Part shown: positions 1-64,000 of the stretch, piece by piece | How positions within the stretch are numbered: the first letter of the stretch is position 1 | Layout: each line of letters starts with the position of its first letter | DNA from: an uncultured Sunxiuqinia sp. | GTDB taxonomy: Bacteria; Bacteroidota; Bacteroidia; Bacteroidales; Prolixibacteraceae | Assembly (NCBI RefSeq): GCF_947495665.1 | Contig: NZ_CANLZV010000006.1 | Coordinates: forward strand, 1 to 64,000 | Direction of reading: 5' to 3' | Length of the DNA: 64,000 bases | Made by a program: the position numbers and the translations under genes | Notes under the pieces: generated by a model | What the model was told of the DNA's origin: nothing | Database searches by the model: none | Seen by the model: only the letters and a program-made list of their open reading frames with translations

Positions 1-2422
1 TGCCATCATCTATTTGAGCCGGGGTAATAGTTGCATTACCCGTCGCATCAAGCTGAACGGTAATATTCTTGCAAACTGCTGTCGGTGCTTCATCATCAGT
101 CACCACTACATCAAACGTACACACATCTGTTCCGCAGGTATTTTCTGCCGTAATCGTTACCGTCGTTGTTCCAACATTAAAGGTGGAACCGCTGCCGGTC
201 CCCGCACTGGGGGGCGCAGTTGTTGCCCCGGAAAATTCGTAAGTATAAGTGGGCGCTGGATTTCCAGATGCTTCTGCAGTATAGCTTGCCGTGTTGCTAC
301 AACTGGCAGGCAAAGTATTCAGGGCAATTGAAGTCGCTGGGCAATTGGAAAAAGCCGGAGCAGTATCTACTGTGATCTCAATCTGGTCTTGTGCGCTAAG
401 CCCATTCGCATCCGTTACCGTAACGGTATAGGTCGTGTTGGTGGATGGGCTTGCTGTCGGATTCGAAATATTGGTTGCGCTTAAACCAGTTACTGGGGAC
501 CACTCATAAGTCAATGTGGGATCACCAGCTGCTGTTGTTGTCAGATTAAGGAATGTCCCTTCACAAATAGTAGCGGTTGCCCCTTGATCGATGATAACCG
601 TTGGCGCACTGTTAATCCCCGATAGGATGATACTTCCATCGGTAATGCCATAAGCTATTAAATCAAACAATGTCGTATTAATACTACCCACACCATCGCC
701 GTCATAAATATCCCATGAAGTGCTTGTTTTTGAGTAGACTGCAGCTGAAATTGAGCTTCCTGAGTCATGAATGTCACTTTCAACAAAGTCTGCAAAGATA
801 TCATAGGAAAAGTTTCCGGTAAATCCAGTAATATCAATATCCCAATACCGATTCAGGAAGCTTGCGCCATCTGAATTTAAATTTTCATCAGGTTTGTTAG
901 CCCCCATACTGAGCGAAATCTGTCCGGGCCCATTACCACCTGTGATTTGAATATCGATTGGGATCAGATCACCATCATCCACTAAGCGAAACTCATATTT
1001 AGGTCCAGTCGTTGCAGGGATTTGAAGGGTATCGTCGTTAAGTGTTAAACGACTATCAACACCCAAATTGAAACTATTTGGTACCTCCAGGGAGTGTGCT
1101 AATTCCAAATCCATCCCATTCCAAGTGCTAATGTTCGGAATTGCAATTTCACTATTAATAACGAAGGTGCTATTTGAGGTTGTTTCATCATTTCCAAACT
1201 GAAACACTCCGTTCGTAATGGTTTTCACTCCATTTCCATCGACATCGATTATTCCGAGATCAATGGCACTTGCTGCTGTGCTGGCTTCTTGAAAAATAAT
1301 GGTACCACCTGTAAATTCGAACGCTCCACGGGAGATTACGTTTAATGAACCTGTATTGCTTAGCCCATTACCAACAGTGGCAAGGGTAATGTCACCGCCA
1401 GATATATGAATGCCTGCTGTTCCTGCATCGTTACCTGCTGAGTTGTGTAATCGCCCTGCAATATTTACAGTTCCACCGCTAACAAGAAAAGCACCATCAA
1501 CCTGCGTGTTAACACTATTGCCCGAGCTGTTTCCAAAGGTGGCTGTGCCCTTATTAATTCGAATAAGTCCTTCGTTGATGATCGTAAAATCGCCGGTCGT
1601 GAGAGTTCCCCCAGCATTTACTTCAATACCAGTACTGGCAGGAATCAGATGGGCAGGGCTAGTTGCCGGGTTTAAATTTGTAATTGAAGTTGTTCCACCA
1701 TTGATCTGTAACAAGCCATTTTGAAGGAGCAGATTACTGACGGTGATGTCTGAGTTTACGGCAATGATCGAGCTGACATCTGCTCCGGCATTGATTAAAA
1801 GATTGTAAAAGCTGGTTGCTCCTGTAATTTGTGAGCTATGAGTGTTGAACTCAACGGTGCCATCATTGGGCGTAAATGTTCCGTTATTGGTCCAGTCGCC
1901 GGTAACGGTCAGCGTTGCTCCATTGGTTATAACTAGGCTGCCTCCCGTCTGAATCGTGATGTTTTGGCAAGTAGCAGCAGCATCAATTGTGATGATAGTT
2001 CCGGTCGCAATAAAGACCTCTTCACTCGCCGTAGGCACCGCTCCATCCCAACTGGAAGAAGCACTCCATAAACCTCCTGTTCCGGTTGATGTTGGAGGCG
2101 GCGGAGCGATGTTCGAAAGAGGGTTGCTGTTGGTTTCGGCAAGCGGTTCAGTCCTCGCATTCCATTGCTCGTTGGGGCTTTCGTTATTTTTTCCAGGGAC
2201 TAAGGCAATAAGATCGGGTTCGTTGGCGTTTGGATGCTGTTGGTTGTTTTCGGAGTGGGCAGTAGATTGAGGTTCACTTAGGGGCATGAAAAAAACATCC
2301 AAGACATTCTTTGGGAACGACTCAGATGATGGATGAGCTTGAGAAAAACTGATTTCCTGCAAAAAACACGCCAGTACGACCACACCCACTACGACAGAAA
2401 GAATCTTATTTTTTAGGACCAT
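1..2422 (-). CDS. Large secreted surface protein with PKD-like and HYR domains, C-terminus outside window
   Basis: The reading frame is open from an ATG at 2422 to the left edge (about 807 codons, no stop), so the C-terminus is missing. It begins with a hydrophobic signal peptide (MVLKNKILSVVVGVVVLACF), then a linker rich in N, Q and P. Around residues 110-520 are glycine/threonine-rich beta repeats of the kind seen in Bacteroidota adhesins. A PKD-like domain follows (YEWSPVTGLSATNISNPTAS, ending TYTVTVTDANG), then a HYR-type segment (FDVVVTDDEAPTAVCKNITV). Proteins of this architecture are exported by the type IX secretion system and usually end in a type A or B sorting domain; that end cannot be seen here. 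Likely role: cell-surface adhesin or scaffold. The exact ligand is unknown. Confidence 0.85.
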   Translation of the reverse strand, partial: MVLKNKILSVVVGVVVLACFLQEISFSQAHPSSESFPKNVLDVFFMPLSEPQSTAHSENNQQHPNANEPDLIALVPGKNNESPNEQWNARTEPLAETNSNPLSNIAPPPPTSTGTGGLWSASSSWDGAVPTASEEVFIATGTIITIDAAATCQNITIQTGGSLVITNGATLTVTGDWTNNGTFTPNDGTVEFNTHSSQITGATSFYNLLINAGADVSSIIAVNSDITVSNLLLQNGLLQINGGTTSITNLNPATSPAHLIPASTGIEVNAGGTLTTGDFTIINEGLIRINKGTATFGNSSGNSVNTQVDGAFLVSGGTVNIAGRLHNSAGNDAGTAGIHISGGDITLATVGNGLSNTGSLNVISRGAFEFTGGTIIFQEASTAASAIDLGIIDVDGNGVKTITNGVFQFGNDETTSNSTFVINSEIAIPNISTWNGMDLELAHSLEVPNSFNLGVDSRLTLNDDTLQIPATTGPKYEFRLVDDGDLIPIDIQITGGNGPGQISLSMGANKPDENLNSDGASFLNRYWDIDITGFTGNFSYDIFADFVESDIHDSGSSISAAVYSKTSTSWDIYDGDGVGSINTTLFDLIAYGITDGSIILSGINSAPTVIIDQGATATICEGTFLNLTTTAAGDPTLTYEWSPVTGLSATNISNPTASPSTNTTYTVTVTDANGLSAQDQIEITVDTAPAFSNCPATSIALNTLPASCSNTASYTAEASGNPAPTYTYEFSGATTAPPSAGTGSGSTFNVGTTTVTITAENTCGTDVCTFDVVVTDDEAPTAVCKNITVQLDATGNATITPAQIDDG

Positions 2423-3320
2423 TAAAGATTGATTCTTACACTTAATTCACAACCAAGTGTTTTCAACATGATTAAATTTACGAAATCCCACCTAAAAACC
2501 CTTACTACTTAGGACTTCGCTGTTTCTCCGATGACGCTTTTGAAAATTAAGGCACTTCTGTTTTGCTCACTTTACAAATAAACACCTGCATTAAAACAAC
2601 GATTTAAACAACTGCCATTCAGACAAATAAACCCACTAACTGAGTACAACCAATTGGCACTTTCACTAGGAATCTCATGCACGCATAAAACGACAGGTAG
2701 CGAAAATATGTTCAAAAGCATACGCCGGAATATATAATTCTCATATCTTAATACCGAATTACGTTAATAAGTGACCCCTTTTCCTTCTCTTTTTTGATAA
2801 AAAGGCCTTATTTAAAATGGGTTTGAATTTCGCCTGTAGCAGATAAAAAAAACAGGATACCAAATCGTAATTTCCTCAACCTTCCTCAGCCTCCTGATTC
2901 TCAGGCCCCAGTACGTTTCACGGCACACCATCTCGCTTCGAAGCCTTTGTGCGTTCGTGATTTCGTGTCCTCGTGTGTTCTTTGCGTTCACTGCGATGCT
3001 TTCCGTCTTAGCGACTAAGCAGACTGTTGTCGGTGGACAGTTGTCGGTCCTATGACATACGCACTCCGCAAATTTCACCGGATAGATTGTCAGTTGACAG
3101 TTCGTGCGATCGTGACTTCCTGGGTTCGTACCTTCGTGAGTGCCTTCTGCCTGTCTATTGTCTAGTGTCTAATCTCTATTGTCTTCTCTTTCCTTTTGAC
3201 AAGGATCAAATCCATATCTTCTAAGTATCTTCTGTGTTATTTCTGTGTATATTCTGTAACTTTAATCATAGAAAATATGTAGAATAAACTAATCAAATAC
3301 GTTAAAAATAAGACTCTGCT
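2423..3320. other. Long intergenic region (about 900 bp)
   Basis: No convincing gene is present. The part next to the large surface-protein gene (2423-2800) is AT-rich and should hold its promoter, although no clean TTG-N19-TAnnTTTG match was found. From about 2930 onward the sequence changes to low-complexity, word-like repeats (listed separately). Short open frames here have atypical composition and no recognisable domains. Confidence 0.6.
2930..3190. repeat. Degenerate low-complexity repeat tract, left copy
   Basis: The tract consists of imperfect reiterations of short words: TTCGTG/TCGTG units at 2952-2980 (GTTCGTGATTTCGTGTCCTC), more at 3101-3140 (GTTCGTACCTTCGTGAGTGC), a GTTGTCGGTGGACAGTTGTC unit near 3021-3045, and TGTCTATTGTCTAGTGTCTA near 3151-3175. 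On the minus strand it reads as strings of CACGAA and ACGCAAAG. It is non-coding and differs in texture from all surrounding sequence. Origin and function are unknown. Confidence 0.6.
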
Positions 3321-3944
3321 ATGGCGAAAATAAGAGACGGGTTATTGGGATCGGTATCCGGGAAACTGGGGCCACTGGTTGTTGTTCAGCGCGGGGACAC
3401 GTCTTATGTGCGGACAGCACCACAATACAGCAAAGACTCCTGGTCGGACCGGCAGAAGCAACACCGGCAGCGGTTTAAGGCGGTAAATGCCTTTTGTCAG
3501 CAGTATAAACAGCAGGTTATTGTCCCCATTTGGAATCGCTTGTCGGGAAATAGCAGTGGGTATCATATGTTTTTAAAAGCAAACATGCCAGCATTCGGTC
3601 ACCAGGGACAGTTGGAAGATCCATCCTTGCTCCATTTTGCAGACGGCTCGCTGCCCTTACCATTTAAGCTTGGGGTAGTTGTCCGGCCTGATGGAAGCGA
3701 CCAGCTTGAAGTGAGCTGGCTGAACGACGAAGGAATAGCCAGCATTCGTTTAAGCGATGAGCTGTGGTATATAACAACTTCTGCGGACGGATTTCAGGGG
3801 CCCTATGAAAGTGGCCTGCACCGCTCGGCGCAGGGCGGTCTACTTACGCTTCCAGAAGAGTCAAGTTCGTATGACGGAATTTACCTGTTTTTTGCATCGC
3901 CTGACCGAGGCGCTTTTTCACCCGACCGATTTCTGGTCATTTGA
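3321..3944 (+). CDS. DUF6266-like hypothetical protein
   Basis: A 207-residue protein without signal peptide or membrane segments. The N-terminus (MAKIRDGLLGSVSGKLGPLV, then RGDTSYVRTAP) and the following SDRQKQHRQRFKAVNAF match the pattern of the Bacteroidota DUF6266 family, whose members start with a G-x-x-G-K-x-G motif followed by a conserved Q-x-x-R-x-K-F helix. The rest (about 110-207) looks like a beta-sandwich domain. The family's function is unknown. The gene stands alone, flanked on both sides by low-complexity repeat tracts, and its neighbours suggest no role. The ATG at 3321 is the first in frame and immediately precedes the family's N-terminal motif. Confidence 0.6.
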   Translation: MAKIRDGLLGSVSGKLGPLVVVQRGDTSYVRTAPQYSKDSWSDRQKQHRQRFKAVNAFCQQYKQQVIVPIWNRLSGNSSGYHMFLKANMPAFGHQGQLEDPSLLHFADGSLPLPFKLGVVVRPDGSDQLEVSWLNDEGIASIRLSDELWYITTSADGFQGPYESGLHRSAQGGLLTLPEESSSYDGIYLFFASPDRGAFSPDRFLVI

Positions 3945-3954
3945 ATTAGGAGAG

Positions 3955-4085
3955 TCAAGAGCAGCGGGCTAAGAGCATGGAGCACTGGGCACTGAGCGCG
4001 AGAACAGTGAGAAGGACTTTACAGAAGGTATGAACACAAGAAGGCACGAGCGTACGGAAATATGAACTTATGCACTCATGAACTT
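3955..4085. repeat. Degenerate low-complexity repeat tract, right copy
   Basis: Word-like sequence such as GAGCACTGGGCACTGAGCGC and AACACAAGAAGGCACGAGCG, followed by TATGAACTTATGCACTCATG. The vocabulary (AAGGCACGA, GCAC, GAACAC) is close to the reverse complement of the tract at 2930-3190, so the DUF6266-like gene sits between two oppositely oriented, non-identical repeat tracts. No reading frame here is credible. Confidence 0.5.
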
Positions 4086-4121
4086 TCAAAGATTCTGGAA
4101 GCACCTCTACAAGCCAAACAA

Positions 4122-4166
4122 AAAAATCCAGGTCTTTGCTGACATGCAGCTAAAGCCTGGATTTTT
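4122..4166. terminator. Bidirectional rho-independent terminator
   Basis: Perfect outer arms AAAAATCCAGG (4122-4132) and CCTGGATTTTT (4156-4166), with extra internal pairing (CTTT/AAAG, CTG/CAG). A T tract follows on each strand. It lies about 50 bp downstream of the tpx stop codon on the minus strand and can also block transcription arriving from the left. Confidence 0.8.
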
Positions 4167-4216
4167 GATATCGTTTTCATACAACTTGCTAATGCGAACG
4201 TTGATAGCCAGAATGA

Positions 4217-4729
4217 CTAAATCAATTCCTTAACAACATTCAATGCCGAATCATAATCAGGTTCAGTGGTTACTTCAGGCACAAACTCAACATACTTAAC
4301 TGTTCCGTCCTTGTCAATCACCACGGTTCCGCGGGCCAGCAAACGAAGCTCCTTTATCAGGAAGCCATATTTAGTCCCGAAATCCACGTCTCTGTGATCC
4401 GACAAAGTCACCACTTTATCCAAGCCCTCGGCAGCACAAAACCGGCTTTGCGCAAAAGGCAAGTCGCAAGAAATAGACAGCACAGCGGTATCGCCTAATT
4501 GGGCAGCTTCCTCATTGAAACGACGATTCTGCGCCTGGCAAACGCCCGTATCAATGGAAGGGTAAATAGCCAAAACACGCACTTTGCCATCAAAGTCGGA
4601 TAACTTCACCGGCTCAAGGTTTGCACTTAATAACGTAAAATCGGGCGCTTTTTCGCCTACCTGAATCGGTTCCCCAATCAGGGTTAAAGGATTACCTGCA
4701 AAGGCAATTTTTCCAGTTGTTTCTTTCAT
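4217..4729 (-). CDS. tpx: Thiol peroxidase (atypical 2-Cys peroxiredoxin)
   Basis: Cytoplasmic peroxidase that reduces H2O2 and alkyl hydroperoxides using thioredoxin. The 170-residue length is typical. The Tpx active-site motif is present (YPSIDTGVCQAQNRRFN) with peroxidatic Cys64; resolving Cys98 (AQSRFCAAEG) lies 34 residues later, the same spacing as C61/C95 in the E. coli enzyme, and Cys88 corresponds to its third cysteine. It is transcribed alone: a TACCTTTG -7 box lies just upstream and a strong terminator just downstream. One of two peroxidases in the window, the other being the Prx6-type gene at 40860. Confidence 0.95.
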   Translation of the reverse strand: MKETTGKIAFAGNPLTLIGEPIQVGEKAPDFTLLSANLEPVKLSDFDGKVRVLAIYPSIDTGVCQAQNRRFNEEAAQLGDTAVLSISCDLPFAQSRFCAAEGLDKVVTLSDHRDVDFGTKYGFLIKELRLLARGTVVIDKDGTVKYVEFVPEVTTEPDYDSALNVVKELI

Positions 4730-4743
4730 CTTATTTTAATTTT

Positions 4744-4751
4744 CAAAGGTA
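4744..4751 (-). promoter_or_regulatory. Putative Bacteroidota -7 box for tpx
   Basis: TACCTTTG on the minus strand matches the TAnnTTTG consensus of the Bacteroidota primary sigma factor and lies 15 bp before the tpx start codon. No clear TTG element was found 19 bp further upstream, so support is partial. Confidence 0.45.
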
Positions 4752-4997
4752 TTCGATGGAACGCGCTTATTGATCTTCTATCGGGGTGCAATAGTTTTCA
4801 CATGCTCGTTTCATCTTGATTTCTTTTTTTTGAACTTAATTATCTAAAACAACCAATCCCTTCGCTTGTTTGCTCTCAGCACAAGTTTTCATCCCAAACT
4901 TCCATTATACAATTTATTCCAAAGCATAACATCCCAACAATATGAACAAATTGAATAAAAAACGATTCGTTTATTTCGTTAAGTCAACTCCACGAAA

Positions 4998-5573
4998 TTA
5001 CTTTTCCAGTGTCATTCCAATAATCCGTATTGGCCTTTGCAACAGCTGCCCATCATCGTTTCCCTGCTGAATCTCCCGAACAACTTCCATCCCCTGCACC
5101 ACTTTTCCAAAAGCAGCAAAGCCTTGTCCATCCGGATTTCGTTGGCCTCCAAAGTCCAGCTCTGGCTGTTCGCCCACACAAATAAAAAATTCGGTTGATG
5201 CAGTTCCCGGCTCCATGCGGGCCATGGAAAGGGTTCCATCCTGGTGCTTCAAGCCTGTTTCGCGTGTTGTTTCGTGCATAATTGCCGGGTATTTCTCCAC
5301 CAACTCATCCTCTTTCAATCCCCCCTGAATCACTTCAATTTTCACGTCATTATCCGGTTGATTATCCATCCGAACCACCCGATAAAAACAAGCTCCGGAA
5401 TAAGTCTGATCCTCAACAAGACGCAGAAAATTAGCCACCGTTACCGGTGCTTTTTCCGGATACAGTTCAACCACCACATTCCCCCGTTCTGTTTCAATAA
5501 TCACAGTAGGTACAGCAGGCCGGTTACAGGCATAAAAACAAATTAGCAAAAGGCTAAGCAATCCAGGTTTCAT
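4998..5573 (-). CDS. Peptidyl-prolyl cis-trans isomerase, cyclophilin type, lipoprotein
   Basis: Cyclophilin-family isomerase, 191 residues from the ATG at 5573. The N-terminus (MKPGLLSLLLICFYACNRP) is a lipoprotein signal with the acylated Cys at residue 17, so it probably acts in the periplasm attached to a membrane. The cyclophilin core is recognisable: ETERGNVVVELYPEKAPVTV, SMARMEPGTASTEFFICVG and GFAAFGKVVQGMEVV. The frame stays open upstream to 5660, but that extension would run through a strong terminator hairpin (5604-5635) and would bury the signal peptide, so the internal ATG is preferred. It aids folding of exported proteins by catalysing prolyl isomerisation. Confidence 0.85.
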   Translation of the reverse strand: MKPGLLSLLLICFYACNRPAVPTVIIETERGNVVVELYPEKAPVTVANFLRLVEDQTYSGACFYRVVRMDNQPDNDVKIEVIQGGLKEDELVEKYPAIMHETTRETGLKHQDGTLSMARMEPGTASTEFFICVGEQPELDFGGQRNPDGQGFAAFGKVVQGMEVVREIQQGNDDGQLLQRPIRIIGMTLEK

Positions 5574-5603
5574 AAAACACATTTTTAGGTTAATCAAAGA
5601 AAC

Positions 5604-5635
5604 AAAAAAAGTCGCATCCTCCGTGAATACGACTT
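5604..5635 (-). terminator. Terminator or leader attenuator upstream of the cyclophilin gene
   Basis: On the minus strand AAGTCGTATTC, loop ACGGA, GGATGCGACTT (11 bp stem with two G-U pairs), followed directly by seven T. It lies 31 bases or more before the cyclophilin start, so it either backs up the susD terminator or acts in the cyclophilin leader. Confidence 0.7.
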
Positions 5636-5732
5636 CTTTGTTGCAAAGCCGTTGTCCCAATGGACAACGGCACTTATTCGCAAAAAATCAAAATCCTGGT
5701 GATCCTGAGATATCTTGATACCAATCAAACTT

Positions 5733-5764
5733 AAGAAGAAGCCACCATCATTACGACAGTGGCT
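5733..5764 (-). terminator. Probable terminator after susD-like gene
   Basis: On the minus strand AGCCAC and GTGGCT (5764-5740) form a 6 bp stem around a 13 nt loop, followed by TTCTTCTT. It is 20 bp past the SusD stop codon. The stem is short, so strength is uncertain. Confidence 0.5.
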
Positions 5765-5783
5765 CCCTCAAGGGTTAACCAGT

Positions 5784-7316
5784 TTAGTAGCCTGGATTTT
5801 GGCTTAGATTTTCGTTTGCATCCAACGCTGTACGTGGAATTGGGAATAACAGATACTTCTCATCTGTTTGTCCTTTCCAACCTTCAATCGGATCAAGGAA
5901 CTTGCCAAATCGAATCATATCCTGACGAGTAAATCCTTCCCATGCCAACTCAAATCTTCTTTCGTTGTAGATATCATCCAATGTAACCGAACCCAACAAT
6001 TTAGAACTTTCATCAAAAGCCCGCTTTCTGAGTTCGTTCACTAAGCGAGTTGCCTCTCCATTTTCAATGCCCAAACGGACTAACGCTTCAGCTTTCATCA
6101 GATACACATCAGCCAAACGGAAAATGCCAAAGTCATTCTCCATATCGCCATTAAGGCCATTCTCAAACTCCCACTTGCTGCAACGAGCACCTTCTTCTTG
6201 CTCTACTTGTCCCCAGCCGTCCTCATCAACATTGTATTTCAACTCAATATCAAGTGTATGAATAAGCGGCCGTCCATGAGCAGTAATCAAAATGTCTCCA
6301 GTTGCTGGATCTTTCATCTCACCGGTCAAGAATGACCAATCGAACCGCTTGTCAGCCTCATCAAAAGACTTCACATATGCTGGCATGGCACTAACACCAT
6401 TCCAGGTTCCAACTTTCAGGTTTAAAGCTACTGGATCCAAGTAATGCAGCGTTCTTTTGTGAATATGATTTCCCCCATCGCTCGTACTGAAAATTGCTGG
6501 AAAGATAATTTCCTGAGAGGTTTGATTTTGGACTGCAAAACTTGCTTTGAAATTAGGCTCAATAATGTAAGCTAAATCCAGCACTTCATCACAAGCAGCA
6601 ATACATTCTTGCCATTTTGCACCTCCATCCGGATTCCAAATCTCCGCATTGAGGTACATTTTTGCCAACAAGGTATAAACCATTCCCTTGGTTACTTTTC
6701 CATAACTTGAAGAGCTGACATCATCACGCACCAAGTCTTTAATCGCGTTCAATTCAGAAACAACAAAGTCGTAAACTTCTGCTCTGGATTTTGTTGAAGG
6801 CAAAGACGTATCCTCAAAGTCAGTAACAATAGGAACATTTCCATAATAGTCAACCAGCATATAATACCAGAAAGCGCGCACCCCTCTGATTTCAGCTAAA
6901 ATCCGATCTTTGTTTTCAATCGCTTCATTAACATCAATCATCTTATAAACCTTGTTACACAAGGTGATACCCTCCATAGCGGCATTATATGAACTAACGA
7001 CCAAGCTGGTACTTGGTGTCCAGGAGTGAAACCGCAATTCTTTAAACTGACCACCGTCCCACCAGTCGCCACCTTTACGTGTTGGTGTTACTGCCATATC
7101 GCCCGAGCACTCACTCAACAAGAGATAATTACTTGGAAATACATTTTTAAAAGTCCGATAAATTGGAGCAATCAGCGAGTTGATTTCATTAGGAGTCTTT
7201 CCAAACTCTTCCACCGGTAATTTATCATATACCTCTTCATCTAGATTGGTGCACCCCTGGTACCCCCAGGAAAATACGACAACCAGTAATAATGATATTA
7301 TTCTATTTATTTTCAT
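5784..7316 (-). CDS. SusD/RagB-family outer-membrane nutrient-binding lipoprotein
   Basis: Surface lipoprotein that captures a nutrient, usually a glycan, and passes it to its SusC partner, encoded 20 bp upstream in the same operon. Signal peptide MKINRIISLLLVVVFSWGY is followed by QGC, with the lipid-attachment Cys at residue 22. Family hallmarks are the N-terminal LDEEVYDKLPVEEF, the central RAFWYYMLVDYYGNVPIVTD, and the C-terminal NERRFELAWEGFTRQDMIRF that is typical of SusD proteins. At 510 residues it is of normal length. The substrate cannot be read from the sequence, because no glycoside hydrolase, lyase or peptidase sits in the operon. Confidence 0.95.
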   Translation of the reverse strand: MKINRIISLLLVVVFSWGYQGCTNLDEEVYDKLPVEEFGKTPNEINSLIAPIYRTFKNVFPSNYLLLSECSGDMAVTPTRKGGDWWDGGQFKELRFHSWTPSTSLVVSSYNAAMEGITLCNKVYKMIDVNEAIENKDRILAEIRGVRAFWYYMLVDYYGNVPIVTDFEDTSLPSTKSRAEVYDFVVSELNAIKDLVRDDVSSSSYGKVTKGMVYTLLAKMYLNAEIWNPDGGAKWQECIAACDEVLDLAYIIEPNFKASFAVQNQTSQEIIFPAIFSTSDGGNHIHKRTLHYLDPVALNLKVGTWNGVSAMPAYVKSFDEADKRFDWSFLTGEMKDPATGDILITAHGRPLIHTLDIELKYNVDEDGWGQVEQEEGARCSKWEFENGLNGDMENDFGIFRLADVYLMKAEALVRLGIENGEATRLVNELRKRAFDESSKLLGSVTLDDIYNERRFELAWEGFTRQDMIRFGKFLDPIEGWKGQTDEKYLLFPIPRTALDANENLSQNPGY

Positions 7317-7335
7317 CGTGTTAAAGTTTAGTTAA

Positions 7336-10300
7336 TTAAAAAGCCAGATTTAGTCCAATTGAAAATCTTCTGGATTTTGGATAATACTCACGACCTTCCA
7401 CACCGGGATCAAGTCCTGACATTTCAACTTCGGGATCCAATCCGTCGTAATTCGTGATGGTGAAAAGGTTTTGAGCAGTAACAAAAACTCGTAACTTATC
7501 AACTCCTTTGATTGGAGTAGAGTCGAAACTATAAGAAAGACTCGCATTGTCGAGACGTAAGAAAGACCCTTTTTCAATATAGAAACTGCTATACTTGGGG
7601 TTGTCGGACAAACCAATTGTTAAAGCATCATGCAAAACATTGGCTCCTGGCAACCATTGGGTTGTTGCATAAGACATTTTTGAGAAGTTCAGAAGATCGT
7701 TGCCATAAACACCACGGAAAAAGAAATTAAGTTCCCATTTTTTATAGTTAATGATATTGGCTAAACCATAAGTGAATTGGGGTTGAGCAGAACCAATGTA
7801 AGTCCGGTCCTCATCACTCAAACCGGGTTCTCCATCAATCATGTCATCCATGATGTACATACCATCCTCATCAAGACCTAAACATTTCCAACCGTAAAAA
7901 GTACCAACTTCTTTTCCTTCTTCTACAATATGAGTGGTATTGGATGAACCACCACGAATCCATGCATCCCCGGTTTTAATTGAGCTGGTTGAAAATTCGT
8001 TATTCGAAAGTTTTGTGATCTTGTTCTTATTGTGCGCAATGTTGAAAGAAGCATTCCAACGCAAGTTTTTCGACCGAATGATATCTCCTGAAATAAGCAC
8101 TTCGAACCCTTTATTAGACATACTTCCAACATTTGCAACCATCTCTGGGAACAAATAGGGTGGAACAGGAACAGAGTAAGTATACAACAAATCTTCTGTC
8201 TTTTTGTCGTAATATTCGACTGTTCCATGCAAACGCCCATTGGCAATACTGTAATCAAAACCAATATTAAACATCGAAGTCTCTTCCCACTTCAGATTTG
8301 GGTTGGCATTCTGATCGATCTGGTAAGCTTTATACCATTTACCATCATCATAATACTGTCCTGAAGTTCCGTAAAGTTCCAAGGATTTATAAGGATCCAA
8401 ACCATCTTGATTACCCGATACACCATAACCTACACGGAATTTCAAATCGTCAAAAAAGCTCGCTCCGCTCATAAAGCCTTCCTCGTTGATGTGCCATGCA
8501 GCTGATACCGAAGGAAAAGTTCCCCAACGGTGATTTTCTCCAAATTTAGAAGAACCATCTCGCCTTAAGGTTGCTGTTACCACATACTTGTCTTTCAGGC
8601 TATAGTTAACCCGACCAAAGAAGGAAATCAGCTTATTCATATTCTTTTCCGACCAAACATCACCTGCACGAAGATTTTCTCCAGCGCCAATGTTATTAGC
8701 TTCAAAAAAGTCAGTTACAAATTGGCGGTTTTGTGCTCCTGATTTTTGGTAGAAATTTTCTTCATAAGAATAACCACCCAAAATGTTCAAATTACTCTCT
8801 TCAAATTCTTTCCGGTAGTTGATGGTTGTTTCCAACATGTCTTTATCCCGGGTCCAGGCTTCGCGCAAAGCAAAACCTAAATCGTTCCGACCACGCTCAG
8901 TTCCAGAATGTCGATACTGACTCCGGTCTGAATTTTCACGTTCTTTTAAAAGACTGAGTGAAGCTTTAAGGTTCTTCACAATTTCCAAGTCAGCCCGAAT
9001 ATTTCCATAGTAAATATTGTTTTTATATTGATCGCTGTTGTATTCGATGTTTCGAACGGGGTTTCCCTGGTCATATTCCTGGGTGTCATACCATTCTCCA
9101 TCCTCTGTTTTTACAGGAACCACCGGAAGCATGTTATAAGCCAATACAAAATTTCGTGTATCCGTTGGCGTATAATCCCGTTGGGTAATCGAACCTGTTA
9201 CCGAAACATCAAGCTTATCATTCAACGCTTTTTGATTAAAAACCATCCTTAAGTTGTATCTTTCCATGCTGTTATCATCAACAACTCCCTGCTGATCGAG
9301 GTAAGAAAACGAAGCCCGGTAATTGTGGTTTTGAGCTCCACCAGAGAACGAAACGTTATGATTTTGAGTAACACCAGTTCGCATAATCTGATCAAACCAA
9401 TCGGTATTGGCTCCCAGATCCAAACCTTCCGTATCAATATCATTAGCTGAGGTATAGTCACGCCACTCTTGTGCCGTAAGTACATCCGGCGTATTGATCA
9501 CGTTGTCAATAGCCAAATAGCCTTCATACTCCACCTGGCTTTGACGAGCCGATCCTTTTTTAGTGGTAATCAAAATTACCCCACTAGCAGACCTTGAACC
9601 ATAGATGGCAGCTGAAGCCGCATCTTTCAAAACACTCATCGATTCAATATCCTGAGGAGCCACAGAATTCAAACTCATTCCCGGAACTCCATCAATTACA
9701 ATAAATGGCTTACTGCTTCCTGTCAAAGAAGAAGTTCCGCGCAAACGGATTGTTTGCTCCTCAGTAATGTCACCACTTCCCTGAGTAATTGACAAACCAG
9801 CAACTTTTCCTTTAAGCAGATCAACAGCCGTGCTATTAACTCCTTTGTTGAAATTCTTTTCAGAAACACTGGAAATTGAGCCAGAAACCTCCCGTTTGTA
9901 TTGCGTACCGTAACCAACTGCCACGATTTCCTCGATTTCCAACATATTTTCAGCCAAATTGATCTCAAAGAATGTTTGATTACCAATTAGTACTTCTTGC
10001 GTTTGGAAACCAACAAAAGAAAATACCAGCATCTCAGATCCTGCAGGAACTTCTAAGCTAAAAGCTCCATCAAAGTCGGTAATGGTTCCAATGCTGGTCC
10101 CTTTGACAACAATAGTCACCCCAGGAAGTGCTATCCCCTCAGAGTCAGCCACCTTACCTCGCACCACTTTTTCACCTTGAAGCATAGCTCCCAAAGTTGG
10201 CGAATCCACCCTTTGAGTTATTACAATCTGCCGGTCTTTTATTGTATAATCAATAGGTGTTCCGGCAAACATTTGATCCAGAATCTTTTCGACAGGAGAA

Positions 10301-10572
10301 TTTGTTACTACCACTGAAACTTCCTTTGATACATCCAGAATATCATCAGAATAAACAATAATGAACTCACTGCTTTGCTCAATCTCAGTAAATACTTGTT
10401 TGACAGTGGCGTTGTTTAGCCGAAGTGAGAATTTTGTGTTTTGCGAATAGCTGTTCCCAACAGCGCTTAAAACACTGACTAATAGGAATAGTGCAGATAG
10501 CCTCATAATAAGGAACGTTTTTTGGAACCCTCCACTTGCGTGAAAGCCCCCTTCATACAACTTTTTTTTCAT
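7336..10572 (-). CDS. SusC/RagA-family TonB-dependent transporter with N-terminal STN signalling domain
   Basis: Outer-membrane beta-barrel that imports the substrate bound by SusD using TonB energy. Order in the 1078 residues: signal peptide ending near YSQ (about 44), STN domain (about 48-118), carboxypeptidase-D-like domain (about 137-212; KGTSIGTITDFDGAFSLEVP), plug (about 215-340; VVAVGYGTQYKREVSG and VLKDAASAAIYGSRSASGVI), then the barrel to the end (YYPKSRRFSIGLNLAF). The STN domain marks it as a transducer that signals to the FecR anti-sigma factor encoded just upstream. Together with sigma, FecR and SusD it forms a self-inducing uptake locus. Confidence 0.95.
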   Translation of the reverse strand: MKKKLYEGGFHASGGFQKTFLIMRLSALFLLVSVLSAVGNSYSQNTKFSLRLNNATVKQVFTEIEQSSEFIIVYSDDILDVSKEVSVVVTNSPVEKILDQMFAGTPIDYTIKDRQIVITQRVDSPTLGAMLQGEKVVRGKVADSEGIALPGVTIVVKGTSIGTITDFDGAFSLEVPAGSEMLVFSFVGFQTQEVLIGNQTFFEINLAENMLEIEEIVAVGYGTQYKREVSGSISSVSEKNFNKGVNSTAVDLLKGKVAGLSITQGSGDITEEQTIRLRGTSSLTGSSKPFIVIDGVPGMSLNSVAPQDIESMSVLKDAASAAIYGSRSASGVILITTKKGSARQSQVEYEGYLAIDNVINTPDVLTAQEWRDYTSANDIDTEGLDLGANTDWFDQIMRTGVTQNHNVSFSGGAQNHNYRASFSYLDQQGVVDDNSMERYNLRMVFNQKALNDKLDVSVTGSITQRDYTPTDTRNFVLAYNMLPVVPVKTEDGEWYDTQEYDQGNPVRNIEYNSDQYKNNIYYGNIRADLEIVKNLKASLSLLKERENSDRSQYRHSGTERGRNDLGFALREAWTRDKDMLETTINYRKEFEESNLNILGGYSYEENFYQKSGAQNRQFVTDFFEANNIGAGENLRAGDVWSEKNMNKLISFFGRVNYSLKDKYVVTATLRRDGSSKFGENHRWGTFPSVSAAWHINEEGFMSGASFFDDLKFRVGYGVSGNQDGLDPYKSLELYGTSGQYYDDGKWYKAYQIDQNANPNLKWEETSMFNIGFDYSIANGRLHGTVEYYDKKTEDLLYTYSVPVPPYLFPEMVANVGSMSNKGFEVLISGDIIRSKNLRWNASFNIAHNKNKITKLSNNEFSTSSIKTGDAWIRGGSSNTTHIVEEGKEVGTFYGWKCLGLDEDGMYIMDDMIDGEPGLSDEDRTYIGSAQPQFTYGLANIINYKKWELNFFFRGVYGNDLLNFSKMSYATTQWLPGANVLHDALTIGLSDNPKYSSFYIEKGSFLRLDNASLSYSFDSTPIKGVDKLRVFVTAQNLFTITNYDGLDPEVEMSGLDPGVEGREYYPKSRRFSIGLNLAF

Positions 10573-10621
10573 AAATTTGAACGTTTAGTTTAACGACTAA
10601 TAATCAAACCGTTTAGGTTAA

Positions 10622-10655
10622 ACCGGAGAATACTGCCATATTCTCCGGTCTTTTT
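10622..10655. terminator. Strong hairpin between fecR and susC
   Basis: Perfect 11 bp stem ACCGGAGAATA/TATTCTCCGGT with loop CTGCCA (10622-10649). A T run (CTTTTT) follows on the plus strand; the T tract on the minus strand, the direction of the genes, is weak. In sus-type loci such a hairpin can end the fecR message or lower read-through so that susC is driven by its own sigma-dependent promoter. Confidence 0.6.
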
Positions 10656-10668
10656 ATTGGTTTGGTTG

Positions 10669-11865
10669 TTATTTATTCATAATAATAAAATCTCCATTGC
10701 TTTTCTTAGTCCAGTCAATTGGTACGGTTAGCTTAACAACGTTAAGTACTTCTTCCGGACTTTTCCCCAGATCCAATTTCCCGGATATTTTATAAAGACC
10801 AACCAGTGGATCGCTTAATGTAATGTGAATATTATAATAGCGTTCAATTTTTTTAACCAACCGACTCAGATCTTCCGACTCGGATTTCAGGATACCTTCT
10901 TTCCAGGAAGTATGCATACTAACATCGACCAAGCGAACAGTTGTTTCACGTGTTGTTTTATTCATACTAATTTTCTGATTTGGTTTCAGAAGAATTTGCT
11001 TATCCTCCGCCAGTAAACCTTTTCCTTTGATTTCCAGTCCAACACTTCCTTCTTCCAGTGTTGTTGCGACAAATTCATCTTCGGGGTAGGCCGAGACATC
11101 AAACTTCGTCCCAAAAACACGGACATTTAGTTCGGCTGTACGAACAATAAATGGCTTCTTCTGATTTTGAGCAACATCAAAATAGGCTTCACCCACCAAA
11201 ACAACTTCTCTTTTATTACGAAGAAACACAGAAGGATAAACCAACTGACTTCCTGCATTCAACCATACTTTTGTTCCATCCGAAAGCATGATCATTGACT
11301 TTTTACCATAAGGAATGATTACCTTATTCATCAACTCTTTACCTTCATTTCTGGATTGCGTAATGGTATCGTTATTCACAACCAGTTGATTTCCGAAGCT
11401 ATCGTAAGTAATTTCTGATTCATTCTTCTCCAGCGAGATTTCGGTTCCATCAGAAAGCACAATTTTGGCATCGCCATGATTCGATTCATTCACCTCCGAT
11501 AATTCGTAATGCACTTCCCGTGTCGTTTCGTACACATAAAATGAAACAGCACCGGAAACAAACACCAGAACCATAATGGCCGCATAGCGAAACCATTTTC
11601 CCCAATGACCAACTTTCTTACGCTTGGTATTACGAACCACATCATTCCAAATATCATAGGTTTCGTCTAAACTCAATTTCTCCTGCTCATGCTGGAACAT
11701 GCTCACTATAAATTTGGCCTGTTCCACATTCGCTCTCTGCATGGGATGTTTCATCACAAACTCGGTCCAAAACGCCTCATGTTCTTCCTCCGGATCATTT
11801 AGCCACTGAATAAAATATTCATCGCCTAAAAAGCCCTCTACCGTATAATTCTTGTATCTGTCCAT
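10669..11865 (-). CDS. FecR-family anti-sigma factor
   Basis: Inner-membrane regulator, 398 residues. A cytoplasmic N-terminal region (about 1-85) should bind the ECF sigma factor; one membrane segment follows (about 89-110, YAAIMVLVFVSGAVSFYVY). The periplasmic FecR domain includes KVIIPYGKKSMIMLSDGTKV, WLNAGSQLVYPSVF and GEAYFDVAQNQKKPFIV, and a DUF4974-type C-terminal domain covers about 310-395. Established model: substrate-loaded SusC contacts FecR through its STN domain and releases the sigma factor. The gene lies between the sigma gene and susC, as usual for this family. Confidence 0.95.
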   Translation of the reverse strand: MDRYKNYTVEGFLGDEYFIQWLNDPEEEHEAFWTEFVMKHPMQRANVEQAKFIVSMFQHEQEKLSLDETYDIWNDVVRNTKRKKVGHWGKWFRYAAIMVLVFVSGAVSFYVYETTREVHYELSEVNESNHGDAKIVLSDGTEISLEKNESEITYDSFGNQLVVNNDTITQSRNEGKELMNKVIIPYGKKSMIMLSDGTKVWLNAGSQLVYPSVFLRNKREVVLVGEAYFDVAQNQKKPFIVRTAELNVRVFGTKFDVSAYPEDEFVATTLEEGSVGLEIKGKGLLAEDKQILLKPNQKISMNKTTRETTVRLVDVSMHTSWKEGILKSESEDLSRLVKKIERYYNIHITLSDPLVGLYKISGKLDLGKSPEEVLNVVKLTVPIDWTKKSNGDFIIMNK

Positions 11866-11923
11866 TGACTCAGTATTCTGCCCTTATAAGACAGCAGTAG
11901 TAATTCTGTTGATGGCTTTTGAT

Positions 11924-11951
11924 AAAAAAATAACCTGTTAAAAAACAGGTT
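11924..11951 (-). terminator. Terminator overlapping the sigma factor stop codon
   Basis: AACCTGTT, four-base loop, AACAGGTT (11951-11932 on the minus strand), followed by ATTTTTTT. The TAA stop of the sigma gene (11940-11938) lies inside the hairpin, so translation to the stop may open the stem and couple sigma translation to read-through into fecR. Confidence 0.65.
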
Positions 11952-12558
11952 TTCTATTGGATTGAAATAGGACCCATAAAACCTGACTAAACAATTCAGC
12001 CTTATCCGCCAGGATAACACGAAGTTTTGAAATTGCCCGATGAATGAGAGCCCGGGCTGATTGGTAGTTTAAGTTTAAAATAACAGCAATTTCCCGATAG
12101 TCCAGGCCACGCGTGAATCTTAGGTAAATTGCTTCTTTCTGTCGATCAGTTAAAGCTTCAATCGCATCGACCAATTCTTGTTTTTGCGTTCGCGATAATT
12201 CAAAATCCGTATGGTCGAAACTACAAAGGAAGGAAATATTAAAGCTGACAACGGGTTCTCCTTCCACCTGCTGTATTCTATGACTCTTTTGAATTTCCCG
12301 AATCAACTTGCGCTTTAGTGCTTTGAATAAATAAAGTCGAATATTGTCGGTTGCTGATAGTGTCTGTCTGTTTCGAATTATTGTACAGAAGATATCTTGG
12401 ATAGCATCTTTAACCAAATCGCGGTTCGACGTAATTTTACAGCCGTAATCAAGCAAAGCATTAACATGTCTTAAATAAATTAACGACAAAGCCTGATCAT
12501 TACCGTTCAAAAATCTGGCCCATAAGGTTTGGTCATTATCTTTCAAACGAGCTGACAT
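11938..12558 (-). CDS. ECF-type RNA polymerase sigma factor, Bacteroidota group
   Basis: A 206-residue sigma-70 family member with region 2 (about 25-95: DAIQDIFCTIIRNR, then NIRLYLFKALKRKLI) and region 4 (about 130-185: LTDRQKEAIYLRFTRGLDYR, then LNLNYQSARALIHRAISKLR). Divergence from standard ECF factors and the fecR/susC/susD genes behind it identify the Bacteroidota outer-membrane transporter class. It is expected to direct RNA polymerase to the susC promoter and perhaps to its own when freed from FecR. Gene order on the minus strand is sigma, fecR, susC, susD. Confidence 0.95.
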   Translation of the reverse strand: MSARLKDNDQTLWARFLNGNDQALSLIYLRHVNALLDYGCKITSNRDLVKDAIQDIFCTIIRNRQTLSATDNIRLYLFKALKRKLIREIQKSHRIQQVEGEPVVSFNISFLCSFDHTDFELSRTQKQELVDAIEALTDRQKEAIYLRFTRGLDYREIAVILNLNYQSARALIHRAISKLRVILADKAELFSQVLWVLFQSNRKPVF

Positions 12559-12991
12559 AAATTTAGGTTAAGTGCGTAGTCTAGCATTACAATGTAACAA
12601 TAATAATCGAAACACCCTTGATCAATACCCCTAAAATAATCATGCTTTAAAAAATACCTATAGTCAAAAGCTGAGCATTCCAACATCTTCATTACAAAGC
12701 TATAAATCGAGCAAGAAAATCAAAGCAAAAGCAACATAAGAAACAATAGCTATTTCAAAAATGCTACAAAACAAGTTTGCAATTAGCCTAAGTTCAAATT
12801 AGCGAACTTTCTTATCTGTAATTTCTCATTTATATCTGTTCAAACCTTATTAAGCAAACACAAGTCTTATGCAGTTTTCACATCAAGCTTTTAGTCTGCC
12901 ATTCTACTGACATGACAAATGGATGAAACAGTCATTTTTTCGTATATTGAATGCACAAATCAAAAAAAAATCAGAATAGCGATTCCGACCT
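12559..12991. other. Divergent intergenic region
   Basis: This 433 bp stretch separates the sigma gene (minus) from the SRPBCC gene (plus). A perfect short palindrome TTACAATGTAA sits at 12587-12597, 29 bp before the sigma start codon, and could be an operator. Otherwise the DNA is AT-rich with no credible gene and no clear primary-sigma promoter. Confidence 0.5.
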
Positions 12992-13993
12992 ATGAAAACA
13001 CTCAAAAAATTCTTTCTTGGCCTGCTGATCCTACTTATTGCCATGGCCATCATTGCCTTTTTCCTACCACGAGAGGTACATGTTGAACGAACAGCCAGCA
13101 TTCAGGCACCCGCCAAAGTTGTTTTTAACCAGGTAAACAACCTTCGTTCGTGGGACAAGTGGGCCGTGTGGAACCAAATGGACCCGGATATGAAAGTGGA
13201 TTATAAAAACAGAGGCATCGGCAAAGGAGCGGCTTATTCGTGGGAAAGCGAAAATCCGAACCTTGGAGCCGGTACCATGACCATCACCGAATCCGTTCCT
13301 TACGATTCCATTGCTACAACGATGAATTTTATGGAGGAAGGCCTGTCAACCGGTTATTTCCTATTTGAGGAGTCGGGACAGACCACGACCGTCACCTGGG
13401 CTTTTGATACCGATCTGGGCTACAACCCCATTGCCCGATGGATGGGCTTGTTGTTTGATTCGATGATTGGCCCTGACTTTGAACAAGGCCTTCAGAATTT
13501 AAAAATTGTTGCCGAAACCATTGTTCAGGAAAAGCGTCCGGTTGTAGAACTTGTCAACCTGCCGGCCTTTGACTTTGTTAGTATCCGACAAACCATTGAG
13601 CTGGAAGACGTGTCAGAGCAAATGGGAATTAACTATGGGCAGCTCATCAATTTCATCAACCAAAACGACCTGGCCATGACCAACATGCCTTACGCCATCT
13701 ACCACAAGATTGACGGCAACCTGATTGATCTGGAATGTGGCATTCCGGTTAATTCTAAAGTTGAAGCCCAAGAGAACATCCAGACGGGCACCATGCCTGC
13801 AAAAACCTATGCCGCAGCCGATCACTTCGGCTCATATGACCATCTGGAGCAAACGCACAGCTTTATTCAAAAATGGATTCAGAACAATGAGCTTCAGCTG
13901 GCTGGCAGCCCCATGGAGCAATACCTGACTGACCCACAAAAGGAACCCGACGAATCGAAATGGGTAACGGCCATTTATTACCCAGTGAATTAG
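12992..13993 (+). CDS. SRPBCC-domain protein fused to GyrI-like effector-binding domain, membrane-anchored
   Basis: 333 residues: an N-terminal hydrophobic anchor (about 8-26, FLGLLILLIAMAIIAFFLP), an SRPBCC/polyketide-cyclase fold (about 30-175; HVERTASIQAPAKVVFNQVN, LRSWDKWAVW, a pattern common to this family) and a C-terminal GyrI-like domain (about 185-333; MTNMPYAIYHKIDG, KTYAAADHFGSYDHLEQTH). Both domain types bind small hydrophobic molecules; GyrI-like domains are also the effector domains of AraC/MerR-type regulators. The fusion is widespread in Bacteroidota but its ligand is unknown. It is convergent with the TPR gene, with only 10 bp between stop codons and no obvious terminator. 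Confidence 0.8.
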   Translation: MKTLKKFFLGLLILLIAMAIIAFFLPREVHVERTASIQAPAKVVFNQVNNLRSWDKWAVWNQMDPDMKVDYKNRGIGKGAAYSWESENPNLGAGTMTITESVPYDSIATTMNFMEEGLSTGYFLFEESGQTTTVTWAFDTDLGYNPIARWMGLLFDSMIGPDFEQGLQNLKIVAETIVQEKRPVVELVNLPAFDFVSIRQTIELEDVSEQMGINYGQLINFINQNDLAMTNMPYAIYHKIDGNLIDLECGIPVNSKVEAQENIQTGTMPAKTYAAADHFGSYDHLEQTHSFIQKWIQNNELQLAGSPMEQYLTDPQKEPDESKWVTAIYYPVN

Positions 13994-14003
13994 GCAGGAA
14001 GGG

Positions 14004-14747
14004 TTAATAACCAGCTTCGGAAGAAAGAAAATCATCCAACCAAGGGAGTCCGCCATATTGCCGATGAAGCTTCTGGCGGGTTCTTTGGTACAAAGCATCC
14101 TGATTGGTTTCAGAGTAGCCTTTCAGGATGAAAATTTCAACCAGCACTGTCAGGTAGTTGCAGGACTCTTCGCTTTCCTCAAACAACTCCAGCGCTTTGC
14201 GATAAGCCGCGATGGCCTGCTTTTTATCGCCCCCGAAAAGGGCCGGCCGGTTGTAAAGGGCATTGCCTTCTTCCAGCCACACCATGGGTTCATCCGGATC
14301 CACTTCCATAGCCTGTTGGATGGAGCCAACGACTTTAGGTCCCAAAAAGGGGGCTTTGTACCTGGCCAGACCAATCTTAAATGCATCGAAGGCGGCTTGC
14401 AAACTCAAAAGCCGGGCATTGTCTGGCTCTTGATCTAAGTAGCGTTCCAGCCGATTCTCTCCTTCCTGAAGTACTTCCTTAATCCTCTCCTTTTGATCGG
14501 TTCCGAAGTAATAACCGATAAGGCCATAGCGAGCTTGCAGGGCCAGAATCCCCCACTCCTGCTCTTCCGGATGCTTGTGTTCAATTTCTTCAATCCAGCG
14601 CATCCAGTTACTCATATCTCCTTCCAGATAGGCATTAAAAAAATGACACTGGTAGGTCTCCAGCTTTTGCCCCGATACGGGCAAAGCCAGGCAGAACAGC
14701 AAGCCAAGCAGCAACACGTTTAAATAGTTATTTTTCGACCTTTCCAT
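14004..14747 (-). CDS. Exported TPR-like protein at the end of the carotenoid operon
   Basis: 247 residues with signal peptide MERSKNNYLNVLLLGLLFCL (cleavage probably after PVSGQ). The rest is helical with TPR-like repeats, best seen at about 155-205 (DPDEPMVWLEEGNALYNRPA, then KKQAIAAYRKALELFEESEE). No catalytic motif is visible. The start overlaps the glycosyltransferase gene by 28 bp, so it is the last gene of the minus-strand carotenoid operon. A link to export or deposition of the pigment in the envelope is only inference from position. Confidence 0.65.
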   Translation of the reverse strand: MERSKNNYLNVLLLGLLFCLALPVSGQKLETYQCHFFNAYLEGDMSNWMRWIEEIEHKHPEEQEWGILALQARYGLIGYYFGTDQKERIKEVLQEGENRLERYLDQEPDNARLLSLQAAFDAFKIGLARYKAPFLGPKVVGSIQQAMEVDPDEPMVWLEEGNALYNRPALFGGDKKQAIAAYRKALELFEESEESCNYLTVLVEIFILKGYSETNQDALYQRTRQKLHRQYGGLPWLDDFLSSEAGY

Positions 14748-15823
14748 TTTGCTTTTTTAGTTATTCGAAGGCGAATATTTTCAATCATCAGATGAGCCAG
14801 AAACACCATTTGCAAAGGATGAAACAAAAGGTTAGTCCAGCATTGCTGATGGCTTGCCCGAGAAACCAGCAGACGGTTCATCACAAGCAATGTACCATAA
14901 ACAAGCAACCCGTTCCATCCCCAGGCGAAATATAAAAGCAATGGACTTCCCATGAGAACGATCCCAAAGAAGAGCATCAGCAAACGGCTGCCAAAGAAAA
15001 ACTCATGCACATTTTTCACAAAGCCCTGCAAGGCTCCCGCATAATCCTGGTACATCCGACAAAAGACATCGCCATTTCCTAATAAAACAGCCACACGCTC
15101 CTGTTGTTTTTTCATCAGGCGAACCAGCTGGATATCTTCCACATGACGATTTTTAACTCGTTCGTGCCAATTATTCCGTTGATAGTTTTGTGCGTCAAAA
15201 AGCATAAACTGTCCATTGCCGGCGGCAAACAAAGGGTTACCCGATTTCAGCACAAGCTTCAGAGGCAATAAAGTCACTAAAATCCAGTTCATAACTGGCA
15301 CTGTCCGTTTTTCAGAAGTAGTTTGCATCAGTTGCTGCGGAAAGAGAGATAACAGGCTTAGCTTGTTGGCTTTGAAAAAATCCACAGCTTTGTGCAGGAC
15401 ATCCGGTGCCAGAGTCACATCGGCATCCACAAACAACCAATAGTGTCCCCTTGCTTTTTGAGCCAGTTGGTGACAGGCAAAATTTTTCCCCGTCCAGCTG
15501 GGTGGTAAATCGTCTCCGCCAAAGTAATGAAGCCAGTCTGCATGCTGCTGCCATTCCTGTAAAATCTGCCCGGTTTTGTCTGTTGAATGATCATTGCACA
15601 CCCAAACCTCAAGATCCGGGTAATTCAATTGAGAAATAGCTTGAAGTAAGTTCGGCAGGTTGTGCTCCTCGTTCCTGGCTGGCACCAACAAGGACACTTT
15701 GTCGTTGTGCTCGCTTCCGGCAGCAGGCAGGTAAGGTTTGCTCACAACATTGACCAGCGCAACCAAGGTGCGTAAAACAAGAAAAGTAAATACAGCCCAG
15801 GCAATGATTAAAAGATCAGTCAT
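14720..15823 (-). CDS. Family 2 glycosyltransferase, probably carotenoid glycosyltransferase (CruC-like)
   Basis: Membrane glycosyltransferase of 367 residues: one N-terminal membrane segment, a GT-A domain (about 40-270; VSLLVPARNEEHNLPNLLQA, the metal-binding FVDADVTL, and HVEDIQLVRLMKK in place of the ED/Q-x-x-R-W region), then several membrane helices (about 280-350). It overlaps the acyltransferase gene by 8 bp and the TPR gene by 28 bp. In green sulfur bacteria the CruC/CruD pair glycosylates and acylates a 1'-hydroxy carotenoid; here the same two activities sit beside a CruF-like hydratase, so transfer of a sugar to the carotenoid 1'-hydroxyl is the best guess. Confidence 0.75.
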   Translation of the reverse strand: MTDLLIIAWAVFTFLVLRTLVALVNVVSKPYLPAAGSEHNDKVSLLVPARNEEHNLPNLLQAISQLNYPDLEVWVCNDHSTDKTGQILQEWQQHADWLHYFGGDDLPPSWTGKNFACHQLAQKARGHYWLFVDADVTLAPDVLHKAVDFFKANKLSLLSLFPQQLMQTTSEKRTVPVMNWILVTLLPLKLVLKSGNPLFAAGNGQFMLFDAQNYQRNNWHERVKNRHVEDIQLVRLMKKQQERVAVLLGNGDVFCRMYQDYAGALQGFVKNVHEFFFGSRLLMLFFGIVLMGSPLLLYFAWGWNGLLVYGTLLVMNRLLVSRASHQQCWTNLLFHPLQMVFLAHLMIENIRLRITKKAKWKGRKITI

Positions 15824-16427
15824 GTTGCTTGTTTATACATTCGTCCCGAAAAGAATTGTAGGCCAGCTCCATGCTCTGGGTTGTCCGCTCGCCCTCATAG
15901 TGTTTCAAACAAAACCGGATTAAAGGTTTTGAGCTGCTGAAATAATCCGTTAAGGTCACACAAAACCACACTTGAACGGGCTCGCCGGCATGTTTTAAAA
16001 TCCAGGAAGCTCCTTTCCCAAAAGCAATGGTTTTAACCTGCTGCGATTGGATTTCCCCTTGCGGATAGAGACAAACCAGATTCTGATGAGCATGCAATAG
16101 CCCGGCAGCATAAGTCAGCGCCTCCAGCAGCTCGCGCGAATTCTTTCGTACTGAGAAAGCACCGCACCGGTTAATGAACATGCGCTTATGAAGTTGTTCT
16201 TCCAGCATCATCACATGAAAACGCTTCTGAAAAAAACGCTTGCTTAACCACAACGACCAATAACCGTCCCACCAGCTGAAGTGATTCTGAAGCAACAAAA
16301 CCGGTCTCTGTGGATCAGCTTGCTCGTTGGCATGCACCTCAATTCCGCGAAAATGAAACGCCATTTTCCAGCGGAAATAAAGATCGAAAAACCAAATCGT
16401 TAGGGAATGATGTCTGGATTTGATCAT
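15816..16427 (-). CDS. PlsC-like acyltransferase, probably carotenoid glycoside acyltransferase (CruD-like)
   Basis: 203 residues, lysophospholipid acyltransferase superfamily. The catalytic H-x4-D motif is in NHFSWWDG (about 47-54) and the acceptor-site motif in LVCLYPQGEIQS (about 117-128). The gene overlaps crtW by 4 bp (ATGA) and the glycosyltransferase by 8 bp, so it is translated with both. In a pigment operon the likely reaction is attachment of a fatty acyl chain to the sugar of a carotenoid glucoside. A phospholipid substrate cannot be excluded. Confidence 0.75.
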   Translation of the reverse strand: MIKSRHHSLTIWFFDLYFRWKMAFHFRGIEVHANEQADPQRPVLLLQNHFSWWDGYWSLWLSKRFFQKRFHVMMLEEQLHKRMFINRCGAFSVRKNSRELLEALTYAAGLLHAHQNLVCLYPQGEIQSQQVKTIAFGKGASWILKHAGEPVQVWFCVTLTDYFSSSKPLIRFCLKHYEGERTTQSMELAYNSFRDECINKQHD

Positions 16428-17113
16428 AGCTGAATTTTTCGTTTATCTTTTTCGCGATAAAGTTGCCACCAAGGAATTCGGGGTATCTCGTGATGTTCCC
16501 AGTGGTAACCAAAGAAGTAGCAACTCAGCATGGCCCACCAATGCGGTCCCCGCTGGCTTCGCGCCCGATGCGGCTGCATACTTTCGGTGTGCGGTTTTCG
16601 GTGGGGCAGGTAGGTGCCCACAAAAAATAGCTGAAAAGTAGCCAGTACCGCCGGAACAATCCAAAACACAATCAACTCCGGAACAGCAAACCAAATTTTC
16701 AGCACATTAAAAGCAACCGCCATAAACAAGAGTTGCCAGATGGTGGCATAACGTTTCAGAAAGACAAACCACCAAACAAAGAAATTCTGCGAGCGCGTAT
16801 AATAATCCGGATCCTTTTCAGTAGCCGGAAACTGATGATGCAAATAATGATTGGCCCGCAGTTTTTGGTAGCTAAGTCCGGCAAAAAGCAAGGATGAAAT
16901 CCAGCCAAACAACGTGTTTACCTTCATGCTTCTGCTAATTAATCCATGCATGGCATCATGCCCGGTAATAAACAAGCCGGTATATAAGTAGGCCTGTAAC
17001 ATAACATGCAGGTAGGTCCAGCCAGAAGAAGGATCAGCTTGCAGATACAGCAGGCAGTAAAGCAAATGCCCCAGCCAACATATTAGCACGATGATTGCAA
17101 TTAAAATTCCCAT
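16424..17113 (-). CDS. crtW: Carotenoid 4-ketolase, membrane di-iron oxygenase (CrtW type)
   Basis: 229 residues from the ATG at 17113, which shares one base with the stop of the preceding gene (TGATG). Adds a keto group at C4 of the beta-ionone ring. All CrtW histidine motifs are visible: GHDAMHG, ANHYLHHQFPATEKDPDYYT, GTYLPHR and GYHWEHHEIPRIPWWQL; the H-x-A-M-H and HH-x-x-P-x-x-x-x-D-P-D patterns separate CrtW from ordinary fatty acid desaturases. The frame stays open to 17296, but that extension lies inside the hydratase gene and is proline/glycine-rich, so it was not used. The product would be a 4-keto gamma-carotene derivative. Confidence 0.88.
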   Translation of the reverse strand: MGILIAIIVLICWLGHLLYCLLYLQADPSSGWTYLHVMLQAYLYTGLFITGHDAMHGLISRSMKVNTLFGWISSLLFAGLSYQKLRANHYLHHQFPATEKDPDYYTRSQNFFVWWFVFLKRYATIWQLLFMAVAFNVLKIWFAVPELIVFWIVPAVLATFQLFFVGTYLPHRKPHTESMQPHRARSQRGPHWWAMLSCYFFGYHWEHHEIPRIPWWQLYREKDKRKIQL

Positions 17114-17757
17114 CAAGTTAAATTTAAAGTGAAGGTTAAAGCGAGAAAAAATACCAGTTGAGTCCCCAAGATCCATACGGCCAAAGGGTTCTTCAACGAC
17201 ACCCTTCCGGCACGCATCAAGGCAAAAATCAGGAGCGAAACCAGGTACCAGTCCAGGTAGTTTTTCAACGGAATATGGGCCAATTCCCAGCTCCACATTT
17301 TCAAGGCCGTGGCTACCGGTTCCATAATAAAATCAAACAGCACCATCAGCAGAGCTCCCAAAAACGGGAAATACCATTGTTCGTTGATTTTCGAGAAAAG
17401 CACAAAAACACCGTAAGCCAGGAGCAACCAATTGATTCCGATAAGCAAAGGGGTATTCATCAGTTTCAGCCCAAGTGCCGGCCCATAAGTGTAGTTTCCA
17501 AACAGCCAGCCCGTGTTGACGCCAATCCATTCGGTGACAAAACCAATGCAGGCGACAGCTGTCAGCATTAAAGCCGTTTTTACCGACCACTGCTGTTGAA
17601 AGTACAATAAAACCACTGCTGTCAATGATAAATTAAGCGGAGTTAGAGCCACAAATAAATCATACGTCCGATCCAATGAAAAGCCCAGTATCCCAACCAG
17701 GTAGAGGATGGCCAGAACAATTTTGATCCCTAAAATAAATTTGGCATTTTCTTTCAT
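17113..17757 (-). CDS. cruF: CruF-like carotenoid 1',2'-hydratase
   Basis: 214 residues with about six membrane helices. Conserved family core: GFVTEWIGVNTGWLFGNYTY, LGLKLMNTPLLIGINWLLLA and a later FDFIMEPVA, seen in CruF and bisanhydrobacterioruberin hydratase (DUF422) proteins. These add water across the C1'-C2' double bond of the open end of gamma-carotene, giving a 1'-hydroxyl. The start overlaps the stop of the desaturase gene (TAATG) and its own stop overlaps crtW, so the three are translationally coupled. Symbol assigned by family resemblance. Confidence 0.8.
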   Translation of the reverse strand: MKENAKFILGIKIVLAILYLVGILGFSLDRTYDLFVALTPLNLSLTAVVLLYFQQQWSVKTALMLTAVACIGFVTEWIGVNTGWLFGNYTYGPALGLKLMNTPLLIGINWLLLAYGVFVLFSKINEQWYFPFLGALLMVLFDFIMEPVATALKMWSWELAHIPLKNYLDWYLVSLLIFALMRAGRVSLKNPLAVWILGTQLVFFLALTFTLNLT

Positions 17758-19217
17758 TAGCTCTTCCTTTTTTCTTCAACCATATCGGCCACAATTTTTG
17801 CCGAAGACAAGCACAGTGGAATTCCACCACCGGGATGCACGCTGCCACCAACGAAGTAAAGTCCGGGCACATCGCGCCGGAAATTGGCATGCCGGTAAAA
17901 CGCAGCAAACAAGCTGTTTGAACTTGGACCATACATGGCTCCATGAAACGAGCCGGTCTCCGCCTCAATTTTCACCGGATCAAGCAACTCCTCAAACACA
18001 ATCTGTTCTTCCAGCTCTTCGCCCAACATACGCATCAGCTTAGTCAGAATATGCTGCCGTGTCCGACGGTTCATTTCAGCCCAGTCTTGTCCAACATTCT
18101 CGGGTGCATTCACCATCACAAACCAATTTTCCATACCTTCCGGAGCATCATCCGGATTTTCTTTACTACTAACAAACACATACACCGTTGGATCATCTGA
18201 AATTTCCTTTTTCTCAAACAAGGACACAAACTCGGCTTCGTAATCTTCACTGAAAAAGATGTTATGCAAATCCAATTTGGGAAATGACTTTTTCATGCCC
18301 CAGTAAAAGATCAAGGCAGAAGAGGATCGTTCCAATTTTTCCATCCGCCGGATCCGCTTCTGATCAGGCAGCAGATGGGTATAAAACTGGTGAATATCCA
18401 CATCGCTAACAACCACATCGGCAGGTTTCAACTCGCCCTGAACAACGATGCCTTTCAACGCCCCCTGATCCATCCAAACCCGTTCAACCGGTGCTTGCAG
18501 ATGAAACTGCACTCCCAGCCGCCGCGCTTGCTCTGCCAGTGAATGCACTAGTTGAGCCATTCCCTTTTGGGGGAAATAAGCTCCCAGTTCATGCTCCAGG
18601 TGTGAAATCACACTCAACGTTCCCGGAGTTTTGTAAGGATTAGAACCATTGTAGGTGGCATAGCGATCAAACAGTTGCACCAAACGCGGATCGGAAAACG
18701 CCTTTGCATTCAGCTGATGCAGGCTCGAAAAAACTTTCAGCCGAAAAAACTGCAGCGCCCGAAGCAAATTAGCCCAAGTAAGCAACTTGCGAATGCGATG
18801 AAAAGAGTTGAAAATAAAAATCGGGGCCGTCAAGCGGTAAATCCGCTCAGCCTGTTTCAGGTAATCCAACAATTTGGCGGCTTTCACTCCGGTTTTTTGC
18901 TCCACTTCTGCGGCAAATTGCCCGGGATCAGCATAAGCTTTCAACTGCACGCCATCTTCAAAAAAATACGAGGTAATCACTTCCAGCTTCCGGTAGGGAA
19001 ATCTCAGGTCTTCATCGAGCAGCTCATCCACCAAATGAGGCAGCGTAAACAGCGATGGCCCCCGATCAAAACGGAAACCAGCTTGGCGCGATTCCTTAAC
19101 CTTGCCGCCCAAACAATCCGACTGTTCATACACCTCCACCTCCATGCCCAGTCGAGCCAATCGAATAGCGACTGCAATTCCTCCAATACCTGCTCCTATG
19201 ACTAGCGCTTTTGACAT
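17757..19217 (-). CDS. crtD: CrtI-family carotenoid desaturase, probably 3',4'-desaturase (CrtD)
   Basis: 486-residue FAD enzyme: Rossmann motif at the N-terminus (VIGAGIGGIAVAIRLARLGM), the family motif FRFDRGPSLFTLP and a C-terminal FAD-binding segment (GLYFVGGSVHPGGGIPL). A second CrtI paralogue lies across the divergent promoter beside crtB. Because this copy is coupled to a CruF-like hydratase, as in known monocyclic carotenoid clusters, it is best read as the C3',4' desaturase acting on the hydroxylated end, with the other copy as phytoene desaturase. The assignment of the two could be reversed. First gene of the minus-strand operon. Confidence 0.8.
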   Translation of the reverse strand: MSKALVIGAGIGGIAVAIRLARLGMEVEVYEQSDCLGGKVKESRQAGFRFDRGPSLFTLPHLVDELLDEDLRFPYRKLEVITSYFFEDGVQLKAYADPGQFAAEVEQKTGVKAAKLLDYLKQAERIYRLTAPIFIFNSFHRIRKLLTWANLLRALQFFRLKVFSSLHQLNAKAFSDPRLVQLFDRYATYNGSNPYKTPGTLSVISHLEHELGAYFPQKGMAQLVHSLAEQARRLGVQFHLQAPVERVWMDQGALKGIVVQGELKPADVVVSDVDIHQFYTHLLPDQKRIRRMEKLERSSSALIFYWGMKKSFPKLDLHNIFFSEDYEAEFVSLFEKKEISDDPTVYVFVSSKENPDDAPEGMENWFVMVNAPENVGQDWAEMNRRTRQHILTKLMRMLGEELEEQIVFEELLDPVKIEAETGSFHGAMYGPSSNSLFAAFYRHANFRRDVPGLYFVGGSVHPGGGIPLCLSSAKIVADMVEEKRKS

Positions 19218-19295
19218 TATTTCATTAATTTTAAGAAAGATAATACTCTTATCGAAAAAAAACTTGCTACTAGTTAAAACATTTTAGCTCCAATT

Positions 19296-19309
19296 TGTTT
19301 AACTAAACA
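19296..19309. promoter_or_regulatory. Palindromic operator-like site between the two carotenoid operons
   Basis: TGTTTA, AC, TAAACA: 6 bp perfect inverted arms in the 111 bp divergent space between crtD and crtI, 20 bp before the crtI start codon. Similar half-site text (TAGTTAAAAC, 19271-19280) lies on the crtD side. A site here could control both operons. No regulator gene is adjacent. Confidence 0.45.
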
Positions 19310-19328
19310 GATAAAACTTCAAACAAAA

Positions 19329-20813
19329 ATGAAAAAGAAAGTACTGATTGTCGGAACCGGATTAGCGGGTTTATCAACAGCCCTGCGGCTTACCACTGAT
19401 GGCTACGAGGTTGAGATGGTTGAAAAATATCATCAACCGGGAGGACGCTTGAACCTGCTGACTCAAAACGGGTTCAAATTTGACATGGCTCCGACTTTTT
19501 TCAGTATGAGCTACGAATTCAAGGAACTGGCCAAGTACTGTAAAATCGCCATGCCTTTTGAATTTGTAGAGCTGGACCCGCTTTATGCGGTTCACTTTGA
19601 AGGCGATTCTCGTTCTTATTTAATCCATAAGAACCTGAAGAAACTGGCCGCTGAGTTCGAACACCTGGAACCCAATCTGGAAAAGAAACTGGAACGCTTT
19701 TTGAAATCAGCTGGCGAAATTTTTCACGACACCGAGCACATTGTCATCAAGCAGAACTTTGATAGTTTGCTGGGATATTTGCTGCAGCTTACCCGTGTCC
19801 CAATCAAGCACGCCCCAAAAATGTTTTATTCGATGTGGCGTGAGATGGAGAAGAATTTTGATTCGTTTGAAGTGAAAGTCATTTTTTCGTTGGTCGGCTT
19901 TTTCCTGGGAGCAACTCCTTTCGATACGCCGGCTGTTTATTCCATGCTGAATTACACCGAATTGGTACACGATGGCTATTACAACGTTAAAGGCGGCATG
20001 TACAAAATCGTGGAAGGCATGGTTGCCGAACTCGAAAAGCGCCAGGTGAAGATCCACTATGGGGTAGAAATTGACCGGTTTGAAGAGACTAACAAACAGC
20101 TCTCCGCCTTTTATGATCAGACCGGGAAGAAATGGGAAGCTGATTTGTTTGTGGTAAATGCTGATGCAGCTTCATTCCGCGGCACTATTCTCAACCGGAA
20201 GAAGTACAGCCCTCAGAAACTGGATCAGAAAAAATGGACGCTGGCACCGCTGACCATCTACCTGGGCTTAGACACCAAAGTTCCGGACATGTATCACCAC
20301 AATTACTTTTTGCGCCGGAACTTTAAGGAATATGCCGGGAAGATATTCAAAAACGACATCAAGCTCGACAAGCCCTATTACTATGTCAACATTCAATCGA
20401 TGCATAATCCGGACTACGCGCCGGAAGGCAAAGAGAGTGTTTTCATTCTGTGCCCGGTACCCGACCTAAGGTTTAAAGCAGACTGGAGCGATGCCGAAGA
20501 AATTGCGGATGCCATCATTGCCGATATGAGCCAGCGGACCGGCTTCGACTTTGCAGCACATACCGAATTGCGGACTGTTTATTCGCCCGAAGCCTGGGAA
20601 AGCACCTTCAACCTCTACCAAGGAAGTGGCTTAGGCCTGGCCCATGATCTGAACCAAGTTGGTGGATTCCGCCCGTCAAACAAAGACGAGGCATTCAACA
20701 ACCTCTACTACGCCGGAGCCTCTACCGTTCCGGGAACCGGACTCCCCATGACCGTGATAAGCTCAAGATTAGTAACCCAACGAATTTTAAAAGACCATGG
20801 AACTTTATCGTAA
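19329..20813 (+). CDS. crtI: Phytoene desaturase (CrtI)
   Basis: 494 residues; FAD-dependent desaturase converting phytoene to lycopene. N-terminal dinucleotide-binding motif VLIVGTGLAGLSTALRL, then VEKYHQPGGRLNLL and FKFDMAPTFFSM; C-terminal FAD segment LYYAGASTVPGTGLPMTVIS, characteristic of CrtI. Its 3' end overlaps crtB by 17 bp, the classic crtI-crtB arrangement, which is why this copy rather than the minus-strand paralogue is taken as phytoene desaturase. First gene of the plus-strand operon crtI-crtB-lycopene cyclase. Confidence 0.9.
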   Translation: MKKKVLIVGTGLAGLSTALRLTTDGYEVEMVEKYHQPGGRLNLLTQNGFKFDMAPTFFSMSYEFKELAKYCKIAMPFEFVELDPLYAVHFEGDSRSYLIHKNLKKLAAEFEHLEPNLEKKLERFLKSAGEIFHDTEHIVIKQNFDSLLGYLLQLTRVPIKHAPKMFYSMWREMEKNFDSFEVKVIFSLVGFFLGATPFDTPAVYSMLNYTELVHDGYYNVKGGMYKIVEGMVAELEKRQVKIHYGVEIDRFEETNKQLSAFYDQTGKKWEADLFVVNADAASFRGTILNRKKYSPQKLDQKKWTLAPLTIYLGLDTKVPDMYHHNYFLRRNFKEYAGKIFKNDIKLDKPYYYVNIQSMHNPDYAPEGKESVFILCPVPDLRFKADWSDAEEIADAIIADMSQRTGFDFAAHTELRTVYSPEAWESTFNLYQGSGLGLAHDLNQVGGFRPSNKDEAFNNLYYAGASTVPGTGLPMTVISSRLVTQRILKDHGTLS

Positions 20814-21630
20814 AAACAACCTGGATTGCAGCCGAATTACCACCCGTAATTACAGCACCTCTTTCTCGCTGGGTGTTCGCATGCTGAATAAAAAATACCG
20901 GCCGGGCATATACAGCATTTATGGTTTTGTGCGGTATGCCGATGAAATTGTTGACACCTTTTTTGACCAAAACCAGGAAGAAATTTTTCAGGAATTTAAG
21001 CGGGAAACCTTTGTAGCCATAGAAAGAGGCTTTAGCATCAATCCGATTCTCGACAGTTTTCAGCATGCGGTTCGTCGTTATCAAATCGATCGGGAATTGA
21101 TTGATGCTTTTCTTTTCAGCATGGAGATGGATTTACACCAAACCAGCTACGACCCACTCCTTCTGAAAACCTACATTTACGGGTCGGCCGAAGTTGTTGG
21201 GCTTATGTGCCTGCGCGTCTTTTATTCGGAAGAGCCCGAGCTGTACGAGCAGTTGGTGGAGCCGGCACGAAAACTAGGTGCTGCCTTTCAGAAAGTGAAC
21301 TTCCTGCGAGATGCCCAGGACGACTTTGAAAACAAAGGCCGTATCTATTTCGAAAACATCGACTTCAATCATTTTGACTCGGAAGCCAAAGCACGGATTG
21401 AGCAGGAAATTGAACAAGACTTTGCCGAGGCTTACCAAGGACTAAAAGCCTTGAAAAAAGAAGTCCGCTTTGGCGTTTACCTTGCTTATATCTACTATTT
21501 AAGGCTATTTCGGAAAATCAAACGTGCACAGCCATCTCAAATTTTAAAGCAGCGTTACCGGGTTTCCAACCCAAAAAAAATGTATCTTTTGGCCAACGCT
21601 TATTTAAAAAATACGCTTAACCTTTTATAG
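20797..21630 (+). CDS. crtB: Phytoene synthase (CrtB)
   Basis: 277 residues; condenses two geranylgeranyl diphosphates to phytoene, the committed step. Both Asp-rich motifs are present: YADEIVD (about 48-54) and FLRDAQDDFENKGRIYF (about 169-185), plus YSTSFSLGVRML near the N-terminus. It overlaps crtI upstream and abuts the lycopene cyclase gene with no spacer. No GGPP synthase (crtE) gene lies in the window, so its substrate comes from elsewhere in the genome. Confidence 0.95.
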   Translation: MELYRKNNLDCSRITTRNYSTSFSLGVRMLNKKYRPGIYSIYGFVRYADEIVDTFFDQNQEEIFQEFKRETFVAIERGFSINPILDSFQHAVRRYQIDRELIDAFLFSMEMDLHQTSYDPLLLKTYIYGSAEVVGLMCLRVFYSEEPELYEQLVEPARKLGAAFQKVNFLRDAQDDFENKGRIYFENIDFNHFDSEAKARIEQEIEQDFAEAYQGLKALKKEVRFGVYLAYIYYLRLFRKIKRAQPSQILKQRYRVSNPKKMYLLANAYLKNTLNLL

Positions 21631-22320
21631 ATGGATTTGCAACATTTTACCTACGCCGGCTTGCTGCTGGGCACCCTTGCCATTCCGCTGGCCCTGAGTT
21701 TTGATCAAAAAGTTCGTTTTTGGACCAAATGGAAGTATTTGTTTCCAGCCATTCTGATTACGGCTATCCTTTTTATTTATTGGGATATTCAGTTTACCAA
21801 GGCCGGCATCTGGAGTTTTAACCACGACTATGTGTTGGGCTACTTCTACAAAGGGCTTCCGCTGGAAGAATGGCTTTTCTTTCTCATAGTTCCTTACGCC
21901 TGCCTGTTTATTTACGAAGTGCTGAAAGCCTACTTCCAGGCCTATGAATTCCCGCGCATTTTTGCTGCCATAAGCCTGGGACTGGTTGTCCTGTTCGCGC
22001 TCATCAGTTTTTATCATCAAAGCCAGTTGTACACCTTTTTCAACTTCCTGTTTGCAGCTGTCTACCTGGGCTATACCATCTTTCGAAACCGTTTCAAGCA
22101 ACATCTCAGCAAGTTCTTTTTCACCTACCTGATCACGCTGATTCCCTTTCTGCTTGTCAATGGTGCACTGACAGCCATTCCTGTGGTTGAGTACCACAGC
22201 GAGCATATTCTCAACATCCGGGCATTTACGATTCCGGTTGAAGATTTTGGCTACCTGTTTTTATTGCTTCTGATGAATACAACCATCTACGAAACACTGA
22301 AGGAACAAAAGTACTATTAA
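21631..22320 (+). CDS. Fused lycopene cyclase (CrtYcd type)
   Basis: 229 residues with about seven membrane helices and two halves that repeat the same pattern: GIWSFNHDYVLGYFYKGLPL with LEEWLFFLIVPY (about 64-92), and RAFTIPVEDFGYLFLLLLMN (about 192-211). The P-x-E-[ED]-x-x-[FY] signature in each half is that of heterodimeric cyclases CrtYc/CrtYd, here in one chain as in other Bacteroidota. It forms the beta-ionone ring(s) from lycopene. With a CruF-like hydratase next door, one end probably stays open, giving a monocyclic gamma-carotene skeleton. Confidence 0.88.
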   Translation: MDLQHFTYAGLLLGTLAIPLALSFDQKVRFWTKWKYLFPAILITAILFIYWDIQFTKAGIWSFNHDYVLGYFYKGLPLEEWLFFLIVPYACLFIYEVLKAYFQAYEFPRIFAAISLGLVVLFALISFYHQSQLYTFFNFLFAAVYLGYTIFRNRFKQHLSKFFFTYLITLIPFLLVNGALTAIPVVEYHSEHILNIRAFTIPVEDFGYLFLLLLMNTTIYETLKEQKYY

Positions 22321-22360
22321 GCCTTAGGAGCGCGGGGTAAACCCCAAAGAATTTGAACGG

Positions 22361-22885
22361 CTAATCCACTGCAATTTTGAATACCAGTTTTTTAACTGGT
22401 TTCGCTCCTTCATGATCCATCATCATGCATGGGCGATGAACATCGGAAGGAAAAAACACAAAATAGCACATTGGATTGGCTCTAAAATATTCGCCTTCCT
22501 GCTGCCCAAAAAAGATTAAATCGTTGGCCTCATCATATTTTTCAGGCGAAACGGCACGCGACAGGTCCAAAAGTCCCATCGTCTCCTCACCATCAATGAC
22601 ATACTGTAGATCAATATATTTTCGGTGTGCTTCCCATTTCGCGTCTTTCGGATTTTTCGTTGAATAGTTTGAAACCATGGCAAAAACATCATCACCCATC
22701 ACCGGGTATTTACCTTCATCCAACGAAGTCAAGTCCTTTTTCAAAAATTCAAAAACAGCTTTCCAGCGCTCGGGATGGCTGTGATAATGGCTATAAAACT
22801 GGTTTAAATCAATCGACGCATGCGCCTTCATACTCAATCCTTCCTGCCAATCTGCCGCATGAAACCAGGCTTGCTCTTTGCTCAT
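22361..22885 (-). CDS. YhcH/YjgK/YiaL family protein (NanQ-like)
   Basis: 174 residues, cupin-like beta-barrel family (DUF386). Conserved segments: KWEAHRKYIDLQYVIDGEET and YFVFFPSDVHRPCMMMD; the histidines and glutamate are candidates for the metal-binding site. Characterised member NanQ (YhcH) of E. coli is a sialic-acid anomerase; other members occur with sugar catabolism genes. No sugar operon is adjacent here, so the substrate stays open. The gene is monocistronic as far as can be seen and convergent with the lycopene cyclase gene. Confidence 0.85.
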   Translation of the reverse strand: MSKEQAWFHAADWQEGLSMKAHASIDLNQFYSHYHSHPERWKAVFEFLKKDLTSLDEGKYPVMGDDVFAMVSNYSTKNPKDAKWEAHRKYIDLQYVIDGEETMGLLDLSRAVSPEKYDEANDLIFFGQQEGEYFRANPMCYFVFFPSDVHRPCMMMDHEGAKPVKKLVFKIAVD

Positions 22886-23093
22886 TTTTAGGGGGTATAT
22901 GGGGTTATCAATAATTTTCCTGCTTCAAAGGTAACAAAAACAAGCATCTCTGGCTCCTAAAATGCTTTTTATGTAAGTTAATTATTTGGATATCTAAACG
23001 TTAAGAAATCATAAAATAGCTTTACTGACCAACGACATACCAAAACAAATTCACAACTTTGCAGTTGTAAATCATGAAAACAATGTTTAGCCA

Positions 23094-23600
23094 ATGGATA
23101 TAGTCGGAGTTGTAAAGTTAATTCATGTATTTCTGTTAGCCACCATCAAGTATTCCATCACCTTTCCCTACGCCTTGTTAATCGGACTGGATACCACTCA
23201 GGCCATTATCGCCATAACCGTCGGGGGAATTAGTGGTTTTTTCTTCTTTTATTACTTGAGTGCAGCTATCGTTCGGGTATTTAAAAACCAGAAAGTAGTG
23301 ATCACCAACTTTGTTGACAAACACTTCAAATTCGATTTGAATCGGCTGTTTGCCAAGTTCAGGTCACGTTCATCCAAATCTATGCGGACCAAAAGGCAAT
23401 TTGTCAAATTCAGAAACCGCTACGGATTCATCGGGATTATTATTGCCACACCTGTTTTGTTGAGTATTCCTTTAGGAGCTTTCCTGTTGAACCGTTACTA
23501 CTCCCGTAAAAAACATGTGTTTGCCTATATGGTTCTTTCCATTTTGGGCTGGTCCATGGTATTTTCTTTAATTGTTATCATTATCCCGCATTCGATCTAG
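23094..23600 (+). CDS. Small integral membrane protein of unknown function
   Basis: 168 residues: two hydrophobic helices at about 7-26 and 33-62 (IIAITVGGISGFFFFYYLSA), a basic cytoplasmic loop (about 65-112, rich in K and R: FAKFRSRSSKSMRTKRQFVK), and two more hydrophobic stretches (GFIGIIIATPVLLSIPLGAF and YMVLSILGWSMVFSLIVIII). The layout and the YGFIGIIIATPVLLSIPLGA segment loosely resemble putative small multidrug export proteins, but I do not recognise the family with confidence. Monocistronic context gives no functional hint. Confidence 0.6.
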   Translation: MDIVGVVKLIHVFLLATIKYSITFPYALLIGLDTTQAIIAITVGGISGFFFFYYLSAAIVRVFKNQKVVITNFVDKHFKFDLNRLFAKFRSRSSKSMRTKRQFVKFRNRYGFIGIIIATPVLLSIPLGAFLLNRYYSRKKHVFAYMVLSILGWSMVFSLIVIIIPHSI

Positions 23601-23660
23601 GCATGCTTCGCTTCAGTTGAATCAGCTATCTTTAGTCATGTTTTCAGAAAAGAATACAGC

Positions 23661-24188
23661 ATGACCCGAGAAGAATTTTATACATACTTAAACGAATGGA
23701 GCGCCATTGAAACCCTGACCAGCTACCTGGTTGAGCATCCCGAAGAAATCAGCATGCTCGTGCAAATTGGCTTACATGATTCTCAAAAAGAAAGCTGGCG
23801 AGCCCTTTGGATCGTGGATAAAATTCATGAGAAGAAGCCGGCCTTAATCGGTCCTTACCTACCCCAGTTCATTGATTCGCTCCACCAGGTTACCAATGAA
23901 AGCAAGCTTAGGCACCTGTTAAAAATTATCAGCCTCAACCCAATTTTGCCTGACCGGCTAACTTTTCTGTTAGACTTTAGCATTGCTGAGCTGACCAATG
24001 CAGCCCGCCCGATAGCCATCCGGGTACATGCCATGCAACTGTTGTATGAAATTGCCCTCGTCGAACCGGAATTGCGGGCAGAAGTCATCCAACTCATCGA
24101 ACATGAAATGACTTTTCATGCCTCGCCAGGCATTCTTTCACGCGGGAAAAAGATTCTCAAAAAAATTCACGCATTAGGTCAAACATAA
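23661..24188 (+). CDS. Hypothetical helical protein, HEAT-like
   Basis: 175 residues, soluble, almost entirely amphipathic helices of about 15-20 residues (SYLVEHPEEISMLVQIGL, SWRALWIVDKIHEKKP, IRVHAMQLLYEIALVEP), which resembles HEAT/ARM-type repeats. No signal peptide, no catalytic motif and no recognised family. It starts 60 bp after the small membrane-protein gene on the same strand, so the two might be co-transcribed, but nothing links them functionally. Confidence 0.6.
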   Translation: MTREEFYTYLNEWSAIETLTSYLVEHPEEISMLVQIGLHDSQKESWRALWIVDKIHEKKPALIGPYLPQFIDSLHQVTNESKLRHLLKIISLNPILPDRLTFLLDFSIAELTNAARPIAIRVHAMQLLYEIALVEPELRAEVIQLIEHEMTFHASPGILSRGKKILKKIHALGQT

Positions 24189-24256
24189 AAGATCCTCATT
24201 TTCAATATGGTTCTTAATTCGCCCAAAAAAAATTGAAAAAAATTACTCCAAAACGC

Positions 24257-24286
24257 TTGTGGGTATATATTCTTTTCCTATTTTTG
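24257..24286 (+). promoter_or_regulatory. Promoter of tRNA-Gln
   Basis: A full Bacteroidota primary-sigma promoter: TTG at 24257-24259, a 19 bp spacer, and TATTTTTG (matching TAnnTTTG) at 24279-24286. Transcription should start near 24293, about 24 bp before the tRNA. The match is also good evidence for the phylum. Confidence 0.8.
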
Positions 24287-24316
24287 CAGCGTCTTTAAAG
24301 AAAAGGCAATAATGAT

Positions 24317-24389
24317 TGACCCGTGGTGTAATTGGCAACACGTCTGATTTTGGTTCAGAAGAGTCCAGGTTCGAGCCCTGGCGGGTCAA
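24317..24389 (+). tRNA. tRNA-Gln (anticodon TTG)
   Basis: A 73-nt cloverleaf. The acceptor stem TGACCCG pairs with CGGGTCA (24317-24323 with 24382-24388) and the discriminator base is A. The anticodon arm reads CTGATTTTGGTTCAG with anticodon TTG at its centre. The T arm is CCAGGTTCGAGCCCTGG. The 3' CCA is not encoded. It is preceded by a consensus promoter and followed by a terminator. Confidence 0.96.
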
Positions 24390-24395
24390 CAGAAG

Positions 24396-24430
24396 AAAAA
24401 AAGGAGTGCAAAATTGCACTCCTTTTTTTG
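24396..24430. terminator. Bidirectional terminator between tRNA-Gln and the sulfatase gene
   Basis: GGAGTGCA/TGCACTCC arms around a short A/T loop (24403-24422), flanked by seven A on the left and seven T on the right. It can end both the tRNA transcript and the convergent sulfatase message. Confidence 0.85.
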
Positions 24431-24431
24431 G

Positions 24432-24459
24432 TTAGAAGAACCCCGAAGGGTTCTTCTAA
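24432..24459 (-). other. 12 bp hairpin with a UUCG tetraloop in the sulfatase 3' UTR
   Basis: Perfect 12 bp stem (24432-24443 with 24448-24459). On the minus strand the loop reads TTCG closed by C-G, the extra-stable cUUCGg tetraloop; on the plus strand it would be CGAA. It has no T tract of its own and lies between the sulfatase stop codon and the terminator, so it probably protects the mRNA 3' end or assists termination. Confidence 0.6.
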
Positions 24460-24465
24460 ATTGGA

Positions 24466-26061
24466 TTAATCTTTTGTTACCTGACTTCCCCACCAATTGT
24501 TGTTTGGGTTGAAATCTTCCGATAAATAATGAAGCCGTTGTTTTTCCAATTGAGGCATTCTGTTTTTCTCCACCCTCTCCAGATGGGCTTTTTCCAGCTC
24601 AGCATCATACTCCGGATCTTTCTCCGGAAATCTGGCATTAACCTCATGCAGGTAATCAAACAAACGTGCATGCAATTCATCGACTTTCTCAGGCTGTACT
24701 GAAGCAAGGTCGTGCTTTTCTTCCATGTCCGTTTTCAGGTTGTACAATTCTTCGCGCCCGTCCTCATAATAATGAATGAGTTTCCAGTCGCCCAAACGGA
24801 TAATGGATGAAGGCTCACCTCCTTGGTTTCCGTAATGCGGATAATGCCAAACCAAAGGACGCTCAGGCAATGATTTTCCTTGCAGAACAGGCAGCAAACT
24901 CACACCATCGGCATGCTCGTCTGGCAATTGAGTAATTCCGGCCAAATCCAGAATCGTTGGGTAAAAATCGGTTCCACTTACAGGCACATCGCTCTTTGTT
25001 CCGCCCTTAGTCAAACCTGGCACTTTGATGAAATAAGGTTCCCGGATACCGCCTTCGAACTGATAGCCTTTGCCTCCGCGAAGGGGCAGGTTGGAGGTCG
25101 AGAATGAATCACCAGCCGAAACCCCGCCATTATCTGAAGTAAAGATAACAATGGTATTCTCATCCAGCCCCAGCTCTTCCAGGCTGCTCAGCACGCGGCC
25201 AACGGCATCATCCATCGATTCAACCAAGCCGGCATAAACCGGGTTATCCTGCACCTGACGAATAGGAAGGAAATGCCCCATTTCATAGCCCGATTCGGCA
25301 ATCCCAGCCTGCGCTGCCTTTTCGCGGTACTTCTGCCATTTTTCCTCAGTGGTTTGAATTGGCCCATGCACGGCGTAAAAGGAAAGAAAAGCAAACACCG
25401 GCTGTCCGGTTTCAGCAGGATTATTGGCCTTTAAATAGGCCACTGTTTCCTCGGCTAAACGCATTGATAAGTTTTCGCCATCCTTCCGGTTTTCGAGGTT
25501 CGGATTGTTGTAAGGAGAATAGTAACCTCCGATTGGACTCCCGGCATGCCAGCCCCCAATGTTTACATCGAAACCATGATCTTCGGGCCAAGAGCCTTTG
25601 TCTCCCAAGTGCCACTTCCCGGCAAAAAATGTCTTATATCCGGCCTGCTTCATGGCTTCAGGCAAGGTCAGATAGCTAGAATCCAGCTGAAACACATAGT
25701 TCGGGGGCAACAACTTGTTGTGTCGTTGTAGCTTTCGCCAGTTTTCGCCGACCGGTGCTCCAATCCAATCGGTAATTCCATGGCGCGCCGGAAATTTTCC
25801 CGTCATAATACTGGCCCGCGAAGGACTACACACCTGGCAGGCGGCGTAACCATTGGTAAATACGACACCCTCCTGAGCAATCCGGTCGATGTTAGGTGTT
25901 TCGTAAAAAGAACTGCCCATGCAGCTCAAGTCGTAATAACCCAGGTCATCAGCCAAAATAAAAAGAACATTCGGCTTGGGTTTCTCAGCCGACTGAGAAC
26001 AAGACATAGCACTTAGAGCAATTGTTCCTCCTAAAAGAAGGAGTTGACGATTAGAATACAT
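24466..26061 (-). CDS. Sulfatase (type I, formylglycine-dependent), lipoprotein
   Basis: Alkaline-phosphatase-fold sulfatase of 531 residues that should hydrolyse sulfate esters, probably on sulfated glycans. Lipoprotein signal MYSNRQLLLLGGTIALSAMS precedes Cys21, so it is membrane-anchored outside the cytoplasm. Metal-binding FILADDLGYYD; sulfatase signature VCSPSRASIMTGKFPARHG with Cys78, the residue oxidised to formylglycine; ITDWIGAP and FAGKWHLG are further family motifs. Cys-type activation in an anaerobe-like Bacteroidota implies an anSME maturase, which is not in this window. The gene stands alone, outside any polysaccharide utilisation locus. Confidence 0.93.
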   Translation of the reverse strand: MYSNRQLLLLGGTIALSAMSCSQSAEKPKPNVLFILADDLGYYDLSCMGSSFYETPNIDRIAQEGVVFTNGYAACQVCSPSRASIMTGKFPARHGITDWIGAPVGENWRKLQRHNKLLPPNYVFQLDSSYLTLPEAMKQAGYKTFFAGKWHLGDKGSWPEDHGFDVNIGGWHAGSPIGGYYSPYNNPNLENRKDGENLSMRLAEETVAYLKANNPAETGQPVFAFLSFYAVHGPIQTTEEKWQKYREKAAQAGIAESGYEMGHFLPIRQVQDNPVYAGLVESMDDAVGRVLSSLEELGLDENTIVIFTSDNGGVSAGDSFSTSNLPLRGGKGYQFEGGIREPYFIKVPGLTKGGTKSDVPVSGTDFYPTILDLAGITQLPDEHADGVSLLPVLQGKSLPERPLVWHYPHYGNQGGEPSSIIRLGDWKLIHYYEDGREELYNLKTDMEEKHDLASVQPEKVDELHARLFDYLHEVNARFPEKDPEYDAELEKAHLERVEKNRMPQLEKQRLHYLSEDFNPNNNWWGSQVTKD

Positions 26062-26418
26062 AAAATTTAATTGTGGTTTTTATAAAAATCAATCTACATC
26101 ATTTCGCTTGCGCAAAGTCATTTGGAAAGCAGCAGATATTTTCCTTCCAACAAAGAGAACTTTTGGCAAGTTCCACTTCGCTCAATCCCGACAAACCAAA
26201 AAGGATCCTCCTGGCAATTCCAATGTTTAAAAGTAAGCAAGTTTTTTAGTCAAGAGAACTCCTGTTTCAATTTTGCTTCATGTTCTGGTCATGAATTGCA
26301 AACCCTCGAACCCAAAACACAACTCGAAATGAGTTCATTGCCATCCGAGCTGTGAACTGCTCAATTTTTCAGGAATTATTCGGAATACCTGTTCCAATGT
26401 GTCCCTGCAAAGTCCGTT
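26062..26418. other. Intergenic region upstream of the sulfatase gene
   Basis: 357 bp between the sulfatase start and the end of the response-regulator gene. A 77-codon open frame on the plus strand has no recognisable domain or start signal. No hairpin, repeat or clear promoter was seen; nothing further can be supported. Confidence 0.5.
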
Positions 26419-26862
26419 TCAACGTTTTTGTTGATTCAACAACAGCCAGTAAAAACCGATTTCACGAATGGCATCCACAAACTTGTCAAAATCTACTGGT
26501 TTTACAATGTAGCTATTAACACCCAGTTGATAACTTTTCACCAAGTCGGATTCTTCCTTGGACGAAGTGAGCATAATAACCGGAATGACCTTCGTTTCCG
26601 GATGACTTTTAATTTCTTTCAACACATCCAACCCATCAATTTTGGGCAATTTCAAGTCAAGCAAGATAATTTTAGGGCGCGACTGCCGGGAGCGTTCATC
26701 AAACTTTCCTCGTGCAAAAACAAAATCGAGGGCCTCTTCTCCATCGCCCACCACCAGCACTTTATTGGTCAGTTTATTCTTCTTCAGTGCTCGAAGAGCC
26801 ATTTCGGCATCCAATGGATTATCTTCGACAATCAAGATCTCCACTTCATTTAAATTCTCCAT
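26419..26862 (-). CDS. Single-domain response regulator (Rcp1-like)
   Basis: 147 residues, a receiver domain only. Acidic pocket EDN (about 13-15), phospho-acceptor Asp69 (KIILLDLKLPKIDG), conserved Ser/Thr in IPVIMLTSSKEE and Lys in YIVKPVDF. The insertion after the acidic pocket and the PKIDGLDVLKEIK region match Rcp1, the partner of phytochrome-type kinases. It lies 67 bp after the histidine kinase gene at 26930-29137 on the same strand and is the likely phosphoryl acceptor. Having no output domain, it must act by protein contact. Confidence 0.92.
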   Translation of the reverse strand: MENLNEVEILIVEDNPLDAEMALRALKKNKLTNKVLVVGDGEEALDFVFARGKFDERSRQSRPKIILLDLKLPKIDGLDVLKEIKSHPETKVIPVIMLTSSKEESDLVKSYQLGVNSYIVKPVDFDKFVDAIREIGFYWLLLNQQKR

Positions 26863-26929
26863 TCGTTAGTTCATTTAGCAGGTTTATTTTTAAATATCCT
26901 TAAGGTCTCTATTGCTGACTTGTTTATTC

Positions 26930-29137
26930 CTATGCTCCATTCAACGAAAAGTAAAATGTAGCCCCCTCCTGTAACTCGCTCTTAGCCCAGACCTGCCCAC
27001 CATGCCGCGACACAATGCGCTGCACAATGGCCAGTCCAACCCCGGTGCCTTTAAATTCCTTTTCGGTATGCAGGCGCTGAAACACGCCAAACAACTTATC
27101 CTGGTATTTGGGGTTAAAGCCAGCTCCATAATCCCGGATAAAGAAAACTTGTTCTCCTCCTTCTTCCCATGAGCCAATCTCAATTTTCTTAACGCCTGAC
27201 TTTTCACTGTACTTCAAGGCGTTGCCAATCAGGTTCTGCCAGACTTGCTTTATGAGTGAATAGTCGCAGGCTATCTCGGGCATGGCTGAGATTTCAAGGA
27301 CAAACTGCTCTTGTTCTTTCCGGCTTGCAAGTTCCTGAAAAATGGACTTGGCCACTTTGCCCATATCAACTTTACTCATCCGCATTTCAGCACGCGAAAT
27401 CCGTGAAAGGTTTAGCATGTCCGTAATCAACCGATCCATTTTGGAGGCATTATTCTGAATAACCCTAAGGAAACGCTTCCCTTCATCATCCAACTTGTCT
27501 GCATAATCTTCCAGTAAAAAATCAGAATACCCGTTAATAGCACGCAAGGGAGCTCGCAAATCATGAGACACCGAGTAAGTAAAAGCATCCAGTTCCTTGT
27601 TGGATAATTCCAGCTTCCGGCGCTCTTCATTCACTTCTTTACTAACCTGATTCAGATCCTCAACCATATACAACAAGGCTCTCTGACTCTTATCCAGTTT
27701 TTGTACTTTTTCCTCCAACTCTGCCGTGCGTTGAGCAACCTCAATTTCCAGATTGGCTTTCAAGGCCAGCAATTCCCTTTCGGATCGTTTCCGTTCAGTT
27801 ATGTCCCAAAAGGTAACCACAAGGCCTACAATCTCCTCATTTTTATGAATCGGGTAAGAGAAAAATTCCGTAGGAAAACAACTGCCGTCGGCCCGCCAAA
27901 ACACATCATCTTCATTATGAATTCCAGTTCCTGAACTAAAGGCCCTTCGAATATCGCACGCCGCTGTTTCATAGTAAGAACCATCGGTTTTGGTATGGTG
28001 AATCAATTTATGCATGTTTCGTCCAATTACCTGACTCCGGTCCTCATAACCCAAAGCTTTTAGTGCCGATTGATTAATGAAGGTGCAGTTGCCGCGGGTG
28101 TCAGTGCCATAAATTCCTTCGGCGGTTGAATTGAGCAACAGGCGAATCTGCTCCTCACTTTCTTTGAGCCGGCTTTGCTGCTCCTGAAGCACCCGCCAGG
28201 TTTTTTTATGCTCAATAATTTCTTCGTTCAGATGCCGGGTTCGCTTTCCTACCTCTTTGCGAAGCAGTACAATCCACAACAGCGATAAGACCACCAGCAA
28301 GGGCACAAAAATCCAAAGCACCACCTTGAGCAAATCAGCTTTTGTAAAATGTTCCTGAAATGCCGGACCAAACCATTTCTGATGGATGGCCTTGTAGGTA
28401 CCATTGGCCATCACGATTGACAGCCCTTCATTCAGTTGCGCTAACAAGGCTTCGTTGCCTTTTTGAACAGCAAAACAAAACTCCTGCCGAAACTCGGGCA
28501 GAGGGGCTTTCAGCGGAACCACCGTTTGCAGGTTCAGGCGCTCCATGATTTTTAGTCCAATAATACGCTGCGTAATAACCGCATCGCCCTCGCCGGCCGC
28601 CAACTTCGTAAAAGCTTCATCAAAAGTCGTGGTGGTATAAATCCGGTCAGAAATACGTTCGCGACGTACAAATTCGTCTGCCACATCGCCTTTCATCACC
28701 AGAATTTCTTTATTCTTTAAATCAGCCAACGAGTGGATGTCCTGATTGTCGCGCCGCACAAAAATAGCGCCGTGCAGTTGGATGTAAGGAATGGTGAAAT
28801 CATAAAGAACTTCTCGTTCCGGAGTTCTTCCCACAATCGGAAGTGCTTCAATAGCTCCTTCGGCTAAGTCCTTCTTCAAGCTCACCCAAGGGCCTAACTT
28901 AACTTTTACATTCAGGTGAACAGCTTCAGCTGCTGCCCGGAACAGATCAACGGCAAACCCAACGGGCTTGCCATTTTCATCCAGCAAACAGTAGGGTGGG
29001 TAATCGGGCTCTGCTCCCAGCAAAACAGTCCGGATAGTATCGGGTTCCTGCATGTGGGAACTTGCCTCAACCAGTATTGCGGGGGATGCAATCAAAGCCA
29101 ACAAGAATATGCCCAGGCGTATCACGATTCTGTTCAT
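26930..29137 (-). CDS. Histidine kinase with periplasmic amino-acid-type binding domain and PAS domain
   Basis: 735 residues. A signal/anchor at 1-25, a periplasmic SBP_bac_3 domain (about 38-260; GAEPDYPPYCLLDENGKPVG), a membrane helix (about 272-294), a PAS domain (about 330-450; STAEGIYGTDTRGNCTFINQ), a coiled coil, HisKA with phospho-His525 (YSVSHDLRAPLRAINGYS) and HATPase (N box NLIGNALKYS, then GTGVGLAIVQRI). The binding domain implies direct sensing of a small solute such as an amino acid. It starts 4 bp inside the upstream multi-PAS gene (ATGA) and is followed by the Rcp1-like regulator, so all three form one signalling operon. Confidence 0.92.
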   Translation of the reverse strand: MNRIVIRLGIFLLALIASPAILVEASSHMQEPDTIRTVLLGAEPDYPPYCLLDENGKPVGFAVDLFRAAAEAVHLNVKVKLGPWVSLKKDLAEGAIEALPIVGRTPEREVLYDFTIPYIQLHGAIFVRRDNQDIHSLADLKNKEILVMKGDVADEFVRRERISDRIYTTTTFDEAFTKLAAGEGDAVITQRIIGLKIMERLNLQTVVPLKAPLPEFRQEFCFAVQKGNEALLAQLNEGLSIVMANGTYKAIHQKWFGPAFQEHFTKADLLKVVLWIFVPLLVVLSLLWIVLLRKEVGKRTRHLNEEIIEHKKTWRVLQEQQSRLKESEEQIRLLLNSTAEGIYGTDTRGNCTFINQSALKALGYEDRSQVIGRNMHKLIHHTKTDGSYYETAACDIRRAFSSGTGIHNEDDVFWRADGSCFPTEFFSYPIHKNEEIVGLVVTFWDITERKRSERELLALKANLEIEVAQRTAELEEKVQKLDKSQRALLYMVEDLNQVSKEVNEERRKLELSNKELDAFTYSVSHDLRAPLRAINGYSDFLLEDYADKLDDEGKRFLRVIQNNASKMDRLITDMLNLSRISRAEMRMSKVDMGKVAKSIFQELASRKEQEQFVLEISAMPEIACDYSLIKQVWQNLIGNALKYSEKSGVKKIEIGSWEEGGEQVFFIRDYGAGFNPKYQDKLFGVFQRLHTEKEFKGTGVGLAIVQRIVSRHGGQVWAKSELQEGATFYFSLNGA

Positions 29138-31347
29138 GCGTTCTTCTCTTTAAGCTTTTCTATTTCGTCGCGTAGTTCTTTAATCCGGAACTCACGTTCG
29201 ATGGTGGCATCATAAAACCGCTGCAATTCGTCAACACGCTCTTGCAGTTCTTTCGTTTTCTCATCCACCTGAATTTCCAGCTGCGCTTTTAGCTCAAGCA
29301 AATCAGCTTCGGCCTTTTTCTGTTCCGTAATATCTCTTCCAACACCAATAATACCAACAATCTTTCCTTCGTCGTTCAGCAAAGCCACATCGTTCCAGGC
29401 CAACCATTTCCAACCTTCCTTGGTCATGGCACGCTGCTCCAGCGAGACCCGGTAAGGAGGCTTGTATAACTTTTTCATGGCTTCAGCCGTGCTCCACTGA
29501 TCCTCTTCATGCACAAGCGGCATAAATGTTTTTCCCAGCAATTCTTCTTCGGTTTTTCCAAACATCCGGCAATAAGACGGGCTCACAAACAGAAAACGAC
29601 CTTCGACATCGACCTTCACAACAATATCCGACTGGTTTTCAACCAAAAGCCGGTAGTTATTCTCGCTTTCGCGTAAGGCCTTTTCGGCTTTCTGCTGTTC
29701 GGTAACGTCTTTTACAAAAGAAAACGACAGGAGTTTATCCTTATACTGAAAGTAATTGACCGTGACCTCCACCGGAAACTCGGTTCCATCTTTTCGTCGG
29801 TGCGTCGAAATAAAGGTATTGCTCTTCTTCTTGCTCTTAATTCCCTCCCGATGCTTATGAAAATTTTTGGCATTGAATGGAGGAGCAATGGTAAAAAGCG
29901 AACTGCCAATCAATTCTTCGGTGGAATACCCCAGACTTTTGGCAGCATAATGATTGGCATAAATAATCGTTCCATCTTCTTCGACCTGAAAAACACCCAC
30001 CTGCGCATGATCAATCCCAAACTGAGTCAGCTCCAAGCGAAATTCTGCTTGTTTGCGCTCGGTTACATCGGTAACCAACACATGCCGCGCCGGGCGTTTA
30101 TTAAACACAACAGCATGAGAAGTGATTTCCACAAAAATCAGTTCGCCATTCTTTTTGAAATGACGCCATCCCCGGGTTCGCTCATATTCCTGAGCACCCA
30201 GCCTGACACTCTCCATTAAGACAGGGATGTCTTCCTCCGGGCGAATATCTTTAATGGTCATTCCACAAAATTCTTCCTCGGAATAACCATAATGGTTGAT
30301 AGCCGCATAATTGACCTTCAGAAAAGCAAGCGTTTCGAGGTCATAAATCCACATTGGCTGCGGATTATTTTCAAACATGACCCGGTATCCTTGCTCCCTT
30401 TCTTTTAGCATTTCATGCATTTGATAGGCATCGGTTACATCGCGAAAAACAAGCACAACACCCGTAATTTCACCCTGTCCGTTCCGAATGGGTGCCCCCG
30501 AATCGGCAATCTGGTATTCAACACCTGTTTTTGAAACCAGCTTGGTGTGATTCGCCAAACCAACCACTTCACCGGTTTTTATCACCTTGCTGACCGGACT
30601 TCTGGCTGGTTCGCCAGTTACACTATTGAAAATATGAAAAACCTCCTCCAGATTTCGGCCGGCTGCATCCTCCGGATTCCAGCCCGTAAAATGGGCAGCT
30701 ACCGGGTTTATTCGGGTAATGGCACCCTTAACATCGGTGGCAATAACAGCATCGCCAATGGAGTTTAGGGTGATGCGCAGGTTTTCTTCGCTTTCCCGCC
30801 TCACTTCTTCCATGCTTCTTCGCTCCAAACAGCGGCTCAGGTGGGTCGTTATGGCCTTCAACAGGTTTCGTTCTTCCTTGAAAAAAGGTCCTTCGTCGGC
30901 TTCCGGTCGCTTTTCCAGATAAGCCACTTCCACTTTGGCCAGCAGCCGATCGCCGGTATAGCTCTCTTCGGTCAGCATCCAAGGGGTCTCCTTAAAATTG
31001 GAGGTTTGCCCGGTCTTTTCACCCACATGCAAGCGCACGCCGGTAGCTTCCGGATATTGCCAGGCAGGAGGGATCAAGCTCAGCACCTGCTGTAAAATAC
31101 TGTCTGACGAAACGGATCTGTCTTCGGTATACTGAATAAGCTTGTATAATGCACTCAGCTCTTTGGCACGTTTCTCAAGCGATTGTGATTTTTGATCCAG
31201 TTCCTGTTGGTACTGATTCATTTCTTCCAGCAATTCCTGGAACTTCGCGTCTGACCTCCGATCATGCTCTTTGTTGAGCAACCCATTGATCCGTTCTTTT
31301 AAGGTCTTACCAATATTTGATTTGAGTGGACTGCCATCTGATTTCAT
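29134..31347 (-). CDS. Multi-PAS sensory protein without kinase domain
   Basis: 737 residues, cytoplasmic. A coiled coil (about 10-70), a GAF-like region (about 75-190), then four PAS/PAC units starting near 198 (NSIGDAVIATDVKGAITRIN), 325 (MFENNPQPMWIYDLETLAFL), 450 (GVFQVEEDGTIIYANHYAAK) and 575 (NQSDIVVKVDVEGRFLFVSP), and a final signalling helix (REFRIKELRDEIEKLKEKNA). That helix normally joins PAS units to a kinase core, but the frame ends right there. No HisKA, HATPase, GGDEF or receiver domain is present. Coupling to the kinase gene (ATGA overlap) suggests it modulates that kinase as a partner in trans. Confidence 0.85.
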   Translation of the reverse strand: MKSDGSPLKSNIGKTLKERINGLLNKEHDRRSDAKFQELLEEMNQYQQELDQKSQSLEKRAKELSALYKLIQYTEDRSVSSDSILQQVLSLIPPAWQYPEATGVRLHVGEKTGQTSNFKETPWMLTEESYTGDRLLAKVEVAYLEKRPEADEGPFFKEERNLLKAITTHLSRCLERRSMEEVRRESEENLRITLNSIGDAVIATDVKGAITRINPVAAHFTGWNPEDAAGRNLEEVFHIFNSVTGEPARSPVSKVIKTGEVVGLANHTKLVSKTGVEYQIADSGAPIRNGQGEITGVVLVFRDVTDAYQMHEMLKEREQGYRVMFENNPQPMWIYDLETLAFLKVNYAAINHYGYSEEEFCGMTIKDIRPEEDIPVLMESVRLGAQEYERTRGWRHFKKNGELIFVEITSHAVVFNKRPARHVLVTDVTERKQAEFRLELTQFGIDHAQVGVFQVEEDGTIIYANHYAAKSLGYSTEELIGSSLFTIAPPFNAKNFHKHREGIKSKKKSNTFISTHRRKDGTEFPVEVTVNYFQYKDKLLSFSFVKDVTEQQKAEKALRESENNYRLLVENQSDIVVKVDVEGRFLFVSPSYCRMFGKTEEELLGKTFMPLVHEEDQWSTAEAMKKLYKPPYRVSLEQRAMTKEGWKWLAWNDVALLNDEGKIVGIIGVGRDITEQKKAEADLLELKAQLEIQVDEKTKELQERVDELQRFYDATIEREFRIKELRDEIEKLKEKNA

Positions 31348-31600
31348 AATTTTGCTTTAGTAGGTTAACTACTCCACCGACCTGAAACCATTATCGCAGG
31401 AAGCATGTTTTCTCCATAATCTACCGCTCTAACCGTTCAGGTCATTGCCTCCAATCGTCTTCCTTCTTTCTTCATCTGGTTAATCTATAGAAAATTACGG
31501 TTTATTTTCTTTTTACACAAAAAACAAGGTCATTTTTTATGTTTGCAAATAAAAAGCAATTTTAGGAGCAGTTGGCCGGACAACTTGCCATAAAACCAGA

Positions 31601-32806
31601 TCATCTTTGCAAATCAATATCTTTAAACACTAAATCCACTTGTGTACCTTTCCCCACTACACTATTTACCATGAGCTGGATGTTGGTTTTCTGAATCAGT
31701 TCGTTAACCAGCACCAGGCCTATTCCATTCCCTTTTTCTTGGGCTGTCCCCAGTGTTGAACCAGCAACAGAACTAAAAAGCGAGGCCAGTTTTTCCTTGC
31801 TCATGCCAACACCATGATCAATAACCGATAAGGTTTTAGCATGATACCTCAAAAGGATTGTTCCTTCGTGGTAAGAATATTTCACCGCATTCGACAAGAA
31901 GTTGCGCAAGGCAATTTTCAAGATAGGACCATTACTAAAAACCCGTACATCTTCAGGAACGTCATTTTGCAGACTGATTTTTTTGTTGTTTAGTAATGGT
32001 TCAAACTCAGCGGCAAGTTCAAAAATCAATTCACGCAAAGCAATCGGGTGGTTATTCTCCGTATTTAAACATTTGGCCTTTGCCCACTCCATCAGACTCG
32101 CAGTCATGTCATAAGCCTGACCAGCTGTTTGCTGAATAATGCTCAAAAATTCAGCGTCAGCCGCCCTATCATCGTTTTCCTCCGTGTTTTGGGCCAATAA
32201 ATCGGCAAAGCCGATAATGTTGGACAAAGGAGTACGCAGATCGTGCAGGATGGCCGAGAAGAGGTTCTCCTGCAAATTCAGCTGCTCTGAAAGCGACCGA
32301 ATTAGGGCTCGGTGATTTTCTTCAATGGCCTTGCGCTCCGAAATGTCGAAGACAATGCCTGTTAAAAACAAGGGTTCTCCCATCGGTCCTCGCTGAGTGA
32401 TGGTTCCGCGGTCGTAATACCATTTCCAATCGCCATGTTTGGTTTTTATGCGATATTCCACCTCATAAGCATCCGATTTTCCGCTAAGATGATCGCGCAT
32501 ATTTTGCATGACAGGCTCGTAATCATCCGGATGCAGTTTATCGGTAAAAAACTGGTATTCGCAGCCCTGTGGAACCTCCGTTAGATCATAACCCAGCGTA
32601 GTTGCTTTCAGCGCATTGAAGCTGACCTTATTGGCTTGCACATCCCAGCTCCATTGCCCCAGGTTACCCGCCCAGGCAAACTTCAGCTGCTCCACTTCCT
32701 TTAGCTGATTGGTCAAAGCAGCCAGCAGTCGGTCTTTTTCCCGTAGGCGCTCAAGCAATTCATCCTTGCTTTGATGCTCATCAATTGTTCCCATAATACG
32801 TTCCAT
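31601..32806 (-). CDS. PAS-domain histidine kinase, cytoplasmic
   Basis: 401 residues without membrane segments: N-terminal coiled coil (about 10-45), one PAS/PAC domain (about 50-165; RIKTKHGDWKWYYDRGTITQ, DISERKAIEENHRALI), HisKA with the H box FSAILHDLRTPLSNIIGFAD, and HATPase (LRNFLSNAVKYS, VIDHGVGMSKEKLASLF, GNGIGLVLVNELIQ). No partner regulator lies beside it. It is separated from the multi-PAS gene by 253 bp and is divergent from the NifX-like cluster, sharing a 194 bp control region with it. Confidence 0.9.
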   Translation of the reverse strand: MERIMGTIDEHQSKDELLERLREKDRLLAALTNQLKEVEQLKFAWAGNLGQWSWDVQANKVSFNALKATTLGYDLTEVPQGCEYQFFTDKLHPDDYEPVMQNMRDHLSGKSDAYEVEYRIKTKHGDWKWYYDRGTITQRGPMGEPLFLTGIVFDISERKAIEENHRALIRSLSEQLNLQENLFSAILHDLRTPLSNIIGFADLLAQNTEENDDRAADAEFLSIIQQTAGQAYDMTASLMEWAKAKCLNTENNHPIALRELIFELAAEFEPLLNNKKISLQNDVPEDVRVFSNGPILKIALRNFLSNAVKYSYHEGTILLRYHAKTLSVIDHGVGMSKEKLASLFSSVAGSTLGTAQEKGNGIGLVLVNELIQKTNIQLMVNSVVGKGTQVDLVFKDIDLQR

Positions 32807-32940
32807 TCATTTTGTCACAATCCCATTCAAAGTAAACACTTTTAAAGGAATCAAAAAGAACCAGTGAAACAATCGTATTCCGCAGCTCTCTGAATCTCAA
32901 CGATATTTCTGAATAAAAAAAAATCAGCCCAATTCCTGTT

Positions 32941-32966
32941 TAATGAACAAATGTTCATTATATTTG
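32941..32966 (+). promoter_or_regulatory. Operator palindrome overlapping a -7 box upstream of the NifX-like cluster
   Basis: TAATGAACA, AA, TGTTCATTA (32941-32960) is a perfect inverted repeat with 9 bp arms. It overlaps TATATTTG (32959-32966), a perfect TAnnTTTG -7 box, 34 bp before the first start codon. A protein bound here would block the promoter. A related GAAC-N4-GTTC site lies upstream of the peroxiredoxin gene at 40741-40752. Confidence 0.7.
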
Positions 32967-33000
32967 TGTCGTTGTTTATTTTCATTTATTCTTATAAATC

Positions 33001-33321
33001 ATGAAAGTTGCCATTACATCATCCGGAAAAACAGGCTCTTCCAAAATTGACAATCGCTTTGGAAGGTGCGCTTATTTTGCGATTCACGACCTGGAGTCAG
33101 ACAAAACAGAGTTCATCAAAAATCCAAACAAGGATGTCAATGAAGGCGCAGGTCCAGCTGCCGCTCAGCTAATCGCATCACAAGGCGTTAAGAAAATTAT
33201 ATCAGGCGAGTTTGGAGGAAAAGTGAAAACCATTTTAGAAGACCTTCAAATTCAGATGATCATGGTCAATGGTCCGGAACAGACCGTTGAGGAACTTATT
33301 CGATTAATGACCACCAGGTAG
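33001..33321 (+). CDS. NifX/NifB-C-terminal-like (dinitrogenase iron-molybdenum cofactor) family protein, first copy
   Basis: 106 residues, a single RNase H-like domain of the family that carries FeMo-cofactor precursors in nitrogen fixers but is also common in anaerobes without nitrogenase. Family features: MKVAITSSGKTGSSKIDNRF followed by GRCAYFAIHDLES, a GAGPAAAQLIASQGVKKII segment and GEFGGKVKTIL. No nif structural gene is near, so a general metal- or Fe-S-cluster-carrier role is more likely than nitrogen fixation. First gene of the cluster, directly behind the palindromic operator. Confidence 0.88.
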   Translation: MKVAITSSGKTGSSKIDNRFGRCAYFAIHDLESDKTEFIKNPNKDVNEGAGPAAAQLIASQGVKKIISGEFGGKVKTILEDLQIQMIMVNGPEQTVEELIRLMTTR

Positions 33322-33331
33322 AAAGGAGGTG
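33322..33331 (+). promoter_or_regulatory. Unusually strong Shine-Dalgarno sequence before the DUF5320 gene
   Basis: AAAGGAGGTG, a near-perfect complement of the 16S rRNA 3' end, ends 5 bp before the ATG at 33337. Bacteroidota genes rarely use such sites. It fixes the start of this small gene and may reflect transfer from an SD-using lineage. Confidence 0.7.
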
Positions 33332-33336
33332 TTATT

Positions 33337-33558
33337 ATGCCCGGATTCAATAAAAAAGGCCCAGCGGGAGAAGGTCCCTTATCAGGCAGAGGCAGAGGTT
33401 GCTGTGCAGCCAAAGGTCAAGGCCGTTTCTCTACCCAAACAGGTCAACAGGAGCCCAACACTCCTGAAAATAAACAAGAGGAAAGATCAGATCGTCTTTG
33501 GGGCTTAAGAAGAGGACGTCGACGCGGGAATGCGTCAGGACGCAAAGCTTGCTTCTGA
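33337..33558 (+). CDS. DUF5320-like small protein
   Basis: 73 residues, basic and glycine-rich. The N-terminus MPGFNKKGPAGEGPLSGRGR with GCCAAKG matches the MPxxxxxGPxGxGPxxGRGxGxC pattern of DUF5320 proteins, which occur next to NifX-like and MinD-ferredoxin genes in many anaerobes. The tail is Arg-rich (RLWGLRRGRRRGNASGRKAC). The three cysteines could bind metal. Function unknown; association with this cluster is conserved by my recollection of other anaerobe genomes. Only 15 bp separate it from the preceding gene. Confidence 0.8.
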   Translation: MPGFNKKGPAGEGPLSGRGRGCCAAKGQGRFSTQTGQQEPNTPENKQEERSDRLWGLRRGRRRGNASGRKACF

Positions 33559-33580
33559 GGATGAACTGTTTCCGATTGAA

Positions 33581-33615
33581 AACTGGCAGCTGAATGGTCC
33601 TTAAAGCTGCCAGTT
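33581..33615 (+). terminator. Hairpin between the DUF5320 gene and the second NifX-like gene
   Basis: AACTGGCAGCT (33581-33591) and AGCTGCCAGTT (33605-33615) form a perfect 11 bp stem, followed by TACTTTC, a weak T tract. It could partially terminate transcription and make the first two genes more abundant than the rest. Confidence 0.55.
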
Positions 33616-33649
33616 TACTTTCAAATGAATCAAATTAAAAATAGAGACT

Positions 33650-33985
33650 ATGAAAAAATTTGCGATCCCGGTTGAGGATGGTCAACTATGCGCCCACTTC
33701 GGGCATTGCCAGCAGTTTGTAATTATCCAGGTTGACAACAACACGATGCTCCAACCAGAGTATTTAACGCCTCCGCCACATGAACCAGGACTGCTCCCTG
33801 CTTGGCTCGGGCAGCATGGAGTTACAAATATCATTGCAGGAGGCATTGGACAAAAAGCCATTAGCCTGTTCAATCAACAAAACATTGAAGTAACAGTAGG
33901 CGCCCAGCCCAAATCACCCCACGAGCTTGTAGCCGATTGGTTAAGCAATTCGTTGGTATCCGGAGCAAATGCGTGCGATCATTAA
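33650..33985 (+). CDS. NifX/NifB-C-terminal-like family protein, second copy
   Basis: 111 residues, same fold as the gene at 33001 but clearly diverged: MKKFAIPVEDGQLCAHFGHC carries a Cys and His pair (LCAHFGHCQ) typical of the subgroup beside MinD-ferredoxin proteins, followed by PPHEPGLLPAWLGQHGVTNI and GGIGQKAISLFNQQNIEV. The His/Cys pair could bind a metal cluster. It precedes the DUF89 gene by 12 bp. Confidence 0.88.
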   Translation: MKKFAIPVEDGQLCAHFGHCQQFVIIQVDNNTMLQPEYLTPPPHEPGLLPAWLGQHGVTNIIAGGIGQKAISLFNQQNIEVTVGAQPKSPHELVADWLSNSLVSGANACDH

Positions 33986-33997
33986 TGACGAATAAAC

Positions 33998-34867
33998 ATG
34001 ATTAATGACTATCGTTGTTTCTTTTGTTTTAACCGGGCTTTTGAGAAACTGCTTAAACGGGAGAAATTATCTTCAGAGCAAGCACTAAGTTTTACTCATG
34101 AGATGGTGCAATTTTATATGGAAAATCAGGAAGAATACTCGACACCACAATTAGCCAGAGAGTTGCATCTAAGGTTTAAAAAATATAATAACCAAGAGGA
34201 TCCCTATCAAACAGAAAAGAAACAAAGCAATGATTTCATTCTGAATCAGTATCAAAAATTCAAAGCTCAGGTTGAATCAAGTGAAGACTCATTCAACACA
34301 GCACTTCGACTTGCCATTGCCGGAAATATAATTGATGCAGCGGTCAGTGAAACTTATCGATTAGATGAAACCATTGACCATGTCTTAAATTCTGACTTTG
34401 CCATTGATCACTCCAATCAATTAAAATCAGCAATTCAAAAGGCTCAAACGGTTTTGTACCTGGGAGATAACAACGGTGAAATTGTATTGGATAAATTGTT
34501 CATTGAAACCATTCATCACCCCAATTTGGTTTATGCGGTCAGGGATCAGCCAATCATTAACGATGCCACCATGTCCGATGCGCATTATGTGGGAATGACT
34601 CCGCTCGTGCCGGTCATTTCCAATGGATACGATGCGCCATCGACCATTTTAGAGCAATGTTCTGATGAGTTTTTGAGGCTATATAATCAAGCAGATGTTA
34701 TTATATCAAAAGGTCAAGGCAACCTTGAAGGCTTATTGGAATCAGGAAATGAAAAAATATTTTTCCTCCTGATGGTTAAATGTGATGTCATTGCTGAGAA
34801 ATTAGGAGTCAGTAAAGGTGACTTTGTCGTTACCCGACACTTTAACCCTGAAACATTAGAAAAATGA
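33998..34867 (+). CDS. DUF89 (ARMT1-like) protein
   Basis: 289 residues. The N-terminal CFFC motif (residues 7-10) and the core VLYLGDNNGEIVLDKLFIET (about 153) with acidic/Asn metal ligands are hallmarks of the DUF89 family. A second conserved stretch is ADVIISKGQGNLEGLLE (about 234). Characterised relatives are metal-dependent phosphatases acting on sugar phosphates or damaged metabolites; the form with an N-terminal C-x-x-C is found in archaea and anaerobes. It overlaps the first MinD-ferredoxin gene by 4 bp (ATGA), so it belongs to the same operon. The substrate is unknown. Confidence 0.85.
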   Translation: MINDYRCFFCFNRAFEKLLKREKLSSEQALSFTHEMVQFYMENQEEYSTPQLARELHLRFKKYNNQEDPYQTEKKQSNDFILNQYQKFKAQVESSEDSFNTALRLAIAGNIIDAAVSETYRLDETIDHVLNSDFAIDHSNQLKSAIQKAQTVLYLGDNNGEIVLDKLFIETIHHPNLVYAVRDQPIINDATMSDAHYVGMTPLVPVISNGYDAPSTILEQCSDEFLRLYNQADVIISKGQGNLEGLLESGNEKIFFLLMVKCDVIAEKLGVSKGDFVVTRHFNPETLEK

Positions 34868-35739
34868 AGATAGCAGTTGCAAGCGGAAAAGGAGGGACGG
34901 GAAAAACGCTACTGGCCACCAACCTGTTTAATGTCATTCAACAATCAGGCTATGCAGTTGATTTAATTGATTGCGATGCCGAAGAACCCAATGACCAACA
35001 ATTCATTAAAGGAAAACTGCAAGGACAACAACTGGTTACCCAGAACATCCCGGTCATTGATAAAGATCGGTGCACCTTTTGTGGAAAATGCCAGGAATTT
35101 TGTCAGTACAATGCCATTATTATTGTCCGAAGCCATCAGCATATCCGGGTTTTCGAAGACCTTTGTCACGACTGTGGGGCATGCGGCTACGCTTGTCAGT
35201 CAGGGGCAATTTCATGGCAAGCAAAAACAACAGGCACCCTCACAACCTATGAATACAACCAGCACTCATTACTCGTTGAAGGTCGAATAGCTGTTGGCGT
35301 ATATTCATCGGTACCGCTCATTTCGCAAGCCATAAAAGGAGCGAAACCAGAGCAAATCACAATTCTGGATGCCCCGCCGGGAACATCCTGCCCTTTTATT
35401 GCCACGGTAAACGAAGCCGATTTTGTCGTACTGGTAACCGAGCCTACTCCTTTTGGTCTAAACGATCTCAGACTTTCTGTGCAAGCCCTTCAGCACCTTA
35501 ACATACCTTTTGGCGTTGTTATTAACCGGGGCGGGTTGGGAAATCAGGATGTTCATCGTTTTTTAACCGAAAACAAGCTGCCGTTGCTGGATGAGATTCC
35601 CTTCGACCGCCGCATAGCCCAGCTTTACTCCGAAGGAGAGTTGATTACCAACAACATCTCGGCCTACAACAAGCAATTTCAAGAACTTTTCATTCGTATA
35701 AAAAAACAGATTGAACATGACCGAGATAGCCATACTTAG
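34864..35739 (+). CDS. MinD/ParA-superfamily ATPase with inserted 2[4Fe-4S] ferredoxin domain, first of pair
   Basis: 291 residues. Deviant Walker A at the N-terminus (ASGKGGTGKTLLATNLF), then an inserted bacterial-type ferredoxin domain with two C-x2-C-x2-C-x3-C motifs: Cys70/73/76/80 and Cys101/104/107/111. The ATPase fold then resumes (ITILDAPPGTSCPFIATVNE, Walker B region; LVTEPTPFGLNDLRLSVQAL). Proteins of this class always come as a tandem pair, probably forming a heterodimer that couples ATP hydrolysis to cluster or electron transfer. The physiological reaction is not established. Confidence 0.9.
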   Translation: MKIAVASGKGGTGKTLLATNLFNVIQQSGYAVDLIDCDAEEPNDQQFIKGKLQGQQLVTQNIPVIDKDRCTFCGKCQEFCQYNAIIIVRSHQHIRVFEDLCHDCGACGYACQSGAISWQAKTTGTLTTYEYNQHSLLVEGRIAVGVYSSVPLISQAIKGAKPEQITILDAPPGTSCPFIATVNEADFVVLVTEPTPFGLNDLRLSVQALQHLNIPFGVVINRGGLGNQDVHRFLTENKLPLLDEIPFDRRIAQLYSEGELITNNISAYNKQFQELFIRIKKQIEHDRDSHT

Positions 35740-36586
35740 CGGAAAAGGCGGAACCGGCAAGTCGAGCCTGAGCGCTGCATTGGCAACTTTAGCCTCCAAA
35801 GTTGTGGTGGCCGACTGCGACGTTGATGCGGCCAACCTGCATTTGGTTCTCCATCCGGACAATTACCGCGAAGAGACCTACGTATCGGGACAAAAAGCAG
35901 TGATTGATGCCGCAAAGTGCAGCCACTGCGGAGCTTGCATGGACTATTGCCGCTTTGATGCCATCCGCCAAACCAACCACACCTTTCAGGTGATAGAAAC
36001 AGCCTGTGACGGTTGCCAGCTTTGCACCCGGGTATGTCCGGAAGAAGCCATCAGCATGGTCAATCAAGATAAAAGCCGATGGTTTGCCGCCGACATTCCA
36101 AACGGCAAAATGATACATGCCCGGCTCGCTCCAGGCGAGGACAACTCAGGCAGGCTCGTTAACCTGGTTCGCGATCAGGCTCGTGAGGCAGCTCTTGAGC
36201 TTAACACGGATTTAATTCTGATTGATGGACCACCGGGAATTGGCTGCCCGGCGATCTCTTCCTTAACAGGTATCGATAAAGTCGTTCTGGTTTCTGAACC
36301 CAGTAAATCAGGCATTCACGATTTAAAACGCATTGTGAAGCTGGCCCAGCACTTTCGGGTCAAAATTTATGTTGTCATCAACAAATACGACTTAAGCAGT
36401 TCACTCAGCAAAGCCTTGGAAGACTGGTGTCAGTTGATGCGTATTCCCATCATTGGGAAACTTCCTTTTGACCGGCTGGTGGTTGATGCCATGGTCAATG
36501 GCGAGAGCATAACCAATTGGGCACCAGACTCAGCAATCAGTCATGAAATCCGAAAAATTTGGAATAAACTCATACAACATGAATAA
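35717..36586 (+). CDS. MinD/ParA-superfamily ATPase with inserted 2[4Fe-4S] ferredoxin domain, second of pair
   Basis: 289 residues from the ATG at 35717, overlapping the first copy by 23 bp; an in-frame TTG two codons upstream is less likely. Walker A LSGKGGTGKSSLSAAL, ferredoxin motifs with Cys68/71/74/78 and Cys97/100/103/107, Walker B region LILIDGPPGIGCPAISSLTG, and a C-terminal half matching its partner (LVSEPSKSGIHDLKRIVKLA). The signature Lys needed for dimer-type catalysis is present in both copies. The strong overlap suggests equal synthesis of the two subunits. Confidence 0.9.
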   Translation: MTEIAILSGKGGTGKSSLSAALATLASKVVVADCDVDAANLHLVLHPDNYREETYVSGQKAVIDAAKCSHCGACMDYCRFDAIRQTNHTFQVIETACDGCQLCTRVCPEEAISMVNQDKSRWFAADIPNGKMIHARLAPGEDNSGRLVNLVRDQAREAALELNTDLILIDGPPGIGCPAISSLTGIDKVVLVSEPSKSGIHDLKRIVKLAQHFRVKIYVVINKYDLSSSLSKALEDWCQLMRIPIIGKLPFDRLVVDAMVNGESITNWAPDSAISHEIRKIWNKLIQHE

Positions 36587-37406
36587 GCAAGACCCTTTTG
36601 ATAAAATAGAACTGCCCGGAGTAAAAAACGTCCTGGTGGTTGCTTCCGGAAAAGGAGGCGTTGGAAAGTCAACCGTAGCAGCCAACCTGGCAGTATCTTT
36701 GGCACGCGAAGGTTTTCGGACAGCTATTTTTGATGCCGACCTTTACGGACCGTCCATCCCGATCATGTTTGGGGTGCAAAATGAGAAGCCAACCATTGCC
36801 CATTATCAGGGAAAAGAAACCATCATCCCAATTACAAAATTTGGTGTCAAAATCATTTCCATCGGATTTTTTATGGTTAGTAACAAATCCCTCATTTGGC
36901 GTGGACCAGCCGCCTCATCCGGATTAGCTCAACTGCTATCCGATACCGAATGGGGCGAGTTGGATTATCTGATTATCGATTTTCCACCTGGCACCGGCGA
37001 TATCCAATTGACAACCATCCAACGGCTAAACCTGACAGGCGCTATTTTGGTAACTACTCCACAACAGGTGGCCATTGCCGATGCCCGGAAAGCAGCCGAT
37101 ATGTTTAACACCAAACGAATTCAGGTCCCCCTGTTGGGTGTTGTGGAAAACATGGCCTGGTTCACTCCTGAAAAACATCCGGAGGAAAAATACTTTCTCT
37201 TCGGAAGTGGCGGAGGTCAGCAGCTGGCCAACCAGCTTAACGTCCCTCTGCTAGCCCAGATTCCCTTGGTTTGCGACGCTTGCGAACTGGGCGATACCGG
37301 TCAAACCATCTTTGCATCAACCGATGGAACACTGATCAACCAGTTTGAAACTCTGGCCGACAAAATAAGTAAACTTCCAACAGTCAGCGCTTCAACTAAC
37401 AATTAA
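36579..37406 (+). CDS. Short Mrp/ApbC (NBP35-like) P-loop Fe-S carrier paralogue
   Basis: 275 residues from the ATG at 36579 (8 bp overlap with the MinD gene). Walker A VASGKGGVGKSTVAANLAVS, DADLYGPSIPIMFG, Walker B region IIDFPPGTGDIQLT: an Mrp/ApbC Fe-S cluster carrier. Two differences from the usual Bacteroidota Mrp: the N-terminal DUF59 domain is absent, and the C-x-x-C that other Mrp proteins carry before the FG-x-GGG motif is replaced (FTPEKHPEEKYFLFGSGGG). A C-x-x-C instead appears at Cys232/Cys235 (IPLVCDACELGD). It probably serves the MinD-ferredoxin system specifically. Confidence 0.88.
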   Translation: MNKQDPFDKIELPGVKNVLVVASGKGGVGKSTVAANLAVSLAREGFRTAIFDADLYGPSIPIMFGVQNEKPTIAHYQGKETIIPITKFGVKIISIGFFMVSNKSLIWRGPAASSGLAQLLSDTEWGELDYLIIDFPPGTGDIQLTTIQRLNLTGAILVTTPQQVAIADARKAADMFNTKRIQVPLLGVVENMAWFTPEKHPEEKYFLFGSGGGQQLANQLNVPLLAQIPLVCDACELGDTGQTIFASTDGTLINQFETLADKISKLPTVSASTNN

Positions 37407-37419
37407 GCCAAGCTCAAAA

Positions 37420-38064
37420 ATGTTTGAAATTCAACATCAATCAATTGAAACGACGATTCTTAAAATTGGGGAACGCGTGCAGCTTCCAACCGTTTACGGG
37501 GACTTTGAGTTGCTGGCCTTTCAGGAAAAAACCAATGGCAAGGAGCATATTGCTTTGATAAAAGGGCAGCCCGAAAAACAACAGCCGGTACTCGTCCGGA
37601 TTCACTCTGCTTGTGCTACCGGCGATTTGTTTGGCTCCCTGCGTTGCGACTGCGGCGAACAGCTGCAACAGGCTTTAAGCCGGATCGAAGCTGCAGGTTG
37701 TGGCGTATTGATTTATCTTCAACAGGAAGGCCGTGGAATTGGGCTGATGGAAAAGATGAAAGCCTACCGGTTACAGGAAAAAGGTGTCGATACCGTTGAT
37801 GCCAACCTGCAACTCGGGCACCAACCGGACGAGCGCGACTACAGGGCTGGAGCAGCCCTTCTCCATTATCTAAACATCAGCCAGGTTCGGTTGCTGACCA
37901 ACAATCCGGAGAAAAAGAGCGGACTTGAAAAGCATGGCATTGCCATTTCCTGCTGCGTTCCCATTCTGACGACGCCCAACCAACACAATTCGTTCTACTT
38001 AAAAACTAAGCAGGAACGCATGGGGCATTTGTTGAAACAACTAAAACTGAACAGCTATGAATAA
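37420..38064 (+). CDS. ribA: GTP cyclohydrolase II, stand-alone
   Basis: 214 residues. Opens the imidazole ring of GTP to give the first riboflavin precursor. Zinc ligands Cys65, Cys76 and Cys78 are in HSACATGDLFGSLRCDCG; the catalytic region is YLQQEGRGIGLMEKMKAYRL, then GVDTVDANLQLG and a conserved TNNPEKKSGLEKHGI. Most Bacteroidota use a fused RibBA; a separate RibA inside this cluster, overlapping the thioesterase gene by 8 bp, may supply flavin or a related pterin for the neighbouring redox proteins. That link is inference from position. Confidence 0.92.
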   Translation: MFEIQHQSIETTILKIGERVQLPTVYGDFELLAFQEKTNGKEHIALIKGQPEKQQPVLVRIHSACATGDLFGSLRCDCGEQLQQALSRIEAAGCGVLIYLQQEGRGIGLMEKMKAYRLQEKGVDTVDANLQLGHQPDERDYRAGAALLHYLNISQVRLLTNNPEKKSGLEKHGIAISCCVPILTTPNQHNSFYLKTKQERMGHLLKQLKLNSYE

Positions 38065-38503
38065 GCCTTTAGAAAGCCGTTTCAGCCTGCGTCCGCGCTA
38101 TGGCGAGGCAGACCAAATGGGCTACGTGTACCATGCCAATTATGTGAGCTATTGCCACCAGGCACGCACCGAACTGCTTCGGGAACTTCAAATTGATGAT
38201 AAAACACTGGAGTCGAATCAGATTATGATGCCAGTGATCAGCATGAACCTGCGGTACCACAAACCTGCGGGCTATGACGATCTGTTGACAGTGATCACCA
38301 AAATTCCACAACTACCAGTCACCCGTTTTGCTTTTCAGTTTGAAATCCGAAACGAATGTGATGAACTGATTTGCTCGGCAGATTCAACCGTCGTCTTTGT
38401 TGATAAAGTCAGCCGCAAGCCCATGCGGGCTCCGAAAATGATTATTGAGGCCCTCGAAAAACACCTTTACTTTTCGCATTATGAAACTGAGCATACTCAC
38501 TGA
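38057..38503 (+). CDS. 4-hydroxybenzoyl-CoA-thioesterase-type hotdog protein
   Basis: 148 residues, single hotdog fold. The family active-site loop is clear: RYGEADQMGYVYHANYVSYC, with the catalytic Asp in EADQMG; NLRYHKPAGYDDLL and FVDKVSRKPMRAPK follow family consensus. It should hydrolyse an acyl-CoA; the acyl group is unknown. It overlaps ribA by 8 bp and the next gene by 23 bp, so it is part of the same transcript, though its link to Fe-S genes is not obvious. Confidence 0.85.
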   Translation: MNKPLESRFSLRPRYGEADQMGYVYHANYVSYCHQARTELLRELQIDDKTLESNQIMMPVISMNLRYHKPAGYDDLLTVITKIPQLPVTRFAFQFEIRNECDELICSADSTVVFVDKVSRKPMRAPKMIIEALEKHLYFSHYETEHTH

Positions 38504-39278
38504 CAACACCGCCGGAAGCCACTTTTTAGCCGAGCACGGACTCTCTTACCTGATTCAGGTGGATGGGATGAACATTCTGTTCGACACCGGACACAGCGAT
38601 GTTTTTCGGCAAAACGCCAGCAAATTGGGGATCGACCTGCAGCAGGAAGTCAGCCTGATCGTACTCAGCCATGGTCACTGGGATCATGGCAATGGCCTGC
38701 GTTTTTTGCAAGGCAAGCCTCTGCTCACCCATCCAGAGGCCTTCATCAGGCGATTTCGCAAAAAGGATCGTTCGCCCTTAGGCCTTGCCTTATCCTATGA
38801 AGAAATTAACCAGCAATTTGCACTAACAACAAGTGCGAAGCCCTACCGCATTTCAGACCGTATTTTTTATCTGGGCGAAATTCCCCGAACAACACCTTTT
38901 GAGTCGCAAAGTACGCCCTTTGAACAGGAGAACGGAGCAGATGATTTTGTGCCCGACGATTCAGCCTTGGCCATCGTCAACCATGGAAAACTGATTGTTA
39001 TTTCGGGATGTGCCCATTCCGGCATTTGCAACATTTGCGAATACGCCAAACAAGTAACTGGCGTACAAACCATTGACGCCGTCATTGGCGGGTTTCACCT
39101 GAAAAGCCAGGATGAGCAAACCCGACAAACCATTCGGTATTTTGAACAAGAAAATATCCGAACGCTACTCCCCTCGCACTGCACTGAGCTTGCGGCACTA
39201 GCCGCTTTTCATGCTGCCTTTGGCATTGTCCAGGCCAAAACCGGACAAATTATCAGCTTTCCCTCTGCTGGAAAATGA
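38481..39278 (+). CDS. Metallo-beta-lactamase-fold hydrolase (dihydropterin-synthase-like family)
   Basis: 265 residues from the ATG at 38481; an upstream in-frame ATG at 38445 would add 12 residues inside the thioesterase gene and is less likely, as the family begins with MKLSILTDNT-type sequence. Metal site: SHGHWDHGNG with His64, His66, Asp68, His69, then SGCAHSGICNI and GGFHL. The nearest named family is 7,8-dihydropterin-6-yl-methyl-4-(beta-D-ribofuranosyl)aminobenzene-5'-phosphate synthase of methanogens, but that name is widely over-applied to bacterial proteins. The adjacent ribA hints at pterin or flavin chemistry. Last gene of the coupled cluster. Confidence 0.82.
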   Translation: MKLSILTDNTAGSHFLAEHGLSYLIQVDGMNILFDTGHSDVFRQNASKLGIDLQQEVSLIVLSHGHWDHGNGLRFLQGKPLLTHPEAFIRRFRKKDRSPLGLALSYEEINQQFALTTSAKPYRISDRIFYLGEIPRTTPFESQSTPFEQENGADDFVPDDSALAIVNHGKLIVISGCAHSGICNICEYAKQVTGVQTIDAVIGGFHLKSQDEQTRQTIRYFEQENIRTLLPSHCTELAALAAFHAAFGIVQAKTGQIISFPSAGK

Positions 39279-39341
39279 GTCAGCCCTTTTAATGGTAGCA
39301 ATAATTATAACGAGCTCTATTTTAATTAAAAACATAAGCAT

Positions 39342-40700
39342 ATGAAAAAGACAGATGTATTAATTATTGGAGGAAGCGCAGCAGGTATGGTGGCGGCAAT
39401 GTCTGGCAAAACATCATGGGCTGATAAAAGCTTTACTCTGGTAAAAAAGCAAAAAGAGGTCATGGTCCCCTGTGGTATTCCTTACATTTTTGGCACACTT
39501 GATAGTAGTCAGCAGAACATTATGCCTGTTGATAATATGCTATCAAAAATAGGAGTTGATACCCTTGTCAACGAAGTTGTTTCAATTAGTAAGAATACGA
39601 AAACGGTGACCCTAAAAGATGGAGAACAAATCAGTTACAACAAACTGGTCATTGCCACGGGGTCAACACCCGTAAAGCCCAAATGGCTTAAAGGTACTGA
39701 GCTAGACCATGTTTTTGTGATTCCGAAAGATCGAGCTTACCTGGATGAGATGAAAAATCAAATTAGCGAGCTCAAAAAAGTGGTCGTGGTTGGTGCTGGC
39801 TTTATCGGGGTTGAATTTTCTGATGAATTAAAAAAGCAGGGACATGATGTTACACTAATTGAAAAAGAAACGAGTATTCTGTATTCTGCTTTCGATGAGG
39901 AGATCGCTTCTCGAATTGCAGAGATTCTTGAGAGTAGAGGCGTCAAAATCATAACAGGCAACGGAATCCGTGAAGTAGTGGGTGACTCAAAAGTGCAAGG
40001 GGTGAAATTGGAAAACGGCGATCTACTCCATGCCGATGCGGTAATTCTGTCAATGGGTTACGAACCAAACACAAAGTTGGCTGAAGATTCTGGAATTTAT
40101 GTTGACGAAAGTGGTTTTATCGCTGTTGACGAATACATGCGTACCCACGAAAAAGATGTATTTGCTATTGGGGACTGCGCACAAAAGCGTGATTTTATTA
40201 CCCGCAAGCGCATTTCCACCATGCTGGCCTCAACAGCTTGTGCCGAAGCGCGCGTAGCTGGAATGAATTTATTCAACATCCACGTGGTTAAAACTTTTAG
40301 CGGAACCATCGGAATTTACTCAACAGCCATTGGCGAATATGGATTTGGAACGGCAGGAATTACAGAATCACGAGCCAAAGAAGAAGATGTTTCGGTTGTT
40401 ACCGGTTTTTTCGAAGGCATTGACCATCACCCGGGCAACTTACCTGGAACTCACAAACAACAAGTAAAACTGATTGTTGCCAAATACTCAGGAGTTATTG
40501 TTGGTGGAGAAGTAATTGGGGGTACAAGCGCCGGAGAATTAACGAATGTCATTGGTTTAGCCATTCAAAACAGGATGTCTGTTAATTCACTGCTTATTTC
40601 ACAAATCGGCACACATCCTTGTTTGACGGCTTCTCCTGCTGGTTATCCATTAATAAAGGCTGCCGAGATTATTGCCGCAAAAATGAAAAACCCAAAGTGA
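39342..40700 (+). CDS. FAD-dependent NAD(P)H:disulfide/oxygen oxidoreductase (CoA-disulfide reductase / NADH oxidase family)
   Basis: 452 residues. FAD-binding IIGGSAAGMVAAMSG at the N-terminus, redox-active Cys44 in VMVPCGIPYIFG (the single-Cys family of CoA-disulfide reductase, NADH oxidase and peroxidase), NAD-binding VVVVGAGFIGVEFSDELKKQ, second FAD motif DVFAIGDCAQ, and a C-terminal dimerisation domain. It may reduce a low-molecular-weight disulfide, O2 or peroxide. It starts 63 bp after the MBL gene without a visible terminator between them, so co-transcription with the Fe-S cluster is possible. Together with the next gene it suggests oxidant protection. Confidence 0.9.
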   Translation: MKKTDVLIIGGSAAGMVAAMSGKTSWADKSFTLVKKQKEVMVPCGIPYIFGTLDSSQQNIMPVDNMLSKIGVDTLVNEVVSISKNTKTVTLKDGEQISYNKLVIATGSTPVKPKWLKGTELDHVFVIPKDRAYLDEMKNQISELKKVVVVGAGFIGVEFSDELKKQGHDVTLIEKETSILYSAFDEEIASRIAEILESRGVKIITGNGIREVVGDSKVQGVKLENGDLLHADAVILSMGYEPNTKLAEDSGIYVDESGFIAVDEYMRTHEKDVFAIGDCAQKRDFITRKRISTMLASTACAEARVAGMNLFNIHVVKTFSGTIGIYSTAIGEYGFGTAGITESRAKEEDVSVVTGFFEGIDHHPGNLPGTHKQQVKLIVAKYSGVIVGGEVIGGTSAGELTNVIGLAIQNRMSVNSLLISQIGTHPCLTASPAGYPLIKAAEIIAAKMKNPK

Positions 40701-40724
40701 ATACAAAAGTAGCCACAGTCAATA

Positions 40725-40752
40725 AATGAACCTTTCATTCGAACTAATGTTC
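40725..40752 (+). promoter_or_regulatory. Operator-like palindromes upstream of the peroxiredoxin gene
   Basis: AATGAA-CCT-TTCATT (40725-40739) is immediately followed by GAAC-TAAT-GTTC (40741-40752). The second shares GAAC-N-AAT-GTTC with the palindrome before the NifX-like cluster (GAAC-AAAT-GTTC at 32945-32956), and both are followed within a few bases by TATA-rich sequence. Confidence 0.5.
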
Positions 40753-40859
40753 TATATAATGCTTACTATTTCTACTTTTTAAAAGAGGCAAAACAGCAAA
40801 CTTTAATTACGATTCAAATCAGTAAAAAATCAATTATTAATCTTTAAAGTATTAGAACA

Positions 40860-41576
40860 ATGGAAGAAAATCAAACACAACCAACCGTAAGTATGCCTCG
40901 CATTGGCGAGGCGGCACCTGAATTTAAAGCTGTAACCACACAAGGCGAAATTAATTTTCCATCAGATTACAAAGGCAGCTGGGTTATCCTCTTTAGTCAT
41001 CCAGCCGATTTTACACCGGTTTGTACCTCCGAGTTTATGACTTTTGCCAGCATGGAAAAGCAATTCAATCAGGCCAATTGTAAACTGGTCGGACTTTCTG
41101 TGGATGGCTTGTACAGCCACATTGCCTGGCTGCGTACCATCAAGGAAAAAATTGAGTACAAAGGGATGAAAGATGTCGAAGTCACCTTCCCGCTGATTGA
41201 AGATATTACCATGGAAGTGGCTACCAAATATGGCATGATGATGCCCGGCGAAAGTAATACCAAAGCCGTAAGAGCCGTATTCATCATTGATCCAAAAGGA
41301 ATAATCCGTACCATTATTTACTACCCGCTAAGTCTCGGACGTAATTTCGATGAGCTTTACCGGGCTCTGATTGCCCTGCAAACAGCGGATGAGTTTGAAG
41401 TGGCTACGCCAGCGGATTGGCAACCGGGCGACGATGTTATTGTACCCACTGCCGGTTCGTGCGGAACAGCCAAAGAACGCATGGAAAGCAAAGATGAAAT
41501 GCATTGTTACGACTGGTTCTTCTGCACCAAAAAGCTGGATAAGGAAAGCATTTTGGATAAAATTCTGAAAAAGTAA
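40860..41576 (+). CDS. Peroxiredoxin, Prx6/archaeal AhpC2 type
   Basis: 238 residues, the long Prx6-type peroxidase of anaerobes. Peroxidatic Cys55 is in FSHPADFTPVCTSEFMTFAS; the arm VRAVFIIDPKGIIRTIIYYP and the C-terminal extension with Cys residues (SCGTAKERM, MHCYDWFFCTKKLD) match archaeal-type enzymes in which C-terminal cysteines resolve the disulfide. It reduces H2O2 and organic peroxides in the cytosol. Placed after an FAD disulfide reductase that could keep its thiol system reduced. It is followed by a terminator. Confidence 0.93.
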   Translation: MEENQTQPTVSMPRIGEAAPEFKAVTTQGEINFPSDYKGSWVILFSHPADFTPVCTSEFMTFASMEKQFNQANCKLVGLSVDGLYSHIAWLRTIKEKIEYKGMKDVEVTFPLIEDITMEVATKYGMMMPGESNTKAVRAVFIIDPKGIIRTIIYYPLSLGRNFDELYRALIALQTADEFEVATPADWQPGDDVIVPTAGSCGTAKERMESKDEMHCYDWFFCTKKLDKESILDKILKK

Positions 41577-41611
41577 AATCGCTCTGTTTTTAGTTTATAA
41601 CAGTTAAATCT

Positions 41612-41652
41612 GAGGGTTCAATGCGTTTAGCACTTGAGCCCTCTTTCTTTTC
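41612..41652 (+). terminator. Terminator after the peroxiredoxin gene
   Basis: GAGGGTTCAA (41612-41621) pairs with TTGAGCCCTC (41634-41643), 10 bp with one G-U pair, followed by TTTCTTTTC. It separates this operon from the convergent repressor gene. Confidence 0.7.
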
Positions 41653-41676
41653 GGAAGTTCAGTGCTTGCACCATCT

Positions 41677-42471
41677 TCAGCTCAGTTTATTTCGAATAGC
41701 TGCCAGCTCTTCCTGGATAATCTCCATCTGTCGGTGCAACTGGTCAGAAGTGCTTTGCTCAGGAACTTCTCTGGAGATAAAGTGTACAAATTTCCAGATT
41801 TCCCGAATTTCAGTAACCTGCATCGTGTAAGGCGCATAGGCCCGGTTGGTTGAAATCAGTTCCAAACAACCAGCTTCCGCCAGCCTGTTTTTTACCTTCT
41901 TAAAAACCACTCCTTCATTCAAGGTAAGCACCACACAACAGTCGCCATCTTTCAGCTCATACCAATCCTGAATGAACTCGCCTGTAACCCAGGCACCATC
42001 AGGTATCGGCAACATCGAATCACCGGAAATCTGGAAGGTACGGTATTTTTTTTCAGAAGAAAGGAATGGCAACTGAAAAGCCGGAAGTTCTGAAATATAA
42101 TCCGGGTCAGAAAACCCATTCAGGTAACCGGCTTTCGCTTTCTCCGAAACCAGTTCAATATTTTCCCGGTTGTGCGAATCAACCGTGGTTGCTAACACCC
42201 GAATATTGCTTCCCCGCAAAAAAACATCCTGCCCATGTTCCAATTCATACAACTGACTCAACCGAAGTTGCGAAAGATCAACCCGCAAAAGCGTATCAAC
42301 AGCCACCCCAAAATAATCGGACAAACGAATCAGGATCTGAATATTAGGTCCGGAAATCCCGTTTTCATAATTATTCAGAGTCGAACGCTTGATTCCCAAT
42401 GCAAGCGCGATATCTTCCTGGGTACGTCGCCGGCGTTTTCTCAAAAACTTAAGGTTTGAAGCAAAATACAT
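41677..42471 (-). CDS. LexA/CI-like self-cleaving repressor (XRE HTH + S24 peptidase)
   Basis: 264 residues from the ATG at 42471; the open frame continues upstream for 80 codons through the promoter and operators, so that extension is rejected. The XRE helix-turn-helix covers about 5-62 (QEDIALALGIKRSTLNNYEN). The C-terminal S24 domain has all parts needed for autocleavage: site Ala114-Gly115 (KAKAGYLNGF), nucleophile Ser152 (ISGDSMLP) and general-base Lys191 (EGVVFKKVKN), spaced much as in LexA (A84, S119, K156). It is divergent from a dinB-dnaE2 cassette with paired operators between them, so RecA-stimulated cleavage after DNA damage should induce the cassette and its own gene. Confidence 0.9.
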   Translation of the reverse strand: MYFASNLKFLRKRRRRTQEDIALALGIKRSTLNNYENGISGPNIQILIRLSDYFGVAVDTLLRVDLSQLRLSQLYELEHGQDVFLRGSNIRVLATTVDSHNRENIELVSEKAKAGYLNGFSDPDYISELPAFQLPFLSSEKKYRTFQISGDSMLPIPDGAWVTGEFIQDWYELKDGDCCVVLTLNEGVVFKKVKNRLAEAGCLELISTNRAYAPYTMQVTEIREIWKFVHFISREVPEQSTSDQLHRQMEIIQEELAAIRNKLS

Positions 42472-42480
42472 AGCTAGAAT

Positions 42481-42519
42481 GATTATATTATAATCCGCAA
42501 ATTTGATTATATAATAATC
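42481..42519. promoter_or_regulatory. Twin palindromic operators for the LexA-like repressor
   Basis: Two related sites: GATTATA-T-TATAATC (42481-42495, 7 bp arms) and GATTAT-ATA-ATAATC (42505-42519, 6 bp arms), centres 24 bp apart. Both share GATTAT...ATAATC ends. They lie 10-48 bp upstream of the repressor start and on the upstream side of the polymerase genes. Confidence 0.8.
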
Positions 42520-42548
42520 AAAAATACAGATTTTGCATTGAAAAACAA
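42519..42548 (-). promoter_or_regulatory. Promoter of the LexA-like repressor gene
   Basis: On the minus strand TTG (42548-42546), exactly 19 bp, then TATTTTTG (42526-42519), a perfect Bacteroidota promoter. Transcription would start about at 42512, inside the second operator, so bound repressor would block its own transcription. Confidence 0.8.
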
Positions 42549-42594
42549 TTTGTTTGTGTTGATTTTTTGGGGAGAATGACCAGTAGCATGCATG

Positions 42595-42603
42595 AAAGGA
42601 GGG
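42595..42603 (+). promoter_or_regulatory. Strong Shine-Dalgarno sequence before dinB
   Basis: AAAGGAGGG ends 4 bp before the ATG at 42608. This is unusual for Bacteroidota and supports that start; the protein begins with the family's expected N-terminal strand (HFDLDTFFVSVE) soon after. Confidence 0.65.
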
Positions 42604-42607
42604 AACG

Positions 42608-43771
42608 ATGAATCTACAAAACCGCACCATTGCCCATTTTGACCTGGATACTTTTTTTGTATCTGTCGAACGGCTAATGAATTCTAACTTAAACGGCAAA
42701 CCCATTCTCATTGGAGGGCTTTCGGACCGGGGGGTTGTAGCCAGCTGCAGTTACGAAGCCCGTACCTTTGGTATCCATTCAGCCATGCCCATGCGCATGG
42801 CTCTCAACCTGTGCGGCGATGCCATTGTCATCCGCGGAGATATGGACTTGTACAGCAAGTATTCCCGGCTCGTAACAGAGGTTATTGCCCACAAGGCTCC
42901 GATGTACGAAAAGGCATCGATTGATGAGCATTACATTGACATGAGTGGGATGGATCGCTTTTTTGGCTCCTACCAATGGACACACGAATTGCGCCAGCTC
43001 ATCATTCAGGAAACCGGTTTGCCCATTTCTTTTGGATTATCGGTTAATAAAACCGTATCGAAAATAGCTACCGGAGAAGCCAAACCCAATGGCGAAAAAG
43101 AAGTGATCCAAAACCAGGTTCAGCCATTCCTGAACCCCTTATCAATCAGAAAAATTCCATTGGTTGGCCCCAAAAATTATCAGCTGCTTTCCTCCATGGG
43201 TGTGCAAACCATTCAAACCCTAAGCGCCATTCCACCAACCATGATGGAAAGTGTACTCGGAAAAACCGGGATCGAAATCTGGCGCCGCGCCAATGGTATC
43301 GACAGCCGTCCGGTAGTGCCCTACTCCGAAGAAAAATCGATGAGCACGGAACGCACCTTCGAAACCGATAGCATTGATGTACAAATGCTGAATCAGGTAC
43401 TAACCCGAATGGTTGAAAAACTGGCTTTCAGGTTACGTCAAAAACAACGACTGGCCTCGGTGGTCACCGTCAAAATCCGCTACAGCAATTACGACACCCA
43501 TACCCTACAAAAAAAGATTGCTTATACCTCTCTTGACCACGTGCTGATGGAGACAGCCCGTGATTTGTTTCGCCGGGTATACCAGCGACGCATGCTTGTC
43601 CGCCTGATCGGGGTTAAGCTGAGTGGCTTGGTAGGAGGCGCCCAGCAACTCAACCTGTTCGACAACAACGAAAAAATGGTGAAGCTCTACTTATCAATGG
43701 ATAAAATCCGCATGCGTTTTGGCTCCGACGCGGTTCGCCGGGCCTCCGGAGTCAAATGCCGGGCTTCGTGA
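42608..43771 (+). CDS. dinB: Y-family DNA polymerase (DinB/Pol IV type)
   Basis: 387 residues, translesion polymerase. Catalytic acids are in AHFDLDTFFVSVERLM and KASIDEHYID (S-I-D-E motif); little finger about 240-350; the C-terminal QQLNLFD matches the sliding-clamp-binding motif QxxLF. Catalytic residues are intact, so it should be active, unlike ImuB. First gene of the repressor-controlled cassette and probably co-transcribed with the DnaE2-like gene 115 bp downstream. Cassettes of this kind carry out damage-induced mutagenesis. Symbol by family; a second chromosomal dinB may exist elsewhere. Confidence 0.92.
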   Translation: MNLQNRTIAHFDLDTFFVSVERLMNSNLNGKPILIGGLSDRGVVASCSYEARTFGIHSAMPMRMALNLCGDAIVIRGDMDLYSKYSRLVTEVIAHKAPMYEKASIDEHYIDMSGMDRFFGSYQWTHELRQLIIQETGLPISFGLSVNKTVSKIATGEAKPNGEKEVIQNQVQPFLNPLSIRKIPLVGPKNYQLLSSMGVQTIQTLSAIPPTMMESVLGKTGIEIWRRANGIDSRPVVPYSEEKSMSTERTFETDSIDVQMLNQVLTRMVEKLAFRLRQKQRLASVVTVKIRYSNYDTHTLQKKIAYTSLDHVLMETARDLFRRVYQRRMLVRLIGVKLSGLVGGAQQLNLFDNNEKMVKLYLSMDKIRMRFGSDAVRRASGVKCRAS

Positions 43772-43886
43772 ATTCGTTGTCTGACCGCTAATTCATGCAA
43801 GGAAAGTCAGTCCTTGTCTTGCTGCGGTCTCAACCTGACTGGCACGCTTCAGGCTAAGTCCTGTGAATCATTAAAAACAAGAAAGT

Positions 43887-46817
43887 ATGTACCTCAACAA
43901 CCACTCATTTTTCAGTCTTCGCTACGGCACCCTTAGCATTGAAGAGTTGCTGGAACAAGCTTCAAACATGTCAGTAGAAAGCCTGGCCCTGACCGATATT
44001 AACACCACCATGGGCATTCCTGACTTCGTGAAAGCTGCCAGCTCCAAAGGGATTAAACCCGTTGCCGGTTGCGAATTCCGAAATGGCGATCAGCTCTTGT
44101 ATATCGGCTTGGCCCGTAACCGCGAAGGCCTGAAAGAATTAAACGACTGGCTGACGGAACATAACCTTCAGAAAAAAGAATTTCCGGCTGAGGCGCCACG
44201 CTTCAACCAGGTCTATGTTATTTATCCGTTCAGCAAAAAACACCAGAAACTACACGATCATGAGTTTATAGGAGTACGCCCCGATGAGGTAAACCAACTG
44301 CTAACTTCACCTTACCTTAGCGCGTCTCACCGCTTGGTTATTCTTCAACCCGTCAGTTTCACCAACCAATCGGGCTGGCACTTGCACAAAAGCCTGCGGG
44401 CTATCGATCACAACACACTGATTAGTAAACTTAGCTCCAGCCAGTCAGCTCCTGCTTCTGAAATTATGCTTCCGCCTGCCAGGCTTTATGAACGATTTTC
44501 CCGGTACCCGGAAATCATTCGTAACACCCAAAAAGTACTGGACGATTGCAACATCACCATTGATTTTAGCTCCTTCAAAAACAAAAAAGTGTTTACCCAC
44601 ACGGTGAGTACCGACAAACAATTGCTTGAAAAACTGGCCTTCGAGGGGATGATTTATCGCTACGGCACCAACAACCGGGAAGCCCGGGAGCGGGTCAGGC
44701 ATGAGTTAAATATTATTTTCAAGCTGAATTTTTCATCTTACTTTCTGATTGCCTGGGACATCATTCGCTACAGCATGTCACGCGATATTTATCATGTTGG
44801 GCGAGGAAGTGGAGCCAACAGCATTGTCGCTTACTGCCTGCGAATCACCGATGTTGACCCCATCAAACTCAACCTGTATTTCGAACGTTTTCTGAACCCC
44901 AAGCGTACCAGTCCGCCCGATTTCGACATCGACTATTCGTGGCGAGACCGGGACGAAATTCAACAGTACATTTTCAAGCGCTATGGCAAAGAACACACCG
45001 CCTTACTAGGAGCCACCTCCACCTTTAAAGGCCGATCCATTTACCGGGAGCTCGGGAAAGTGTTTGGCTTGCCCAAGGAAGAAATTGACCGGCTGATTCG
45101 TGATCCGGGAAACAGGCAAAATCAAAACAAAATCACGGAAGCCATCGAAAAACTCGCCCAACAGATGGCAGACTTTCCCAATGCAAGAAGCATCCACGCC
45201 GGAGGTATCCTGATTTCGGAAGAACCAATCACCTATTACTCTGCACTGGACTTGCCTCCCAAAGGGCTTCCAACCACCCAATGGGATATGTATGTGGCCG
45301 AAGACCTGCGCTTTGACAAGCTCGACATCCTCAGCCAGCGCGGCATTGGACACATCAAGGAAACTGTGGAAATTGTTCGTGAGAACCAGGGAAAGCAAGT
45401 TGATGTGCACCAGGTGAATCAGTTTTTTCAGGATAAAGAAGTAAAAAAACGCCTGCAAACCGCAGAAACCAATGGTTGTTTCTACATTGAAAGTCCGGCC
45501 ATGCGAGGATTGCTAAAAAAGCTGCAATGCAATGACTACCTCACGCTGGTGGCCGCCAGCTCCATCATCCGCCCCGGCGTGGCCAAGTCAGGCATGATGC
45601 GGCAGTACATTCACCGGTTTCACCATCCCAATGGGTTTCAATACCTGCACCCGATTATGAAAGAACAGCTGGAAGGAACCTATGGCGTGATGGTTTACCA
45701 GGAAGATGTGATCAAAGTGGCACACCATTTTGCAGGCCTCGATCTGGCCGAAGCCGATGTGCTGCGCCGGGCCATGAGCGGAAAGTACCGTTCGCGAACG
45801 GAATTCCAGCGCATCGAGGACACTTTTTTCAGCAACTGCCGGGCCAAAGGTTATCCCGATGCTTTAAGCTTGGAAGTGTGGCGCCAGATTGAGTCATTTG
45901 CCGGCTACTCGTTTTCCAAGGCCCATTCGGCATCGTATGCCGTAGAAAGCTTTCAAAGCCTGTTTCTGAAAACCTATTTTCCGCTGGAATTCATGGTTGC
46001 GGTCATCAACAATTTCGGTGGATTTTACCGCCCGTGGGTCTATTTCAATGAAGCCCAGCGCTGCGGCGCCCACATTGAACTGCCCTGTGTCAACCACAGC
46101 CGAAATGAAACACGAATTACAGGACGGACGATTTACACCGGTTTTGTATTTGTTCAAAACCTAGAGCAACAAACCATCAGCCGGCTGGTCTGCGAACGGG
46201 AAAAAAACGGCCCCTTCCAGTCACTCGCCGACTTTATTGAGCGTGTTACCATCGGCAAAGAACAACTCACCCTGCTCATCCGACTGGGGGCTTTTCGCTT
46301 CACCCAGAAAACCAAAGCTGCCTTGCTGTGGGAGGGACACCTTCTTTTAAACAAACCTATTCCGAAAGTAAAAAGCCCATCCATGTTTCAGGTTCAGGAG
46401 CGAAACTACCAACTCCCCAAGCTGGAACAATCGCCTTTACGCGATGCCTATGACGAGATTGAACTGTTGGAATTTCCAATCAGCATAAGCCTCTTCGACC
46501 TGCTACAAACCCGTTTTCGGGGCGAAGTTTTTGCAAAAAATATGCTTCAGCATGTTGGGCGTAAAGTGCGGATGCTGGGGCGTTTGGTAACCATAAAATA
46601 TGTTCGAACCGTAAAGAAGGAAATGATGCACTTCGGCACTTTCGTTGATGTGTATGGTGAGTTCTTTGACTCGGTCCACTTTCCGCCTTCGCTCAAGCAG
46701 TATCCGTTTCGGGGAGATGGCATTTACCTGCTGCTGGGCAAGGTTGTTGAAGAGTTTGGCTATCCTAGCCTTGAAGTCGAAAAAATGGCCAAGATGCCGT
46801 TTCAAACAGCCTCTTAA
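43887..46817 (+). CDS. DnaE2-like error-prone DNA polymerase III alpha subunit
   Basis: 976 residues, shorter than replicative DnaE (about 1160 or more) and near DnaE2 size. An N-terminal PHP domain (about 1-70) has lost metal ligands: NNHSFFSLRYG in place of the H-x-H motif and ALTDINTTMG in place of ALTDH, so no PHP exonuclease activity is expected. Palm with catalytic Asp residues in SPPDFDIDYSWRDRDE (about 343-358), GRGSGANSIVAYCLRITDVD, SIHAGGILIS and FEQUENT-family FAGYSFSKAHSASYAVESFQ motif; an OB-fold near the C-terminus (GRLVTIKYVRTVKKEMMHFG). No ImuA gene is beside it. With DinB it probably forms a mutagenic pair under the LexA-like repressor. Confidence 0.9.
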   Translation: MYLNNHSFFSLRYGTLSIEELLEQASNMSVESLALTDINTTMGIPDFVKAASSKGIKPVAGCEFRNGDQLLYIGLARNREGLKELNDWLTEHNLQKKEFPAEAPRFNQVYVIYPFSKKHQKLHDHEFIGVRPDEVNQLLTSPYLSASHRLVILQPVSFTNQSGWHLHKSLRAIDHNTLISKLSSSQSAPASEIMLPPARLYERFSRYPEIIRNTQKVLDDCNITIDFSSFKNKKVFTHTVSTDKQLLEKLAFEGMIYRYGTNNREARERVRHELNIIFKLNFSSYFLIAWDIIRYSMSRDIYHVGRGSGANSIVAYCLRITDVDPIKLNLYFERFLNPKRTSPPDFDIDYSWRDRDEIQQYIFKRYGKEHTALLGATSTFKGRSIYRELGKVFGLPKEEIDRLIRDPGNRQNQNKITEAIEKLAQQMADFPNARSIHAGGILISEEPITYYSALDLPPKGLPTTQWDMYVAEDLRFDKLDILSQRGIGHIKETVEIVRENQGKQVDVHQVNQFFQDKEVKKRLQTAETNGCFYIESPAMRGLLKKLQCNDYLTLVAASSIIRPGVAKSGMMRQYIHRFHHPNGFQYLHPIMKEQLEGTYGVMVYQEDVIKVAHHFAGLDLAEADVLRRAMSGKYRSRTEFQRIEDTFFSNCRAKGYPDALSLEVWRQIESFAGYSFSKAHSASYAVESFQSLFLKTYFPLEFMVAVINNFGGFYRPWVYFNEAQRCGAHIELPCVNHSRNETRITGRTIYTGFVFVQNLEQQTISRLVCEREKNGPFQSLADFIERVTIGKEQLTLLIRLGAFRFTQKTKAALLWEGHLLLNKPIPKVKSPSMFQVQERNYQLPKLEQSPLRDAYDEIELLEFPISISLFDLLQTRFRGEVFAKNMLQHVGRKVRMLGRLVTIKYVRTVKKEMMHFGTFVDVYGEFFDSVHFPPSLKQYPFRGDGIYLLLGKVVEEFGYPSLEVEKMAKMPFQTAS

Positions 46818-46852
46818 GCTCAACAAAGAGCAACTTCTGAACCGACTACCTG

Positions 46853-48862
46853 CTAGAAGTGAGATATTGATCGCTTGGCACGCACACCCTGATACTCTCC
46901 TTTTTTAACCACTTTCACAATATTCCGGATATTGGCTGCATGATCTGCCTCCGGGCAATCCACGCCATCATCGCAATTATTCAGCAAACGGGTTTCGCCA
47001 TAGCCTTTGTACACAATCCGCAAGGGATTGATGCCTTTCCACACAATATAATTGAAGATGGCTTTTGCCCTTCGTTTCGACAACAGCAGGTTTTCCTGAT
47101 CGTCTCCACGCGAATCGGTGTGCGATTCAATCCGAATCTCAACATCCGGAAACTGAACCAGATAGTCAATGAGTCCGTCCATGGTGTGAGCAATTTCGGA
47201 GTTAATCACCCAGCTATCGTTATAAAACTGAACATCATCTTCGCTCAACACCTGCAATGGCTCTCCGTTTTCAGTTTCCATATAAAGTGGCTCGGGCTCT
47301 CCTTCTTCCAGCACTTCCCGCTCAAGCAAAAGTTGTACGGTCGTTTCCTCCCCTTCCCGCAATTTTAAGGTTCCAAGCTCCACCTTATTTTTGAAATAGT
47401 ATTCTTTTTGCCCCTGAATGGTATAGCTCAGGCCTTTATTCACTTCAAACTGAAACATCCCGTCAGCCGAAGTCAGCTGGGTTGAAAGGGTGTCGGCAAA
47501 CGGATTGACCAGACTGATTTTAGCACCAGCCAAAGGCTGGCCGGTAACCATATCGTTAACCACGCCCCGAATAAAGACCGGGACAGACGGAATGCGAACA
47601 TAGTAAATGTCATCGTTGCCACGCCCGCCTTTTCGGTTCGAGGATAAGTACCCGGCAGTTCCGGTTTTATCCAGCACAAAGCTGAAATCATCTTTCGGAC
47701 TATTCAGCGGATATCCCATGTTTTTCACCGAATGGAAAGTCTCATTTTCAGGTACCGCCACATACACATCCAGCCCTCCCAGGCCGCCATGCCCATCGGA
47801 TGAAAAATAAAACAAGCCATCGTAGCTGACAAAGGGAGAAAGCTCATTGCCACTGGTGTTTATTGCCGGTCCAAGGTTCTCCGGCTCTGTCCAGTAACCT
47901 CCGCTAAATTCGGACCGATAAATATCTGTCCCGCCGTAACCTCCTGGCATATCTGATACAAAATACAGGACGCTCCCCGTGGTGTCGACCGCCGGGTGTC
48001 CGGTGGAATAATCATCACTGTTGAATACAAACTCTCCCCGGTATTCCCACTCTCCTTGTTCCTTACCACCAAACAAAATTTTCAGGTTTACCTCGCCATC
48101 CTTCCCCTTGCTAACATTGTGCCCTTTCCCTACGTTATTGCGTGTAATATACACCCGGTCGCGGTAAGGGTCAAACGCCACCGGCCCGTCATGATAGCTT
48201 GTCTCCAACTTGGGCGCAAATTTTTCAACATTAAGAATATCGCCATTGGGCCCCCGGTCGCCAATAAACAAATTGAGGTAAGGCAATTCGTTCCATTTAT
48301 ATTTTAAGCCAGGCACTCCGTTTACCGCCTTGGTCGATGAAAAAACAAGCTGATCGCGATAAAAGGCAACCCCCAATTCCGATCCGTCGGTGTTCAACGA
48401 AACCGGACGAATTTTATACCGGGTTGAATCACGATGCAATAAACGAATTTGCTCCAGCAACGAGGTTTGAGAGTCAATGCGCTCGTCACCTGGCTTTAGC
48501 TGTGCATACCTGGCCAGCAACTTTTCAGCCTCCTGGTAACGCCCATTACTCTTCAGCACCTGCGAGTAACTAAACACGTCTTCCGGCGATTCTTCTCCGC
48601 AATCAATCAGGAGTTTCAGCCATTTCTCAACCGATTCGGTATCCCCAATTTTTTGATTGGCCTTAGCCAGCTGCCGAATGACATAAGTATCTTCCGGGTT
48701 CTTTTCGTAGGCGAATTCGTATAAGCCAATCGCTTCAATAAAAGCAAAATCCGCATAGCTTTTATCAGCCAAACGAATCGTTATTTTTTGGGCAAGAGTA
48801 AACGAGCAAAGCAGCAAGAAAAAAAACGAAGTCAGGATAATTTTACGTGTTGCCGGTCTCAT
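46853..48862 (-). CDS. OmpA-family protein with TPR and WD40-like repeats (PorE-type T9SS partner)
   Basis: 669 residues: signal peptide (about 1-24), TPR helices (about 30-130), PD40/WD40-like beta-propeller repeats (about 150-420; LGVAFYRDQLVFSSTKAVNG, GNELSPFVSYDGLFYFSSDG), a carboxypeptidase-D-type regulatory fold (about 435-510) and a C-terminal OmpA domain (about 545-655; IRIESHTDSRGDDQENLLLS) that binds peptidoglycan. Such proteins pair with PorP/SprF proteins, encoded here 17 bp upstream, to anchor surface assemblies to the cell wall. Last gene of the T9SS surface operon. Confidence 0.92.
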   Translation of the reverse strand: MRPATRKIILTSFFFLLLCSFTLAQKITIRLADKSYADFAFIEAIGLYEFAYEKNPEDTYVIRQLAKANQKIGDTESVEKWLKLLIDCGEESPEDVFSYSQVLKSNGRYQEAEKLLARYAQLKPGDERIDSQTSLLEQIRLLHRDSTRYKIRPVSLNTDGSELGVAFYRDQLVFSSTKAVNGVPGLKYKWNELPYLNLFIGDRGPNGDILNVEKFAPKLETSYHDGPVAFDPYRDRVYITRNNVGKGHNVSKGKDGEVNLKILFGGKEQGEWEYRGEFVFNSDDYSTGHPAVDTTGSVLYFVSDMPGGYGGTDIYRSEFSGGYWTEPENLGPAINTSGNELSPFVSYDGLFYFSSDGHGGLGGLDVYVAVPENETFHSVKNMGYPLNSPKDDFSFVLDKTGTAGYLSSNRKGGRGNDDIYYVRIPSVPVFIRGVVNDMVTGQPLAGAKISLVNPFADTLSTQLTSADGMFQFEVNKGLSYTIQGQKEYYFKNKVELGTLKLREGEETTVQLLLEREVLEEGEPEPLYMETENGEPLQVLSEDDVQFYNDSWVINSEIAHTMDGLIDYLVQFPDVEIRIESHTDSRGDDQENLLLSKRRAKAIFNYIVWKGINPLRIVYKGYGETRLLNNCDDGVDCPEADHAANIRNIVKVVKKGEYQGVRAKRSISHF

Positions 48863-48879
48863 CAGGTTTTCAGGTTTAG

Positions 48880-49815
48880 TTAAAAATAACGTGGCGACCG
48901 GACTTTGTCCCGCCCGAAGTTAAAGTCATAGCTCACTAATATTTCATGCGTTCCGTTGTTGTAAACGCCGAAATCGGTTGCTGTGATATCATAAGAATAA
49001 CCCACTTTCAAGCTCTTTGAAATTTGAACCTGCATCATGCCCCCCACGGCATCGCCCACCCGGTACATGGCACCAAGCCACAGACGCTCATAAAAAAGAA
49101 ACTGGGCTGTCAAGTCTAAATCCAGCGGTATATTCGTACTGTACTTGACTAAGAAATAGGGTTTAAACTTGATGATCCGGTTCAAGTCAAAAACATAGCC
49201 GGCCATCAAAAACAAGTGAATATTTTCTTTACTCACATATTCGGACGACGAATTGTGCCGGTTAATTTTATTCTCAATAAGCTTTGGCACCGAGAGCCCG
49301 ACCATGCTTCGCTCCGAATGGTAGTAGATGCCCAGCCCCACATTGGGCAGGAAATTGCGCGTAATATCACTGGCAAATACCGGATCATTCGGATCGACCG
49401 TTTCCAGATCGGACAGCTTGGCTTCAAAAAAGTTAACGCCTGCCTTTAATCCAAAAGACAGGTAACGCCCACGCGTAAAATCAATGCTGTACGAATAATC
49501 GGCATAAGCTCCGGTTTGATTAATAGGGCCCAGCTGGTCTTTCAACAAGGAAAATCCCAAGCCCATGTGCTGTCTGGAAATTGGAGCATGCATCACGAAA
49601 GATTGTGTCGCCGGAGCACCCTCAAAGGAAACCCACTGGTTACGCGACATAACCATAAGACTGAGCACATTGCCGGAGCCGGCATAGGCCGGATTTACGG
49701 AAAGGATATTGTTCATATACTGCGTATACATCGGATCTTGCTGCGCCCAACTTTCCGTTACCGGGAAAAGAACAACACTAAACACCCCCAATATCAGTGC
49801 AAACAATCGCTTCAT
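48880..49815 (-). CDS. PorP/SprF-family outer-membrane protein
   Basis: 311 residues: signal peptide ending near SWAQQ, then the family N-terminus QDPMYTQYMNNILSVNPAYA and a beta-barrel made of alternating strands (GLGFSLLKDQLGPINQTGAY, FGLKAGVNFFEAKL), ending FNFGRDKVRSPRYF. In Flavobacterium SprF is needed for export and attachment of its partner SprB, which carries a type B sorting domain. By analogy this protein serves the type B protein encoded directly upstream (50084-52093). Confidence 0.95.
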   Translation of the reverse strand: MKRLFALILGVFSVVLFPVTESWAQQDPMYTQYMNNILSVNPAYAGSGNVLSLMVMSRNQWVSFEGAPATQSFVMHAPISRQHMGLGFSLLKDQLGPINQTGAYADYSYSIDFTRGRYLSFGLKAGVNFFEAKLSDLETVDPNDPVFASDITRNFLPNVGLGIYYHSERSMVGLSVPKLIENKINRHNSSSEYVSKENIHLFLMAGYVFDLNRIIKFKPYFLVKYSTNIPLDLDLTAQFLFYERLWLGAMYRVGDAVGGMMQVQISKSLKVGYSYDITATDFGVYNNGTHEILVSYDFNFGRDKVRSPRYF

Positions 49816-49867
49816 TAAACTGTGTCCCTCATTGGCTTCATGCTAAAAACGCACTCAATTTCAGCGA

Positions 49868-49875
49868 CAAACATA
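49868..49875 (-). promoter_or_regulatory. Possible internal -7 box before porP/sprF-like gene
   Basis: TATGTTTG on the minus strand fits TAnnTTTG, 52 bp before the start, in the 268 bp gap after the type B protein gene. No TTG sits at exactly 19 bp spacing (17 and 23 bp instead), so this is weak. Confidence 0.3.
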
Positions 49876-50083
49876 CCACTTGAAAAGCCCTGCAAAAACA
49901 AGTAGTTAGCAAACCCGGAAAAAGGTATAGCGAAAAGGCTTGTGGAACTATCTACCATCAGGCAGCACGCACCACTACCCGCTTTGGGAAGTGTAGAAGT
50001 GCCCGGCAAGGGCTGATTCTTGGAGCTGCAGCAAGCGCCCCAAGCTGTTCGTTTCAATGTCATATCCAGAGGTTAATTATCCG

Positions 50084-52093
50084 TTAGCGGTCCAGGTAAA
50101 CAAAGCCCGTGACTTTCTCTTTTCCCCGCCCCAAATCCAGGATGTAATAGTAGGTTCCGGTAGCAATCTGTCCGTCACCAAAACGGATTCCTTTGCTGGC
50201 TGTGCCATCCCAAAAGCCATCGCCACTTCGCCCATAGTTATTCGATTCATAAATCAAGCTTCCCCAACGATTCAGAATCCGGAGCTTAACACGTTCATAG
50301 CCATCAATCCCGATAATTTCGAAATAATCATTTATACCGTCGCCATTGGGCGAGAAGGCATTGGGGATAAACAGTGCCTCATCACTGATCCGCACCAAAA
50401 CATTGGCTTCATCACAGTGATTGGAGTAGTCGCACACCGCATAAATAAATTCATCGGCCCCCACATAGTACGGGTTAGGCGTATAAGTAATGATGGAGTC
50501 AGAAGTGACATGAGCAACTCCCTGGCTCGGAGGCGACACAATAGTAATGGATTGCGGATCGAGTTGTCCCTTCGGAGCATCATTCCTAAGCACGTTGATA
50601 TCAGCATAGGTATTGACCAACACGTCTGCCTGGTCATCCGCTGCCGTAACCTGAACAAGCAGGCCTACCACCACCGAATCCAAGGCCGAACAGCCAAAAC
50701 GATCCGTTACCTGAAGGTAGTATTTCCCCAGTCCCAAAACTTGTGGCGTTGCAGTTTGTGCCCCGCTTACAAGCAAACCATCGCCCGATGACCACCAATT
50801 GAACGACAGGTCAGTACCTGCGCTTGAGGAAGCATCGAGCAAAATAACTTCGTTCGGTGAGTTGACAAACACCTGCCTGTCCAGTCCAATTTGGGGCGAA
50901 GGCAGCACTTCCACAAAAACATCATCAGTCGCTGTTTTCCCCCGACTGTCGGTAACCGTAACGGTATAACGCGCAGAGGCTTCCCCCCTTAAAAGAGGTG
51001 TCGGACTTGCCGGATCATCCAGCCCGGCCGTTGGCGACCAGCTATAGCTCAGTTTTCCAACGCCTGTACTTTTGCTGGCATCCAAACGAACAGTTCCACA
51101 ACTTCCTGTCTCCAGCCGCTCAGTTTCAATGATGGCTACCGGCCGGTCTTCCTGGGGCAAAACAACAATTGTTCGGGTATAAACTTGCGATGAACAGCCC
51201 GCCTGGTTAGTGGCTTGCACACTTAATCGGTTCACGCCCGACAAGTTCCAGTTTATTGGTTCGGTGGTGTTGGTTTCCGAACTCAACTGAAGCAACCCTC
51301 CATTAGGCTTTGAAAGTGTCCAGGAATAAGTGTATGCAGAGGCCCCTTGTACCGAATACGCAGAGATCGTCCCAAACGCCACTTCATCCTCATTGGTGTT
51401 GAAGCTAATTTCTGGAGCAGACACCAGCGTAGTGGTTTGAATATCTTTTCCCTCACGGGCGGGAATGGTCAAATTTTGTTTGTCGGTTACTTCAATTAGC
51501 TGAATAGAAACAACCGTATTCTGTGTTGGATCAGCCTCAAAGGCCGTTTCCGGAATATGCAGTTGTTGATTCAGGTAGCTAACGGTTTGCGTTGGTTGTG
51601 GCACATCGTTGACCGTAAAGGAAACCCTTACCGGAAAACGATCAGCCGTCCAAAAGCTGCCCTGATCATCTAAAAACTGAAGCTCAACCGAAAAATCGTT
51701 GTTCCCTTCCTGGTAACATTGGGTGGTCGAAGCATTGGTAACTGCCAGGCCTAAATCTCCAGTTGGAACGACTTCGATAGGAAGTGATCGTCCTGTGGAA
51801 CATCCCAACGGGTTCGTTTCCAATAGGACAATAAAATAAGAACTGGCTTTATGGAATACCAATTTGGTGTGACTTTCTTCTGCTGAAGCAATAAAGTCAT
51901 AGGAATCCTGATTTGCGGGGATCAACGCATTCTCATCTAAGAACACGCCCCACAAATATTCATTTTCATCCACAGCTTCAACTTCGAAAGAAATTTCCTG
52001 TCCAATAAAATAAGAAGTCTGCGCTTGTAATTTAATTACCCCAGTAATTAAAATGAAAAGAGAAATCAATCCTATGGCAATTTCCTTTTTCAT
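50084..52093 (-). CDS. T9SS type B sorting-domain surface protein with PKD-like and cadherin-like repeats
   Basis: 669 residues with signal peptide MKKEIAIGLISLFILITGVI. Order: shared module A (about 25-112), shared module B (about 112-245), PKD/SprB-like repeats (about 245-500; LSYSWSPTAGLDDPASPTPL, GCSALDSVVVG), an Ig-like tandem domain (about 500-575; PNPYYVGADEFIYAVCDYSN) and a C-terminal gliding-motility-type CTD (IPNAFSPNGDGINDYFEIIG to the end) that is the T9SS type B sorting signal. It is exported to the surface and handled by the PorP/SprF protein encoded next. Modules A and B are also found in the two genes upstream. Confidence 0.93.
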   Translation of the reverse strand: MKKEIAIGLISLFILITGVIKLQAQTSYFIGQEISFEVEAVDENEYLWGVFLDENALIPANQDSYDFIASAEESHTKLVFHKASSYFIVLLETNPLGCSTGRSLPIEVVPTGDLGLAVTNASTTQCYQEGNNDFSVELQFLDDQGSFWTADRFPVRVSFTVNDVPQPTQTVSYLNQQLHIPETAFEADPTQNTVVSIQLIEVTDKQNLTIPAREGKDIQTTTLVSAPEISFNTNEDEVAFGTISAYSVQGASAYTYSWTLSKPNGGLLQLSSETNTTEPINWNLSGVNRLSVQATNQAGCSSQVYTRTIVVLPQEDRPVAIIETERLETGSCGTVRLDASKSTGVGKLSYSWSPTAGLDDPASPTPLLRGEASARYTVTVTDSRGKTATDDVFVEVLPSPQIGLDRQVFVNSPNEVILLDASSSAGTDLSFNWWSSGDGLLVSGAQTATPQVLGLGKYYLQVTDRFGCSALDSVVVGLLVQVTAADDQADVLVNTYADINVLRNDAPKGQLDPQSITIVSPPSQGVAHVTSDSIITYTPNPYYVGADEFIYAVCDYSNHCDEANVLVRISDEALFIPNAFSPNGDGINDYFEIIGIDGYERVKLRILNRWGSLIYESNNYGRSGDGFWDGTASKGIRFGDGQIATGTYYYILDLGRGKEKVTGFVYLDR

Positions 52094-52099
52094 TGAAAA

Positions 52100-52130
52100 T
52101 ATACCACCTCAAGAGTTTTGAGGTGGTATA
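52100..52130 (-). other. 13 bp hairpin inside the T9SS operon
   Basis: TATACCACCTCAA (52100-52112) and TTGAGGTGGTATA (52118-52130) pair perfectly across a 5-nt loop. It fills the 55 bp gap between two genes; on the minus strand only TTTTC follows, so it is a partial terminator or an mRNA-stabilising or processing element that sets different levels for the flanking genes. Confidence 0.65.
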
Positions 52131-52148
52131 ATTTTCTATTCAAGTTCT

Positions 52149-53000
52149 TTAATCGACTGTAATCGCACTTGTGTTTGGATAAGTATTTCTGGTGTAGTTA
52201 ATCGCATTTCCTTTACTATCTGTTTCTGTAATTTTACCAGCTCCAACTTCTAAATTAGTTCCTACAAATTGAACAAGAAGATCATCAGAGCTAGATGTTC
52301 CTGGATTATCGGCTACAGTTACTGCAATCGTGAATTTATTTAATCCATCAACCGAAATAGTACCTGATCCTGTTGTAGAAATACCGCTCACCTCTGTTGG
52401 AGTACCAACTACCACAACAGTTGCAGTCTTAGTTACATCAGCCGCATCTTTCACTGTCAATATGTAGTCAAAAGCCCAACCATCCTGAGGATTAAATAGA
52501 GAGCCTTCGTTTTCCAATGAAACAGTAAAATACACAACATTGTCAAGCGGGGTGATTGCTTCAGACATATTAAAAATTCGTCCTGCCCCTTCCATGCAAG
52601 TCTCTAAATCGATGACGTTTTCACTTGCATCCTCATTAACCACAACTAAATCATATGAAGCAGCATTAATTGCAACACTAGTATACCGACTAGTAGAACA
52701 GTTACCAATTGTTTCTGTCACTCCTACATAGTAAGTGGTAGGAGCAATATTCGTCCATGTAATTGTAACTTCGTGAGTTCCTTCGCCCGAAATGATGTAG
52801 TTTGCATTAGAATTAGAGCCAACTGCTGTTTTTAAAGTCGCGTCGGTGTAAACTTCCCATGCATAGCTAGCAGCAGCACCGTGGTCGTCAACTCGAAAAG
52901 TATGAACTTCTCCAGGATAGTGAGTAGCATCTTGTGCCAGCACATTGGCGCTCATGCCCAGAAAAATTAGTACGCTAAATAAAGTAAAGAACTTTTTCAT
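52149..53000 (-). CDS. Secreted two-domain protein of unknown function (modules A and B only)
   Basis: 283 residues: signal peptide MKKFFTLFSVLIFLGMSANV (cleaved near VLAQ), module A (about 24-122; YPGEVHTFRVDD, SYAWEVY, NCSTSRYTSVAI) and module B (about 122-283; ETCMEGAGRIFN, GWAFDYILTV). It consists solely of the pair of domains that also end the upstream protein and begin the downstream one. No T9SS sorting domain is present; it ends NTYPNTSAITVD. Possibly a subunit that assembles with the neighbours through these modules. No known family recognised with confidence. Confidence 0.8.
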   Translation of the reverse strand: MKKFFTLFSVLIFLGMSANVLAQDATHYPGEVHTFRVDDHGAAASYAWEVYTDATLKTAVGSNSNANYIISGEGTHEVTITWTNIAPTTYYVGVTETIGNCSTSRYTSVAINAASYDLVVVNEDASENVIDLETCMEGAGRIFNMSEAITPLDNVVYFTVSLENEGSLFNPQDGWAFDYILTVKDAADVTKTATVVVVGTPTEVSGISTTGSGTISVDGLNKFTIAVTVADNPGTSSSDDLLVQFVGTNLEVGAGKITETDSKGNAINYTRNTYPNTSAITVD

Positions 53001-53050
53001 CTGTAAAAATTAAGGTTATTATTTTTATTATCTATCTATCACATTATTGA

Positions 53051-55153
53051 TTAATCCGTTGTTATATCGGAGGTATTTGGAACTCCCCAAAGAATCACAT
53101 CTTCCGAATCGTTTGAAACATTACTGTCCGAAACTTCAAAAGCATCAGTTGCCTTCACGGTAAGGCCAATTTGCAGATCACTCCCCGTGACGCTACTGAT
53201 AACATATTCTAGCCTAACCGTATTTGAATTTTGATTTTTGCTGACCAGCGTATAAGGAGGAGCTGCCGGGCTTCCTACCGGGCATCCACTATCGTGGTTA
53301 AGACTTGTGTTCGAATATGAAATACCTGAGACGGTTCCTGTACAAATGGGAGTTCCGTCGAGCGTAATGTTGTAATTGAACAGGAAAGGTTCGGTAACGA
53401 TTTCAGGAAAGCTAATCTCCCACGTTATTGTACTTGGAGTTCCCGTCTCTCCTGCCTGACAATCAGACCCTGCAGGCAACAGCTCTACATCAAAATCGTG
53501 GGGGTAAATTCTAATGGGTAAAGTCTCCTGTTTGCCACATAAGGTTCCGTCTCTCCATTTCTCCACTGCAATAAAGTACTCGTTTTCGACACGCAAGTCT
53601 TCCAAAAAGGTGATGGCAACTGAGGTGCCATTCGATTCTTCTGTTTGATTAATGATGTAATAAGCCGGATCAACCTCGTCTCCAAGGTTCTCACCGTTCC
53701 TTTCGAATAATTTCCATTGGTAAGAATACCCCACTTCAGGAATTTTTGAATCAACAGCATAGGTGTGAGTGGACGTTTGCATGGGGTATACTCCTGAACC
53801 AACATCAGTTGAGGTTGAGCCATTGTCGTAGCTGATTTCGCTCAATTCAAAAGTCACATCAATGATTTGGGTGCAAGCCACCGAATTCCCACACTCATCG
53901 GCAAAAGTCCAAGTGATTGTGGTACGCCCTAACGGAAAGTTGGTCTCCGGGATATCTCCTGATCCGGTTATCTCATTTTCTGGATTATTGAAAAGGAAAA
54001 AACTATAAACAGGTTCAATATCTCCAAATTTACAATTATCGGTATCGGCATTAATTACCGGTTTATCAACCGGAATTGTAACAGAACAATCATCGTTGGT
54101 TGGGCTGAAACTTAAATCAACACAGGCAATGACAGGATCAATATCATCTCGAATCGTGAACTCCTGCTCGCAAGTCACCATATTCTTCGATTCATCCATG
54201 ATAGTATACGTTCGGATTACTCTACAGCCACTGGCAGTTGCCGTAACATCCTCGTACGAGATGGTCAAATTACAATTATCCGATACTGCTCCTCCAATAC
54301 TTTCAAAATCAGCAATGTTATTTATCTGTGGTAGATTCTCTATACAGTCAAATGTAGCTGGAGGAGGACAATTGACTGATGGGGAAGTATGATCATTAGT
54401 TACTGAGATTTCATTGGTTTGATACCATTGCGTGCCCAATTTGTAAATAGCATGGTAAATTCCCACTGAATAAACGTCTTTGGTTAGTGCTCCGGCACTT
54501 TCAACTTTGACTCCATCCTGATACCAAAAAATATTGCTCGCTTCCGGCTCCTGGATGCTCAAAGTCACGTTGCCAGAAGGACAAAGTTGCCCGTCCTCAG
54601 GAAAGGAAACCAAGTTATTGGTTGGTTCCACCTTATCGGAAACAATCTGTTCAAAAATGGGGTTGTCGGACTCGCCTTCTAAAAAATCATCCAGCGTTCC
54701 GTGTCCGCAATTATTGATTGTTCCTTGTTCATAGTCAACATCAGGACAAGCAATATCGGTATTATCAAAGTCGGCAGAAACATCTCCAAAAATATACACA
54801 TGCGAAGCATCTGAAACCACTGCCTCAGCATGCTTTTCAGCCCCGGTATGGGTTAATGATCCCAGAATAAACAAGTAACTGTCAATATCCAGCGTAATCT
54901 TATTGGCGGTGATTAGATTCTCCTGAATAATAACAACACCGCCTTGGTTGATCGTTAGTACGACCTTATTGGCTAAGGTTAAATCGCCCTGAACCCAAAG
55001 TGTATCGTTGACAATTAAATTTTGAGAAATTGTTGTGGAGGAAGGGTAAACTGTTGGAGAATTGATATAAATCTGCCCGAAACTTTGGCGAGACAGCAAC
55101 AGACAAAAAAAAAGTATACAAAATAGCAAGCACCGTTCTATTGAAAACTTCAT
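53051..55153 (-). CDS. Secreted HYR-domain protein ending in modules A and B
   Basis: 700 residues from the ATG at 55153, which begins a proper signal peptide (MKFSIERCLLFCILFFCLLL, cleaved near QSFGQ); an ATG nine codons upstream is less likely. The N-terminal part is a beta-rich polymer-like region (VVLTINQGGVVIIQENLI), then HYR-type segments (about 250-440; CPPPATFDCIENLPQI, SDNCNLTISYEDVTATASGC, FADECGNSVACTQIIDV), then module A (about 446-556; YSYQWKLFE, LCGKQETLPIRIYPHDFDVE) and module B (about 556-700). It lacks a sorting domain and ends GVPNTSDITTD. First gene of the T9SS surface operon. Confidence 0.85.
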   Translation of the reverse strand: MKFSIERCLLFCILFFCLLLSRQSFGQIYINSPTVYPSSTTISQNLIVNDTLWVQGDLTLANKVVLTINQGGVVIIQENLITANKITLDIDSYLFILGSLTHTGAEKHAEAVVSDASHVYIFGDVSADFDNTDIACPDVDYEQGTINNCGHGTLDDFLEGESDNPIFEQIVSDKVEPTNNLVSFPEDGQLCPSGNVTLSIQEPEASNIFWYQDGVKVESAGALTKDVYSVGIYHAIYKLGTQWYQTNEISVTNDHTSPSVNCPPPATFDCIENLPQINNIADFESIGGAVSDNCNLTISYEDVTATASGCRVIRTYTIMDESKNMVTCEQEFTIRDDIDPVIACVDLSFSPTNDDCSVTIPVDKPVINADTDNCKFGDIEPVYSFFLFNNPENEITGSGDIPETNFPLGRTTITWTFADECGNSVACTQIIDVTFELSEISYDNGSTSTDVGSGVYPMQTSTHTYAVDSKIPEVGYSYQWKLFERNGENLGDEVDPAYYIINQTEESNGTSVAITFLEDLRVENEYFIAVEKWRDGTLCGKQETLPIRIYPHDFDVELLPAGSDCQAGETGTPSTITWEISFPEIVTEPFLFNYNITLDGTPICTGTVSGISYSNTSLNHDSGCPVGSPAAPPYTLVSKNQNSNTVRLEYVISSVTGSDLQIGLTVKATDAFEVSDSNVSNDSEDVILWGVPNTSDITTD

Positions 55154-55345
55154 CAACTCCCAGATTTGATCATGTTCCAATTCTTCGGATTCATCCGGAA
55201 GATGATCCTACAAATTGCTAATCCACTCGTTTTAGCGTCGATAAAGATAGATGGAAAGAGAACAGATAAATATCGGAATTAGCAAACGGGGAAGCCGAAC
55301 TAGCAAACAGGAATAATGGCAGAACCAATGACAACAAGCGCCTCT

Positions 55346-56101
55346 TTAAAGCCGGTTGTGAAGCAGTTTATCAAGCAATTCTTCTTTGTATTTTGGGGAA
55401 ACACGAAGCTGTGATTTGTCCGACAATTCAACCAGACCGCCATCCGTTTTCAGGTAGCGCTCAACGTATTTCAGATTGACGAGGTGGGAACGATGGATAC
55501 GGCAAAAACCATGCGGCACCAACAATTGATCGAATTCAAGCAAGGTTCTGGAGATAAGCACTGAAGTGCCATTTTGGTAATACACCCGGGTATAGTTGCG
55601 TTCGCCCTCGCAACGTAAAATATGAGTCACCTTAATGATCGCAAAGCCATTCATCTCCGGCAAGGCAATTGTTACGTGCGAACTCTCGCCCTTATTGTCA
55701 ATATTTTTCTTCAGCGCTTCAACCCGGTGTTTCTCATTCAACACCGGAATCTCGCTGATGCGCTGGATGGTTGCTTTGACATTTTCAACCAAAACCGGTT
55801 TTAGGATGTAATCGAAAGCCGAGTATTTAAAGGCCGTAATGGCATAATCGCTATAGGAAGTGGTGAATACCAGCTTGAAGTTAACTTCTGGCAATTTTTC
55901 AATCAGGTCGAAACCCGTACCATCAGGCATTTCAATATCCAGAAACACCAGGTCCGGAGCTTCTTTCAAAATTAGCTCAACTCCGCTCTCGACAGAGTCA
56001 GCTTCACCAACCACATCAATTTCAGGAAATTGTTGATCCAGAATTCGTAATAATACCCTGCGGGCTAATTGATCATCATCAATAATTGCAGCTCTATACA
56101 T
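55346..56101 (-). CDS. LytTR-family response regulator
   Basis: 251 residues: receiver domain (about 1-118) with acidic pocket DDD (8-10), phospho-acceptor Asp55 (DLVFLDIEMPDG), Thr in LVFTTSYSDYA and Lys in YILKPVLVEN; LytTR DNA-binding domain (about 145-250; ILRCEGERNYTRVYYQNG, LLVPHGFCRIHRSHLVNLKY). No histidine kinase gene adjoins it; its partner would be elsewhere. It lies 192 bp upstream of the T9SS surface operon on the same strand and may regulate it. Confidence 0.93.
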   Translation of the reverse strand: MYRAAIIDDDQLARRVLLRILDQQFPEIDVVGEADSVESGVELILKEAPDLVFLDIEMPDGTGFDLIEKLPEVNFKLVFTTSYSDYAITAFKYSAFDYILKPVLVENVKATIQRISEIPVLNEKHRVEALKKNIDNKGESSHVTIALPEMNGFAIIKVTHILRCEGERNYTRVYYQNGTSVLISRTLLEFDQLLVPHGFCRIHRSHLVNLKYVERYLKTDGGLVELSDKSQLRVSPKYKEELLDKLLHNRL

Positions 56102-56233
56102 TGTACCTGATTAAAAATCATTTAAAACTAATAAAAAATACAAACTATTCAGATTTTTCAGATCATTTGTTTTTAACAAAAAAGCTTTATTCAATTTTCC
56201 AAATCATTTTAGGGGCTTATGCTGTTAATATCT

Positions 56234-56241
56234 TAATTTTG
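56234..56241 (+). promoter_or_regulatory. Putative -7 box for tsaB
   Basis: TAATTTTG fits TAnnTTTG, 20 bp before the tsaB start codon. No clear TTG at the expected distance. Confidence 0.45.
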
Positions 56242-56261
56242 CGGTTTAAAGGAAGAAAACA

Positions 56262-56975
56262 ATGACATTAATATTAAATCTCGAATCATCAACCCAGGTA
56301 TGTAGTGTGTCTCTGTCAAAGAATGGTCAACTGGTGGATTATATTGAAAGTAATGAAGGCCAAAATCATGCGCGCTTATTAAGTGTATTTGCCGATCAGT
56401 TAATCCAGCGCAATAAACTTGATTTCAATCAACTACAAGCAGTCGCCATCAGCAAAGGCCCCGGCTCGTACACCGGACTTCGTATTGGTGTTTCATTGGC
56501 CAAAGGCATTTGTTATGCCAATCAAATTCCGTTGATTGCCATCAGTCCCTTGCAAGCCATGAGCGATCATGTCAGCTCTAATCTTGAAAAATATGCCATT
56601 CAGCCTCATGCACAACTTCGGTTATGCCCCATGATCGATGCCCGACGCATGGAAGTGTACACCGCCATGTATGATTTGCAGAATCAAGAGCTGGAATCAG
56701 TTTCTGCCAAGATTGTGGATGCAGACACTTTTGCCAGCCAACTGAACCAGCACCCGATCGCATTTTTTGGCAATGGAGCTTCTAAATGCCAACCAGTCAT
56801 TGACCATCCTAATGCCATCTTTATCAATAACCTTGAAACTTCGGCACAGTTTATGTGTTCTCTGGCTCAGAAAGCGTTTGATAACAATCATTTTGAGGAT
56901 GTGGCCTATTTTGAGCCTTTCTACCTGAAAGATTTCATTGCGGGCATTCCCAAGAAAAATATGCTGAAACCATGA
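56262..56975 (+). CDS. tsaB: tRNA threonylcarbamoyladenosine biosynthesis protein TsaB
   Basis: 237 residues. Non-catalytic partner of TsaD in forming t6A37 on ANN-decoding tRNAs. Family start ILNLESSTQVCSVSLSKNGQ, QNHARLLSVF, and the signature KGPGSYTGLRIGVSLAKGIC (about 67-86) plus MIDARRMEVYTAMYD (about 126-140). The C-terminal part lacks the metal-binding motif of TsaD, as expected. It overlaps the DUF3108 gene by 4 bp (ATGA). Confidence 0.95.
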   Translation: MTLILNLESSTQVCSVSLSKNGQLVDYIESNEGQNHARLLSVFADQLIQRNKLDFNQLQAVAISKGPGSYTGLRIGVSLAKGICYANQIPLIAISPLQAMSDHVSSNLEKYAIQPHAQLRLCPMIDARRMEVYTAMYDLQNQELESVSAKIVDADTFASQLNQHPIAFFGNGASKCQPVIDHPNAIFINNLETSAQFMCSLAQKAFDNNHFEDVAYFEPFYLKDFIAGIPKKNMLKP

Positions 56976-57703
56976 AAATACAACTAATCATTTCCTTTTT
57001 ACTGGCGGCCATTCTTGTCAATGCCCAGCCCCATGAAGAACTGAAGTACCACATGAAATACGGCTTCTTCAAGGGAGGCGAAGCAATTTTGAGTGTCGAA
57101 GACACCACCTACGAAGGCAAAGAAGCCATTCATCTTCTTCTGGACGGCAACACCGTTGGGGTAACCAATATGCTGTTTGGCGTTCATGACATATATGAAA
57201 GTATTGTCGATCCTAAAACTTACCTGCCTTATAAGGCTATTCGAAACATTAAAGAAGGCAACTATCGCTGGTACAACGAAGCCTTCTTCTTCAACGACCG
57301 GGACTCCATCTACTCACAACGGTCCGGGCCGCGAAAAGTACCCCACAATACGGTTGACTTTGTCACTGCATTTTTTTACATGCGTCATACCAATTACCTC
57401 GATCAGTTTGATGGAGGAGAAGAATTTTCCATCCCGGTTTTTCATGCCGATGAGCATTTTGTAATGAAGGTGAAATACCTGGGAAAAACCAAAATAAAAT
57501 CCAAACTCGGCACCAAAGAATGTCATATCATTCAGCCCCGCATTGACAAGGGGAAAGTGTTGAACAGCAACAGCGGCCTTAAGTTTTACATTACCAACGA
57601 TGAGCACCGCATTCCACTCTTGCTTGAGTTCGATCTGAGAGTGGGTGCCCTAAAATGTGAACTCCATTCCTACAAAAAAAATGGCATCGAACAAGTGGAC
57701 TAA
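56972..57703 (+). CDS. DUF3108 family exported protein
   Basis: 243 residues with signal peptide MKIQLIISFLLAAILVNAQ. Mature chain resembles DUF3108 proteins: LKYHMKYGFFKGGEAILSVE near the start, a DIYESIVDPKTYLPYKAIRN stretch and a beta-rich remainder (KFYITNDEHRIPLLLEFDLR). Such proteins are periplasmic or outer-membrane-associated beta proteins of unknown function. Translationally coupled to tsaB and followed 98 bp later by efp, a common arrangement in Bacteroidota. Confidence 0.85.
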   Translation: MKIQLIISFLLAAILVNAQPHEELKYHMKYGFFKGGEAILSVEDTTYEGKEAIHLLLDGNTVGVTNMLFGVHDIYESIVDPKTYLPYKAIRNIKEGNYRWYNEAFFFNDRDSIYSQRSGPRKVPHNTVDFVTAFFYMRHTNYLDQFDGGEEFSIPVFHADEHFVMKVKYLGKTKIKSKLGTKECHIIQPRIDKGKVLNSNSGLKFYITNDEHRIPLLLEFDLRVGALKCELHSYKKNGIEQVD

Positions 57704-57759
57704 GTTCAACAAATGAATTGATTAGCGGTAGAAAAGGAAAATATTAAGCAGAAAATAAC

Positions 57760-57767
57760 TATTTTTG
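57760..57767 (+). promoter_or_regulatory. Putative -7 box for efp
   Basis: TATTTTTG, identical to the -7 box of tRNA-Gln, 34 bp before the efp start codon. The -33 element is not clear. Confidence 0.5.
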
Positions 57768-57801
57768 CAGCAAAATTTGCAATTCATTATAATTCAAAGA
57801 T

Positions 57802-58371
57802 ATGGCTAGTACATCAGATTTTAGAAACGGACTGACAATTGAATACAACGGACAGATTTTTACCATTGTACAATTTCAACATGTTAAGCCCGGTAAAGGT
57901 GCCGCTTTTGTGCGTACCAAATTGAAAAATGTTAAAACCGGGAAAGTGCTTGAAAACACCTTTAATGCCGGAGTAAAAGTAGATGTGGTTCGGGTTGAAA
58001 GAAGACCGTATCAATACCTGTATAAAGATGACATGGGGTGCAACTTCATGCACACCGAAACATTTGAGCAAATTTCACTGAATCCGGACATGATTGAAAA
58101 CGCCGATTTGATGAAAGAAGGCCAAATGATTGAGGTAAACTTCCAGGCTGAAAATGAAACCCCACTGACTGCTGAGCTGCCTCCTTTTGTTGAATTGGAA
58201 GTTACTCAAACCATTCCTGGCGAAAAAGGAAACACAGCCAGTTCAACAGCGCTAAAACCAGCGACTCTTGAAACAGGTGCTGAACTGATGGTTCCTTTAT
58301 TCATCAATGAAAACGACATCATTAAAGTCGATACCCGCGAACGCTGCTACAGCGAACGTGTAAAGAAATAA
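57802..58371 (+). CDS. efp: Elongation factor P
   Basis: 189 residues. Relieves ribosome stalling at polyproline. Three-domain EF-P architecture: KOW-like domain I with the tip loop [10 protein letters not shown], where Lys32 is the position modified in other bacteria; [20 protein letters not shown] in domain II; C-terminal [20 protein letters not shown] and RCYSERVKK in domain III. It has its own promoter-like -7 box and is followed by a strong terminator. No modification enzyme gene is nearby. Confidence 0.97.
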
Positions 58372-58390
58372 AACCTTCAGCAATGATTGA

Positions 58391-58416
58391 AAAGCCCGGG
58401 AAACCGGGCTTTTTTA
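58391..58416. terminator. Bidirectional terminator after efp
   Basis: AAAGCCCGG, GAAA loop, CCGGGCTTT (58391-58412), then TTTTATTTT on the plus strand; on the minus strand the stem is followed by TCAATC. Mainly the efp terminator, and it lies at the end of the convergent O-antigen ligase gene. Confidence 0.85.
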
Positions 58417-59868
58417 TTTTCCAGTCAATTCAGCTTGCTGTTCTTTGGTTTTCCCGTCTAGCACAACCAAAATAGCAACAAAAGCCCAAAAGGGCACAGC
58501 CACCTTGTCGGTATCCAAAAAGTTGTTTAAGGTACCATGAACCAGGTAAGTGACCAACCCCAGCAATGTGCATAAAGTAAGCATCCGTGTTTCCTTGTCT
58601 GATGCCCGGGAATAAGCATGAATTCCGGTGTAAAGCACCACTGTAATCAACACCAACAGACTGATCAGCCCGATGAAACCCGATTCAGCTAAAATCCCCA
58701 GGTACTCGCTGTGCGCATTTCCGCGATTGGCCGAGTTGGTGCTTATAATTGTCCGGTGCCTGGTTAACTGAAAGGGGGCATATTGAAACATGTAAGTTCC
58801 GGGTCCCCAACCCGACACCGGCCTTTCTTCAAACATACGCATCGCGCAACTCCACCGATTGATCCGCTCCAGATTGGAGGCATCGCTGGACACATTGGTC
58901 ATCGACGAAACATGCGCCATTAAGTTAGCCGAAGACTCCTGATCATTGCGTTCCAGCATGCTGAGCAGCTGAGTCTGAAAAGTCAGTATCAGCGCAAGGG
59001 TAGTTAAGCCGGTAATCAACAACGGACGAAAGCGAATGCGCAGCTTCAGAATAGCCCAAACAACTGCTGCAGCCCCCAAGCTCAACCACGCAGCCCGGCT
59101 GTAGGACAACAGCAAAGCTGCCGAAAATAAAAGTAAAGCCAAAGCAGCCATCTTGCGAAACCCTTTCCGGTAGCCCTTAAATAAGGTAACGCCAAGCAAA
59201 AAAGGAATGAAAAAGGCCAACATGGCACCATACGAGGTGTGATCTTTGTAAAAAGGGTTCATAACAAAATGGGCCGCTTGAACATTGTGAAAACCCAAGG
59301 CAAAATGCCGGGACCACGCATAGTAAATGACCAACACAAAAGCACTGCAATAAAGCCCTGCAAAACGATAAATGTTCGTTTTTTTCTGAAAGAGCAAAAA
59401 GCCCAAAAAGTAAAACGCGATCAAAAACCAAAGCTTCGACAACCAGTATTTTAAGGAAACCACCGGCATGCTACTGCTTAACGAGGTCAGCAGCATCCAG
59501 CCCAGATAAAAATACAGAGCCAGTGAAACCGGATGCCTGAGGATACGCTTATCAAAGGTTTGCTGCCTGGCAACCTGAAAGATAAACAAGATCAACACAC
59601 CAAACAGCAAAGGCTCGGTGGGCAAATACATATCAAAAGGCAGGCCTTCAACCAAATCGTGCAACGGTAATGACAAAGGTGTTAAGAAAGCCACCAGCAG
59701 CAATAAGTTATCCATCCGCATAAAGGCTGTGAGCACAAAGGCCAAAGCAAAAGGTAATACATTAATCAACAGGCTTTGCTGATTAACCACAAAGTAGAAG
59801 TTGAGTGCTAAAAACAAAACAACAACCCCGTAAAAAAAGACAAGACGAAATGATTTTGGAGACAACAT
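58414..59868 (-). CDS. O-antigen ligase / Wzy-family polysaccharide polymerase
   Basis: 484 residues with about 11-12 membrane helices. The Wzy_C/WaaL region with the long periplasmic loop is around 330-390 (RINRWSCAMRMFEERPVSGW followed by GPGTYMFQYAPF), and NRGNAHSEYLGILAESGFIG carries the conserved His typical of the family. It either ligates O-antigen to lipid A-core or polymerises exopolysaccharide. The start codon lies immediately after the stop of the Wzz-like gene (no spacer), so the pair acts together; no glycosyltransferases are adjacent. Confidence 0.88.
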   Translation of the reverse strand: MLSPKSFRLVFFYGVVVLFLALNFYFVVNQQSLLINVLPFALAFVLTAFMRMDNLLLLVAFLTPLSLPLHDLVEGLPFDMYLPTEPLLFGVLILFIFQVARQQTFDKRILRHPVSLALYFYLGWMLLTSLSSSMPVVSLKYWLSKLWFLIAFYFLGFLLFQKKTNIYRFAGLYCSAFVLVIYYAWSRHFALGFHNVQAAHFVMNPFYKDHTSYGAMLAFFIPFLLGVTLFKGYRKGFRKMAALALLLFSAALLLSYSRAAWLSLGAAAVVWAILKLRIRFRPLLITGLTTLALILTFQTQLLSMLERNDQESSANLMAHVSSMTNVSSDASNLERINRWSCAMRMFEERPVSGWGPGTYMFQYAPFQLTRHRTIISTNSANRGNAHSEYLGILAESGFIGLISLLVLITVVLYTGIHAYSRASDKETRMLTLCTLLGLVTYLVHGTLNNFLDTDKVAVPFWAFVAILVVLDGKTKEQQAELTGK

Positions 59869-60828
59869 CTAGCGGCTGGACAATTGAATTCCTTCAACAC
59901 AAAAAATCGTAAGTAAGGCCAGTGCCTCAACCGCAAGCAGGCTAAACAACACGATTAACCAACGGATGGGGTAAGCTTTTTTATCAGCAGGAAATGGCTT
60001 TTCAATAACCATCGTGTAGGTTGAATTCTTTTCCGCCTCAATCAAGGCATTATCGTAGCGATTAGCCAGCGTATCGCGCTGAGCTTCCAGGCCTGCGAGT
60101 TCTTTTTGAAGCAGGAAAAAGGCCCCCCCCCGTTCTTCCAGGTTCGCTTTTAACTCTTTAATATCAGCCACCGAACGACTGCTGGCTCCCTCAGCCAGGG
60201 CCAGCAAATACCCTTGCGTTACCTGAGCGGCCTGAATCTCATAATCCAGCAAACCATATTCTTTTCTCAACGGCTCCATTTTTTCTGAAACCTCCTCAAT
60301 CGCAATTCTTTTACGCTTCAGTTGTTTTAAAATGGTAGCCGCATTTTCGCGCGCCTTTTCCTGGTGAAGGGTCAAAATCTTGCGGTTGTAAAAATGGATT
60401 AGCGAATCGACCATGGCGCTGGCCACCACCGGTTCGGCATCAAGTGCCTTAATTTCAATCGACTCATACTCGGTCTTTTTACAACTTATTCGGTCATTGT
60501 ACTCTTCCATGATTTTCGTCCGGTAAAAACGCTCAGCGGTTGAAATATCAAAGCGGGAAGTCAAATCAAACGCATCAATAAGCTGCCATTTCAAATCCGA
60601 AGAATTAAGCATCTCCAACATTTGCTCACTCTCAGACTCCTCTGAAAACGTGTTGGTATTGGTGGGATAAACCCGCGCCTGCGATTGAAACAGGGGTTGA
60701 ATAAACAAAGGGGAAGAAAAGACAGCGGCTGCCAAAATAGTTACCACTCCAACAATAAGCAGGTGCAGTTTCCATTTCCAGACAATAGCCAACAGATTCT
60801 GGTTATCAAAAAAACTTCTCATAAACAT
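59869..60828 (-). CDS. Wzz-family chain-length determinant protein
   Basis: 319 residues with two membrane segments: about 17-38 (LHLLIVGVVTILAAAVF) and 290-312 (WLIVLFSLLAVEALALLTIF), and a long periplasmic coiled coil between (about 150-275; KARENAATILKQLKRKRIAI). Wzz family proteins set polysaccharide chain length. The PIRWL segment before the second membrane helix matches the Pro-rich motif. No cytoplasmic tyrosine-kinase domain is attached. An ATG two codons downstream is an alternative start. Confidence 0.85.
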   Translation of the reverse strand: MFMRSFFDNQNLLAIVWKWKLHLLIVGVVTILAAAVFSSPLFIQPLFQSQARVYPTNTNTFSEESESEQMLEMLNSSDLKWQLIDAFDLTSRFDISTAERFYRTKIMEEYNDRISCKKTEYESIEIKALDAEPVVASAMVDSLIHFYNRKILTLHQEKARENAATILKQLKRKRIAIEEVSEKMEPLRKEYGLLDYEIQAAQVTQGYLLALAEGASSRSVADIKELKANLEERGGAFFLLQKELAGLEAQRDTLANRYDNALIEAEKNSTYTMVIEKPFPADKKAYPIRWLIVLFSLLAVEALALLTIFCVEGIQLSSR

Positions 60829-60903
60829 TTAGGTGTTTGATCTTTCTTTAAACGAATATACCCTTTGTTTTGTATAAATCGGGCACAAAAAAGTCCAAAA
60901 TAA

Positions 60904-60999
60904 AAGGGTGTCTAAAAATCGTTTCCTTTGCTTTCAACAACTTAGTAGGTTCTACTAAATGAAACTGTTGAAAACGAAGCCGACTTGTTAGACACCCTT
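60904..60999. repeat. 96 bp nested inverted repeat after tyrS
   Basis: Terminal arms AAGGGTGTCTAA (60904-60915) and TTAGACACCCTT (60988-60999) are perfect; an inner stem TTTCAACA/TGTTGAAA (60932-60939 with 60966-60973) and an apical stem TTAGTAG/CTACTAA (60942-60948 with 60952-60958) give one long hairpin. On the minus strand it is followed by TTATTTT, so it can terminate tyrS transcription. Its size and internal asymmetry also suit a small palindromic mobile element. Confidence 0.65.
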
Positions 61000-61003
61000 C
61001 TGC

Positions 61004-62296
61004 TTATTCAGCAATCAGCAAATAATAATTTTTCTTTCCTTTCTGAACCAGAATATACTTATCACCAATCAGGTAATCTTCGTTGACAGACAACTCCTGA
61101 TCCGTAATTTTATCCTTGTTAATGCTGAGTCCGTTTCCTTTAATGGTGCGTCTCAATTCTCCTTTTGAAGGGAAAACAGCTGCTGTATCGGCCAGCAAGT
61201 CCACCACGTTGATTCCCGCGGCAAGTTCTGCTTTAGAAACCACAAACTGAGGCACACCTTCAAAAACAGCCAGGAAGGTTTGCTCATCCAGTTTTTTCAG
61301 GTTTTCTGCTGTTCCGCGTCCAAACAAAATCTGAGAAGCCTCTACAGCCATCTCATAATCTTCGCGCGAGTGAACCATAACCGTAATCTCCTCGGCCAGT
61401 TTCTTTTGCAGCTCACGCTCATGTGGTGCTTGTTTGTGGCGAGCAACCAAATCAGCCACCTCATCACGGGTTAACAGCGTAAAAATCTTGATGTATCTTT
61501 CCGCATCCTCATCCGAAGTATTCAGCCAGAACTGGAAAAACTTATACGGAGAAGTCAGCTTGGCATCCAGCCACACATTGCCGCTTTCCGTTTTCCCAAA
61601 TTTGGTTCCATCGGCTTTGGTAATCAAAGGACAGGTCAAGGCAAAAGCTTCTCCACTTTCTTTGCGGCGAATCAACTCAGTACCGGTAGTAATATTTCCC
61701 CACTGGTCTGATCCTCCCATCTGCAGTTTGCAATTTTTCGAACGATACAGGTGTAAAAAGTCCGTTCCTTGCACCAATTGGTAAGAAAACTCGGTAAAAG
61801 ACATTCCCACTTTAGCATCTTCTCCCAACCGTTTCTTCACACTGTCTTTCGACATCATGTAATTCACCGTCAAATGCTTGCCAATATCACGAATGAACTC
61901 CAGAAAGCTGTATTCTTTCATCCAGTCGTAGTTATTCACCAATTCAGCCGAATTGGGTTCGCCTGAATCAAAATCCAGGAAGCGGTTCAACTGGGCTTTA
62001 ATACAATTCTGGTTATGACGAAGGGTTTCTTCGTCCAGCAAATTACGCTCCTGCGACTTGCCCGAAGGGTCTCCAATCATTCCTGTTGCACCACCAATTA
62101 ATGCAATTGGTTTGTGCCCGGCTAACTGAAGGTGCTTCAACATCATCACACCAACTAAGTGCCCGATATGCAATGAATCTGCCGTCGGATCAATTCCGAC
62201 ATAGGCCGTGGTCAGTTCTTTTTTTAGTTGCTCCTCAGTTCCAGGCATGATATCGTGAATCATGCCACGCCAGTTTAATTCTTCAACAAAGTTCAT
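61004..62296 (-). CDS. tyrS: Tyrosyl-tRNA synthetase
   Basis: 430 residues, class I synthetase of the TyrRS type. HIGH motif in [15 protein letters not shown], tyrosine-site [34 protein letters not shown], the KMSKS-loop equivalent [14 protein letters not shown], and a C-terminal S4 RNA-binding domain (about 360-430; [20 protein letters not shown]). Normal length. Monocistronic; the 194 bp upstream region shows no T-box-like structure. A long hairpin follows the stop. Confidence 0.97.
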
Positions 62297-62490
62297 CTAT
62301 AACTATTTGAATTAATGTTCTGTACTTTTTTCAATTGACCAGCTTCTACTTTTTAGCAAACAATAAAAATTGAAAGGAGTAAAAAGTGATTCGGTCTGTG
62401 AAATTTGGCAAAGATATAAAAATGAACCGTTAAGGGCTGAAGGTTCTGTTTAATATTTTAAGCTCCGATCCGGTCAGGCACATCCTTAAC

Positions 62491-63501
62491 CTAGCCCAAG
62501 GCATTGATGAAAACCGAGACCAACACAACAAGTAGGATGGCGTGGTAAGCAAATCCGAGAAGCAGAAATTTGGCCAGCGTTTTCAGGTAAGTCTGCCCGT
62601 AAAATTTTTTCAATGACCAATAACTATAAACCGGAATCAGCAGCAACAGCCACATAAAAAAACCAGAAACCGAATCAGGAAGTAGCAGGTAAGCAACTAC
62701 GACCAAGCTGAGCAGAAAGAAAATAAACGCATGCAGATGCACGGAAAAAATTAAATGACGGACGTAAAAAACGTGGTGCCGCACATAAATTAAGCTAAGC
62801 AGTAAGGCAAAGACCGGCAGCAAAACAAAAAAGGCATAAGATAAGTATTGCAAAAACTTAGCAACCCGTTGATCCGGAGACCGAAGCATGGCCGCAACAT
62901 CTGCCAACTCCTTTTTTTCAGCCAAATCGTCGGTGCGATCAGCTTCTAGTTCCAGCTGACTGGCTAAGCGGTTCAACCCTTGTTTTACATTGGGAGCCTT
63001 CAGCAAATCATCATAATTCAAGGCCACGGAAGACTCGTCTCCCATGCTCTGCTGCAACTCAATTTGAACTGAATCGAGCTTCGCATCAACCACCGAATCG
63101 GAAGCCGACGCTGCCTCCCACTCCTTCGCGATGGAGTATTCCAATGCGGTATTTAATCCCCTGTTGGTCATTACCTGCAGAAGCAGGAACAAAATAAAAC
63201 TCATGAAAATATAAACACGGAAAGGAGGAGCATACCGTGCCCGGCGTCCTTTAAAAAATTCCTGCGTCAGAAAAGCAGGTTTGAAAATCAAATCGCGAAA
63301 AGTGCGAAGAAAACGGGAATCAAAAGCCAGTAAGTTGCCCAGAAAATCGTAAAAAACAAAACCTACCGGGCGGTCAAACTCGGAGGTGGACTGCCCGCAA
63401 TTCGGACAGTAAAACCCTTTAAACACATGCGAACAATTTGGGCAAGCATGTTCTTCCAGCTCGTCAAACGAAGGTTTTTTGCGATTAAACCATTTTTTCA
63501 T
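62491..63501 (-). CDS. DUF3667 membrane protein with N-terminal zinc ribbon
   Basis: 336 residues from the ATG at 63501; an upstream in-frame start at 63543 would extend into the cvpA gene and is less likely. Zinc ribbon CPNCSHVFKGFYCPNCGQST near residue 20, then FRTFRDLIFKPAFLTQEFFK and RRARYAPPFRVYIFMSFILF, all typical of DUF3667. A central charged region (about 120-225) is followed by about four membrane helices at the C-terminus. Function unknown. The start overlaps the cvpA 3' end by 17 bp, so both lie in one transcript. Confidence 0.82.
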   Translation of the reverse strand: MKKWFNRKKPSFDELEEHACPNCSHVFKGFYCPNCGQSTSEFDRPVGFVFYDFLGNLLAFDSRFLRTFRDLIFKPAFLTQEFFKGRRARYAPPFRVYIFMSFILFLLLQVMTNRGLNTALEYSIAKEWEAASASDSVVDAKLDSVQIELQQSMGDESSVALNYDDLLKAPNVKQGLNRLASQLELEADRTDDLAEKKELADVAAMLRSPDQRVAKFLQYLSYAFFVLLPVFALLLSLIYVRHHVFYVRHLIFSVHLHAFIFFLLSLVVVAYLLLPDSVSGFFMWLLLLIPVYSYWSLKKFYGQTYLKTLAKFLLLGFAYHAILLVVLVSVFINALG

Positions 63502-64000
63502 GCTCCTTTTGTTTTTGCGGTTCGAACAACCCCTCGTCCACATCGCCCAGGTTCAGAAAAGGAAACAGGGTAGGCAACAAATTTTTCACCGGCTCATACA
63601 TCTGTGATTCCTCTTTCACATCCTTAGGAAGAATTTTTACGTTTTCATCCACTTCATCAAAAATCAGCAAAAGCACACTCAGAATTAAGGCCGACTTAAT
63701 TACGCCAAAAAGAATTCCGGCCAACCGGTTTATAAAACCCAGGGCAACAGCCGAAATAATGGTTTCAATAGCTTTACCCACCAAGTGAACCAGAATAACA
63801 ATGACCAAAAAAGTGACCAAAAAAGAAACCAGCCCGAGGTGATCTGATTGGTAACTGAACGTTTCAACAATGTAGTCTGCCGTGAAATGCGAAAAGTGGA
63901 TAGCTCCCCAAACGCCCAATACTAAGGCAGCCAACGACGCCACTTCGGCCACAAAACCTTTATAGAAACCACGAAATGCTGCAAGTATCAACAAAACAGC
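63485..64000 (-). CDS. CvpA-family membrane protein, 5' end outside window
   Basis: The frame is open to the right edge (171 codons seen plus stop), with no credible start inside, so the N-terminus is missing. The visible part begins AVLLILAAFRGFYKGFVAEV, the family's early motif, followed by SLAALVLGVWGAIHFSHF and later membrane helices (LVSFLVTFLVIVILVHLVGK, GFINRLAGILFGVIKSALIL), and a soluble acidic/basic tail. CvpA proteins are involved in envelope homeostasis and, in E. coli, colicin V production. Upstream of the DUF3667 gene and overlapping it. Confidence 0.88.
   Translation of the reverse strand, partial: AVLLILAAFRGFYKGFVAEVASLAALVLGVWGAIHFSHFTADYIVETFSYQSDHLGLVSFLVTFLVIVILVHLVGKAIETIISAVALGFINRLAGILFGVIKSALILSVLLLIFDEVDENVKILPKDVKEESQMYEPVKNLLPTLFPFLNLGDVDEGLFEPQKQKEHEKMV

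Follow-up and report, generated by a model that had tools for sequence, protein, structure and literature searches.

How could secreted proteins that have no sorting domain of their own be exported by the T9SS and take their place on the cell surface? Substrates of this system have been described as needing a sorting domain at their C-terminus. The question is raised by a minus-strand locus in the window (the whole stretch of 64,000 nucleotides that was analysed), in which the genes follow one another in the order P0001, P0002, P0003, PorP/SprF (P0004, adjoining P0003) and TPR/PD40/OmpA (P0005). An earlier note on this DNA had placed the first three genes correctly, at 53051, 52149 and 50084. 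The features discussed below are the following.

53051..55153, minus strand: P0001, 700 aa, proposed tip protein, first of the three genes; signal-peptide-like N-terminus (by eye), HYR, C-terminal module pair A-B and putative donor tail
53855..53986, minus strand: P0001 HYR-type domain, residues 390-433 (PF02494, 23.3 bits, cut-off 21.7, best stretch 398-432; HYR_4C, 390-433, under its own cut-off)
53825..53845, minus strand: P0001 putative same-chain strand-A segment LSEISYD, residues 437-443, preceding the internal module A
53081..53797, minus strand: P0001 module pair A-B, residues 453-691 (profiles, 66.5 bits; E=9.1e-20)
53054..53080, minus strand: P0001 putative donor tail PNTSDITTD, residues 692-700, the last ahead of the stop
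52149..53000, minus strand: P0002, 283 aa, proposed link protein, second gene; N-terminus signal-peptide-like (judged by eye), modules A-B and putative donor tail
52665..52931, minus strand: P0002 putative acceptor module A, residues 24-112, Ig/PKD-like, without strand A
52191..52664, minus strand: P0002 module B, residues 113-270
52152..52178, minus strand: P0002 putative donor tail PNTSAITVD, residues 275-283, coil in the model
50084..52093, minus strand: P0003, 669 aa, proposed anchor protein, third gene; acceptor module A, module B, Ig/PKD/Big_9 and type B sorting domain
51764..52018, minus strand: P0003 putative acceptor module A, residues 26-110
51428..51763, minus strand: P0003 module B, residues 111-222, assigned via same-genus orthologues
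51155..51421, minus strand: P0003 second Ig/PKD module, residues 225-313, with APEISF ahead of it in the same chain
50393..50647, minus strand: P0003 Big_9 domain, residues 483-567 (45.4 bits, cut-off 23.6)
50087..50371, minus strand: P0003 type B sorting domain CHU_C / TIGR04131, residues 575-669
48880..49815, minus strand: P0004, PorP/SprF-family carrier (TIGR03519, 283.1 bits, cut-off 90.55)
46853..48862, minus strand: P0005, PorE-like TPR/PD40/CarboxypepD/OmpA protein

The first step is to establish what the three upstream proteins have in common. The earlier note had claimed a shared pair of modules, A and B, placed C-terminally in P0001, making up the whole of P0002 and lying N-terminally in P0003, and profile matches bear out both the kinship and the placement. 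Pairwise BLASTP alone would not settle the matter: P0002 and the P0003 N-terminus aligned over 116 aa at 24% identity (E=0.015), and P0001 gave no significant match to P0002 or P0003; what it matched best in P0002 was the common C-terminal tail. A 65-row profile built from short homologues at 42 loci, with P0002 as its first row and P0001 and P0003 left out, retrieved from the window's genome P0002 (1.5e-54), residues 453-700 of P0001 (9.1e-20; profile positions 25-277 of 277, which take in all of the mature module pair and the tail) and the N-terminal part of P0003 (1.1e-13; profile positions 1-157), with nothing besides these at E<=1e-5. Because the P0003 match covers profile positions 1-157, its module A and the start of its module B are matched directly; the rest of module B is assigned because same-genus orthologues, 46, 32 and 37% identical to P0003 across the first ~225 residues, are themselves matched by a profile of eight short proteins (1.5e-19, 2.3e-27 and 7.3e-20). 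The two cysteines singled out before are invariant, C101 and C135 of P0002 being present in 65/65 rows, with C539/C565 and C98/C126 as counterparts. The motif examples are real as well, though they had been listed in an order that differs from that of the genes: SYAWEVY belongs to 52149, YLWGVF to 50084 and YSYQWKLF to 53051. Also as claimed, only P0003 of the three carries a T9SS sorting domain in Pfam/NCBIfam scans (CHU_C 86.7 bits, cut-off 27; TIGR04131 47.4 bits, cut-off 35), P0001 and P0002 giving no C-terminal match of this kind.

What P0001 and P0002 have at that place is a shared ending, P-N-T-S-x-I-T-x-D. This C-terminal tail is absent from the earlier note. In P0002, tail residues P275 and I280 are conserved in at least 90% of the 65 homologues, and in its AlphaFold model the tail is coil and forms no strand of the protein's own module A; terminal tails are coil in the models at a pLDDT of about 77-87. 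Module A of P0002 is modelled with strands at 32-36, 44-51, 68-71, 77-82, 89-98 and 101-111 and without strand A, with pLDDT >90 in six of the eight 10-residue blocks, and the Pfam PKD_6 match to it, below cut-off, begins at position 20 of 82. Of 114 N-terminal modules, 112 exceed 3 bits with an HMM of internal Ig modules, and in 93 of these 112 the match begins between positions 8 and 16 of the 90 in the HMM. Relatives that are fused or in tandem have the tail motif inside the chain, directly ahead of module A as its first strand, and a tail-like segment precedes 12 of the 13 listed internal copies of module A. One ORF (L107) is a natural fusion of module pair, tail and module pair (profile 2-274, then 25-271), and a single protein of G738 holds three A modules, with the linkers VNQAPNPVITG and VNETPSPSISG and the C-terminal end VNPLPNTSLIWHN. 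The in-chain segment of P0001, LSEISYD, is a strand of two residues in the AlphaFold model (block pLDDT 93). From these patterns we infer an Ig-like domain split over consecutive gene products, in which the tail would be strand A and the N-terminal module A of the following protein would give the other strands. A matrix built on 12 in-chain segments distinguishes tails from the remaining C-termini (AUC 0.87), with only 39% of the tails above the 95% level of the other C-termini. With the true tail joined to the N-terminus that follows it, scores with the internal-Ig HMM were no higher than with control tails: joined tails beat the 95% level of controls in 11/112 cases and that of shuffles in 13/112, and the mean gain was -0.1 bit vs -0.04.

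Does the tail accompany module A beyond the window? We surveyed 50 loci, with 146 junctions and 55 chains, using a strict and a loose tail pattern, and the layout of tail proteins, sorting-domain protein and PorP/SprF recurs in these loci. The strict tail ends 127/146 proteins upstream of a module-A gene (19/146 miss it), compared with 23/386 other ORFs and with 26.8 of 146 when the proteins' own tails were shuffled; the loose tail is found in 135/146 and 83/386. The sorting-domain proteins' own C-termini also match, 15/45 loosely and 12/45 strictly. Among heads whose tail lies outside the profile's coverage and was hence not chosen by it, 31/36 have the strict tail. No sorting domain was detected in any of the 146 upstream proteins, 91 links included; the domain is confined to the final gene of a chain and was detected at 43/55 chain ends, with PorP next in 40 of those 43, and some of the 12/55 ends without a detected domain lie at contig ends or in broken ORFs. 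Chain heads lack an acceptor module in 47/55 cases and have one in 8/55. In a second set of 26 further loci, mostly more distant and outside the 50-locus counts, the strict tail ends 23/40 upstream proteins (17/40 miss it) vs 23/191 other ORFs, and the loose tail 34/40 vs 42/191.

Taken with the junctions, this comparative evidence best supports the reading, to which we give a probability of roughly 0.63, that the locus encodes a chain of different proteins, exported by the T9SS and anchored at the surface, with gene order setting the order of the chain. The head-to-tail assembly on PorP/SprF proposed earlier is kept in this form, without its contact of module pair with module pair and without its filament: neighbouring proteins appear to snap end to end, the last ~9 residues of one probably completing the unfinished module A of the next. 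The three copies do share their modules, but that of P0001 is not equivalent to the others; since P0001 has a strand-A segment of its own within its chain, it would be donor only (the tip), P0002 both donor and acceptor, and P0003 acceptor only. A repeating filament is not indicated, and because tails differ by chain position a short ordered chain of different proteins is favoured. In the periplasm, the tail of P0001 would complete module A of P0002, and that of P0002 module A of P0003. The sorting domain of P0003 would then take the predicted complex to the SprA translocon and pass it to P0004, P0001 and P0002 perhaps leaving without a signal of their own, as riders on P0003. The predicted surface order is outer membrane, PorP/SprF, P0003, P0002 and P0001 at the tip, and the chain would be held from inside by the PorE-like P0005.

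Three natural rearrangements have a limit near the end of module A. Between G003 and G004, one DNA segment is unalignable: it starts where the link's signal peptide ends and runs to roughly residue 109 of the sorting-domain protein, the end of that protein's module A. The DNA is 86% identical to the left of this segment and 93% to the right. The link's own acceptor is altered there and the upstream tail is not, which implies a loose tail-acceptor fit at that junction; a middle stretch of the first protein is variable as well, so that the cassette is not the only variable part. A second case, from a different genus (L071/L105), has a similar right-hand limit, and in L102 the link is gone, its module A now fused to what remains of the sorting-domain protein, the body. 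Across 903 pairs, the likeness of acceptors tracks that of the upstream link (rho 0.65) better than that of the acceptor's own body (0.32), tail/acceptor similarity being inseparable from whole-link similarity (partial 0.10). Tails with RP go with H-x-G-[SNC]-x-[YF]-x-W acceptors in 30/39 cases vs 7/107, in a post hoc comparison that ignores kinship and whose rule leaves out the window's own junctions. We tentatively suggest, at somewhat less than even odds, an undescribed class of surface fibre with an Ig domain split at each gene boundary, in which the sorting domain of the last protein exports all, gene order is fibre order, and links are gained, lost and swapped as cassettes. If links are cassettes, recombination could re-tip the fibre.

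The same evidence bears on a different reading of the tail, as a short sorting or export signal to the T9SS or the carrier and not a structural strand. A tail conserved at the very end of proteins lacking a sorting domain is what such a signal would give; we nevertheless consider it unlikely, since the motif is also found inside proteins before module A, where an export signal is unexpected, tail type accompanies acceptor type, and rearrangements keep the tail and the next module A together. P0002 might instead polymerise with itself as in a pilus, by contact of tail and module A, with P0001 as tip and P0003 as base: it has both donor tail and acceptor, and the tails of P0001 and P0002 (PNTSDITTD and PNTSAITVD) are much alike. 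However, a self-polymerising link should share its tail with the preceding protein, and in the 43 chains ending in a sorting domain RP tails occupy the last upstream position in 28/43 and the one before it in 3/40; tails at the same position in different loci are more alike (0.295) than tails at different positions of one locus (0.234), and the P0002 tail does not form a strand of its own module A in the model, all of which leaves the homopolymer quite improbable. Least likely is a relic of gene fission, in which one long multi-Ig adhesin would have broken up into several genes, their products acting independently at the surface or in the periplasm with functionless left-over linkers as tails, for although it explains the likeness of tails to in-chain linkers and the existence of natural fusions, relics should decay, whereas the strict tail persists in 72/88 upstream proteins vs 17/214 others of the non-redundant set and P275/I280 in at least 90% of 65 diverged links, and independent pieces would each need the sorting domain that 0/91 links have.

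How would the chain of different proteins be held at the surface? The genome encodes a SprA translocon (PF14349, 593.8 bits, contig C6). P0005 has the same TPR/PD40/CarboxypepD/OmpA order as PorE and is PorE-like only, scoring 315 bits with the NCBIfam PorE model, under the cut-off of 600. Since this OmpA-like protein resembles PorE, an anchor in peptidoglycan is more likely than gliding for this locus. SprB repeats define the sprCDBF gliding adhesin system, whose SprC and SprD are not known to have a sorting domain. The window resembles the Flavobacterium johnsoniae sprC-sprD-sprB-sprF locus in having extra genes, P0001 and P0002, ahead of those for a type B adhesin and its carrier. In the accounts drawn on here, SprC has been tracked in motion on the gliding track, and SprF is linked to GldK by a C-x-C motif in its C-terminal tail, through a disulfide. 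P0004, unlike SprF, has no cysteine, so that this twin-cysteine track link is absent, and P0003 has no match to SprB repeats (PF13573), the genome's only match at E<=1e-10 lying on contig C10.

The Porphyromonas gingivalis PG1035-PorP-PorE assembly is a complex of T9SS type B substrate, carrier and PorE, and the parts of the two reports considered here describe no comparable chain for it (PMC9143113, PMC12618676). The window likewise has a type B gene followed by PorP/SprF and a TPR/propeller/OmpA protein, with SprA in the genome, but in addition encodes upstream proteins without a sorting domain that are apparently joined to the type B protein. In chaperone-usher pili, as covered in the relevant part of PMC4789730, an incomplete Ig-like fold is completed by a strand of the neighbouring subunit in head-to-tail order. 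The proposed completion here is alike, except that the donor would be a C-terminal tail giving strand A instead of the N-terminal strand of the next subunit; pilus assembly moreover involves a chaperone and an usher, and neither was found among the five proteins scanned (P0001-P0005). Strand donation between surface subunits has also been proposed for the type V fimbriae (FimA/Mfa1) of the same phylum, Bacteroidota, in that part of PMC4789730. Those fimbriae have gingipain-matured precursors and fimbrillin folds, whereas P0001-P0003 gave no Pfam/NCBIfam match to fimbrillin families. In animal muscle, obscurin-like-1 and myomesin form a mechanically strong link in which a short linker of one partner completes, in trans, an incomplete Ig domain of the other (PMC5222588, in part); the window, by contrast, would encode a secreted bacterial chain.

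If the proposed chain is real, the T9SS-exported set would be larger than searches for sorting domains reveal, as it would include donor-strand riders on a type B substrate. The additional genes that precede PorP/SprF-linked adhesins, sprC and sprD possibly among them, would gain a role, and strand complementation would have a further design, with a C-terminal donor strand and strand A as the missing one. The link family is present in 70 of the 140 genomes of the window's family.

Five consecutive genes on the minus strand of the window encode the proteins considered here:

55153-53051, minus strand: P0001, the proposed tip, first of the five
53000-52149, minus strand: P0002, the proposed link, second of the five
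52093-50084, minus strand: P0003, the proposed anchor, third of the five
49815-48880, minus strand: P0004, PorP/SprF-family carrier, fourth of the five
48862-46853, minus strand: P0005, PorE-like TPR/PD40/CarboxypepD/OmpA protein, fifth of the five

Among these proteins, a type B sorting domain is present in P0003 only, as anticipated by the earlier note, which had restricted the T9SS sorting domain to the third protein. The genome holding the window is 4.73 Mb in size, and the nearest named relatives of its PorP belong to Sunxiuqinia species (74-78% identity). A response regulator gene (55346-56101, minus strand), LytTR-type by eye, lies directly upstream of the cluster and may control the operon; a similar gene is found upstream of the cluster at loci L020, L021, L070, L038, L091 and L097.

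Do the first three proteins share a module pair, as had been proposed? Pairwise BLASTP between P0001, P0002 and P0003 was too weak to decide, and P0002 as a lone query gave matches in 10 of 61 genomes; profiles were needed. With a profile built from 42 loci (65 short homologues, P0002 among them but neither P0001 nor P0003), three matches in all were obtained at E<=1e-5 in the window's genome: P0002 (E = 1.5e-54), residues 453-700 of P0001 (E = 9.1e-20, profile positions 25-277 of 277) and P0003 (E = 1.1e-13, profile positions 1-157). The pair, an Ig/PKD-like, cysteine-bearing module A followed by module B, is thus common to the three proteins by significant profile matches, the direct pairwise comparison being weak. 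An 8-sequence profile reached further into module B of P0003 orthologues (2.3e-27, 7.3e-20 and 1.5e-19 in genomes G006, G003 and G005, respectively). Two cysteines of P0002, C101 and C135, are invariant across the 65 aligned link proteins, with counterparts at C539/C565 in P0001 and C98/C126 in P0003, and likely bridge modules A and B by a disulfide. The link family was detected in 70 of 140 genomes of the bacterial family at E<=1e-3 and, at E<=1e-5, in at least 39 of 344 genomes of the order (at most 7 candidates scored per genome) and at least 8 of 296 of the phylum (at most 8 candidates).

A second feature, common to P0001 and P0002, is a C-terminal tail of about nine residues. P0001 ends in ...WGVPNTSDITTD and P0002 in ...TYPNTSAITVD, and similar ends occur in most of the short relatives (...NPLPATGEIIPD, ...ARPNTSGIGTN, ...GLPNTSDITFK). 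We counted tails at 50 loci fetched for link-profile hits, which hold 146 junctions between an upstream gene and the next module-A gene, as defined by a mechanical ORF caller with signal peptides called by eye. A loose tail pattern was fitted by 135 of the 146 upstream proteins vs 83 of 386 other ORFs without a sorting domain, and a strict pattern by 127 of 146 vs 23 of 386 (72/88 vs 17/214 once the sequences were made non-redundant at the 50% level across their last 40 residues); when the 146 tails were shuffled, 26.8 still fitted. Sorting-domain proteins of the same loci fitted the loose pattern in 15 of 45 cases and the strict one in 12, through their own C-terminal sequence. Since the loci were found by a profile with tail columns, link tails are partly selected. 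Chain heads, the first members of each gene chain, give a cleaner count: the strict tail is carried by 50 of 55, and by 31 of the 36 where the profile stops short of it. L034-L037 and L039 were omitted from these counts, L035 and L036 being duplicates of L021 and L022 and the other three having no match with the 8-sequence profile. Twenty-six further loci (L024, L028-L031, L033 and L144-L163), mostly from more distant families, were counted apart; at their 40 junctions the upstream protein fitted the loose pattern in 34 cases and the strict one in 23, vs 42 and 23 among 191 other ORFs. No junction came from L029, L030, L031 and L033, which are four other PorP stretches in the window's own genome.

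What might the tail be? By position and sequence, it probably corresponds to strand A of the Ig-like domain that follows, a reading that draws on in-chain segments, fusions, matrix scores and predicted models. The last module pair of P0001, like that of its relatives, is internal, and a tail-like segment directly precedes its module A (ELSEISYDNG in the window; PMTSITYDGQ, SLSDISTDGA and ATQNITYGTG elsewhere); of 13 listed internal copies, 12 have such a segment, the exception being L026. At L107, in one genome, a single ORF holds two module pairs: the first is followed by the tail GVPATQNITYG, the second begins at profile position 25, and no signal peptide separates them. Likewise, a 277-residue protein from another family of the order has three A modules, of which the first starts without a tail-like segment, and its internal linkers VNQAPNPVITG and VNETPSPSISG align with its own C-terminus, VNPLPNTSLIWHN. 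A matrix made from the 12 in-chain segments (11 distinct, L026 left out) separated tails from other C-termini with an AUC of 0.87, from random internal windows with 0.79 and from shuffled tails with 0.77, the sequences being related in each case; only 39% of tails exceeded the 95% level of other C-termini.

As modelled by AlphaFold (mean pLDDT 80), module A of P0002 is formed by strands 32-36, 44-51, 68-71, 77-82, 89-98 and 101-111, with nothing but a one-residue bridge, at 27, ahead of them. A second model, of P0001 431-700 (mean pLDDT 91.6), has an extra two-residue strand, S11-Y12, before module A (block pLDDT 93), followed by a one-residue bridge as in P0002. The folds are clear in both models, as is the strand missing from P0002; the tail is coil in each and its docking was not seen. 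The PDB structures matched by Foldseek (PrgB, titin, PTP-delta) are generic tandem Ig proteins and uninformative on assembly. We also scored an HMM of 38 internal Ig copies against N-termini alone or joined to the true tail, other tails or shuffled tails, and the true tail raised the score no more than the control tails did. The strand-A columns of this HMM are probably poor in information, and the spacing is not the same; even so, the result counts as negative.

The earlier note suggested head-to-tail assembly, and the layout of the proteins fits it. P0001 would act as tip, donor only; P0002 as link, both acceptor (an N-terminal module A without strand A) and donor; and P0003 as anchor, acceptor with the sorting domain. 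Such a division of roles is what an ordered head-to-tail chain would show. Across the 50 loci, chains have 2 to 7 members; a sorting domain was detected in none of the 146 upstream proteins and in 43 of 55 chain ends, PorP being next in 40 of these 43, and an acceptor module is present in 8 of 55 chain heads. Of the chains that end in a sorting domain, the one at L098 is the longest, with seven consecutive members. Were the proteins to form a homopolymer, tail type would not be expected to depend on position; RP tails, however, are found in 28 of 43 cases directly before the anchor vs 3 of 40 one position earlier, which argues for a fixed order.

Acceptors and links were also compared for co-inheritance. 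Over 903 pairs from 43 loci, acceptor similarity correlated more with the upstream link (rho 0.65) than with the acceptor's own body (0.32). Tail and acceptor were correlated given the body (0.38, 0/300 permutations) and hardly given the link body (0.10), so that the tail is inseparable from the link as a whole. RP tails were accompanied by acceptors reading H-x-G-[SNC]-x-[YF]-x-W in 30 of 39 cases vs 7 of 107, a rule noticed after the fact; the window's own junctions are of the non-RP kind. Eleven pairs have bodies at least 70% identical, and in three of these, G003/G004, L071/L105 and the L102 case, acceptors fall below 50%. G003 and G004 are of the same genus. Their DNA shows 86% identity as far as base 9477 of L022 and 93% beyond base 10713, but the intervening segment does not align with L103; it opens where the signal peptide of the link ends and closes near residue 109 of the sorting-domain protein, at the end of module A. 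Identity of the sorting-domain proteins is again 83-100% from aligned residue ~121; the upstream tail is identical and the middle of the first protein is also variable. The limit on the right is much alike for L071 and L105, from another genus (residues 1-120 are 25-50% identical, those after them 80-100%), and the C-terminal part of their first protein differs too. At L102, the link beside the sorting-domain protein is lost, and that protein's body follows directly on the link's signal peptide and module A (boundary read by eye), with the preceding tail ARPGTSVIGFN (ARPGTSTIGHD in L097) still ahead of the same module A.

Regarding export, P0001 and P0002 would travel out as strand-complemented partners of P0003. 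A type B protein-PorP-PorE complex is known in P. gingivalis (PMC9143113), type B substrates need cognate carriers (PMC12618676) and, inside the SprA pore, substrates bind a carrier and then leave with it (PMC10994853). In gliding, SprF is linked to GldK by a disulfide (PMC12635249), whereas P0004 has no cysteine and thus this link is absent here; the PorE-like P0005 next to it makes static anchoring to peptidoglycan more likely. Each part is of a known kind. Among the papers listed in the literature covered (open-access, with few subscription papers and no preprints), judged from outlines, abstracts and passages, split Ig domains in T9SS substrates were not found, nor was the combination of a C-terminal donor tail, an Ig domain without strand A and one sorting domain per chain; donor strand and T9SS came together for P. 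gingivalis Mfa1 fimbriae and in one review of secretion and surface colonisation. The nearest mechanical analogue found is obscurin-like-1 with myomesin (PMC5222588). The window's system may represent strand complementation in a new setting.

At L022/L103 and L071/L105, close relatives differ strongly in their link proteins although the following genes are ~90% identical, which can be read as an exchange of cassettes like that seen in antigenic or receptor-driven diversification. At L025 (G009, contig C47), many link-like genes stand in a long row; the N-termini of some are extended, and one 320-aa ORF has neither tail nor module. In other families of the order (L024, L152, L153, L155 and L158), tails ending I-[YWFM]-H-[NQY], such as NPLPNTSLIWHN, stand before proteins with a different N-terminal module, and the tail principle may be wider than this family. 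The window's own genome contains a second chain-like locus, L032 (contig C10:138000-157900), where an HYR-like protein ending ITPRPKIIKMN is followed by 376-aa and 360-aa proteins, a link of 224 aa, a protein of 724 aa whose end resembles a sorting domain, and PorP.
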